From Coriobacteriales bacterium (GTDB lineage Bacteria; Actinomycetota; Coriobacteriia; Coriobacteriales; UMGS124): DNA of 40,644 nt. Below the pieces are notes generated by a model. The model ran no database searches. It had not been told where the DNA came from and worked only from the letters and a program-made list of their open reading frames with translations. The position numbers and the translations under genes are program-made. The stretch is from NCBI GenBank assembly GCA_017515595.1, contig JAFWFL010000127.1:1-40644 (forward strand), given 5' to 3'. Below, piece after piece: positions 1 to 40,644 of the stretch; within the stretch, counting starts at the first letter, position 1; every line of letters begins with the position of its first letter.

Positions 1-69
1 TCCAAAACCACACACATCCCCCGTCCCTCTGTGTTGCAAGGTACGTCCCCCTGTCACATAGGGATAGCC

Positions 70-585
70 ATGTATTATGAGTCTGAATTGGATTTTTCAT
101 ATCTCACAACACAGGCAACCATAGGTGTTTTAAGCGACACCCATGGGCGGCTTTCTGCTGATGTATTCAGGGCGCTTGCGAACCTTGATCCCCAAATCAT
201 TATACATGCAGGCGATATCTGCGGAGATGACATTCTTCCGAGGCTTGAGATGCTCTGCCCCGTTGTAGCCGTCTTAGGCAATAATGACTATTCCGGACAG
301 TATGGTTCTCGTGTACGAAGACGTGCTGATTTTGATGTCCTCGGCATCAGTTTTACCGTTACCCACATTACCTCGAACTCCGGAATTCCTGTTTCTCGTG
401 TGGTAATTTGCGGACATACCCATGTCCCAAAAATTGAGTACATTGGAGCTACTATGATACTCAATCCGGGCTCGGTTACCCGTCCGCGCGGAACTGCCGG
501 TCCTACTATTGCCCGTATAGACCTTGAACCCAATTTTATCCGTGCCGCAAAAATCATTGAAGTAGGTGTTGATCTTGCCCATTAA
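70..585 (+). CDS. YfcE/MJ0936-type metallophosphoesterase
   Basis: This is a 171-residue calcineurin-like phosphoesterase of the small YfcE/MJ0936 family, cytosolic enzymes that cleave phosphodiesters with two metal ions. The metal-binding motifs are in the expected order: SDTHG near residue 22, HAGD at 46-49, GNND at 70-73, and CGHTHVP near the C-terminus. No signal peptide is seen. The ATG at 70 is preferred over the GTG at 31 because an AGGGA-like site precedes it, and the extra N-terminal residues are not typical of the family. The last 11 bases overlap metA, so the two genes are probably co-transcribed and translationally coupled. The physiological substrate cannot be told from sequence. 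Confidence 0.85.
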   Translation: MYYESELDFSYLTTQATIGVLSDTHGRLSADVFRALANLDPQIIIHAGDICGDDILPRLEMLCPVVAVLGNNDYSGQYGSRVRRRADFDVLGISFTVTHITSNSGIPVSRVVICGHTHVPKIEYIGATMILNPGSVTRPRGTAGPTIARIDLEPNFIRAAKIIEVGVDLAH

Positions 586-1564
586 CGTACCCGACGGCCT
601 GCCCGCAAAAGAAATTCTCGACAATGAGCGCATTTTTGCGCTCGAAGAAAACGTGGCTTTGCGCCAAAACATACGTCCTCTTGACGTGGCGCTGCTTAAC
701 CTCATGCCCAAAAAGATAGAGACCGAGACTCAAATTTTGCGCCTTCTCTCTAAGTCTCCCATCCAGGTGAACGTCGACTTTATGACAGTGTCTTCGCATG
801 AGAGCCGCAATACTCCCCAAGATCACCTCGTAAAGTTTTATGACACTTTTGACCATTTAAAAGACAACAGATACGACGCCTTGATTGTAACAGGAGCTCC
901 CGTAGAACAGCTCGACTTTGATGATGTAGACTATTGGAACGAGCTCTGCGATATTTTTGACTGGAGCCGTACCAACGTCTATTCAACACTCTTTATCTGC
1001 TGGGGAGCGCTCGCAGCGCTCTACCATTACTACGGCATCCGCAAGATCAATATGCCGAGCAAGCTCTTTGGCCTGTTCCCGACTAAACTCATGGATGAAT
1101 ACAACTTTTTAACCAATGGCTTTGACGAGAAATTTATTGTGCCTCACTCGCGCCATGCAGGTATCAATATGGCCGACATTCTCCCCCATATTGGCACTGA
1201 CCTTCAGGTTTTGGGCGACAGCCCCGTTACCGGACCGAGCATTGTTGCTTCGCCCGACATGCGCCAAATCTATATTACAGGCCATCTGGAATACGGAAAG
1301 TTTACCCTCTCCGATGAGTATCACCGCGATCTCAATGCGGGTAAATACATAGAGATCCCCCGCAACTACTTCCCGGATGACGACGTTTCTGCCGAGCCGT
1401 ATTTTACCTGGCGCAGCGCTGCCAACCTGCTATACCGCAACTGGCTTAACTACGTTTACCAAATGACCCCTTATGACCTTGCCGAGCTCACCCCTGATTA
1501 CCACGGCTACCGCTGCGAAGAGCGCGTCTGGCTCCCCGGCATGCGCGAACAAATGGGGCTGTAA
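575..1564 (+). CDS. metA: Homoserine O-acyltransferase MetA (probable acetyl-CoA type)
   Basis: MetA activates homoserine by O-acylation, the first committed step of methionine synthesis. The frame is open from GTG 566, but TTG 575 is the better start: it gives the canonical MPINVPD N-terminus, has AGGTG six bases upstream, and puts the nucleophile at Cys142 (FICWGA), the number used for this family. The triad is completed by His237 and Glu239 in ITGHLEYG. Residue 111 (TGAPVE) is Glu. Structural work on Bacillus cereus MetA links Glu at this position to acetyl-CoA use, while the E. coli succinyl-CoA enzyme has Gly. I therefore infer an O-acetyltransferase despite the usual succinyltransferase label. 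It overlaps the phosphoesterase and converges with the gene ending at 1567. Confidence 0.93.
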   Translation: MPINVPDGLPAKEILDNERIFALEENVALRQNIRPLDVALLNLMPKKIETETQILRLLSKSPIQVNVDFMTVSSHESRNTPQDHLVKFYDTFDHLKDNRYDALIVTGAPVEQLDFDDVDYWNELCDIFDWSRTNVYSTLFICWGALAALYHYYGIRKINMPSKLFGLFPTKLMDEYNFLTNGFDEKFIVPHSRHAGINMADILPHIGTDLQVLGDSPVTGPSIVASPDMRQIYITGHLEYGKFTLSDEYHRDLNAGKYIEIPRNYFPDDDVSAEPYFTWRSAANLLYRNWLNYVYQMTPYDLAELTPDYHGYRCEERVWLPGMREQMGL

Positions 1565-1566
1565 AC

Positions 1567-2763
1567 TCAATAGCGATACTTATCTAAACGCGAAAGCGTG
1601 TCGTTAAATTTCGCTGTTGCATCTGCAACGCGTTCTGAGGCGTGGTCTGCGCGTTCGGCTGTTGTCTTGGGTTCCACGGGAGCAGGGCCCAGGAGCATGG
1701 TTGCTGCCAGCTCTTCAAGCTGGTTGGTAAAAAACTGCCGGTCTTGTGCAGGAAGGCCATCAAGGCTTCTCAGCATAAACTCAAGCGAACCGTTACCCAT
1801 TCCTGCGATAAGACCGGAGAGCGTAACTTCACCGGTTGCACGCGTTATGCGGTACAGCACACCTGTAAACCGTTCAATCTGCTGAGCGCTCATAGAGTTT
1901 ATCCATGCATTAAGGCGCTTGTTCCGGCGGTATGCATCATACGTAATCGAATCTACCGTTGCAAAATCATTACCTTCAATAACCCAGTAAAACGGCGAAT
2001 GCTGCATGATGCCGGGATGTGTAGTGCGGGTAATACAAGGCTCCGGAGCTTCGCTGTTTAAAAGCATGCCTACCAATGATTCCTGAGGTATGGTGTTTTT
2101 AATAAGCGACCAATCGCTGTTAAATTCTCCGCTTTGCATGGCAGCCTTGCTAAAACCGGGAGCATCATATGCAAAACATGCCTTTATCCTTGCGCGGGTT
2201 GCACTGTTTGCTGTCATGGTCGCAAAGGTTGCAAGGTTTCCGCCTTTTGAATGGCCGCCAATCCAGAGAGGACAGTCTGTTTCCCGTGCAACACGCTCTA
2301 CATAGTCACGTGCCGCAGTTTGAGCGGGTACTGCCTTACTAAAGCCCAGGTTAAAGCTTTCTTTCCAACCAAGAAGGGTATCGTCGGTCCCTCTGAATCC
2401 AATAAACGCTTCATCAATACCGGGAAGAATAAACGTGGTGGCTGCAAACTGCTCTTGCTTCTCGACCGAGCCTTCCTCAACAGTACGGCATACACGCACC
2501 AACGAGAAACGCGGGCTAATGGCACATGCACGCAGCAGCTCTTCACAGGAATCAGGATTATGCGCAGGGGCTACAAGACCCAAAAGACTGCTGCAGTTGC
2601 CAATCTGCGCAAGCATAAGCCCCAAGGCTGTTTGTGTTTCTGGGAGTTCTTCAGGAAAACGCAAATATGAAAGCCATGACAAAACCAGGCCGTCAACACG
2701 AGTAAACGGACGCGCAATAAAGGTATCGCTTGTCCTACGAACATACTCAATTATATTAGCCAT
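1567..2763 (-). CDS. Mbeg1-like alpha/beta hydrolase (DUF2974)
   Basis: This 398-residue protein resembles the Mbeg1-like (DUF2974) branch of lipase-like alpha/beta hydrolases. The nucleophile elbow GHSKGG is at residues 170-175 with Ser172, preceded by a strand carrying IGFRGTDD near 121-128, as in class 3 lipases. No signal peptide or membrane helix is visible, so it is probably cytosolic. The start is firm: an AGGAGG site lies just upstream of the ATG. The C-terminal roughly 60 residues look helical and charged. It stands alone, converging with metA across two bases, and no terminator fits between them. The substrate is unknown. Confidence 0.75.
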   Translation of the reverse strand: MANIIEYVRRTSDTFIARPFTRVDGLVLSWLSYLRFPEELPETQTALGLMLAQIGNCSSLLGLVAPAHNPDSCEELLRACAISPRFSLVRVCRTVEEGSVEKQEQFAATTFILPGIDEAFIGFRGTDDTLLGWKESFNLGFSKAVPAQTAARDYVERVARETDCPLWIGGHSKGGNLATFATMTANSATRARIKACFAYDAPGFSKAAMQSGEFNSDWSLIKNTIPQESLVGMLLNSEAPEPCITRTTHPGIMQHSPFYWVIEGNDFATVDSITYDAYRRNKRLNAWINSMSAQQIERFTGVLYRITRATGEVTLSGLIAGMGNGSLEFMLRSLDGLPAQDRQFFTNQLEELAATMLLGPAPVEPKTTAERADHASERVADATAKFNDTLSRLDKYRY

Positions 2764-2823
2764 AAAAACCTCCTTCTTGGGGAGTGTATAATAACACTTG
2801 CATGTACTTTACCCATTTAGGGG

Positions 2824-5817
2824 CTACGTTGTTTCAGAGTTTTCCTCTTGATGCAAAGAAAACTTGTGCTCTTTGGTTATCAAGAAGAATAATCCCGCGC
2901 ACACAAAACAGAATAAACCTATGATGATAACTTCACCGCTCGCAGAGGCGCTCATAAGCGCAGTGAGTATAAAAGGCTGTACTATAAGCGTCAGGCTTCT
3001 TGTTGCAAACATGGCGCCGGTAGCAATACCTGCATTCACATTGGCATAGTCTGCCGCATGAAGCCAAAGGGCCTTCCAGGCATCTGAAGCTTTGCGAAGA
3101 ATTCCCGCCAAAGCAATCACGACTACTGACCAAATAAGTGTCGTATTGACCGAGAACAGCACAAACACTGCTCCTAACAGCGCTATTGAGGACACCGCGA
3201 CACGCCACTTGCCAAAGCGAATCTCAACACGCTCAATCATATGAATACAGAGAAATACGATGACCTGGCCCAATACACATATATTGTTGATACTTGCTTT
3301 TGAAAGTCCAATATCTGCCGAGAAAAGCGGGAAAAGAAATGATGCGTATCCGGCCGCAACAGTCGAAGGTAAAATAATAAATAAAGCGATAGCAAGCGCC
3401 GTGGGAGTTCTGATAAAAGCAAAAATGCGTTTCTCGTCAAGCCTTGTCTTTGCGATACTTTCTGGCGGAAGCATGCCTTTGGGCAAAAGATTTAATGCCG
3501 TCACAAAAACCGGAATGCTGCCCAAAGCAACAAATGCGTACACCCACTCATTGCCAAGCCCCTGAGCCGCATAGCCACCAAGTATAGTACCCAAGGCCAC
3601 AGCCGAGGTGTCGGTTCTCTTAATGTCCTTTGATGCCATAACGCGAGTTTCGTCGCTTACTGCCAAACGAGGCAGTGAGTATGCAAGTGTATTGAGCAAT
3701 CCAAACGGTACCGAAAGTGCAAGCTTGGCTGCACAGTACATCCAAAAGTTACCAAAGAGCACAACAAGGCCGGTAGCTGAAGCACAAATAAGTATTGCAA
3801 ACGCTCCGCCCAAAACAAGACGGCGTAACCCGACCCGAGACCCCATATAGCCATACAGACTTTGCCCAATAATGAGACCGACGCCTAACATAACAGCAGG
3901 AAGACCCAAAAGTGGGCTCGAGTCGCTGAGTCCTATACCCGGCAAGAGCTCACGTGCAATAAGTACCGTCATAACCGAGTCGACACTCGTAAGAATCATC
4001 ACAGACAAACTAAACGGCCGCGTAAGTACAGCTGCGGCCTCATTCACGTGACGCTTTTGAAGCTCGCGATACGAGAAGAGACAGCACCCGCATGCACGTA
4101 GCTCAACATACGCCAAATAAACCACAAAAACCATAACAAGGAGGTTGAGAATCTGTTGCATCAAATTGCCGGTAACGGAAGATCTAAACGAGTGCATTTT
4201 GCTGCCAATTTCTATAACACCCGCGATACCGTCCCTCTCTTGCGTCATAATCCGGACAAGCATGTATTGTGTAGTATCCCGCAAGGTATGCCCTGTTAGC
4301 ATTTTCCCCTTGTTTCGATAATCCAGCTCAAAAGCAGCCTCAAGTTCATCGATTGAAACCGATGATCTTGCAGATGTACCCAGCATATGCTCAGATGCAC
4401 TGTCGACCAGATAAAATACTCCATTATCATCTTTACCGTAGAGGGTAAAATAAAGACCGATATTATTCGCTTGTGCAGCTAATACCAAATAAAGCGGAGG
4501 CGAGGATACCGCATCAAAATCTGCAGCATAATGCTCTAACTTATCTGCACTTTTTCGCAGAAACTCACGGTTATTAATATTCTCCATTGATTCGCTGAGG
4601 TCCAAATTGATTATCTCAAGATAATTTGCACACATATTTATCTCATGCGCACGTGTCTCGAGTGATTGCTCATAAGAATCATATGAGAGATTGCCAACCG
4701 CAGTGACCACTGCCATCACTACGGCTATCGACGTTAGCATGGCACTAATGCCCTCTGTATGGCCGGCCTTTATAAGATTACGCACTATGCGTATTGCTTG
4801 TATGAGAGCAAATAGTATGAGATACAGAGCGCTTACCCAAACAATTGTTACACGCAAGACATACTCCATGCTCAGGTTTACTACAGAGTATTCTCTTACC
4901 ATCTCGCCAGTCAAAGTGCAGAGAATAACTCTGTTTCCGTTCCTGCTGCAAAGACTGAGAACACCATTATTTACATGCAAGTTGTCAAAGCTTTGGCCCA
5001 CTACCAGTTCTTGTATGTCCCGAGTTCCCGTTGAAATAACACATGCTGAGCCCGAAACATCGTCACAGGTATAAATGATTCCATCATCATCAATATCAAC
5101 AGCAGTAAAAACACGGCCTTCATAAACCTGGGAAAAATCACTCACGCCATCATCATCCAGCAAGCCTCTCGTACTGAGAATAGCATAATGGTTTGATTCA
5201 TTTGCGGAATAAGCGGCATCGTGAGCACTAACTTCGTTTGTTTCCTGGGCTATTACGTGCTGTTCACCGTCTTTGTCGATAAATAAAAACAATAAACTTT
5301 GGACATAATTAATGCTGTCCAGCCTCTCAATAACAGATTCTTGTTCAATTGCTGCCACTATTCCGCTATTTGCATCATTAACCGATATTATTGCAGGGTT
5401 ACTCCGCGGGGAGTCGTTAATTTCATAGAGTGTTTTTTGAAGTTTGCCATCTTCGTGATAAACTAAAACACGTTCTTCCTGAATCATGTCGCTGTCGGGA
5501 GCAAACCGCACGCCAACTACATAGATTTGCCCGTTCGCCACACAAAGATCAGTAACAGCGTCAATAGGAGCGTCAAACGATTCACAGTCTATGATACCGG
5601 TGAGTAACCCGTCTTTATCAAGAATAAGTACTCTTCTGGAATCAGTGTCTGCAACTGCTGTTAACGTTCCATCTGATGCAACAATCGTAGGCCCGGCAAA
5701 AGGAACAGATGCCCACGGCAATGGGGGGAATGCTGTACCCAAAAACATCAACAGCATCACAAAAGCCAAAGCCGCAACCAGTATTGAAACGGGGTGTAAC
5801 GGATGACTAACCTTCAT
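2824..5817 (-). CDS. Propeller-like / Cache-like / MFS fusion membrane protein
   Basis: This 997-residue protein has an unusual order of parts. A first helix (10-30) is followed by an extracytoplasmic region (about 43-315) rich in short strands with Asp-Gly turns, resembling an NHL/PQQ-type beta-propeller. Two helices (322-343, 358-377) frame a basic cytoplasmic loop. A second extracytoplasmic domain (380-548) looks like a Cache sensor, ending in GVIEIGSK. After a helix at 554-572 comes a complete MFS permease-like half (600-985) with the loop GYMGSRVGLRR near 657. No kinase, cyclase or DNA-binding output is seen. It lies 48 bases after the polyferredoxin gene on the same strand and could belong to that operon. 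I infer a ligand-sensing or ligand-gated transporter; the substrate is unknown. Confidence 0.65.
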   Translation of the reverse strand: MKVSHPLHPVSILVAALAFVMLLMFLGTAFPPLPWASVPFAGPTIVASDGTLTAVADTDSRRVLILDKDGLLTGIIDCESFDAPIDAVTDLCVANGQIYVVGVRFAPDSDMIQEERVLVYHEDGKLQKTLYEINDSPRSNPAIISVNDANSGIVAAIEQESVIERLDSINYVQSLLFLFIDKDGEQHVIAQETNEVSAHDAAYSANESNHYAILSTRGLLDDDGVSDFSQVYEGRVFTAVDIDDDGIIYTCDDVSGSACVISTGTRDIQELVVGQSFDNLHVNNGVLSLCSRNGNRVILCTLTGEMVREYSVVNLSMEYVLRVTIVWVSALYLILFALIQAIRIVRNLIKAGHTEGISAMLTSIAVVMAVVTAVGNLSYDSYEQSLETRAHEINMCANYLEIINLDLSESMENINNREFLRKSADKLEHYAADFDAVSSPPLYLVLAAQANNIGLYFTLYGKDDNGVFYLVDSASEHMLGTSARSSVSIDELEAAFELDYRNKGKMLTGHTLRDTTQYMLVRIMTQERDGIAGVIEIGSKMHSFRSSVTGNLMQQILNLLVMVFVVYLAYVELRACGCCLFSYRELQKRHVNEAAAVLTRPFSLSVMILTSVDSVMTVLIARELLPGIGLSDSSPLLGLPAVMLGVGLIIGQSLYGYMGSRVGLRRLVLGGAFAILICASATGLVVLFGNFWMYCAAKLALSVPFGLLNTLAYSLPRLAVSDETRVMASKDIKRTDTSAVALGTILGGYAAQGLGNEWVYAFVALGSIPVFVTALNLLPKGMLPPESIAKTRLDEKRIFAFIRTPTALAIALFIILPSTVAAGYASFLFPLFSADIGLSKASINNICVLGQVIVFLCIHMIERVEIRFGKWRVAVSSIALLGAVFVLFSVNTTLIWSVVVIALAGILRKASDAWKALWLHAADYANVNAGIATGAMFATRSLTLIVQPFILTALMSASASGEVIIIGLFCFVCAGLFFLITKEHKFSLHQEENSETT

Positions 5818-5865
5818 GCCTATACACCGCTCTACATATGTATATCATAAAACATCCCCGCAGAC

Positions 5866-7056
5866 TTAGCGGTCAAAAACCTCTTCCATACCCAAAAGGG
5901 CACGCATAGATTGTGCCATACCGGCAGGAGTACCTTTGAGGATGGCTACCGGGTTGAGGGGAATTTTCACAGCTTCACCACCTACAATATCTGTGGTAGT
6001 TACCGTATCCTCTACCTGCAACGCCTGAGGTCTGCAAATATTCTGGCAGCAAAGGCATTTAACGCAATCGCCGGCATAATGCTCAAGACCAATCGAACCG
6101 TCGGCGCAACTATACTTGGATATAGCGCCGGTTGGACAAAACGTTGCGCACATGCGGCATGAATTACATTTCTGGGTATCAATTTCTACATGTCCCCATA
6201 GGCGTGTTGCAAGAACAGCATCTTTGGGTTCTCCGAGTGCGGCAAGCGAATTGAGCAGGCGCTCGCGTCTGTCGGGAATAAAGTGAGGCAGAGTACCGTC
6301 TGCCATAACTTTGAGATAGTGAGGCTTTTCCTGGCTGCCAGAAGGAAGGCTGCCGGTTTGTTCCTGCGCCAACAGGGGTTCTTTTTGGCATGGTTTCTCG
6401 GCATTCTGGTGTTTACCATCGCGCAAAGATTCAGAGGCATAACCCTTGGGAAACTCGTCAATAAGCTCCACCGGAAACCGGACATTCCAGGCTTCAAGCA
6501 GGGTATTTGTGGTTTCGCATACTCTTTGTACAACTTCAAAACCTGTCTTATGCTCACATGTCTCGCACATTCCGTGGACGAGAAGTACGCGCTTCATGCC
6601 ATGCTCGGCCATGCCGGCCAAAAAACTTTCGTCAATGCGGCCCAGGCAAACTACCTGCACCCACGGAGCTTGAGGATCATCATACTGGATATCAATCCCG
6701 GCATTTTGGAGGACATTCTCGCATGCCGCAACAACAATTCTCCCATTTTTGATGCCAGCATTAACAGCGTGATTCATAAGCTCGGAGTCGCTTGGATTAA
6801 GAGCTTCAATAGCACAGGTAGGACATACCGTGGCGCAGGTCCCGCAGCCAATGCATTTATCTTTGTTAACTATGAGGCTGCCGTTTTGATATGCAATACA
6901 CCCTGATGTACAGGCATCTGCGCATTTTGCACACCCCGCGTTACGGTTGCGCACCATAATGCAGCGGTCCTGCCTCACGGCAATATTCGCATCACCCAAA
7001 TGACCAAGGGCATAATAGGTTGTTGCCGCAGTTGGAGATACCTCTTTAACCATCAT
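5866..7056 (-). CDS. Polyferredoxin with central MvhD/FlpD-like domain
   Basis: This is a 396-residue cytosolic iron-sulfur protein. Two ferredoxin-like clusters lie at the N-terminus (cysteines around GCAKCADAC, then CIGCGTCATVCP) and two at the C-terminus (CNSCRMCATFCP and CVKCLCCQNICRP), enough for about four [4Fe-4S] clusters. The central part has VVCLGRIDESF and VHGMCETCEHKTG, which resemble the MvhD/FlpD domain (PF02662) that passes electrons between heterodisulfide reductase or hydrogenase partners. The open frame reaches 7101, but the ATG at 7056 is preferred: it directly follows the upstream stop and GGAG is well placed. As the last gene of the molybdoenzyme run it may feed cytosolic electrons to the complex; this is inference. 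Confidence 0.8.
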   Translation of the reverse strand: MMVKEVSPTAATTYYALGHLGDANIAVRQDRCIMVRNRNAGCAKCADACTSGCIAYQNGSLIVNKDKCIGCGTCATVCPTCAIEALNPSDSELMNHAVNAGIKNGRIVVAACENVLQNAGIDIQYDDPQAPWVQVVCLGRIDESFLAGMAEHGMKRVLLVHGMCETCEHKTGFEVVQRVCETTNTLLEAWNVRFPVELIDEFPKGYASESLRDGKHQNAEKPCQKEPLLAQEQTGSLPSGSQEKPHYLKVMADGTLPHFIPDRRERLLNSLAALGEPKDAVLATRLWGHVEIDTQKCNSCRMCATFCPTGAISKYSCADGSIGLEHYAGDCVKCLCCQNICRPQALQVEDTVTTTDIVGGEAVKIPLNPVAILKGTPAGMAQSMRALLGMEEVFDR

Positions 7057-7057
7057 C

Positions 7058-8905
7058 TTACTCCGCGTCCCAATTCCCGGCAATCTCACTGGGAGACACA
7101 AGCGCTGTCCTTACGCCGTCTACCATACGGTAGCGGTCAACTTTGAGATCGAGAGACTCTGCTTTTTGGGCGTCAATATGGGTAAACGCCGTAAGCAAAA
7201 CTGATGTGCAGGCACAGCCCAAAGCTGCCTTTAGCCTGGATGTTTCTCTTACCTTCATGCGTTCGCGCTGCTCGGGCGATGTCATAACCTCATCAAAATA
7301 TACGTGTTTGGGAATAAATCCGTTAACCATACCGCATGCTATTACATAATGAGGAGATGTTCCCCAAACATCTTCTAGGCTTCCCACGCGAACCGCACCG
7401 GCAGAAGCAAATCCCTCAAAACCGCAAAGACGTCTATATGCTGTTTCTAAAAACGACTTAGGTGTTTGGCCTGAAGTGCTTTCTGTCTTGAAAAGCTTCT
7501 CAATAACCGCGGGAATCTTTGAATGCTCTATGCCCTGTACCAGGTCTGATGCGGTCTGAATAAATGCGTCGCCTTTGAGTGCACCTAACTTAAGCACATA
7601 CGCTTTGCCCTGTGCGTAGGCTTCGCATACACGTACCATGCTTGCAGACTCATCTGCTGCAATATCTCCCTTAAAGAATGCGTCAATGCGCTCAGACACA
7701 GCGTTACTTTGCAAGGTACCCTTCACAGTGAGAGAATCGAGCACCGCCGCAAACGTACTGCCCGTAACGCCAAGCCTGCGCAACGCACAAAAAGCCGGGC
7801 TGTTGAGCAGCCAGTCTCCGTATCCACACCAGCAACGCCAGGCAGCCGCGTCATCATGCTCCGCAAGCTGTAACAGCGTTAATATACGTGCGGGAATACA
7901 GCTCGCAAGATCACGCGCATCTCCGTTAAGACCATAAGACTCAAACCGTTGACAAACCGCGATTTCTGCAGATTGCAACGCGCGCGTATAAGCAGCAGCC
8001 CATGCACGGTTTGGTGTCGCAATATTTATGCTCTTTGCCGGTATTCCACTGCGGAGCGCTTCCTCAACATATTGCACCACAAACTCGGCTTCATCCTGGG
8101 GAGTTTCAAGAACCCGGAACTCAGTTGTGCATTTGTCCTCACGCTCCAAATGCTCCACGGTATCTGCCTGAGTAAGAAGCTCTTCAAAACCCTCAGCATA
8201 GGGGTAAGACTCAAATTCCTGCGTCATTGATTGCGTATCGCCTGCTACCCACAGTTCTTTTTGAACTATAAGGTCAACAAGTATCTGAGAAGCCCGGCTG
8301 AGTAACTGATAATCATCAACAATCACATAATCGCGGTAATAATAAGCTTGGAAGTCTTGGCCTGCGCGGATAAAACGCACTGCCAAATTAGATACTTCAG
8401 ACTCAAGCATGCCGTCCATAGCAACCAGGCATGATGCCAAAAGACCGTATACCTTTTGCTCCTCGTCAAGATACAACCAGGCCGGGTCTTCATCTGCAAG
8501 CTCGGTCCAACCTTTATAAAAGAAGCGAAGCATTTCTTTGAGCCTGCGGGGACGCACACCACTTGTCTTGAGATCTTCCAAAAGAATATTTGTCTCAAAC
8601 CCGGCAAGTAAACGTGCTGACCGCCCGGTGAAGACTTTTGCTTCTTCACAGTCCAGCAGCTTAAGCGCATACTCCAAAACCGTTGTGACTTCTACACAAG
8701 ACGCCTCTCTGTTGCAACCACAACCTGCAGTTTCTGCATGAAGCTGTTCGCAAAACGAGTCTCGTGCAACCGGACTTGCGCATAATACAACTATCTGATT
8801 TGGGTTTATACCCTTCTCAAGCAGGCTTGCAACACGTTTGACCAGCTCATGTGTTTTACCTGCTCCGGTTGGGCCCGTTATAACCTGCCGCTGAACCTTT
8901 GCCAT
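7058..8905 (-). CDS. UvrD/PcrA-like superfamily 1 helicase-type ATPase
   Basis: This 615-residue protein has the core motifs of SF1 helicases: Walker A GPTGAGKT at 11-18, motif II as VIVDDYQ at 194-200 (D-D in place of the common D-E) and motif III WVAGDTQ at 219-225. The C-terminal half has NIATPNRAW near 295 and the VIACGMVNGFIPKH strand-turn of domain 2A near 530. It is slightly shorter than typical UvrD and its motif VI is degenerate. It sits between torD and the polyferredoxin gene, one base from the latter, an odd place for DNA repair. It may act in regulation, assembly or mobility of the locus, but nothing in the sequence decides this. The short protein at 17153-18061 resembles its second half. 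Confidence 0.75.
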   Translation of the reverse strand: MAKVQRQVITGPTGAGKTHELVKRVASLLEKGINPNQIVVLCASPVARDSFCEQLHAETAGCGCNREASCVEVTTVLEYALKLLDCEEAKVFTGRSARLLAGFETNILLEDLKTSGVRPRRLKEMLRFFYKGWTELADEDPAWLYLDEEQKVYGLLASCLVAMDGMLESEVSNLAVRFIRAGQDFQAYYYRDYVIVDDYQLLSRASQILVDLIVQKELWVAGDTQSMTQEFESYPYAEGFEELLTQADTVEHLEREDKCTTEFRVLETPQDEAEFVVQYVEEALRSGIPAKSINIATPNRAWAAAYTRALQSAEIAVCQRFESYGLNGDARDLASCIPARILTLLQLAEHDDAAAWRCWCGYGDWLLNSPAFCALRRLGVTGSTFAAVLDSLTVKGTLQSNAVSERIDAFFKGDIAADESASMVRVCEAYAQGKAYVLKLGALKGDAFIQTASDLVQGIEHSKIPAVIEKLFKTESTSGQTPKSFLETAYRRLCGFEGFASAGAVRVGSLEDVWGTSPHYVIACGMVNGFIPKHVYFDEVMTSPEQRERMKVRETSRLKAALGCACTSVLLTAFTHIDAQKAESLDLKVDRYRMVDGVRTALVSPSEIAGNWDAE

Positions 8906-8926
8906 GAATTTGCTTTCTCTTTGGTT

Positions 8927-9601
8927 TTATGATTCGTCAAGGATACCGTCTAAAAACACGGCGTCTTCCTGTAAGTATCCCTCGCAAAGTTTGCCGAGTC
9001 CCTTATAGAAACTCGTTTTTGAAATACGTGCAATATCTGAGGTGAACATAGGAACCCATGCGTTTAGGTGGTCAGCCAAAAATCCGCGTTGAACCTCAAG
9101 GTGTTGTACCGCGCGGTCTTCATCACCGGCTTCAAGAGCAGAAGCGGCTCTGCTACACATGACCTGCATAAACTCGAGCTCTACGGCGAGATGGTCCTCG
9201 TTTTCTTCCCATGACTCATCTTTGTCGAGCGCATACGCATGATAAATAGCCAAAACCTCGTCGCGGGCATCCTGCATTTTAAGGCGCTTCTCAGAGGTAT
9301 AAACGCTTTCAAACGGGAATGCTGCCGAGTATGCATCAACGCCGTATCCAATAAAGGTACGTGTGTAGTCAACTGCAAGTTCTGTTACAGAGCGCTCGTC
9401 TGCGTTGCTCAGATAGGTAGCGATATCGCGATAACCTTCATCTACGAGGCTGTTGCCGGTAGAAGCCGGATATCTCGAACTGTGGAGTTCATTCAAAAGC
9501 GGTTGGTCTACCTCGACTCTGAACAAGCGGGCGAGAAGCCCGTAGGTTGCAGCACGCTGTCTGCACAGTGTTGCAAGTCCCAAAAGTGCTTCGTCTGCCA
9601 T
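8927..9601 (-). CDS. torD: TorD/DmsD-family molybdoenzyme chaperone
   Basis: This 224-residue all-helical protein belongs to the TorD/DmsD/NarJ family of redox enzyme maturation proteins. These cytosolic chaperones bind the Tat leader of a molybdoenzyme and hold it until the molybdenum cofactor is inserted. The family motif around the E-x-DH element is clear (EENEDHLAVELEFM, about residues 128-141), as is the N-terminal RAATYGLLARLF helix. The frame is open to 9634, but ATG 9601 has AAGGAG seven bases upstream and gives the usual length. Its client is almost certainly the Tat-dependent catalytic subunit at 12116-15235. Confidence 0.9.
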   Translation of the reverse strand: MADEALLGLATLCRQRAATYGLLARLFRVEVDQPLLNELHSSRYPASTGNSLVDEGYRDIATYLSNADERSVTELAVDYTRTFIGYGVDAYSAAFPFESVYTSEKRLKMQDARDEVLAIYHAYALDKDESWEENEDHLAVELEFMQVMCSRAASALEAGDEDRAVQHLEVQRGFLADHLNAWVPMFTSDIARISKTSFYKGLGKLCEGYLQEDAVFLDGILDES

Positions 9602-9611
9602 GTATTTCTCC

Positions 9612-10415
9612 TTAAACGTTTGCCAACGAGTCAAGTGCTATCAAACCGGAATCTGTTATATGCCATGTTTTACCGGCCCATTCAAGCGCTCCCGCACGGT
9701 TGAGCTTCTCGACAAAGCGCGAAGAATAATAGCGGGGCCTTTTGAGCAATGGGTCAGAATCAATACTTTTTGCGAGCGCTTTGGCGGTTGCACCGTCAGA
9801 CTCGGCACACATAGTCAGAACTTGTTTATAAATGGGCAGATAAATGGGCTCTTCTTCGAATATCTGCTGAATCTGAGCCTGCGGGTCATCTGCCTGAGCA
9901 TAGTCAAGACCCGCTTGTGTTGTACGCCAAAACGCCGGCGGAGGTGTGTTGGGTTCCAGATACTCGACACCATCAACTACCACAATGTTTGGCTCAAGCT
10001 CAACTTCGCGGTAGGGCTCACCGTCCTGGTCTACCCGCTCAATTGCACCGGCACGCTCCAGGAGATTACAAAAATCATTAGCCGAGTAAACACTGTGGTC
10101 GCGTTCTTTGAGAACGCCAATATAATCAGCAACATCAAAAACAGGCTGCTGCTCTTTGCAATGCTTCAAAATGGCAAGTAAAGTTTTGCGTCTTGCCTGC
10201 ATTCCGTTAAAAAGCTCGGCAATGCGCACAGAAGCCGGGCGTACATCATGCTCAGGCACCGGCGCTACGTGGCTTTCCTGGAGCTTGAGGTTGTCGCCTC
10301 CCGCTACCGGGAAATCCAACTCGTCATCATCGTCAAGCCCTTCATCAGCAAGAGGATCATAAACCTCGTCAAGAGCGTCATCAATATCAAAATCCAATAC
10401 CTGTTTTTGCGCCAT
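9612..10415 (-). CDS. Acidic winged-helix-like protein of the molybdoenzyme operon
   Basis: I do not recognise the family. The 267-residue product begins with a very acidic segment (about 8-35, many Asp/Glu). Two compact helical stretches follow that look like winged-helix folds: one around 80-150 (FNGMQARRKTLLAILKHC through the LLERAGAIERV turn) and one around 195-260 (LPIYKQVLTM through VEKLNRAGALEWAGKTWHIT). No signal peptide, metal motif or membrane helix is visible. AAAGGAG precedes the ATG. It lies between the membrane anchor gene and torD, 10 bases before torD, so it probably serves the complex in maturation or local control. Annotating it as a transcription factor would go beyond the evidence. 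Confidence 0.6.
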   Translation of the reverse strand: MAQKQVLDFDIDDALDEVYDPLADEGLDDDDELDFPVAGGDNLKLQESHVAPVPEHDVRPASVRIAELFNGMQARRKTLLAILKHCKEQQPVFDVADYIGVLKERDHSVYSANDFCNLLERAGAIERVDQDGEPYREVELEPNIVVVDGVEYLEPNTPPPAFWRTTQAGLDYAQADDPQAQIQQIFEEEPIYLPIYKQVLTMCAESDGATAKALAKSIDSDPLLKRPRYYSSRFVEKLNRAGALEWAGKTWHITDSGLIALDSLANV

Positions 10416-10460
10416 ACATACTCCTTTAAAAAGCTTTGCGGTTGACGTGCCAATGGGGAC

Positions 10461-10503
10461 GAAGGTTTATGACACGGGGTCGTACTCTCTGTCATAAACC
10501 TTC
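10461..10503. repeat. Perfect 14-bp inverted repeat carrying the dispersed GACACGGGGTCGT motif
   Basis: The arms GAAGGTTTATGACA (10461-10474) and its exact reverse complement (10490-10503) enclose 15 bases. Together they hold the motif ATGACACGGGGTCGTACTCT (10469-10488), which recurs at 40542-40561 with one difference and partly at 29416-29428. It lies between the anchor gene and the next gene of the same operon. No T-run follows on the minus strand, so it is not a classical terminator. It may adjust mRNA stability within the operon, or be a REP-like element. Confidence 0.8.
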
Positions 10504-10545
10504 CTCCTGATACAGCAATCTGCTGCCTCTTCCCAAAACCGCGTT

Positions 10546-11427
10546 TTAGAAACTGATCGAGAATGACATGCCGGTTTGGAACGATACTATTAATACGCAC
10601 GCCACAGAAACTGCGCCGCACAAAGCCGCAAGTGTGCCGTGTACCTTCCATGAGCCTTTTTTCTTGCCCATAACGGCACATACGCATGCCAAAACAGCGC
10701 AGGCAATAGCAGCTATTGAGAACAGCAAACTGTCTCCCGCAAACGGCACCGCAACCGGTGCGGCGGTAAGGGAAGAAGTGGGATTTGTGGGATCAAATCC
10801 GTAGCGCACTTGCGTGCTCTTAGCAGCTGCTGCCGCAGTTATTGAAATCTGCATAAACACAAGCGCTGCGATTGTTGTTATCACATTAAGCGCCGAGCCA
10901 ATCACTGCAAGACCACCCGAGTACACCGGGTCTGCCTTACAGACTGACTCTATGGCCGCCATAGTGGCGGGGCCAAGCACACAGGCCCCGCCCAAAATGA
11001 CGAGAACAGACATCGCAACGTCAATAACAGGACGTGTGGGCATCATGAGTCCGCGCCCGGTCGCCACAATAAGCGCGAGCGCGATGATGATGCCAATGAT
11101 GCTCAGCACCGCAGGAGGCTCGCCTTCGCTGCGGCGTAAAATCAAAAGGTACACCACCACAAAGAGGGCGAGTACCGCAATACCAATCCATTGCTGGGTA
11201 ATAGTAGAACCAATATTGCTAAATACATTAAACAGCTTATCCCAGCGCTGGGTACGCATAACCATGCAGAAGCCGCCCGCTACAAGGAGCAAAAGCACTA
11301 TTATCCCGGCCGGGAGCTGGGTATGGGCGCTTCCTCCTCTCAGAGCAAGAGCACACTGGCTGGCAAAGAGTCCCGCAGCCCACGCGAGGCAAGTACAGGC
11401 AATAACGAGCGGCAACTGGCTAATCAT
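10546..11427 (-). CDS. NrfD/DmsC-like membrane anchor subunit
   Basis: This 293-residue very hydrophobic protein has about eight membrane helices. Its place after the ferredoxin subunit fits the DmsC/NrfD class, which anchors a DMSO-reductase-type enzyme and takes electrons from menaquinol. The open frame extends to 11451, but ATG 11427 is preferred: it overlaps the TAA of the ferredoxin gene by one base (TAATG), a typical coupled start, with GGAG upstream. The sequence is Ala/Val/Ile-rich with few charged residues, so the exact subfamily (DmsC versus NrfD) is uncertain. No haem-binding pattern is evident. Confidence 0.8.
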   Translation of the reverse strand: MISQLPLVIACTCLAWAAGLFASQCALALRGGSAHTQLPAGIIVLLLLVAGGFCMVMRTQRWDKLFNVFSNIGSTITQQWIGIAVLALFVVVYLLILRRSEGEPPAVLSIIGIIIALALIVATGRGLMMPTRPVIDVAMSVLVILGGACVLGPATMAAIESVCKADPVYSGGLAVIGSALNVITTIAALVFMQISITAAAAAKSTQVRYGFDPTNPTSSLTAAPVAVPFAGDSLLFSIAAIACAVLACVCAVMGKKKGSWKVHGTLAALCGAVSVACVLIVSFQTGMSFSISF

Positions 11428-12110
11428 TAGAATGACACTCCGTCCTTCCAATCACGGTCACGCAAAATGTAATAGAATGAGGGGTGGTTACCCATGTCGG
11501 GAACCTGATGAATATCTTCCTCGGTAAACGGCTCTGCTTGCTCACCCAGAGTTACGCGGCCACCGGAGAACTGGTTAGCATAACCGGTAACAGCAGGATC
11601 GCGCTCATCAGAGTAAACAACAGCGGGAGCTTCAAAGGACTCAATGCCCTTATCGATATCACCAAAGAAACGGGCACGTCCGCCGCACTGCTGTACGCAC
11701 TGGGGCAGGCCGCCCTGCTCTACCTGCTGCTGGCAAAGAGTGCACTTCTCGACAATGCCAATCTCCTCGTTGAGGTAACGCACGCCGTAGGGGCAGGCCG
11801 AGACGCAGGCCTGGCAGCCAATGCACTGCTCTTTGTCAATCTGAACCGTGCCGTCTTCCATCTTTTGGGAAGCACCGGTGGGGCAAACCTTTACGCACTC
11901 AGGATCCACGCAGTGCTGGCACTGCATGGGCAGGTAATACATCTCAACGTCATTGGTATGGTTATACTCGGCCTTAAGCGAAGGGCCTACGCGCAGAACC
12001 TTGAGCCAAAAATTGCCAACCGTAACATTGTTCAGAGCTTTGCAGCTCACCATGCATGACATGCAACCAACGCAGCGGTTAAGGTCAGTAACAATTGCAT
12101 ACTGTGCCAT
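11427..12110 (-). CDS. DmsB-like four-cluster ferredoxin subunit
   Basis: This 227-residue electron-transfer subunit is of the DmsB/NrfC type. Four cysteine groups are present: CVGCMSCMVSC near the N-terminus, CQHCVDPECVKVCP, CIGCQACVSACP, and CTLC paired with CVQQC. They suit four [4Fe-4S] clusters linking the membrane anchor to the catalytic subunit. There is no Tat leader; such subunits usually travel with the catalytic partner's leader. The start has GGAGG eight bases upstream, lying inside the last codons of the catalytic gene five bases away. It is a core member of the operon. Confidence 0.93.
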   Translation of the reverse strand: MAQYAIVTDLNRCVGCMSCMVSCKALNNVTVGNFWLKVLRVGPSLKAEYNHTNDVEMYYLPMQCQHCVDPECVKVCPTGASQKMEDGTVQIDKEQCIGCQACVSACPYGVRYLNEEIGIVEKCTLCQQQVEQGGLPQCVQQCGGRARFFGDIDKGIESFEAPAVVYSDERDPAVTGYANQFSGGRVTLGEQAEPFTEEDIHQVPDMGNHPSFYYILRDRDWKDGVSF

Positions 12111-12115
12111 AAGTC

Positions 12116-15100
12116 TTACGCCTCCTTCCGGATATCATAGTTGGGGAGCCATTCCTTAAGACGCGGGTCAGAGGCACTCCAGATAATCTCGGTGCCGTCC
12201 TCGGGTGCGCACGGAATAACTTTGCCGTCCGGGCAGTTCTCGGGTGTTGCCTTGTAAATCTTAACAGGAACGCCACGCATATGGCTCGAAGCAATAAACT
12301 TGTCCTGGCCATGCGGGTCCCAAATACAGTCGATGCAGCTCAGCGTAAAGCCATGGGTAGGAGCGGGAAGCTCGGGATACCACCAGGCGTGCTCAGCGTT
12401 GGCCCAACCCTTGGAAATACCGTGGTAAAGGTCAACAACCTGGCGAACCTTGCCCCACTGGGTCTCAATCCAGGCCCAGTCGCCCTGCTCAAGGCCGAGC
12501 TCCTCGGCATCTGCGGGGTTAAGCTCAAGACGAGGTACCGGCCAAAGCTCACGGCACCAAGGAAGCTGCCTGTGCTCGGAGTGGAAGTAAACCGGGATAC
12601 GACGGCCGGTGGTAAGGATGATAGGATATTCGTTGGTATCGACATCGCCCTTAGGACCGCTTGCCGGCTCTTCAAAGCGAGGCATCATTTCTTTAATAAC
12701 GTCAAACTTACCGGGCTCAAACTCATTGGCTCTGTCGAGGCAGAGTGTCTCGAATGCCATTGACCAGAACTCAACAAGACCGTTTGGTGTTGGGCAGCCA
12801 AAGTTGTTGAACGGCTCGCCGTTCTCATCAACGCTCCACGGAGCACCTGAGCAGGCGTCTTTGCCCATACGCATCCAACCGGTTTCGAAACGACGGTAGG
12901 TAGCCCAGCGGTTGGGCTCGAGCTTCTTGGCGTTGAACCAGCCGTTCTCCTGGAAGTCCTGGCGGAAGTCCTCAAAATGCTCCCACTTGCAGCCGGGATA
13001 GCGGGTATCAAAGCCGCTGATCTCGTTGTGGGCCTGGAACCATTCCTCAAGGCGCTCATCAGCGTCATAAGCACCGGGACCGTCACCCTTGATGTTGGTC
13101 CAAATGCCGTTGGGATTGCCACGCTTCTCAAGCGACTCAAAGATGAGGCGGTTGATGTCGTAGTCAAACTTGGCGTCTGCAGGCGGCTCAACGGCGCGCT
13201 GCGTAAGGCCAATACCACCAGATGCACCCTGGCTTACACGAATGTTGTTAATCTCTACCCAGTGAGTACATGGGAGAATGATGTCGGCCATCTCAGTGCC
13301 GGGATGATGGAACATGTTGATGTCAACCCAGAAGTCAAGAGCCTTGAGAGCATCCCAGGCAAGGTTGGCATTAGACATGTTCATGAACGAACCGGACTCG
13401 TTGATACCGCCTAGGATGGGGTACGGGTCACCGCTGAGAGCAGCTTCCCAAATGCAGGTAGCGTCGGCCCACTCGTTGTAAACCGCAGTGATGGGGAACT
13501 TGTCAGAGCCAACCATGTTGTTGTAGACATCCCACTTGTCAGGAAGATCAGCGGGATCGACCTCGACATCCGGGTAGTACGGAAGCGGAATACCAAGGCC
13601 TTTGAGCTGGTACTTAACATCCTGCGGCATGTTAGAGCCGGGAACTGCCGTTGATTGCTCGTCAACAGGCGAACGGGTAAGACCACGGTTACCTGCAGGA
13701 GTGTCGAGTGTACCGGCTGAGTATACCAGGTTGAGGATCGAACGCACAGTCTGCGTGCAGTTACCAATCTGGTCAGGAGCAAGGTTCAGATGAATACCGC
13801 CGTTAGGATAGTTCTGGCCCTCGGGACGGGTTGCCCATGTGAGCAGCGATTCTTCGATGAGAGCGGGATCAAGACCGGTGATCTCGCTGCACCACTCGGG
13901 CGTGCAGTCTGCAACAGACTCGGCGAGATATGACCAAACCGGACGGGCCATATGCTTAGAACCGTCGGCAAGTGTGACCTCATGCGACTCGTACATATCA
14001 AAGTCGATGCCGGCCTCAACGAGCTCGTTGTAGGAAATGGGAGGCAGGTAGCCTTCCTGCGAGGTGCCCTCGTAGACAACTTCCATTTGGTCACGGGTAG
14101 GAGCAACATGGTTGCAGCCTTCCCACTGCGTGGTCTCGACGTCCCAGTACACCAGGCCGCCCTTGCCATTGTTAGCGTTCTTGTTCCAAGCGTAGAACTT
14201 GTAGCACGAACCGCCCTCAACAATGTCGCATTCCTTAAGCAGGCGGGTCTTGAGCTTGCTGCCGGTGATGAACGCCGGTGCGACGGTGAGCGGGGTCGAA
14301 AGATCCCAGTAACGCCCTCCCGTAGGCTCCATATCTTCGACAACGAGGAGCGATGCGTCGGTCCAACGCTTTACGAACTCCCAGTCAATGAGATCGTGCT
14401 TAATAAGCAGGTGCTGCCAGCAGTTGGCGAGTGCACCGTCCGAGCCGGGACGGAGGTTCAGCCAGTAATCGGCCTCCTTGCCGGAACCGGAAAGACGCGG
14501 GTCAATGCAGATGTGTTTCTCGGCACTGGTCATCTTGTCAACAAGCGTACGGCAGGAGTCGTCGTAGTTTGAGTTCTCGGGAGAAGTACCCCACTGTACA
14601 TAAACGCGGGGGCCGTCGCGCAATGCCATCCACGGTGCACCGTCAACAGAAGAAATCCAGCCCATAAGACGGCGCGGACCCTTGCAGATTTCAGATGCTA
14701 CATGAGCATTGGGTGTGTCAAACAACCACTTGTAGAATGCGTAGGGGCCATAAACCCACTGACGCGAAGTACCGCACATGTTAAAGATTGATTGTCCACC
14801 GTATTGGTCAATGATCTCGGTGAACTTTTCGCCAATCGTGTCGATTGCTTCTTCCCAGCTAATACGCTGCCAACCCGGGTCCTCGCCCTTGGGATTGGTA
14901 CGCTTAAGCGGGTGGTAAATACGTGCAGGATGGTAAGCGGCCTGAATAGAAGCCTGACCCTTGCTGCAGTGGTTACCTGAAGACTGGAATGAAGACTGGT
15001 CGCCCTCAGTCCTGATCACGCGGCCGTTTTGGACGGTTACCCAGACACCGCATTCCATTTTGCCGCAACCACGGCAGCAACTGCGGATGTACTTAACTTC

Positions 15101-15235
15101 GTCCTCTTGGCCAACTACGCTCGCGTCCTCTGCCAGGGCTGCGCCCGCTGTCATACTGCCCGAAAGCGCGACAGCTGCAGCAGTCATAGCAGACAGCTTC
15201 GTAAACGTACGGCGTGAGACATTCAGTTTACCCAT
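12116..15235 (-). CDS. Tat-exported DMSO-reductase-family molybdopterin oxidoreductase, catalytic subunit
   Basis: This 1039-residue catalytic subunit would hold bis-MGD molybdenum (or tungsten) outside the membrane. A Tat leader (VSRRTFTKL, residues 6-14) precedes a hydrophobic stretch ending near 36. An N-terminal [4Fe-4S] site uses Cys54, Cys57, Cys62 and Cys90 (C-x2-C-x4-C-x27-C). The candidate metal ligand is Cys184 in SEICKGPRR. The C-terminal dinucleotide-binding part (from about 860) has IILTTGRRIPVYFHSEHRQ. AAGGAGG precedes the ATG. Length and context match catechol dehydroxylases and relatives of Eggerthella lenta as well as polysulfide or DMSO-type reductases, so the substrate stays open. 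A membrane LuxR regulator is transcribed divergently. Confidence 0.9.
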   Translation of the reverse strand: MGKLNVSRRTFTKLSAMTAAAVALSGSMTAGAALAEDASVVGQEDEVKYIRSCCRGCGKMECGVWVTVQNGRVIRTEGDQSSFQSSGNHCSKGQASIQAAYHPARIYHPLKRTNPKGEDPGWQRISWEEAIDTIGEKFTEIIDQYGGQSIFNMCGTSRQWVYGPYAFYKWLFDTPNAHVASEICKGPRRLMGWISSVDGAPWMALRDGPRVYVQWGTSPENSNYDDSCRTLVDKMTSAEKHICIDPRLSGSGKEADYWLNLRPGSDGALANCWQHLLIKHDLIDWEFVKRWTDASLLVVEDMEPTGGRYWDLSTPLTVAPAFITGSKLKTRLLKECDIVEGGSCYKFYAWNKNANNGKGGLVYWDVETTQWEGCNHVAPTRDQMEVVYEGTSQEGYLPPISYNELVEAGIDFDMYESHEVTLADGSKHMARPVWSYLAESVADCTPEWCSEITGLDPALIEESLLTWATRPEGQNYPNGGIHLNLAPDQIGNCTQTVRSILNLVYSAGTLDTPAGNRGLTRSPVDEQSTAVPGSNMPQDVKYQLKGLGIPLPYYPDVEVDPADLPDKWDVYNNMVGSDKFPITAVYNEWADATCIWEAALSGDPYPILGGINESGSFMNMSNANLAWDALKALDFWVDINMFHHPGTEMADIILPCTHWVEINNIRVSQGASGGIGLTQRAVEPPADAKFDYDINRLIFESLEKRGNPNGIWTNIKGDGPGAYDADERLEEWFQAHNEISGFDTRYPGCKWEHFEDFRQDFQENGWFNAKKLEPNRWATYRRFETGWMRMGKDACSGAPWSVDENGEPFNNFGCPTPNGLVEFWSMAFETLCLDRANEFEPGKFDVIKEMMPRFEEPASGPKGDVDTNEYPIILTTGRRIPVYFHSEHRQLPWCRELWPVPRLELNPADAEELGLEQGDWAWIETQWGKVRQVVDLYHGISKGWANAEHAWWYPELPAPTHGFTLSCIDCIWDPHGQDKFIASSHMRGVPVKIYKATPENCPDGKVIPCAPEDGTEIIWSASDPRLKEWLPNYDIRKEA

Positions 15236-15335
15236 ACCTCCTCCTTCTCAAATCTCTCTATCTCTCTCTTAAGACAAACGCCAACATGGGTATGTTCGCG
15301 CTGTGTAATAGTTTGAAGGGTTTATGACAAAAATA

Positions 15336-15408
15336 CATCATGCACCTTGCTTATATATGCGTTTGTTTTAGAAAATGCCCTGTAGCGGCATCATGCAAAA
15401 TGCATGAT
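15336..15408. promoter_or_regulatory. Divergent control region: three CATCATGCA-type half-sites
   Basis: Between the molybdoenzyme operon and its divergent regulator there is a perfect dyad, ATCATGCA (15390-15397), AAA, TGCATGAT (15401-15408). A further CATCATGCA half-site lies at 15336-15344, 53 bases (about five helical turns) before the matching half of the dyad. The dyad occupies the -35 zone of the regulator's apparent promoter (TATAAT at 15420-15425). The lone half-site lies upstream of the likely operon promoter. I infer binding sites for the adjacent LuxR protein, activating the operon and controlling its own gene. Confidence 0.5.
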
Positions 15409-15419
15409 TGTTTTTTGGC

Positions 15420-15425
15420 TATAAT
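15420..15425 (+). promoter_or_regulatory. -10 element of the MFS-LuxR regulator gene
   Basis: A perfect TATAAT lies 33 bases before the chosen ATG. There is no good -35 hexamer; the expected place is filled by the ATCATGCA dyad, as at activator-dependent promoters. Confidence 0.45.
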
Positions 15426-15458
15426 GTGCAGCAGAGAGAAACGGAGAGGGAAGTTGGC

Positions 15459-17129
15459 ATGGCAGCAGGTATGCAGCCCGTATCGTTGTTTTATAGATGC
15501 AAGAACAACATAGCCCGCGTTGACTGGCGCGGTCTTCTGAATTGGCGTCTCTTTGGCTTTGCGCTCAACCGCGCGTGGGTTTACCTTCTCTTTATTGGAG
15601 TCGCTTCGAGTACCGTTACCTGGAACGGGCAGGCAGTGCCCGGTATAGTGTTTACCGTTTCTTCAGTTGCGCTCTTTTGTTTGCTTTTTTTGTTCGCCGC
15701 TTTTAGCAAAGAATTCTCGCTGTTTGTCACAAAACCAAGCCTGTTTTGGATTGGACCGTTTCTTACCGTCGCAGGAACCGTTTTGGTTGCAACAACTACG
15801 CTCCCGGGCGTTCCTCAGCTTTTGCTTGCACTGATTGCGGACATCACCACAGGCATTGGCTCGGGAATAATCACCATGGGGTACGGGCTTCTTTATAAGA
15901 ATGTTCAGCCTCAGCATACCTGTTTGGAAACTCCGCTGGCAGTGTTTATCGCTGCTCTTATATTCTTTTTGGCAAGTGATTTGACTTCTTCTGTCGCAAG
16001 CTGCATTGTGACTCTTTTACTCCCTTTGGCCTCAGGTATCATGCTTTACTTTGGCCTCTTTAAACAAAATCCTGATCAGGCATTTGATATTGAAGAACAA
16101 AGCGGTGCTTCGTCCGCTCAAGGGCTTGTGGTACGCGTGAGTATCTGCGCTGGTTTGGTTGGGACAGCCGACGGAACGGTACGCAGCGTATTTATGGCTG
16201 CAAGCGGAGTGGGAGCTTTTGAGTTTTACCACGTCCCATTGGTTCTTGCATCGCTCATTACCCTGGTTTTAATGTGGGGATGCTTATTACTGTCAAAAGA
16301 TTTTAGCGGACGCGGCATTTACAAAGCCACAATATTCATGATGGCCTTGTTCTTCCAGCTGCTGCCTGTGTTTCTCGGCACCAGTTTTGAACATGTTTTA
16401 GCCCTCGCCGGATACGGTACGTTTAATGCACTTATTTGGATTCTTTTAGCAGTTATAGCGCACAATTATGCCATAAGTCCATTTAAGGTCTTTGGCATGG
16501 GATGGGGCATGATAACCTTTGGCGTATTCGCGGGTTCGCTCATTGGAGATTTTCTCTGCTCCTTCTTTGCGCCGTTTTCGCCGCAGCTCCTGAGCCTGGT
16601 TGCGCTGGTTTCGACCCTTATAGTGCTTTTATCATATATGTTTGTACTTAAAGAGAGCGATATTGTTCCGCAAGCTTCAGACGCACCGACTGTTGACACA
16701 GCCTCTATAGCAGCTGTTGAGATACCTGTTACCGGCGCTTCTCAAATGCAAGACATCGCCGAGGGTTTCTCGGCATCAACTATGCCCTCTACTTCCCCGC
16801 AGGCAAATGACGAATCTGTCATAGATTTAGAAGCTGCCGATACACCCGATCTTTTATCGCAGGAAACACTCCCGTTTGATCCTGACATCAAACCGCGCTT
16901 TATCAACCGCTGCAAAGAGGTTGCACAAAAATACGGACTCTCCGAGCGCGAAACACAAATCATGATTCTTTATGCAAAAGGCAGGTCATATACGCGCATT
17001 CAAGAGGAGCTTTTTATTTCGAGAGGCACCCTGACAACACATCTGAGGCACATTTACCAAAAAATGGAAGTCCATAACAAGCAGGAGTTTCTTGACCTCA
17101 TAGAGCAACGCTCAGACGATGCCGAGTAA
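15459..17129 (+). CDS. Membrane-bound LuxR-family regulator with MFS-like sensor half (copy 1)
   Basis: This 556-residue protein has about 12 hydrophobic helices arranged like an MFS permease (residues about 25-405). A Ser/Asp/Glu-rich linker and a C-terminal LuxR-type helix-turn-helix (about 485-550) follow, with GLSERETQIMILYAKGRSY and the recognition part FISRGTLTTHLRHIYQKM. Such one-component membrane regulators are abundant in Eggerthellaceae; DadR for dopamine dehydroxylase is an example. ATG 15459 is preferred to TTG 15408 because GGAGAGGG lies upstream. It is divergent from the molybdoenzyme operon, so it probably senses that enzyme's substrate in or across the membrane. The inducer is unknown. 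Confidence 0.88.
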   Translation: MAAGMQPVSLFYRCKNNIARVDWRGLLNWRLFGFALNRAWVYLLFIGVASSTVTWNGQAVPGIVFTVSSVALFCLLFLFAAFSKEFSLFVTKPSLFWIGPFLTVAGTVLVATTTLPGVPQLLLALIADITTGIGSGIITMGYGLLYKNVQPQHTCLETPLAVFIAALIFFLASDLTSSVASCIVTLLLPLASGIMLYFGLFKQNPDQAFDIEEQSGASSAQGLVVRVSICAGLVGTADGTVRSVFMAASGVGAFEFYHVPLVLASLITLVLMWGCLLLSKDFSGRGIYKATIFMMALFFQLLPVFLGTSFEHVLALAGYGTFNALIWILLAVIAHNYAISPFKVFGMGWGMITFGVFAGSLIGDFLCSFFAPFSPQLLSLVALVSTLIVLLSYMFVLKESDIVPQASDAPTVDTASIAAVEIPVTGASQMQDIAEGFSASTMPSTSPQANDESVIDLEAADTPDLLSQETLPFDPDIKPRFINRCKEVAQKYGLSERETQIMILYAKGRSYTRIQEELFISRGTLTTHLRHIYQKMEVHNKQEFLDLIEQRSDDAE

Positions 17130-17152
17130 ACAATCAGAGATTGGAAGCCCAC

Positions 17153-18061
17153 GTGAACACAGCAGACGCATCACCCAAAACCACAGTTATCAAATGGCAA
17201 AATCCTGAAGCCGAGCTTGACGGGCTGGCCCGCTACATACAAAAGCTTTTACGGGAAAACTCTTTAGACCTGTGGCCAAGCGACGTGCTGGTGGTAGTTC
17301 CCAACAGGCGCTGGGCTCTGTTGGCACGCAAAGCCCTGCGGCATCGCAAGCTCGAAGCTACGCTTGGCGGAGTAAAGCTTGGCTATCCGGGAGATATGAA
17401 CGCTCCCAAGTACTCACCCAAACGCACGCATTTGCTGCTTACACTGCTGGCAAATGCAGCAGCCGAGAAAACAGCCGAGGTTCTTGAATCTTTCAACAAT
17501 ATTCCCGGTATTGATATACCTTCTTTTGTTGAGCAGAAGAAGTCCCTGCGCGGGTTCAGTCTCACAAAAGCTGTTGAACTGAATGAACTCAAAGATTATG
17601 ACGAGGTTATTGAACGCATGAGTGGCGACGAAACCGCTCCTGAGCTTCTTGAGATGTTCGAAGCAGCAGCTACGCATCCCACCTTTAAAGACGACCCTCA
17701 TGCCATACGCATTGCAACGTTCGACTTCCCAATCTCAGAAGATTACAAGGTTGTCTGGATACTCGGCGCAGTTGACGGCTTTATACCACGCTATCCCGCA
17801 GAGAATTCCGGACTTTCTGAAGAACAACGGGCTGCTCAGCAGCAATGCTTCATGTCAATGCTGAGCCGAGCTCAAAACGAGCTCTTTGTTTCCTATTTCT
17901 CGCAAATACCGCTCGAGACTGCCAATAAGCTGCATATCTCCTACGCCCGCACCAGAGCCGGAGCCGGAGAAAAATCAGCCCTCACCAAACCAAGCCCCTT
18001 CATCCAAGAAGCCGGTGACACCCTCCCCGGCACCATAGGCGGCCAAGCATTCCTCGGGTAA
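17153..18061 (+). CDS. UvrD-type helicase C-terminal-half protein without ATPase core
   Basis: This protein of about 302 residues matches only the second half of a UvrD-like helicase. A strand-helix unit (VLVVVPNRRWALLARKAL, near 45) opens domain 2A, and VVWILGAVDGFIPRY near 205 with a motif-VI-like MLSRAQNELFVSY (about 239-251) closes it. No Walker A or DEAD-type motif is present, so it cannot hydrolyse ATP alone. The same two landmarks occur in the full ATPase at 7058-8905. The frame opens at TTG 17141, but GTG 17153 has GGAAG six bases upstream. It follows the LuxR gene by 23 bases, so it is probably co-transcribed with it. Its role is unknown; it may be a partner or decoy of the larger ATPase. 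Confidence 0.65.
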   Translation: MNTADASPKTTVIKWQNPEAELDGLARYIQKLLRENSLDLWPSDVLVVVPNRRWALLARKALRHRKLEATLGGVKLGYPGDMNAPKYSPKRTHLLLTLLANAAAEKTAEVLESFNNIPGIDIPSFVEQKKSLRGFSLTKAVELNELKDYDEVIERMSGDETAPELLEMFEAAATHPTFKDDPHAIRIATFDFPISEDYKVVWILGAVDGFIPRYPAENSGLSEEQRAAQQQCFMSMLSRAQNELFVSYFSQIPLETANKLHISYARTRAGAGEKSALTKPSPFIQEAGDTLPGTIGGQAFLG

Positions 18062-18211
18062 GCCGGAGAGCGCAATCTCTTTATTCATAATACCCCTATG
18101 AACAGGAACTATGCCTTTCATCAACTCTAATCGTTTCGAGCCGTAAACGACTAATCTAAAATACAGCTTTATAATGGACGGTATTAGAATGTGTATGTCA
18201 ATAGTATAAAA

Positions 18212-18243
18212 GAGGCCGGCACCTCATGAAAGATGCCGGCCTC
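18212..18243 (-). terminator. Rho-independent terminator of the flavoprotein gene at 18282
   Basis: A perfect 10-bp stem GAGGCCGGCA (18212-18221 with 18234-18243) has a 12-base loop. On the minus strand it is followed by TTTTAT. It lies 38 bases after the stop codon of the minus-strand flavoprotein gene. Confidence 0.9.
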
Positions 18244-18281
18244 TGTGAATCAGTAAGTGTTACGGAAGTAGCGCGATGCGA

Positions 18282-19895
18282 TTATGCCCAGGGTTCAAGA
18301 GCTGATGCGCTGCGCATGGCAAGACGGCCGGAGCTGATGGCTTCTGAGAAGTTGCCGCCTACGTTGTACTTATAGGGGTAGATGCAGCCCATCTCGCCGG
18401 CACCATAGAGGCGCGGGATGGGGTTGCCAGCCAGGTCAACAATGTTGCCGGTAGCGTCGCGCTTGGGGCCGCCCTGGGAGTTGATAACAAAGGGAATCAT
18501 CTCGTAGGAGTAGAAAGGCGGCTCAATAGGGGTAAGCTCGAAGCCTTGGGTCTCTACCACTGCTGCACCACGAGTACCGGCAGCAGCTTCGTTCTCGGCT
18601 TCACCCAGTATCTGGCCGCGGTGGAAGTCAGCATCGTAGCCGTTAGCCACATAGCGGTTGTATTTGTCGAGCTCGGCCTGGAGCACAGCCTCGTCTGCAC
18701 CAATGGCCTGGGCAAGCTCGGCTACCGTCTCGGACTTGGTGATAATGCCGGCCTCGAGAAGAGCATCATTGGTGGTCAGGGTCTCAATAGCAGCCAAACG
18801 TGTCGAGAAGCCAACGGTACCGCAGGCAGGTGCGGCATCATATGAGGCCTGAGTAAAGACGGCATGGCTTCCGCCCGGGTAGCGAAGGTCGGCCCAGGTG
18901 CCGCCCTCATAAACTTTGCCGTGACGGGCATTGCCGCGGCTTTCCTCGTACATAAAGCGCTTTCCTTCAGGATCAAGGAAGATGTAATCATGGAGGTCGC
19001 CGGAGAAGTTGGAGCCCACAATGCGGGAATCATCATCAGCAGCACCAACGCGCAGACCAAAGGTCTTGCCGGAGAAGTTGTTCATGTGCCATAGCTGAGC
19101 ACCGAGCGCTGCAGCCATCTTGATGCCGTCGCCGCGGTTATAAATAGTACCAATGCCCTTGCAGCCAACAAAACCGCAGGTATTAAACTGGTCCATCATC
19201 TCTTGGTTCCACTCAAAGCCACCGGCGCCTAAAATAACAGCCTTACGAGCCTTGAAGTTACGTCCATCCTCGGTAGTTACGCCCTGAACCTCTTTGGTCT
19301 CCACGTCATGGATGAGATAGACAGCACGGGAGTCATAATAAATGGGGATATCAAAACCGGCTACGCAGTCAGCAATTGCTTGCCAAATACCACCGCTGCC
19401 GTCCTCGCCACGGCCCACGGCTGATGCATAGTGACCAATAAACTCGGCGCCTTCTGCCTCGGGGAACTCAGCAGATTGACGGTAAGAAATCTGAGCGCCC
19501 ACTTCTTCTTCAAGCCAGGTTCCGTTCTCGCAGATATTCTCGGCCCAAGACTGAACAAGCTCGGGTTCTACCACGTAAGGGCGGTTGAGGTCAGTCTGAT
19601 AAGCAATGCAGCCCTCAACGGTCATGGGGCAGAAGGTACCCTGGCCGCAGACGCGGGAGTTACCGCCGCGAAGAGCCTCAGGTGCAGCCTCAAGAATCAG
19701 GCAGTCGCCCAACTCCTCAAGCCCGCAGGTGGCAGCAGCCGAGAGACCGGCAGCACCGGTGCCAATGATGACATAGTCAGCCTCAGCCTCCCAAACGATA
19801 TCTGCAGTCTCAGCAGCAGAAGCAAGCAGGGGGTTGCTCAAAATAGCCAAACCTGCGGTACCGGCAACAAAACTACGACGGGTAATCTTTTCCAT
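18282..19895 (-). CDS. Tat-exported FAD-dependent fumarate-reductase-like flavoprotein (no FMN domain)
   Basis: This 537-residue flavoprotein is of the FAD_binding_2 / fumarate reductase-succinate dehydrogenase flavoprotein class. A Tat leader (TRRSF, residues 5-9) ends near AAE 28. The FAD loop GTGAAG is at 45-50. A family C-terminal block has SQGGPKRDATGNIVDLAGNP then LYGAGEMG and VGGNFSEAISSGRLA. Relatives reduce fumarate, urocanate, cinnamates or other enoates. It lacks the FMN-binding domain of its upstream neighbour and no cytochrome gene is adjacent, so its electron donor is unclear. AAGGAAGG precedes the ATG. It follows the FMN-bearing flavoprotein gene by 88 bases with a dyad between them. 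Confidence 0.88.
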   Translation of the reverse strand: MEKITRRSFVAGTAGLAILSNPLLASAAETADIVWEAEADYVIIGTGAAGLSAAATCGLEELGDCLILEAAPEALRGGNSRVCGQGTFCPMTVEGCIAYQTDLNRPYVVEPELVQSWAENICENGTWLEEEVGAQISYRQSAEFPEAEGAEFIGHYASAVGRGEDGSGGIWQAIADCVAGFDIPIYYDSRAVYLIHDVETKEVQGVTTEDGRNFKARKAVILGAGGFEWNQEMMDQFNTCGFVGCKGIGTIYNRGDGIKMAAALGAQLWHMNNFSGKTFGLRVGAADDDSRIVGSNFSGDLHDYIFLDPEGKRFMYEESRGNARHGKVYEGGTWADLRYPGGSHAVFTQASYDAAPACGTVGFSTRLAAIETLTTNDALLEAGIITKSETVAELAQAIGADEAVLQAELDKYNRYVANGYDADFHRGQILGEAENEAAAGTRGAAVVETQGFELTPIEPPFYSYEMIPFVINSQGGPKRDATGNIVDLAGNPIPRLYGAGEMGCIYPYKYNVGGNFSEAISSGRLAMRSASALEPWA

Positions 19896-19914
19896 TGAAC
19901 TACCTTCCTTTCAT

Positions 19915-19935
19915 CAGAACAATCTGGTTGTTCTG
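19915..19935. promoter_or_regulatory. CAGAACAA dyad upstream of the flavoprotein gene
   Basis: A perfect 8-bp inverted repeat, CAGAACAA (19915-19922) and TTGTTCTG (19928-19935), has a five-base spacer. It starts 19 bases upstream of the ATG at 19895. No T-run follows on either strand, so an operator is more likely than a terminator. The binding protein is unknown. Confidence 0.45.
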
Positions 19936-19983
19936 TTTATACAGGTAAAACTACTATAGCAGCAGTAAATAAATGCACATGGA

Positions 19984-21867
19984 TTACTTACCGGCTGCGG
20001 CAAGAGCATTGGCAACAGCCTTCATGATTCCTTGGCATGTGAAGGTGCAACCTGCAACGGCGTCAACCTCGGTTGACTGCTGGTCAATAATTGCCTGGGT
20101 TATGGTGCCAAGAGCATCGTCTACCAAACCAATAGTGTCGTTGATCTGGAGTAAAGCGATGTCAGCAATCTTGTTACCATCAAGCGTGACTTTAACAATA
20201 ATCTTACCACCCTTGCTGCGGGCCATGCCAATGTACTCGTTTTCTCCAGCCTCAAACTCCGGCTTGCCATCGCCAAGGCCAAGGTCAACAATAGTAACAT
20301 CGCCTTCAATGGCATCAGAGGTAGCTGCAGCGGCTGCATTATGACCGGCAATACGGCCAAAGACAGCGCATTCGCCCAGATTACCGCTGCCATTATACAT
20401 ATCGGGCCAAATAGCGCCAAAGTCGCCTGCACTGTAGAGGTGCGGGATGGGGTTACCCAAAGCGTCAACAATGTGGGCGTCTGAGTTGCGGCGGGCACCA
20501 CCTTGGGTGTTGTACATGGTAGGCATCATCTGGAGATAGTAGAACGGAGGAGTACGTACCGGAACGATTTTCTCCCAAGCACGTCCGTAATCTGCATCAA
20601 TTCCCTGATCATAGCAATCATTATAACGATCAATTGTTTTTTGCAGCGCATCAGCAGGAACGTTAATAGCAGCAGCAACTTCTTCTATTGTTTGGGCTTC
20701 GCCAATAATGCCCTTCTCAACAGCAATGCGGTTGCCGTCGCCCCATGCCGAGACAATCTTGGTTTTTGCCATTGACTCTGAGTCAAGAATCATATAGGTT
20801 GGGTCAGGAGTAGGACTTTGAATCGCACTGCCGCCAATAATAATACGGCCATGACGAGCACTTGTGCCTTCATCCCAGAAACGGGTTCCGCCGGGTCCTA
20901 CAAAAATACCCATCTTTGTGCGTGTTGCAGAGATAAAGATGCAGCGAGGCATATTCTCGTTCTTATAACCCCAAATAAAGCCCGCGCTGTTCGACATATG
21001 CCACAAGTCAGCGCCAACTTCAGTTGCCATCTTGACGCCGTCGCCCTCGTTGAACGAAGCTGCGAGCGTACCTACATAGGGGCGCTGCAGGTAATCATTG
21101 AGCATGGTCTGATTTGCCTCAAAACCACCGCAGGTCATGATAACACCACCGCGGGCAAGAACATTAATGGGTTGACCGTCACGCTCAAGCTGAACACCAA
21201 CAATTGTTTTTGTCTCAGGATCCTGAATGAGGTGCTTAGCAGGGCTTGAATACCAAATGTCAATATCGCGGGCATCAACGTTGTCTTGAAGCAGGTAATA
21301 GAACGGGCAGGGAGAGCGGTTGGCATCTACTACATACCCGTAGTTGTGACCGGCGCCTTCAAGCTCTGGGTTCTCAGACCAAATAAAGCCGCTGCCGGGG
21401 CTGCGGAAACCGCTCTCACCGTCATTCATCTTGAGAACTTCAGCATCCGCGCCAAGACTTACCAGCCAGTCAAAGTTTTCTGCGCAGCCTTTAGCCATGG
21501 CCTCAAAGCAGGCCTCATCATAGTTATGGTAGCTGCCGCCCATAGCAATAAAGTATTTCTTGAGTTCATCAACGTATTCTTCATCGACACCCATAACTAC
21601 CTGGCCACTCATGATAGAGTCGCCACCCTCTTTGCCAAACGGGGCCTTCTCGGCAAGCAAAACCTTGGCACCGTCATCACAAGCGGTAATGGCTGCACTG
21701 GCACCTGCTGCGCCATAGCCAATAACTACGACGTCATACTCAGCGTTCCACTCAATGCTGTCAATAAACTTCTGTGCCTCATCTGCATGAGCAAGAGAAG
21801 CACCTGCTGCGGCTGCCGCGGTAGAAGCAGCTGCGGTTGTGAGAAAGCTTCTTCTGGTGAGTTCCAT
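19984..21867 (-). CDS. Tat-exported flavoprotein reductase with C-terminal FMN-binding domain
   Basis: This 627-residue two-flavin reductase has a Tat leader TRRSF (residues 4-8) and a signal region to about 29. The FAD loop GYGAAG is at 50-55, with the fumarate-reductase-type body to about 535 (TQGGARRNSDAHIVDALGNP, LYSAGDFG, GNLGECAVFGRIAG). An FMN-binding domain ends the chain. Its motif DAVAGCTFT (602-610) resembles the D-x-x-S-G-A-T site where ApbE attaches FMN covalently to Thr; here Thr608 is kept but Ser-Gly-Ala reads Ala-Gly-Cys. The frame opens at 21930, but ATG 21867 has AAAGGAG upstream and begins the Tat leader. Likely relatives are fumarate, urocanate and other enoate reductases. 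A LuxR regulator is divergent. Confidence 0.9.
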   Translation of the reverse strand: MELTRRSFLTTAAASTAAAAAGASLAHADEAQKFIDSIEWNAEYDVVVIGYGAAGASAAITACDDGAKVLLAEKAPFGKEGGDSIMSGQVVMGVDEEYVDELKKYFIAMGGSYHNYDEACFEAMAKGCAENFDWLVSLGADAEVLKMNDGESGFRSPGSGFIWSENPELEGAGHNYGYVVDANRSPCPFYYLLQDNVDARDIDIWYSSPAKHLIQDPETKTIVGVQLERDGQPINVLARGGVIMTCGGFEANQTMLNDYLQRPYVGTLAASFNEGDGVKMATEVGADLWHMSNSAGFIWGYKNENMPRCIFISATRTKMGIFVGPGGTRFWDEGTSARHGRIIIGGSAIQSPTPDPTYMILDSESMAKTKIVSAWGDGNRIAVEKGIIGEAQTIEEVAAAINVPADALQKTIDRYNDCYDQGIDADYGRAWEKIVPVRTPPFYYLQMMPTMYNTQGGARRNSDAHIVDALGNPIPHLYSAGDFGAIWPDMYNGSGNLGECAVFGRIAGHNAAAAATSDAIEGDVTIVDLGLGDGKPEFEAGENEYIGMARSKGGKIIVKVTLDGNKIADIALLQINDTIGLVDDALGTITQAIIDQQSTEVDAVAGCTFTCQGIMKAVANALAAAGK

Positions 21868-21920
21868 AAAGCATACTCCTTTGTTAATACGAATCTCAGA
21901 ATAGCAGTACATCTGCACGA

Positions 21921-21959
21921 CATAAACCACTCCTTTTGGGAGCGTATATGTGGTTTATG
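21921..21959. promoter_or_regulatory. CATAAACCAC dyad in the divergent flavoprotein/LuxR region
   Basis: Perfect 10-bp arms CATAAACCAC (21921-21930) and GTGGTTTATG (21950-21959) are separated by 19 bases. On the minus strand a plausible promoter, TTGTAT then 16 bases then TATACG, overlaps the upstream arm. The dyad therefore spans the promoter of the flavoprotein gene at 21867 and could bind the adjacent LuxR regulator. Confidence 0.5.
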
Positions 21960-22029
21960 CATATATACAATCATAAGAACAGGAATATCAAATTCAATAA
22001 TCCCGTGTTGCTTATTGTTTGTTTAATGA

Positions 22030-22057
22030 TTGTTTAGTGCTTCTGACATGCTATAAT
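22030..22057 (+). promoter_or_regulatory. Promoter of the second MFS-LuxR regulator
   Basis: TTGTTT at 22030-22035 and TATAAT at 22052-22057 are separated by 16 bases. The start codon is at 22113, leaving a leader of about 50 bases. Confidence 0.5.
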
Positions 22058-22112
22058 AAGAACGCTGGATTATGAGCGAAATGTGAGCTGTTTTTTGTAA
22101 AGAGGTTTACTT

Positions 22113-23603
22113 ATGCGAGCAGATTGGATTAGCTATTGTTCCGGCAAGCTGATGCCAAACCTTTCCCGGGTATTGTTGCTTGCGATGGGCATAGCATTCA
22201 TAAGAGTATGGCGCAGTTGGGCTTTCCACTTTACTTATTCATACAACGAACCTGTTGTTTTTAGTTTTGATGTTCGCGATTTCTTTAGTATCGGTACAAT
22301 TATTGGCACGCTTGTTTGTCTCTTAATCATTAAGAAGAGCAAAAGCCTGGTATGGAGCGGCGGGCTTTTAGCCGGTGTAGCTCTTATGACCGCCGGCTCA
22401 GTGCCTATGGTAGTTATTCAGGCAGGTGGTTACGTATTGCCCGTCCTTTGGGTAACAGCGTTAGTATTGATTGTGAGCGCAGGTTTTGCCTTGGTGCAGG
22501 CATCATGGATTGAATGGCTTGCTTGTAAAACGATCCCTTTGGTAACATTACTTTCTTGTATGCTGGCATGGCTTATGCATGCAATCATATGGACACCTCT
22601 TGGCTCACTTGACATATCATCTCTTTACCTGGAAATTGCTGTTATAGTGCTGCCATTGTTATCTTTAGGGGCCATGATTTTGGATGCTTCATGTGAAGCA
22701 GAAAAACCCGATGCTGAGGGGTTGTCAAAACTCTTGGGATTAGGCCAGCCATCTGTTCAACAGCCACGGTCTTCTTTACAAGCTCCTCCGTTTTTTAATC
22801 CCTGCGATTTTGCAGTAATCAAGCCAAACCTTCCTCTGTTTGTATGGGCATGGGTATTCACTGTTGCATATAGCGTGGGAACGGTATATTCCGGCATGGG
22901 CAGGTCATCTTCAGCAACAATGGTAGGAGAGTTACTGGCGGTCTGTATGCTCATTCTTGCTTTTTGGATACTTGGCTCCAATTTTGACTACACAACGATT
23001 TATCGTTTTACTCTCATTATGCTTGCCATAGGATTTGCGGCGGCAGCTTTCGAAAACCAAGATCCGGTAATAATCCAAGCCTGTTTTAGTGCGAGCAATG
23101 TAACTATTATGGCATTGGCAACAACCATTATCTGCGCTTTTGCATCATTCAAGCAAATCAGCGGCGCATGGGGTTACAGTATTTTGATGCTAGGATGGTA
23201 TATTACCGCCTTGACAACCAGAACAATTCTCGAATACACCGGGTTCTCGCCTGATGCAACAACAATATTGTTCATTGCCATGGCAGTAGTAGTGCTTTTG
23301 TTGCTAGCTCTTGCAGTATCTAAAGAAGCCGATCTTTTATTTCACTGGAAGCAAATTTGTTTTGCAGACTCAGAAACCACATTTGCCTCACGTTGCCAAG
23401 ATCTTGCACAACGCTACAATCTTGGCGAACGTGAAACCGGTGTTCTGGTATTACTGGCGCAGGGAAAAACATATGCAGAGATATCAGAGCTGCTCTTTAT
23501 TGCCCTTGGCACCGTACGTGCCCACGCCAGTCATATCTATGAAAAACTTGGCATTCATAGCAAAGAAGAACTGACAGAACTTCTCGAAAAAAGCAGCTTA
23601 TGA
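22113..23603 (+). CDS. Membrane-bound LuxR-family regulator with MFS-like sensor half (copy 2)
   Basis: This 496-residue protein has about 12 hydrophobic helices (roughly 20-400) followed by a LuxR-type helix-turn-helix (about 425-490) with NLGERETGVLVLLAQGKTY and FIALGTVRAHASHIYEKL. The architecture equals the regulator at 15459, but the sequences differ widely apart from the DNA-binding part. AGAGG lies seven bases before the ATG. It is divergent from the two flavoprotein reductase genes and most probably responds to their substrate. An extracytoplasmic or membrane-embedded ligand pocket in the MFS-like half is inferred from the family layout. No terminator is obvious after it. Confidence 0.87.
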   Translation: MRADWISYCSGKLMPNLSRVLLLAMGIAFIRVWRSWAFHFTYSYNEPVVFSFDVRDFFSIGTIIGTLVCLLIIKKSKSLVWSGGLLAGVALMTAGSVPMVVIQAGGYVLPVLWVTALVLIVSAGFALVQASWIEWLACKTIPLVTLLSCMLAWLMHAIIWTPLGSLDISSLYLEIAVIVLPLLSLGAMILDASCEAEKPDAEGLSKLLGLGQPSVQQPRSSLQAPPFFNPCDFAVIKPNLPLFVWAWVFTVAYSVGTVYSGMGRSSSATMVGELLAVCMLILAFWILGSNFDYTTIYRFTLIMLAIGFAAAAFENQDPVIIQACFSASNVTIMALATTIICAFASFKQISGAWGYSILMLGWYITALTTRTILEYTGFSPDATTILFIAMAVVVLLLLALAVSKEADLLFHWKQICFADSETTFASRCQDLAQRYNLGERETGVLVLLAQGKTYAEISELLFIALGTVRAHASHIYEKLGIHSKEELTELLEKSSL

Positions 23604-23701
23604 TAAAAACGATGTGTCACCAGTTGTCTGATTTCCTGCCTTAAAGCAGCGTACATAAGGCATACTAAAGGATAAGGTTTTAAAAGATCCTGCTCGACCG
23701 T

Positions 23702-24262
23702 TTATTCTGAGTATTTGCGGAAAAGTAACTTAGACAGCGGCCATCCGAGTGCGAAAACAGAGATTGCTTCGCCAATACCAACTGTAACAATACTAAACGC
23801 ATACATGGCCAAATAATTGCCGTCAAAGCTTATGTCGGTGAAGGGTATGGTATAGAAGCCGCTTCCTTGGGCGACAAACGGAAGATACGCTGCAACAATA
23901 AGCGCGTTTGTGAGCACAAAGCCAAATAGGGCTTTGGCACGGTTTTCTCTGAACCGGTAGCACCAAAGCGCTCCTAAAAATGTTGCTAAACTGCCAAAGA
24001 CAACATCGAGCAAGCCGGCAGGCCACAATCCAAAGATGAGCATACCAATGAGGTTGGCAACGGCACAACCGGCTGCGAGCTTAGGAGCGGCGCTTTTTGA
24101 GAACAGCGCTGCAACGCAGAGCGCCTCTGATATCCTCACTTGCACCGGCGCCCACGAGAAGTGCTGTAGTACAAGAAGGCAAACAACAGAAAGTACCGCA
24201 TACAGCACACACGTAATGTTTATCTGCCTCTCCAGCCCGTCGTTATCTATGCGCGTCTCCAT
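23702..24262 (-). CDS. queT: QueT-family transporter (ECF S-component-like)
   Basis: This 186-residue membrane protein has five to six helices. It carries the QueT signature region VQVRISEALCVAALF followed by a Gly/Ala-rich loop and AGCAVANLIGM. QueT proteins are predicted substrate-binding S-components of energy-coupling-factor transporters for queuosine precursors. No ECF ATPase or EcfT gene is in the window, so it would rely on a shared module. The frame opens at 24328, but the ATG at 24262 gives the usual length; both starts have weak ribosome sites. I see no recognisable preQ1 riboswitch in the 145 bases upstream. A 7-bp hairpin CCGAATC/GATTCGG is present there. Confidence 0.75.
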   Translation of the reverse strand: METRIDNDGLERQINITCVLYAVLSVVCLLVLQHFSWAPVQVRISEALCVAALFSKSAAPKLAAGCAVANLIGMLIFGLWPAGLLDVVFGSLATFLGALWCYRFRENRAKALFGFVLTNALIVAAYLPFVAQGSGFYTIPFTDISFDGNYLAMYAFSIVTVGIGEAISVFALGWPLSKLLFRKYSE

Positions 24263-24407
24263 TACAGACAACCCCCGTTCATCTAAATTCTCTCGTGCTA
24301 CTACGCAGCTAATCATACATAGTATCATTTTTACGTAATGAAAATCAGTAATTAACCGAATCTTTTACTCCTCCCTCATGACTTTAGTGATTCGGAGCTA
24401 TAGGCTT

Positions 24408-25196
24408 TCAGAGCACGTGAATTCTAAAGCTCTCGATTGTGTTGAGGGAGACGCCAAGGCCTTGTTCCATGTAGGTTTCTATGGGGCCGTATGACTCGAG
24501 AATAGCACCAAAAGCCGCAACGAGGTATGACTCTTTTGCGAGAAATGCCTGCTCGATAGTAGATGCAATTACCTCGGAGCCTGTCTCGGCCAGAACTTCT
24601 TCGTAGTACTTCTGAGCTTTTGCTTTGTTAACAAGGTTCGTAAGCAGGTAGTCTTCCATAATTGTGTGCGCGTTGACGCGCAATGCCGCAAGCACCAATG
24701 CGCTCACCAATCCGCAGCGGTCTTTGCCTTCCGAGCAGTGCCACAAGACGCTGCCGGTCTCGTAATCATGTTCCATGATGGTGCGCATAATATGACCAAG
24801 GTTTTCCCGGCAGTCTTCTTGCAAAACCATCATGCGATAGAGGTCTTCCATAGGAGGAACGTTGAGGGCAGACTTGTAGCCCTGCAAGTCCGCATCTTTG
24901 TCATTGTCGTGGGTAATGCCCAAAACCGAGTCATCAAATATTGGTGCATGAACGTACGTAACTCCCGGAATACGCACGTCGGGTTCGCGTGTAATACCAA
25001 AGTCGGTACGCAGGTCAATGACCATGGAGAGCCGGTGCTCCCGCGTAAGCTCGTCTGTATCCTGCGGTGTTGCATTCACTAAGTGAGCCGAGCGAATAAG
25101 CATATTGGGGCGAATACTTTTGCCGGATTCCGTGACGAGTCCGCCCATATCGCGGCAATTGGGAACACCCTGTAACACGATGCTTCTTGTGGACAC
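24408..25196 (-). CDS. IphP-type protein tyrosine/serine phosphatase
   Basis: This 262-residue cytosolic phosphatase is of the IphP/SiwA (Y_phosphatase3) group. The P-loop is HCSEGKDRCG at 153-162, with nucleophile Cys154 and Arg160, in a family known for dual-specificity or lipid phosphatase activity. The N-terminal NCRDMGG (13-19) and IRPNMLIRSA motifs are typical. The start is a GTG with AAAGGAG six bases upstream. It follows the ABC transporter pair by 58 bases on the same strand, and QueT lies downstream. The substrate is unknown. Confidence 0.88.
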   Translation of the reverse strand: MSTRSIVLQGVPNCRDMGGLVTESGKSIRPNMLIRSAHLVNATPQDTDELTREHRLSMVIDLRTDFGITREPDVRIPGVTYVHAPIFDDSVLGITHDNDKDADLQGYKSALNVPPMEDLYRMMVLQEDCRENLGHIMRTIMEHDYETGSVLWHCSEGKDRCGLVSALVLAALRVNAHTIMEDYLLTNLVNKAKAQKYYEEVLAETGSEVIASTIEQAFLAKESYLVAAFGAILESYGPIETYMEQGLGVSLNTIESFRIHVL

Positions 25197-25254
25197 AACT
25201 CACTCCTTTAAACCTGCCAATACCTGGCAAAAAAGTATACTCTTAATGTTTCTC

Positions 25255-26070
25255 TCATTGCAAGGACGTTACGCCTACCTGCATGTTCCACATGTGGGCA
25301 TAAAGACCGTTTTGGCCGAGAAGCTCTTGGTGGGTATCTTGCTCAACTATACGACCGGCGTCAAGAACCACAATAAGGTCAGAGTCTTTAATGGTGGTGA
25401 GACGGTGGGCGATCACAAACGAGGTACGTCCTTTGCTCATGGTGAGCAGGGCGTTGCGTATTGACTGCTCGGTAACGGTATCTACGCTACTGGTTGCTTC
25501 GTCCAAAATGAGCAGCGGCGAGGCAGCTACCATAGCACGGGCTATCGTGAGAAGCTGCTGCTCGCCCTGAGAAAGACCGGAGCCTGCCTGCTCAAGCACG
25601 GTGTTATATCCTTGGGGAAGGCGGCTTATAAAGGCGTGGGCATCACAAGCAAGCGCAGCGTTACGAGCGATTTCGAGTTTTTGATCCTCACTCATATCTT
25701 GGGTATTGATGCCGTAGCAGAGGTTCTCAATCACGCTTGCGCTAAAGAGCGCGGGCTCCTGAAGCACCGTTCCAAATGCTCGTCTCAGCTCGTACAGGCG
25801 GTAATCGCGTATGTCGTGCCCATCAAGCAAGATAGCTCCGCTGTCGCAATCATAAAAACGCGCGAGCAGGTTAATGAGGGTCGTCTTGCCCGAGCCGGTC
25901 TCGCCCACAATAGCGACGCGGGTTCCTGCCGGCACATCGAGCGTGACATGCTGCAATACCGGATGCTCCTTGGTATACCCAAAGCTTACATCGCGCAGCT
26001 CTATATGGCCTTGGGGGTTTGCGCAGGTAAGAGCCTCAGCTTTGTCCGGTGGCTCGGGCTCGCCGTCCAT
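25255..26070 (-). CDS. ATPase-domain fragment of the interrupted ABC exporter
   Basis: This 271-residue open frame could be translated alone from the ATG at 26070, yielding a free nucleotide-binding domain. No convincing ribosome site lies just upstream, so independent translation is doubtful. Domain content is given under the parent pseudogene. Confidence 0.6.
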   Translation of the reverse strand: MDGEPEPPDKAEALTCANPQGHIELRDVSFGYTKEHPVLQHVTLDVPAGTRVAIVGETGSGKTTLINLLARFYDCDSGAILLDGHDIRDYRLYELRRAFGTVLQEPALFSASVIENLCYGINTQDMSEDQKLEIARNAALACDAHAFISRLPQGYNTVLEQAGSGLSQGEQQLLTIARAMVAASPLLILDEATSSVDTVTEQSIRNALLTMSKGRTSFVIAHRLTTIKDSDLIVVLDAGRIVEQDTHQELLGQNGLYAHMWNMQVGVTSLQ

Positions 26071-26106
26071 AATTTCAAAGACCCTCTCGGCACCTGCAAG
26101 CGCTGT

Positions 26107-27099
26107 TTACAAGGTGTTATAAATATTTGCGATGTCAACAAACGGCCTGGTAAACTGTCTTGAGTAAAGCAGAAAACTCGAGATAAGTCCTACACTGATA
26201 ATACCCTGGGCTGCCATAACGCCGCCCGTAACGGCAACGGCAATAAACGAGAGGTTGTTGGTAACAGCGGCAAACGGCATGAGCAAACCGCTCCATACCT
26301 GGGCTTTCATAGCAACATCCAGGTACCGTTCATTGGCTTTTTCAAAGGTCTGCACCATAGAGGCTTCCCGGCTAAAAGCTTTTACGAGTGATATGCCGGA
26401 TATCGACTCCTCTATATGGGCGTTCATATTGCCCAAAGCTTCCTGTTGCTTGCGGAACAAGGGACGGGTATGACTGGTAATAAACTGCGCAAAGAGCAGA
26501 ATAAGCGATACAGCACAGAGCGCAACGCCCGTGAGAACAATGTTCTGGCTCAGCATGGCTATAAGAGCGCCGGTAACCGTGAATACATAGACCATAAGCT
26601 GGGCAAGTGACGTTGAGATAGTAGTCGAGATATTATCGACATCATTTGTGATACGGCTCATGAGCTCACCGTGCCGGTGCGTATCAAAAAACGACAGCGG
26701 CAGGTACTCGATAGCCCTAAAGAGCGCGAGTCTGATATCGCGAATGATGTGCTGTCCGGTAGTCACCATAAGACGCTGCTGCATAAGGCGCGAAAGCCAG
26801 TCGCCCAGGTATACCAGCATAAGCGCCAGCAGCAAGAGCGACGCAGGTTCGCGCAGCTCAATGGCATCGATAATGTGGCCAATCAAAAGCGGCGTTAAAA
26901 CCGGGGCAACCGAGACAAGCCCTGAGAGCGCAAAAACACAAAGCAAGTGTTTACGGTGATCTTTAGTGAGATACATAAGCCTGCGGAGTGTCCCGCGCGT
27001 GTCTTTGGGTTTTGCGTGCTCACCAAAGCGCATTTCGCGCATGTTTGGCCTGCCGCCAAGCGGCGCATTGGGGTTAGAGCCAAACGCATTAGCATTCAT
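26107..27099 (-). CDS. Transmembrane-domain fragment of the interrupted ABC exporter
   Basis: A 330-residue product would end at the TAA. It has a short hydrophilic N-terminal tail (residues 1-45) and six type-I exporter helices. As translated it would be a permease without its ATPase. Confidence 0.65.
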   Translation of the reverse strand: MNANAFGSNPNAPLGGRPNMREMRFGEHAKPKDTRGTLRRLMYLTKDHRKHLLCVFALSGLVSVAPVLTPLLIGHIIDAIELREPASLLLLALMLVYLGDWLSRLMQQRLMVTTGQHIIRDIRLALFRAIEYLPLSFFDTHRHGELMSRITNDVDNISTTISTSLAQLMVYVFTVTGALIAMLSQNIVLTGVALCAVSLILLFAQFITSHTRPLFRKQQEALGNMNAHIEESISGISLVKAFSREASMVQTFEKANERYLDVAMKAQVWSGLLMPFAAVTNNLSFIAVAVTGGVMAAQGIISVGLISSFLLYSRQFTRPFVDIANIYNTL

Positions 27100-28837
27100 G
27101 GCCCGGCTCCTCTCTGCCCATCTGCGATGCATAAATAGCCCGGTATGTAGCACAGTCCTTAAGCAGGCTGTCATGTGTTCCAAATCCCCGAACCTGACCG
27201 TTCTCAAGCACAAGGATGGCATCAGCATAACGCATGGTCGCGATGCGCTGGCTAATAAGTAACGTGGTTTGCCGGTGTGCCAATTGCCGCAAGCCTTCGA
27301 GAACTTTATGCTCGGTTGCACTGTCAAGTGCGCTTGTACAGTCATCCAGGATAAGCAGCCCGGGATCTTTAAGCAGAGCGCGCGCAAGACAGAGCCTCTG
27401 TTTTTGACCGCCCGAGAGGTTCACGCCTCCCTGACCAAGCAATGCTTTATAACCTTCCGGAAGCTGCTCAATAAATGAGGTCGCGCAAGCGATACCGCAG
27501 GCTTCCGTAAGCTCGGCAAGTGTCGCATCTTCATCACCCCAGCGAAGGTTGTCTTCTATGGTACCGCTAAAAAGCAAGGCGCTTTGATTCACAACAGCTA
27601 TGCTTGCACGGAGTTCGTGAGGGTCAAGTTGTGTGACATCACACCCGTTGAGAAGTACGGTTCCGTATGTTGCATCATAAAAGCGCGGCACCAAATTGAT
27701 TAAGGTTGTCTTTCCCGAACCGGTAGGCCCAATAATTCCAAGCGTGGTACCTGCCTCAATATTAAACGATACATGCGAAAGCGCAGGCTCGCTGCTGCCT
27801 GCATACGTAAAACCTACGTCCTTAAACGTGAGAGACAAACCAGCTGCGGTTTGCTGAGTGCTTGTATCTTTGAGGGAAACTGGGTTTGCAGCAGTTTGCT
27901 GAGCAGGGCTTTGCGTAAGTACTTCAGCAATGCGCTCAGAAGAAGTGAGCGCCCGCATGCCCTCAGAAAGCACGTTCCCAAAGAGACCAAGCGACATAAT
28001 GAGCTGGGTCATGTAATTGACAGCCGCCATAAGATGGCCAATTTGCCCGGGATCCTGCGCCTGGCTAAAATAGAGCAGGGCGAGAATACCGGCATTGGCC
28101 GTGAGATTGATAAGCGGTATAAACGTAGCGGAGATGTGCATCGCCTCGATCCCGCTCATGGCATAGTTCTCAGAGGCTTCGGTAAAACGGGCATCCTCGC
28201 GTTTCTCGGCCGCAAAGGCCTTTACCACGCGCACAGACTGAAGGTATTCCTGGGCAACGCCGTTAAGACGGTCAAGACTCTTTTGCAGTCTCGCATAACG
28301 TGGGCGGCTTAAGACGGTCATAAGAACAATAATCACAACGGTCAAAAGAATAACTACCACTACAACAGGCGCCATAGCAGGCATTTGATAAATAAGCAAC
28401 GCAAGCGCGCCTATGACGGTAAGCGGCATTTTGAATGATATCCTGCCAAGAGAGTTAATAAAGCGGGTAGCCACATTAACGTCATTGGTAAGCCTGGTCA
28501 CAAGTGAAGCGGTATGGAACTGGTCAATGTTCTCTTGTGAGAGCGTTTGTATATGAGAGTACAAGCTGCTGCGCAGGTCTCTGCCGGCATGCTGTGCCGC
28601 ATAGGTCGAGAAGTAATTGCGCGCTACCGCTGCCGCTGCACCGGCCAAAGCAATAGCCAACATGATAGCGCCATAATGAAGAATAGTTGGCACATCAGCC
28701 AGGAGCACACCCTTGTCTACCACATAAGACATAAAGGTAGGCTGGATTATCTCGGCAGCAGTCTCTAAAGCAACGCACGTTACCGCCACAAGGAAGGGCA
28801 AAAGGTATGGCCGCATATAACGAAGAATAAACCTCAT
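27089..28837 (-). CDS. Heterodimeric ABC exporter half with degenerate ATPase site
   Basis: This 582-residue type-I ABC exporter half has six membrane helices in about 1-310 and an ATPase domain from about 335. Walker A is GPTGSGKTT, the signature LSGGQKQR is canonical, and Walker B reads LLILDDCTS, with Asp where the catalytic Glu normally stands. With the partner's odd LSQGEQQ signature this gives one degenerate and one competent site, as in TM287/288-type heterodimers. Such exporters move drugs, lipids or peptides. The stop overlaps the partner's start by 11 bases. A likely -10 (TATACT) lies near 28940 on the minus strand beside a small ATAAG/CTTAT dyad. Confidence 0.9.
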   Translation of the reverse strand: MRFILRYMRPYLLPFLVAVTCVALETAAEIIQPTFMSYVVDKGVLLADVPTILHYGAIMLAIALAGAAAAVARNYFSTYAAQHAGRDLRSSLYSHIQTLSQENIDQFHTASLVTRLTNDVNVATRFINSLGRISFKMPLTVIGALALLIYQMPAMAPVVVVVILLTVVIIVLMTVLSRPRYARLQKSLDRLNGVAQEYLQSVRVVKAFAAEKREDARFTEASENYAMSGIEAMHISATFIPLINLTANAGILALLYFSQAQDPGQIGHLMAAVNYMTQLIMSLGLFGNVLSEGMRALTSSERIAEVLTQSPAQQTAANPVSLKDTSTQQTAAGLSLTFKDVGFTYAGSSEPALSHVSFNIEAGTTLGIIGPTGSGKTTLINLVPRFYDATYGTVLLNGCDVTQLDPHELRASIAVVNQSALLFSGTIEDNLRWGDEDATLAELTEACGIACATSFIEQLPEGYKALLGQGGVNLSGGQKQRLCLARALLKDPGLLILDDCTSALDSATEHKVLEGLRQLAHRQTTLLISQRIATMRYADAILVLENGQVRGFGTHDSLLKDCATYRAIYASQMGREEPGHEC

Positions 28838-29110
28838 GAGCAGCTGTCACCCACAAAAGTATGCGATTGGCACATATGCCTACCCGGGACGTACATGTCA
28901 TAACTGCTTTCTTACAAAGGAACATTGCTATAAGTATAGAACATAAGTCCTTATTAACCTCATGCTGCAGAATATCAATCATCAAATTCATTCTTTGAGG
29001 GTAGTTATCTACCAAAACGCGTATGTAGACTACAGATAGTTCAGAACGAGACGCAAGCTTCTCTGACAAGTGAAAAGATAAGAATTGGGGCTTCTCGACC
29101 AGAGATAGAT

Positions 29111-29385
29111 GGCAAAAAGGTGACGATTGGTTGTCTCAGAGCCAAAATCTGACTTCTCAGCCACGTGATTTTGGCAAAAAGGTGAGGATCCGTTGTCTCA
29201 AGTAGACACTGACTCAGATATTGTTTTTGCAACAATCAATATAATGCCTGGTATATGTTTATTACACTATTAAAGTAAATCACAAAAATTGATTCACTGA
29301 CAACGAATCCTCACCTTTTTGCCATCTCGACCTTGCTAAGAAGTCCGAATGGACTCCTCAGACAACCAATCGTCACCTTTTTGCC
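29111..29385. repeat. Symmetric four-unit repeat element (two direct, two inverted units)
   Basis: Four copies of a roughly 26-base unit that begins GGCAAAAAGGTGA and ends GTTGTC. Units at 29111-29136 and 29173-29198 read forward; units at 29298-29323 and 29361-29385 read in reverse. The outer pair matches perfectly over 25 bases (GGTGACGATT version) and the inner pair nearly so (GGTGAGGAT version). Spacing is the same on both sides: 62 bases between forward starts and 62 between reverse ends. Inter-unit segments share GACTTCT, suggesting a degenerate 62-base period. The AT-rich centre (29199-29297) has no gene. It could be a MITE-like element, a protein-binding array or a large cruciform. 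Confidence 0.85.
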
Positions 29386-29430
29386 AAGTGAATCATACCA
29401 ATGAGGCAGACTTTTATGACATGGGGTCAA

Positions 29431-29484
29431 ATAACACAGGGTCGTGCTTTCTGCTGTATGACAAAAAACACGACCCTGTGTTAT
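29431..29484 (-). terminator. 16-bp hairpin at the end of the suf genes, beside the dispersed motif
   Basis: Perfect 16-bp arms ATAACACAGGGTCGTG (29431-29446) and CACGACCCTGTGTTAT (29469-29484) lie 24 bases after the stop of the sufB-like gene. Only a weak T-run follows on the minus strand, so it may terminate or protect the transcript. A partial copy of the dispersed motif, ATGACATGGGGTC, lies at 29416-29428. Confidence 0.6.
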
Positions 29485-29507
29485 AAACTATCTTTTGAGC
29501 ATACCTT

Positions 29508-30470
29508 TTAGCTCAGGAAGTCCTCGAGAATTTGCTGCTCAGCTTCTTCTTCGCTCAGGCCTAAAGTCATGAGCTTGATGATCTGCTCGCCGGCAATTTT
29601 GCCAATGGCGGCTTCGTGAACCAGCTGGGCGTCTTCTGAGTCTGCTTCGATGCCCGGAACGCTGCGTACTTTGGCATTGCCCATAATAATAGCGTCGCAC
29701 TGAACGTGGCCTCGGCAGTCTGCCTTGCCTACTACGAGCGGGGCAAATATCTGGACCGAGTCATCCATGGCAACCGAGCGGCTAATAACCTGAACGCTCG
29801 AGCTGTCGCCTTCGAGCTCAATCTTGACGTTGCTCGTGGCTTTTTGGGACTCTGAAGTCTTGAGCTTCTCGGTAATGGTGAGTTTTGCGCCTTCTGCTAG
29901 GTAGCAATCTGTATCGCGAACAGTATCGGTTACGCCCTCGATCTGTACCATAACCATTTCCATCTGGGTATTCTCGCCCATATGGACCTCGGTCCTCGGG
30001 TTCAGAATGCGGTCACCGGAGCCCGAACCCTCGCCGTAGTGCTTCTCGACATAGACAACCTTAGAGCCCTTCTCAAGGAAGAAGCGGTGGATGCCGTCGT
30101 GCTCGGAGGTTTCGCAGCCGTCATTGTGGATGCCGCAACCGGCTACAATGTAAACGTCAGAGCCCGCGCCAATATAAAAGTCATTGTAAACCTTGTCATT
30201 CAGGCCGGTCTCGGTAAGAACAACAGGAATGTGCACCTGCTCGCCAATAGTTCCCGGCTTGACCTTAATGTCAATGCCCGGGACATCAGTCTTGGTTTCG
30301 ATAACAATGTTCTCTGAGTTGCGTCGGGCTGCCAGGTGTCCGTCTTTGCGAATGTTGACCGCACCCTGGACTTCGCTTGCCTTCATGTCGGCAATAACAC
30401 CAAGCATAGCGCTTGTGATATCATCTATCTGGCTTTGATCAAGCGCGCTCTGTGATTGAATCTCGCTCAT
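29508..30470 (-). CDS. sufB: SufB/SufD-family scaffold protein, short SmsB-like form
   Basis: This 320-residue protein has the right-handed beta-helix core of the SufB/SufD family (about 75-275) and a C-terminal helical part with VHEAAIGKIAGEQI and GLSEEEAEQQIL. With SufC it assembles Fe-S clusters in the cytosol. It is much shorter than E. coli SufB (about 495 residues) and lacks its N-terminal part, as in the minimal SmsC-SmsB system of archaea and some anaerobic bacteria. The start ATG at 30470 overlaps the TGA of sufC (ATGA), with GAGGAGGG upstream. No separate sufD, sufU or sufS follows. Confidence 0.85.
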   Translation of the reverse strand: MSEIQSQSALDQSQIDDITSAMLGVIADMKASEVQGAVNIRKDGHLAARRNSENIVIETKTDVPGIDIKVKPGTIGEQVHIPVVLTETGLNDKVYNDFYIGAGSDVYIVAGCGIHNDGCETSEHDGIHRFFLEKGSKVVYVEKHYGEGSGSGDRILNPRTEVHMGENTQMEMVMVQIEGVTDTVRDTDCYLAEGAKLTITEKLKTSESQKATSNVKIELEGDSSSVQVISRSVAMDDSVQIFAPLVVGKADCRGHVQCDAIIMGNAKVRSVPGIEADSEDAQLVHEAAIGKIAGEQIIKLMTLGLSEEEAEQQILEDFLS

Positions 30471-31264
30471 CGTACACCCTCCTCGGTAAGACTCCACTGT
30501 CCAATGGTTGTTTCTACCGCAGCCATACCGCAGGTAGGATTCTGGGGCATGCGAATCATAAGCGTGGGCATCATTTCTTCACGCGGACCTTCGCGGTCAA
30601 GCTGGCCCTCTTTAATGACAACAATTCGGTCTGCGATTTGCATAATGCGCTCTTGGTGCGAAATGATAACGAGAGCATGGTCAGGCTGAGCGTGATGGAA
30701 CTGCAGGAAGGTATCAATGAGCTTGTCAAAGCTCCACAGGTCAATGCCGGCCTCGGGCTCGTCAAAAATGGCAACACGGGGATTACGCGCCAGCACGCTT
30801 GCGATCTCAATGCGCTTAAGCTCGCCGCCAGAGAGGCTCTTGTCAACCTCGCGCTGCAGGTAATTGCCACTGCAAAGACCTACTGCCGAGAGATACTCGT
30901 TGCACTCGTTGGTTGAAATCTTGCGGCCGCTCGCAAGGGTAATAAGCTTTCGCACCTTCATGCCCTTAAAGCGCGCGGGGGTCTGGAATCCGTAACCAAT
31001 GCCAAGACGTGCACGCTCGTCAATAGGCTTTTCTGTAATATCCTCGCCGTCAAGCAAGAACCGGCCGCTCGTGGGCTTCTCGATACCCATAATTAAGCGG
31101 GCAAGCGTTGACTTGCCGCCGCCGTTTGGGCCGGTAATAACCGTTATCTTGCCCTGCTCAATATCGAGCGAAAAATCGTTGATAATGCGTTTGCCCGGAA
31201 TCTCCCGTCCGTCTGCACTCTTACTTGCCGGAGCATCGAACGTAATATGCTTAAGTTCGAGCAT
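30467..31264 (-). CDS. sufC: SufC Fe-S cluster assembly ATPase
   Basis: This 265-residue soluble ABC ATPase drives the SufB-type scaffold. Walker A GPNGGGKST, signature LSGGELKRIEIA and Walker B VAIFDEPEAGIDLW (the SufC-typical PEAGID) are all present. The frame runs to 31336, but ATG 31264 (MLELKHI) has GGAGG four bases upstream and matches family N-termini. The gene is coupled to the sufB-like gene by a four-base overlap. Together they form a two-gene operon serving the Fe-S-rich enzymes around it. I see no clear Rrf2-type operator upstream. Confidence 0.93.
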   Translation of the reverse strand: MLELKHITFDAPASKSADGREIPGKRIINDFSLDIEQGKITVITGPNGGGKSTLARLIMGIEKPTSGRFLLDGEDITEKPIDERARLGIGYGFQTPARFKGMKVRKLITLASGRKISTNECNEYLSAVGLCSGNYLQREVDKSLSGGELKRIEIASVLARNPRVAIFDEPEAGIDLWSFDKLIDTFLQFHHAQPDHALVIISHQERIMQIADRIVVIKEGQLDREGPREEMMPTLMIRMPQNPTCGMAAVETTIGQWSLTEEGVR

Positions 31265-31607
31265 CTCCCCTCCAATACTTCTTACCGCGTCAAACCGACG
31301 CTTTGCCAGCCCACTCTCCCCGTGGCCGGAACTCATACTGTCTTGAGAAACCTTCTTTCATGTGTTATGACAAGTCTCTCGTTCTTCATTGCTCTCTTGG
31401 ATATCCTCAAACAAACCGGAAATCCTTTAGCAGAATTGATGTCGCATAGATTACCCTTTTCTTCTCAAAAGACTGTCGTCATATTGAAGGAGTCACTATA
31501 AACCCGCAAAGTTGTAGGGTTTTTAAATCACAGATTCCGGAATATCTCTTTGCCAAGAAACCCGTGCTTTCCAAACTCCCTTGCTATGCTGCCAAGAATC
31601 ATTGTTC
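31265..31607. other. Intergenic stretch upstream of sufC
   Basis: No gene is supported here. It must contain the sufC promoter, but I find no convincing -35/-10 pair. A small AAACCC/GGGTTT hairpin near 31500-31525 may end the upstream hydrolase transcript. Confidence 0.4.
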
Positions 31608-32201
31608 TTAAGCTTCAGTGAGGTCAATATTGCCAATCCAGCCCCAGCTTACAGGGTATTGCGTGCTGTAACGGTCAATAAAATCATCAAGCTGAAGCCA
31701 GGTGATAGTACCCTCTCCATACCAGGTCTCCGAGCTCATGACCCAGCCATCACCCACATAAATACCAATATGACCATAAGAATTGTTGCCTATACCACAT
31801 ACAATCATGCCTACCTTAAGGTCATCAATATCATCGCTATAACAGAATTCCCAAAGGTAATCCCTTGCAGCTCCGTAAACAGGAACCTGAATCCCGGCAT
31901 AAGCAAACACGTTACAAACCCATGCCGCACAAAGACTCGGGCCAGGAGAACCAACCACATACGCAGATTCCAAAACAGAACGTTGCGCCTGAGTGCGGAC
32001 CATAAAATCATAGATACCGCTTCTGGGTTCAACCACAGTGACCAGCTCTTCTACGGTTCGTAACTGTACACGTGCCTGAGCCTGAGAGCAAACAAACCCG
32101 GACATGAACCCCACCAAAACGAGTGTGGATATCATGCCGCACAGCAGTCTAAATGCAACAAACGTATTCCGTTGTCTCTGTTTCCTGTCTCCTACTTCCA
32201 T
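31608..32201 (-). CDS. Secreted or membrane-tethered NlpC/P60-like cysteine hydrolase
   Basis: This 197-residue protein has an N-terminal hydrophobic segment (14-36) that is either a signal peptide or an anchor. The catalytic core resembles NlpC/P60 or CHAP amidases: Cys91 in SLCAAWVCNVFAYAG starts the active-site helix and His144 in YGHIGIYVGDGWVMSS lies on the following strand. Such enzymes cut peptidoglycan stem peptides. No SH3 or other wall-binding domain is attached. ATG 32201 is preferred over the upstream ATG 32228 because AGGGG lies just before it. It lies upstream of sufC on the same strand but 343 bases away, so separate control is likely. Confidence 0.75.
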   Translation of the reverse strand: MEVGDRKQRQRNTFVAFRLLCGMISTLVLVGFMSGFVCSQAQARVQLRTVEELVTVVEPRSGIYDFMVRTQAQRSVLESAYVVGSPGPSLCAAWVCNVFAYAGIQVPVYGAARDYLWEFCYSDDIDDLKVGMIVCGIGNNSYGHIGIYVGDGWVMSSETWYGEGTITWLQLDDFIDRYSTQYPVSWGWIGNIDLTEA

Positions 32202-32400
32202 TGCCCCTACCGCTTCAATAAAAACCATTTTGCCATATCATAACAGAGCAAAGCCAAATCGCAAATACCCTGTTACTTTGGCACCTCCCCTTTGGGCTAA
32301 CTATACAACTATTGAATTATAGCGTATACTTTATGGGTTCGTGCTCTATCAGTATTTACCACGAGTCATGCTTTAGGAACAACTAGAAAGGATTGGTACT

Positions 32401-34095
32401 ATGAACGCAATGGTAAACCGTCGTCAGTTCATCGCCGGAGCATCTGCGGTTGCAGCTGCTTCTGCTTTGGCCGGAACAGCCGCGAGCGCTCTCGCAGAAG
32501 AAGCTCCTGCCGCCTCCGAGTGGCCGGCCTGGCTGGGCGAGCCTCCTGCAATCAAGGACGAAGACTGTGTTGAAACCATTGACTGCGAAGTATTGGTTAT
32601 TGGTGCCGGTTGCTCGGGTATTTTCGCAGCCAACTTTGCCGCTATGGAAGGCGCCAAGACCATTCTTATTGAGAAGTATCCCGCCGGTACCGGCGTGCGT
32701 GGCTCGGCCATTGGTGCGGTAAACTCAAAGAAGCAGCAGGAAGCCGGCGTTTATATTGATCCCAACGAGATAGCCAATGACTTCGCTCATTATTCACTTA
32801 ACAATTCAAGTCTGGACCTGCACCGTTTGTGGACTGACAACTCCGCAGAAGCTGTTGAGTGGTACTGCAGCGTCGTCGAGGGTGTTGAGCAGGTTCGCGT
32901 TGACCTCGAGTGGAATATGCCGCAGGAAGAGACCCGCTATAAGTGCTGGCCAACCGGTCATGGCTCTATGGTTGACGACGGCAGCGTAGGTAAGGATGAC
33001 GCAAGTGCCGAGGGCATTACTTACCGCCTGCTTACCGAGGCTTTTGCCGCTCATGAGAATGCAACCTTTATGACCGAGACAGGACTTGAGTGCCTTATTA
33101 AGGATGGTGAGCGCGTTGTTGGTATCTACGCTACTAATGCTGATGGCAATTATCTGCGTATTAATGCTTCTAAGGGTGTAATTGTTGCAACCGGCGGTTA
33201 TGCCACCAACTTTGATATGTACCCCGCATTACAGAGTGAGACCATGAAGAGCCTCACGGGCGTTGTTCCCTGGCCGTTCTTCAATGCACAAGGCCAGGGC
33301 ATCAAGGCATGCATGTGGGCAGGCGCCGCAAAGGACGCCGTTCCTACCTCTATGGTATTCGACCGTGGCATTATGCGTCCTGACCAGGAAATTGGTAATC
33401 CCTTTGCCTTTGACTTTGACTACTTCCATGCTGCAACTCAGCCATTCCTCAAGGTTGACTCAACCGGCAAGCGTATCACCAACGAGTCAAGCCCTTACGA
33501 CTTCCTCATTCACGCTGCAGCAAACCGCGGTAATCGCGCATGGTATAACATTTGGGATGCCAACTGGCCAACCGACATTGACCGCTTCCACACCATTGGA
33601 TGCTCAACGCTCATCAAGCGCGAAGGCACCAACCAGATGGATCCGGAAGGCATCGAAGGAACCGCTGCTATCATTGACGATTTTGTTGCCCGCGGCTACA
33701 TTGTTAAGACCGATACCCTCGAGGAACTCGCGGATGCTTTTGGTTTCGATAAGGAAACCTTCCTTGCCACCGTCGAACAGTACAACGGATTCTATGATGC
33801 TCAGTTTGACGCCCAGTACGGCAAAGAGCCGTTCCGTCTTTCTGAGATCCGCACTGCTCCGTTCTATGGCGTAAAGCTTGGCGGTCTTTTGCTCTGCACA
33901 CTCGACGGCATTAAGATCAACACCAAGTTCCAGGCTCTGAAGGCAGACGGCACTCCCATTGAGGGTCTCTATGTCATTGGTAACGACTCCGGCAACTACT
34001 ACTGCGGCACCTATCCCAACCTTGCCGCAGGCGCTAACGCAGGCCGTTGCGTAACCTTTGGCATGCTCTGCGGCCGCCAGGTAGCCAATCTCTAA
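32401..34095 (+). CDS. Tat-exported FAD-dependent reductase (fumarate-reductase-like)
   Basis: This 564-residue exported flavoprotein has a Tat leader NRRQFIAG (6-13) and cleavage expected near ALAEE 34. The FAD loop GAGCSG is at 68-73, and a C-terminal FRD-type block has DGIKINTKFQALKADGTPIE, LYVIGNDSGNYYCGTYPNL and AGANAGRCVTFG. It lacks an FMN-binding domain and a nearby cytochrome or regulator gene, unlike the pair at 18282-21867. Its sequence is only distantly similar to those two, so a different substrate is likely. GAAAGGA precedes the ATG. It is monocistronic, ended by the hairpin at 34117. Confidence 0.88.
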   Translation: MNAMVNRRQFIAGASAVAAASALAGTAASALAEEAPAASEWPAWLGEPPAIKDEDCVETIDCEVLVIGAGCSGIFAANFAAMEGAKTILIEKYPAGTGVRGSAIGAVNSKKQQEAGVYIDPNEIANDFAHYSLNNSSLDLHRLWTDNSAEAVEWYCSVVEGVEQVRVDLEWNMPQEETRYKCWPTGHGSMVDDGSVGKDDASAEGITYRLLTEAFAAHENATFMTETGLECLIKDGERVVGIYATNADGNYLRINASKGVIVATGGYATNFDMYPALQSETMKSLTGVVPWPFFNAQGQGIKACMWAGAAKDAVPTSMVFDRGIMRPDQEIGNPFAFDFDYFHAATQPFLKVDSTGKRITNESSPYDFLIHAAANRGNRAWYNIWDANWPTDIDRFHTIGCSTLIKREGTNQMDPEGIEGTAAIIDDFVARGYIVKTDTLEELADAFGFDKETFLATVEQYNGFYDAQFDAQYGKEPFRLSEIRTAPFYGVKLGGLLLCTLDGIKINTKFQALKADGTPIEGLYVIGNDSGNYYCGTYPNLAAGANAGRCVTFGMLCGRQVANL

Positions 34096-34116
34096 TACAA
34101 TCAGGTAAATAACAGG

Positions 34117-34155
34117 GAGGTAACAGGGGACATGTCCCTGTTACCTCTTTTTATT
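34117..34155 (+). terminator. Terminator of the flavoprotein gene, made from a GGTAACAGGG repeat
   Basis: Perfect 12-bp stem GAGGTAACAGGG (34117-34128) and CCCTGTTACCTC (34136-34147), with a seven-base loop, is followed by TTTTTATT. It lies 21 bases after the stop codon. Confidence 0.88.
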
Positions 34156-34179
34156 ACCTCAAATATAAAATAGCAACTA

Positions 34180-34216
34180 AAGAAAGAGGTAACAGGGATA
34201 TGTCCCCTGTTACCTC
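34180..34216 (-). terminator. Terminator of modD, inverted copy of the neighbouring hairpin
   Basis: Stem GAGGTAACAGGG (34186-34197) and CCCTGTTACCTC (34205-34216). On the minus strand it is followed by TTTCTTTAG. The 31-base unit is the reverse complement of 34117-34147 with a single difference. Confidence 0.75.
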
Positions 34217-34230
34217 CCTGTTACCAGTAC

Positions 34231-34254
34231 CGGGATATGTCCCTTGTTACCTCC
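34231..34254. repeat. Partial third copy of the GTAACAGGG/ATATGTCCC repeat
   Basis: CGGGATATGTCCCTTGTTAC and the following CTCC match the right part of the two hairpins just upstream. It lies six bases before the modD stop. With them it forms a small cluster of one repeat family between convergent genes. Confidence 0.65.
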
Positions 34255-34259
34255 ATTTA

Positions 34260-35129
34260 TTATTCTGCAGTTATCTCCATGCGCACGCTCATGTCGATGG
34301 GTTTGGCGGTAAAGGGTGCGGTTGTGGCTATGCCGTCAATGCCTGTTGCGGCATATGAGGCAGCGTTTGTGGGATTAATGCCACCGGCAGCTATGAGTGT
34401 CAGTAGCGGGTCAATACTCCGGATCTTTTTGACGAGCCCGCTCATCTCTTCTGCGGGGATTTTTTCGAATTGGATGCCGTCAAGACGGGCATGGGGGTTC
34501 TCGGCACCAAATTGAGCCAAACGCAGAGCATCTTCTACTCCGGTTTCTACAAACAGCTTCTTTTCTATACAGTGTGATTTGATAGTTGGGAGCTTCTCGA
34601 TAAGCCCGTCAATACCGCCCATAAAGGCAAGATGGTTATCAAAGATAAGCACTGTTTCCGAGAGACCAAGCCGGTGCGGGTACGCGCCGCCCGCCATCAC
34701 GGCCAGCGTCAGTAAATCTTTGGCACCGGGCATACTTTTGCGCGTTGTGAGAATCTCGCAGTGCGGGTTCACCGCATGGACAGCGTCAACCATGGTACGC
34801 GTCTTGGTTGCTACGGCTGAGAGATGATCAAACGTATTCAGCCCAACCTTCCAGAGTTGATGAAGCTGAGCCGCGGAACCTTTGACTTCAAAAAAATCAT
34901 CATCTTTTGCAAGGCAAACACCCGAGGGTTTATATGACCCTATACTGAGTCCCAAATCAGAAGCCATACTCATTACTACCTCAGTACCGGCAAGCACACA
35001 GTCTTCGCGCGTATAGTACGTCATGATACCGGGGCAATCACCAATTCCCAGCACCTCCGTTGTAAGATCAACGTAAGGCACATCTTCAGCAATGAGCTGT
35101 TCAATACGTGCCAATGGTATGCGTACCAT
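34260..35129 (-). CDS. modD: ModD-type quinolinate phosphoribosyltransferase homologue
   Basis: This 289-residue protein has the two-domain fold of nicotinate-nucleotide pyrophosphorylase (NadC). It carries the ModD variant motifs TTRKSMPGAKDL, MAGGAYPHRLGLSETVLIFDNH and the C-terminal AAGGINPTNAASYAATGID. ModD genes usually accompany molybdate transport genes and are thought to act in molybdenum use, but their reaction is not settled. No modABC genes are in this window, though a molybdoenzyme operon is. NadC activity is a weaker alternative. GGGAGG precedes the ATG. The gene diverges from the subtilase gene and ends at a hairpin. Confidence 0.82.
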   Translation of the reverse strand: MVRIPLARIEQLIAEDVPYVDLTTEVLGIGDCPGIMTYYTREDCVLAGTEVVMSMASDLGLSIGSYKPSGVCLAKDDDFFEVKGSAAQLHQLWKVGLNTFDHLSAVATKTRTMVDAVHAVNPHCEILTTRKSMPGAKDLLTLAVMAGGAYPHRLGLSETVLIFDNHLAFMGGIDGLIEKLPTIKSHCIEKKLFVETGVEDALRLAQFGAENPHARLDGIQFEKIPAEEMSGLVKKIRSIDPLLTLIAAGGINPTNAASYAATGIDGIATTAPFTAKPIDMSVRMEITAE

Positions 35130-35347
35130 AAATAACCTCCCAAAAAGACATTGTTGTTTCTTCAGGTTACTCTTTCTTGGTCAAGAATACAACCCTTAAT
35201 GAAATAAGACTGATTCTTTTGAGATCAAAATTTTCAGGATTATCTCCGGGTCTTGCACGTATAATAAGCAACGTATTTTATACTGCCAAGACAGGTGGGC
35301 CTGCCGTTGCGTACTTTTCCTGTCTTCCGAGAAGGTCAGGTGAAATC

Positions 35348-38300
35348 ATGAGTATGTGCAAGAAAACCCGGCATACGAGACGTGCGGTTATAGCGCTTCT
35401 CGTATCAGCGACGCTTGCGGTTGCGCTCCTGTGTGCCGCCGCGCTCGCAAATCCCGCGTCTTCGCAGCAGCCAACGCTCACCTCAGAGCAGATTCAGCAG
35501 CTGCTCCAAGCGCATGACTACACACCCGGCGAAGCCATTGTTGTAGCTGAGGAAGATATGGATCTGAGCGCTTACCGGACAGAACAGCTTGCCCAAGTAA
35601 GCCGCAATGCTCTTGGCCTCACCGCTGAAGCGGCCCAAGAAAGCAGCGAGCCCCTCTGCCTTGTGGCTGCCGGGCGTGCGCAAGCCTCGAATGCAAGCGC
35701 ATACACGGTTTTTCTCATCAGCTCTGATACACAAACCACAGAAGCGCTCATTGCCGAACTGTATGCCAACCCCAAGGTGATCTCGGCCGAGCCAAACTAC
35801 ATTTCTTATAACAGCACAAGTTTCACAGAAGAAGATGCTCAGACTGAGGAAGAGGCCGGTTTGGATTCTGACATATCATATGATGACTCTTATGACGTAA
35901 CCCCTGTTGAACGCCCCAACTACCACAGCGAAGTGGGCGACCTGACCGGCATGCAATGGAGCATGAACAATAACGGCACCATCAACACCCCCGAGGGCGC
36001 CGCACAGGTGGGTGTCGATATGGACATACCTGGCTGGGATGAGTATCACAACAATGGTGCTGACCCAAATGCTGTCAATTCCTCAGGTGTTATAGCAATT
36101 ACAGACAGCGGTTTTGATCTGAACCACCCCGACCTCAAAGATGTATTTATTACGCTCACTGAAGAACAGCAGGAAAAATATGGTTGCGGCCCCCACGGCC
36201 TGAACGCATCAGCAGATCCCGAGGATCCTGATTATCTCGAAAAACGCGGTGACCTTACCGACCCTATTAACCATGGCACGCATTGTGCAGGCATTATGGC
36301 AGCTGCCTGGAACGGCGACGGTGTCTCTGGCGTAGCAAACGGTGCCAAAATCCTTGGTGTACGCCTCTCGGCTCTGGATGGTTCTCAGGGTGCAGCAAGC
36401 AATATTCGTGCATTCGAGTTTCTCACCAGCATCGCAAAAGAAATCAACCTCAAGGCTGTTAACTGCTCATGGGGTTCTGAACTGGGTGTTATTGAGTTCT
36501 CATTCACACTGCTTGTAAACAAGCTTGGTGAGCAAGGTGTTATTACCGTATTCGCAGCTGCCAACGACGCCGCTGACCTTTCTGGCTCTATTTCCACGGG
36601 CGCCTATATTGACAGTCCCTATCTCATTGTGGTTGATGCTCTGAACCCGGCCGGCCAGAACGTTATCTTTAGCAATTACAGCGCCACTTCAACCGACGTA
36701 TATGCACCGGGTTCTAATATTATCTCCACCGTCCCTGACGTTGTTTTTGATAATTTAAATAACAGATACATGGGATACCGGTATTTCTTTGCAGAAAACG
36801 ACACGGGTATTTTGAACTACATCGACTTCAGTAATGAAGGCAGCGCGAGTTCAAACGGAGTAGAAGTCTTTGCTACCAATCCGGTTGATGACAGTAATGC
36901 CCAGACCATTGGCGAGATAGTTGAGGGCATTGGCGTAAATGACGGCTTCCTCTATGAGATTGGCCTCGATGAGTTTACAAGCACGGCATTTGTATATCCT
37001 GACGATGAAGAATCTGATGACGGCATAAAAACCTACCAGGGTGAAGCATATATAGCATTGCCGGTAAAAACAGCAGCCGAGAATATCGCGTACGTCTCCG
37101 CACGCTTTGCCACACAAGAAGAAACCCTGCAAAGCGCAGACCTGTACCTTATGGGCTTTGTTGCCAATACAGTTGATGGCGGTACCAAGGTTGTTGAGTT
37201 CGCTTGGGAAGACGCTTCCGGCCTCAGGAATTCAGTATATAACCGTGCGACCTACCACGCATGGATGCCCGCCACTCTTGACGTCCGGTATCTGCTGGAA
37301 GCTGATGAAGAAGCTACGAGCGTTTATCTCGACAGCGAGGGCCGCATGATTGTGCGTCTGGACATGGGCGCTTTTAACCCGTCGTTCAGTACGGTTTGCA
37401 TCGACAGCATTGCGGTAGCCGGCGCTGATGCAAAAGCAGGCGCTTATACTATTTTCAGCGGAACATCAATGGCTGCTCCTGCCGTTACGGCAGCGCTTGC
37501 CGTTATTGCAAAGGACGAGCCACAAAACAGTGAGGTAGAAGATGCCGGCATGCTCGCACTCAAACGCGCTGCGCGTCTGCGTGCGGCTGTAATACAGACC
37601 CCTGAGCTCGAAAATATGTGCGCAACAGGCGGTTATGTTAATCTTGCGGCTTACAAAGATCTCGCCAGCACAGAAGACGGACCTTTAGCTCCCATTATTA
37701 CCGAGGCAATCCCGGATCAGTCAGAAAAAACACTGCAAGTCAACGGTTACTTCTTTGGCGATACTGTTGGTACGCTAACCGTTGACGGCATAGCCGTAAC
37801 AGCAAATACCTGGAGCGATACCACCATCATGGTCTCACTGCCCGAGGATCTGAACAACGGCGCACACGTGGTGGCAGTTTCCACAACCGGCTCAGAATTC
37901 AACGGCCTCAACCTCAAGGGTACCGACAAAGCGGCATTCTCATCTTCATATAACAATTCCGAACTGCGTCTTTATGAGAATAACCTTGCGATTCCCAATA
38001 TGAACGAGGGACTGACACTTGCCGGTACCGGCGGTCCTGAGGGAGCGCTTATTGCTTCCGGCGACTATATCTACGTAGTACAAAGGGATCTCGACAAATA
38101 CATTCGTTGTCTGTGGCGCTACCAAATCTCTACAGACACATGGTCAATGTGCGCAGCATTCCCCTCCGTTATACACTCTGCCAACAGGGGCTCCCTGACA
38201 GCTACTGAAGACGGCATTCTCTACTATGTACAATACATTGAACGTGATGAAAATTGGAATACTACCTCCTATCATGATCTTTATGATTACAACCCAAAGA

Positions 38301-39022
38301 CCGATACCTGGACCAAACGTGATGCTCCCAGTGACTTACCGGATTCTGCGCATCTCTTTGTCAAAGGCGATAACGTGTACTTTATTGGAGGCGCTTTGCC
38401 AACCGAATTCCTATACAAGGGTAAAGTCTATACGTATTCATACGAAGAAGACGCAGATAACTCAATATTTGACAACCTCTTGTTAGTAAGTGTCCTCAGG
38501 CCCGGTGCAGATTTGGTTGAGGTTTTGAGCATTTCTTCTGAGCTAGAGGGCGATATTCTCGACAATCTCAAGGACCACTCATCATATTTATTCCCTGATG
38601 GAATCGCTATCACCAATGACTACGTCTACTTCTGTGGACAGGAACCGCTTGGAGGTATGTATGACCTGCCGCGCGGACTCTATCGCATGCAACTTGATGA
38701 GGACGGCTATGTGACCGAGATTGTGAACCTGACATATGAAATGCGGGATGCCGGTATTGTCCAGGCAAAAGTATACAATCAGATAGCTATTGCAGCCATG
38801 CCGGGTGGTATTGCGGTTTTGGGCAATGCACTTGAGGAGGGTACAGACACCCATGTAATTGCCGGAGACTCAACCACGCCGGAGCCGCTTGATATTACAA
38901 GCAGCTATTATGAAGGCAATCATCAATTGGTAACCTGGCACGACGGAAAACTCTATGCTCTTGGCTTTAGCCCAAGCGAACCGCATCATATGTACTTCCG
39001 TTCGACCGAGTACAGCATTTAG
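35348..39022 (+). CDS. Large secreted S8 subtilase with inserted domain, IPT-like domain and C-terminal propeller
   Basis: This 1224-residue secreted serine protease has a signal peptide at about 14-40 and an I9-like propeptide to about 155, ending near VISAEPNY. The catalytic residues are Asp253 (ITDSGFD), His309 (NHGTHCAG), oxyanion Asn406 (AAAND) and Ser707 (SGTSMAAP). Asn and Ser are about 300 residues apart, against 66 in subtilisin BPN', so some 235 residues are inserted in the catalytic domain. An IPT/TIG-like domain follows (about 781-860), then Kelch-like strands with LWRYQISTDTW and LYDYNPKTDTW (about 895-1224). No LPxTG anchor is seen. The frame opens at 35177, but ATG 35348 has AGGTGA upstream and begins the signal peptide. 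Confidence 0.88.
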   Translation: MSMCKKTRHTRRAVIALLVSATLAVALLCAAALANPASSQQPTLTSEQIQQLLQAHDYTPGEAIVVAEEDMDLSAYRTEQLAQVSRNALGLTAEAAQESSEPLCLVAAGRAQASNASAYTVFLISSDTQTTEALIAELYANPKVISAEPNYISYNSTSFTEEDAQTEEEAGLDSDISYDDSYDVTPVERPNYHSEVGDLTGMQWSMNNNGTINTPEGAAQVGVDMDIPGWDEYHNNGADPNAVNSSGVIAITDSGFDLNHPDLKDVFITLTEEQQEKYGCGPHGLNASADPEDPDYLEKRGDLTDPINHGTHCAGIMAAAWNGDGVSGVANGAKILGVRLSALDGSQGAASNIRAFEFLTSIAKEINLKAVNCSWGSELGVIEFSFTLLVNKLGEQGVITVFAAANDAADLSGSISTGAYIDSPYLIVVDALNPAGQNVIFSNYSATSTDVYAPGSNIISTVPDVVFDNLNNRYMGYRYFFAENDTGILNYIDFSNEGSASSNGVEVFATNPVDDSNAQTIGEIVEGIGVNDGFLYEIGLDEFTSTAFVYPDDEESDDGIKTYQGEAYIALPVKTAAENIAYVSARFATQEETLQSADLYLMGFVANTVDGGTKVVEFAWEDASGLRNSVYNRATYHAWMPATLDVRYLLEADEEATSVYLDSEGRMIVRLDMGAFNPSFSTVCIDSIAVAGADAKAGAYTIFSGTSMAAPAVTAALAVIAKDEPQNSEVEDAGMLALKRAARLRAAVIQTPELENMCATGGYVNLAAYKDLASTEDGPLAPIITEAIPDQSEKTLQVNGYFFGDTVGTLTVDGIAVTANTWSDTTIMVSLPEDLNNGAHVVAVSTTGSEFNGLNLKGTDKAAFSSSYNNSELRLYENNLAIPNMNEGLTLAGTGGPEGALIASGDYIYVVQRDLDKYIRCLWRYQISTDTWSMCAAFPSVIHSANRGSLTATEDGILYYVQYIERDENWNTTSYHDLYDYNPKTDTWTKRDAPSDLPDSAHLFVKGDNVYFIGGALPTEFLYKGKVYTYSYEEDADNSIFDNLLLVSVLRPGADLVEVLSISSELEGDILDNLKDHSSYLFPDGIAITNDYVYFCGQEPLGGMYDLPRGLYRMQLDEDGYVTEIVNLTYEMRDAGIVQAKVYNQIAIAAMPGGIAVLGNALEEGTDTHVIAGDSTTPEPLDITSSYYEGNHQLVTWHDGKLYALGFSPSEPHHMYFRSTEYSI

Positions 39023-39030
39023 GCTATAAT
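39001..39030 (+). promoter_or_regulatory. Promoter of the PLP-enzyme gene overlapping the subtilase stop codon
   Basis: TTCGAC (39001-39006) and a perfect TATAAT (39025-39030) have an 18-base spacer that contains the TAG of the subtilase gene. A small dyad TTGTTG-TGAG-CAACAA (39030-39045) sits at the expected transcription start and may be an operator. Confidence 0.5.
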
Positions 39031-39087
39031 TGTTGTGAGCAACAAGGCAGGACCTACGGGCTGATAACAAACATAGGAGGTTATCTC

Positions 39088-40536
39088 ATGCTTCAGGAAT
39101 CAATAGACAGAAGATCAGCGGTTAAGATGCTTGCATTATCGGCAGTACCCGGGCTCGCAGCATCCGCGTCGTTGGTGCTCGCAGACGAGCCCGGCAAAAG
39201 CGATGTCGAAGCAATAACAATCGATAACATTCGCGACTACGTTGTGGGCGTCCATGAGGAAATCGAACTCGCAGACGGGTCAAAACGCCCGGCAATTGCC
39301 TTTGACAACGCAGCCACAACCCCGGCTTTGCAACCTGTTTTGGATGAAGTAACTGCTCAGCTGTCCATGTACGGATCCATTGGACGCGGCTTCTCTCAAA
39401 AGTCCGACCACTCAACCGACCTCTACAACGACACGCGCCAAAAAGTACTGTCTTTTGTAGGCGCAGATCCCGGTACTTACTCTTGCGCTTATGTTAACAC
39501 CGCTACCGACGGCCTCAATAAGCTCGCCTCAGCCCTTGTCCAGGACGAGAATACCGTTGTGCTTGCAACAAGAGCCGAGCATCATGCCAATGACCTGCCC
39601 TGGCGTGAACGCTGCCAGGTTCTCCATGCCGAGGTAGACGAGAAGGGCCGCATTATCTATGATGACATTGAGCGCCTGCTTGAGGAAAATAAAGTAGATT
39701 ATGTTACCGTAACGGCAGCCTCCAATGTGACCGGCTATGTTACCGATGTCCACCGTGTAGCACGTCTCGCTCATGCGCACGGCGCAAAGATCATTGTTGA
39801 CGGAGCGCAAATTGTCGCGCACCGCAAGTTCTCAATGCTTGGTGATACGCCCGAGGAAAACATTGACTTCATGACCTTCTCGGCACATAAAATGTACTCG
39901 CCTTTTGGAGGAGGCGCCCTGATAGGTTTTACCGACGTCTTAAATGAGCACATGCCCCAGTTCTATGGCGGCGGCATCGTGCGCGTTGTAGGAGATGACT
40001 GGGTAGTCTATAAAGACGCACCTGCAAAGTATGAGGCCGGCTCGCCCAACTACCCGGGTGTTGTAGGTCTGGGCAAGGCCATCGATGTGCTTGAACAGGT
40101 AGGCTTTGATGCTATTCAGGAACATGAGCAGGTTCTTATAAAGAAAATGATAGATGGTCTTCTGAGCATCGACAAAATGATTGTTTACGGAGACACTGAT
40201 GACATAAGCGACCGCGTGGGTGTAGTAACCTTTAACCATCCCGAGGTAAACACCTATGTTTTGGCCAAACGTCTCGCCGCCTCCTTTGGTGTAGCCACAC
40301 GCAGAGGCGCCTTCTGCGCACATCCATACGTATGGCGCCTTATGGGAATCCCCAACAACATTGTAGAAGGCTTTTTGGACTGCGTAGATGTAAACACCGC
40401 CGGCATGCTCCGCGTAAGCTTTGGCATCTACAATACCCCTGAAGAAGTTGACGAGTTCATAAGCATCCTCCCCAAAGCAATGGAAATGGCACTCGACGAC
40501 GCAAACCACTACTCCCGCGCTGAACCGGAGTACTAA
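39088..40536 (+). CDS. Cysteine-desulfurase-like class V PLP enzyme with a Tat-type leader
   Basis: This 482-residue class V aminotransferase-fold protein resembles SufS/CsdA. It has the PLP lysine Lys268 in FSAHKMYSPFGGG, Asp238 in VDGAQ, the ring-stacking EHHAND (164-169), and Cys410 in RRGAFCAHP at the position of the catalytic cysteine of group II desulfurases. The N-terminus carries a twin arginine (DRRSAVK, 7-13) and a hydrophobic stretch ending in LVLADEP near 35, so export by Tat, already folded with PLP, is predicted. That is very unusual for a desulfurase and does not fit a role with cytosolic SufCB. AGGAGG precedes the ATG. Racemase, lyase or selenocysteine-lyase-like roles remain possible. 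Confidence 0.83.
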   Translation: MLQESIDRRSAVKMLALSAVPGLAASASLVLADEPGKSDVEAITIDNIRDYVVGVHEEIELADGSKRPAIAFDNAATTPALQPVLDEVTAQLSMYGSIGRGFSQKSDHSTDLYNDTRQKVLSFVGADPGTYSCAYVNTATDGLNKLASALVQDENTVVLATRAEHHANDLPWRERCQVLHAEVDEKGRIIYDDIERLLEENKVDYVTVTAASNVTGYVTDVHRVARLAHAHGAKIIVDGAQIVAHRKFSMLGDTPEENIDFMTFSAHKMYSPFGGGALIGFTDVLNEHMPQFYGGGIVRVVGDDWVVYKDAPAKYEAGSPNYPGVVGLGKAIDVLEQVGFDAIQEHEQVLIKKMIDGLLSIDKMIVYGDTDDISDRVGVVTFNHPEVNTYVLAKRLAASFGVATRRGAFCAHPYVWRLMGIPNNIVEGFLDCVDVNTAGMLRVSFGIYNTPEEVDEFISILPKAMEMALDDANHYSRAEPEY

Positions 40537-40541
40537 TCAGG

Positions 40542-40561
40542 ATGACACGGGGTCGTGCTCT
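40542..40561. repeat. Dispersed motif ATGACACGGGGTCGTGCTCT
   Basis: This differs by one base from 10469-10488, and the first 13 bases differ by one from 29416-29428. It is three bases from the terminal palindrome. Confidence 0.75.
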
Positions 40562-40564
40562 TTG

Positions 40565-40644
40565 TTATCTTTATTGAGTGATCAACACGGTAAGAGGCCA
40601 TTTCAAAATGGCCTCTTACCGTGTTGATCACTCAATAAAGATAA
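40565..40644. repeat. Perfect 80-nt palindrome at the window end
   Basis: Arms of 39 bases (40565-40603 and 40606-40644) are exact reverse complements around a two-base centre CA. The right arm ends exactly at the last base supplied, so its true extent is not visible. It lies 28 bases after the PLP-enzyme stop and could act as a terminator. The length and perfection are also what a fold-back assembly artefact or a contig end at an inverted repeat would give. Confidence 0.9.

Follow-up and report, generated by a model that had tools for sequence, protein, structure and literature searches.

A dispersed family of dyad-symmetric, helically spaced intergenic repeat arrays in a Coriobacteriales bacterium

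A block of inverted repeats in the window (the whole 40,644-nucleotide stretch that was analysed, contig C27 of a 3.3 Mb Coriobacteriales assembly in 134 contigs) belongs to a family of 20 to 22 intergenic elements, and is tentatively read as one copy of a dispersed, dyad-symmetric, helically phased, non-coding array of putative protein-binding sites. Such arrays are most likely chromosomal docking or architectural sites for a nucleoprotein, rather than promoters, RNAs or coding elements. The whole family is known from this one fragmented assembly, which was examined by searches and targeted stretches.

The window block contains four units of 27 bp with start-to-start distances of 62, 126 and 62 bp, and a search with GGCAAAAAGGTGASGATNNGTTGTC at 2 mismatches returned 4 matches in the window compared to 0.00 in 100 shuffles. 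From left to right, the block comprises a shoulder, CTTCTCGACCAGAGATAGA (29091–29109, + strand), that forms an outer half-module delimited by flank information content and by BLAST boundaries between elements; the outer unit L2, TGGCAAAAAGGTGACGATTGGTTGTCT (29110–29136, +); a 35-nt spacer of diverged sequence and fixed length (29137–29171); the inner unit L1 (29172–29198, +); a 99-nt AT-rich core of class I with its ‘A’ half on the left (29199–29297; alignment A1 and core identity table); the inverted inner unit R1 (29298–29324, −); a second 35-nt spacer (29325–29359); and the inverted outer unit R2 (29360–29386, −), identical to L2. The best-conserved stretch of the core lies around ATAATGCCTGGTAWATG..TATTACACTATTAAA (alignment A1, core identity table), and its midpoint is CCTG (29247–29250; consensus CCWG, columns 76–79 of 153 in A1). 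Both outer units carry GATTGG, while the inner pair has GAGGAT in common, followed by CC or TC. The first-pass annotation had described two direct and two inverted copies at an equal spacing of 62, with a perfect outer pair and an inner pair bearing its own variant, around a gene-free centre, and this description holds with units starting at 29110, 29172, 29298 and 29360. The block is free of genes as a whole and lies between the start, at 28837, of an ABC transporter gene (27089–28837, −; Pfam ABC_membrane and ABC_tran) and the end, at 29508, of the next gene (29508–30497, −), which we take from its sequence to be of the SufB/D family and to which a terminator-like hairpin at 29435–29480 belongs.

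The unit is dispersed through the genome; a search with TGGCAAAAAGGTGANGATNNGTTGTCT at ≤3 mismatches found 85 places, compared to 0 for the reversed control, so that the unit is not confined to this block. This is the opposite of the outcome, a unit occurring only here, that the first-pass annotation would have counted against a functional or mobile element. A sequence model of unit, core and unit recovered 19 complete cores and 2 partial cores at contig ends, and one further arm terminates contig C94; the partial pieces may belong together, giving an element count of 20 to 22. Both arms are assembled in 18 arrays, and the dyad geometry is the same in all 18, though their spacers and cores have diverged. 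Each array consists of direct units spaced at 62/63 bp, the 99-bp core and then inverted units, with 1–4 units in an arm and 126 bp from one arm to the other (125 in one array); spacing exceptions within arms (rare 61s and one 65) occur at decayed outer units. In alignment A1, the middle of the core and the centre of each inner unit are separated by 63 bp, which places the core on the 63-bp grid of the arms; the whole element thus lies on a single grid of about six helical turns. Of the two origins initially offered for this symmetry, a structure kept two-fold symmetric agrees with the shared geometry, while duplication by inversion is not needed, as the arms are generally not mirror copies; mirrored units resemble each other little more than non-mirrored ones do (89% vs 86%, 18 elements). 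Solitary units, without a partner array, number only two (L029 1976 and L031 1183), one from each of two unit families.

The second of these families occurs in three arrays (C91, C80 and C29) built of the unit TGGCACAGAAGAGACGATGGAGAGTCT with identical geometry and with cores still homologous to those of the first family. Common to both unit families are a GAC-N8-GTC pattern and a TGGCA start. On C91 (L017 1947–2619), a second-family array and then a first-family array stand in succession; their outermost units are exactly 126 bp apart, so that the grid runs on from one array to the next. That another unit sequence occupies the same frame suggests that the putative binding protein has a paralogue.

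Conservation is unevenly distributed within the arrays. First-family units have a mean identity of 88%, while the internal spacers have an identity of 48%, yet measure 35/36 nt in 59 of 63 cases. Among the cores, class I and class II can be distinguished, besides two outliers and the cores of the second family; identity drops to about 40% between classes, yet 18 of the 19 aligned cores are 99 nt long and internal gaps are restricted to the remaining one. Outside the outermost unit, conservation extends for about 19 nt and then fades (flank information content). Diverging spacers and cores at fixed lengths, together with conserved units, are what a phased protein-binding array predicts. Inner units carry fewer private changes than cores, by about fivefold in class I (singleton substitutions 0.9% vs 4.6%, p about 3e-4 for copies that are related) and about threefold in class II (2.5% vs 8.2%, p about 3e-4, likewise for related copies). 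With all 19 elements pooled, the unit-versus-core difference in singletons loses its significance (p = 0.11), since few singletons remain where the splits are deep. As the inner units have fewer singletons than the cores, the units and their spacing look to be under constraint in the resident copies, judging from these substitution patterns, with the intervening sequence largely free to change. Part of this contrast could also arise from short-tract gene conversion among units, which could underlie a share of the conservation of the units, though not that of the lengths.

Array neighbours belong to unrelated gene families in convergent, divergent and tandem contexts, including FtsH, pyruvate:ferredoxin oxidoreductase, RimP, glycogen phosphorylase, MurT, aldehyde dehydrogenase, cation efflux, TerC, LuxR/LysR/TetR/GntR regulators and FAD_binding_2 flavoproteins, and no gene theme or orientation common to the array flanks was found. 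Within 2–3 kb of arrays there are often genes for twin-arginine-type flavoproteins and for membrane LuxR regulators, as in the window (32401–34095) and at several other arrays (L009, L010, L015, L017, L022, L023, L024), though such genes may simply be common in this genome. A promoter or operator region acting in both directions on the flanking genes would fit the AT-rich core with its TATAAT-like conserved stretch and the position of the window copy upstream of the ABC transporter gene, but it is improbable given that the window copy has no sigma-70-like pair, that several arrays sit between convergent genes and that the neighbours lack a theme.

Identical adjacent 62/63-bp repeats in L011, L019 and L024 indicate that arms grow by tandem duplication, and a subfamily with 92–96% identical cores represents recent spread. 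At L030 (2189–2270), an array flank carries an 82-bp copy of the 3′ end of an aldehyde dehydrogenase gene, the source of which flanks array L015, 6.6 kb away (90% identity over 109 bp including a unit), and at least one copying event therefore took flanking DNA along. As the main alternative to an architectural site, the arrays may be MITE- or foldback-like non-autonomous elements, the ends being arrays of transposase sites, the core a remnant and the transposase supplied in trans. Consistent with this are the dispersed intergenic copies, the subfamily cores of up to 96% identity, two cognate unit families such as diverged transposases would give, and an inverted arrangement with a total length of <500 bp; the clustering of arrays in places (3.4, 6.6 and 0.4 kb apart) and the subfamily with near-identical cores fit a mobile element better than an architectural site. 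Prokaryotic MITEs share with the arrays a length of <500 bp, an AT-rich core, inverted ends and an intergenic location (PMC10969869). Unlike MITEs, the arrays have no insertion-site direct repeats, no fixed terminus and several internal units per arm (PMC10969869). Target-site duplications, for which the first-pass annotation had proposed a test, were found in none of 15 elements, the longest word shared by the two flanks averaging 5.2 nt compared to 5.3 nt for mismatched flanks. No sharp terminus was found for the arrays, and with 1 to 4 units per arm there are no inverted repeats of fixed terminus; no arms with a gene between them, as in an autonomous copy, were seen among all unit places genome-wide, and the Y1_Tnp genes examined yielded no transposase partner for the arrays. 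In addition, a precise transposase would not have carried the 82 bp of neighbouring gene 3′ end found at L030, and the units of resident copies look constrained. The preference for a site kept by the host over a mobile element rests mainly on the unit-versus-core contrast in related copies and on the missing marks of transposition.

Movement by the genome's own RAYT-like transposases, as a REP/REPIN/BIME-type element, is quite improbable. The genome does contain six Y1_Tnp (RAYT-like) genes (C105:19329, C122:12539, C42:20266, C4:10958, C4:23452 and C16:13761; L125–L128) with open frames of 245–308 aa, none adjoining an array. At four of the six loci, with about 1.5 kb of flanks, the best unit score was 18/27, equal to background, and no unit place lies near the other two genes on their contigs. 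REPINs and BIMEs resemble the arrays as many-copy inverted extragenic repeats, with RAYT-like genes in the genome (PMC3116915, PMC2817692). Unlike in those systems, the unit here is not a palindromic hairpin, GAC-N8-GTC being the only conserved pairing (3 pairs, no compensatory change); the phasing is 62.5/126 bp; and no unit occurs near the RAYT-like genes that were read.

An RNA-level element (a long hairpin, double-stranded RNA or terminator) is very unlikely. The window copy does fold to −135 kcal/mol (z −12), but such stability is expected of any inverted array, the aligned repeat has no covarying pairs and no Rfam match, and its length is kept in DNA turns; mirrored spacers were not significantly more alike than spacers from different elements, matching no better than chance (p = 0.10). 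Local spacer hairpins (gagaaaCCCgtttGGGcttctc), convincing by eye, were rejected on finding no conserved pairing in the alignment. An asymmetric core flanked by inverted 27-bp repeats could also act as an invertible switch, with recombination between the inverted units; this is the most improbable of the readings, as the orientation of the core relative to the adjacent spacer types is kept in nearly all elements (exception, L016). A CRISPR array was rejected because the spacers are mutually homologous, the array flips orientation and the tested neighbours are not cas genes.

Among known systems, the arrays are nearest to the modular interspersed-repeat class (BOX, BrickBuilt and BIME), while the testable defining features of MITEs and REPINs were absent. 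BOX of Streptococcus pneumoniae is, like the arrays, a modular, interspersed and intergenic repeat whose tandem modules vary in number and which has no proven transposase (PMC3049150). In BOX, middle modules lie between distinct end modules; here, modules run inward from both sides as inverted arms with evident tandem gain, the special module is a central core, the helical phasing is strict and no conserved RNA structure was found. BrickBuilt of Porphyromonas gingivalis, a MITE/minisatellite with 23-nt units placed head to tail without spacers between a leader and a tail, is similar in its about 19 intergenic copies, narrow host range and tandem units within a small repeat (PMC4596501), and differs from the 27-bp units, 35-bp spacers and two opposed arms found here. 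What is new about the arrays is that they unite opposed arms, a spacing locked to the grid, a core of fixed length that falls on that grid, and two unit specificities.

Searches beyond this assembly returned no copy of the family. The sequence model R1, applied to 150 genomes (its own and 149 relatives), matched in its own genome only; the exact unit pattern had no match in GTDB contigs or IMG/VR viral contigs, and distant blastn found no copy in phages and plasmids. A detector of the architecture gave only low-complexity hits in 505 kb of two same-family genomes, and three hits in 896 kb of loci from other genomes, the best in Adlercreutzia hattorii with a period of 62. That hit (L056 11452–11625) consists of two direct copies spaced 62 bp apart and an inverted copy, placed around a hairpin; as a second array family it was rejected, being a single locus in that genome. 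The relatives offered no site orthologous to that of the array; the nearest ABC transporter matches were 31–46% identical, and the best matches of the SufB/D-family protein had 59–67% identity, mostly in Eggerthellaceae and other Coriobacteriia. Judged by the SufB/D-family protein, the host seems to represent a deep branch of the Coriobacteriales that has no close relatives in the collections. For a basic chromosomal function, it is unusual that none of the relatives searched has a copy of the family.

A 9-mer, TTCTCGGCA, is abundant in the same genome (767 occurrences vs 38 for the reversed word), apparently inside genes too, with window examples at 6395, 14517, 16767, 21647 and 34498 (+). 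Twenty-nine inverted pairs of the form CCGAGAARCCC..GGGYTTCTCGG make hairpins, and array shoulders contain CTTCTCGGC, which is related to the 9-mer. The word resembles a sequence of the DNA-uptake type, which one would not expect here; it was not enriched in the sampled same-family genomes and occurred 0–1 times per locus in the other Coriobacteriia loci checked. A literature search on such arrays or on uptake-type words in Coriobacteriia found nothing matching.

If the arrays are indeed kept by the host as protein-binding sites, a sequence-specific protein would occupy each 27-bp unit and the ~19-bp shoulder beside it. The step of six helical turns from one unit to the next would place the bound proteins on one face of the DNA, and with the two arms facing a fixed-length AT-rich core whose midpoint falls on the same grid, the assembled complex would have two-fold symmetry and could form DNA loops or bridges. 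Protein binding, the symmetric assembly and the architectural role are each what we infer from these arrangements. It is conceivable, though rather doubtful, that the arrays constitute an undescribed class: a two-fold symmetric nucleoprotein platform on a six-turn grid, with at least two specificities, which selection maintains at about 20 loci whatever their neighbours.

The usual explanation for interspersed bacterial repeats is that they are either decaying remains of mobile elements or RNA hairpins. A family in which the sequence between sites drifts while helical-turn spacing and dyad symmetry are kept points instead to a defined nucleoprotein. If the protein is found, the some 20 natural copies and two specificities would provide a clean test between a selfish element and a chromosome-organising site.
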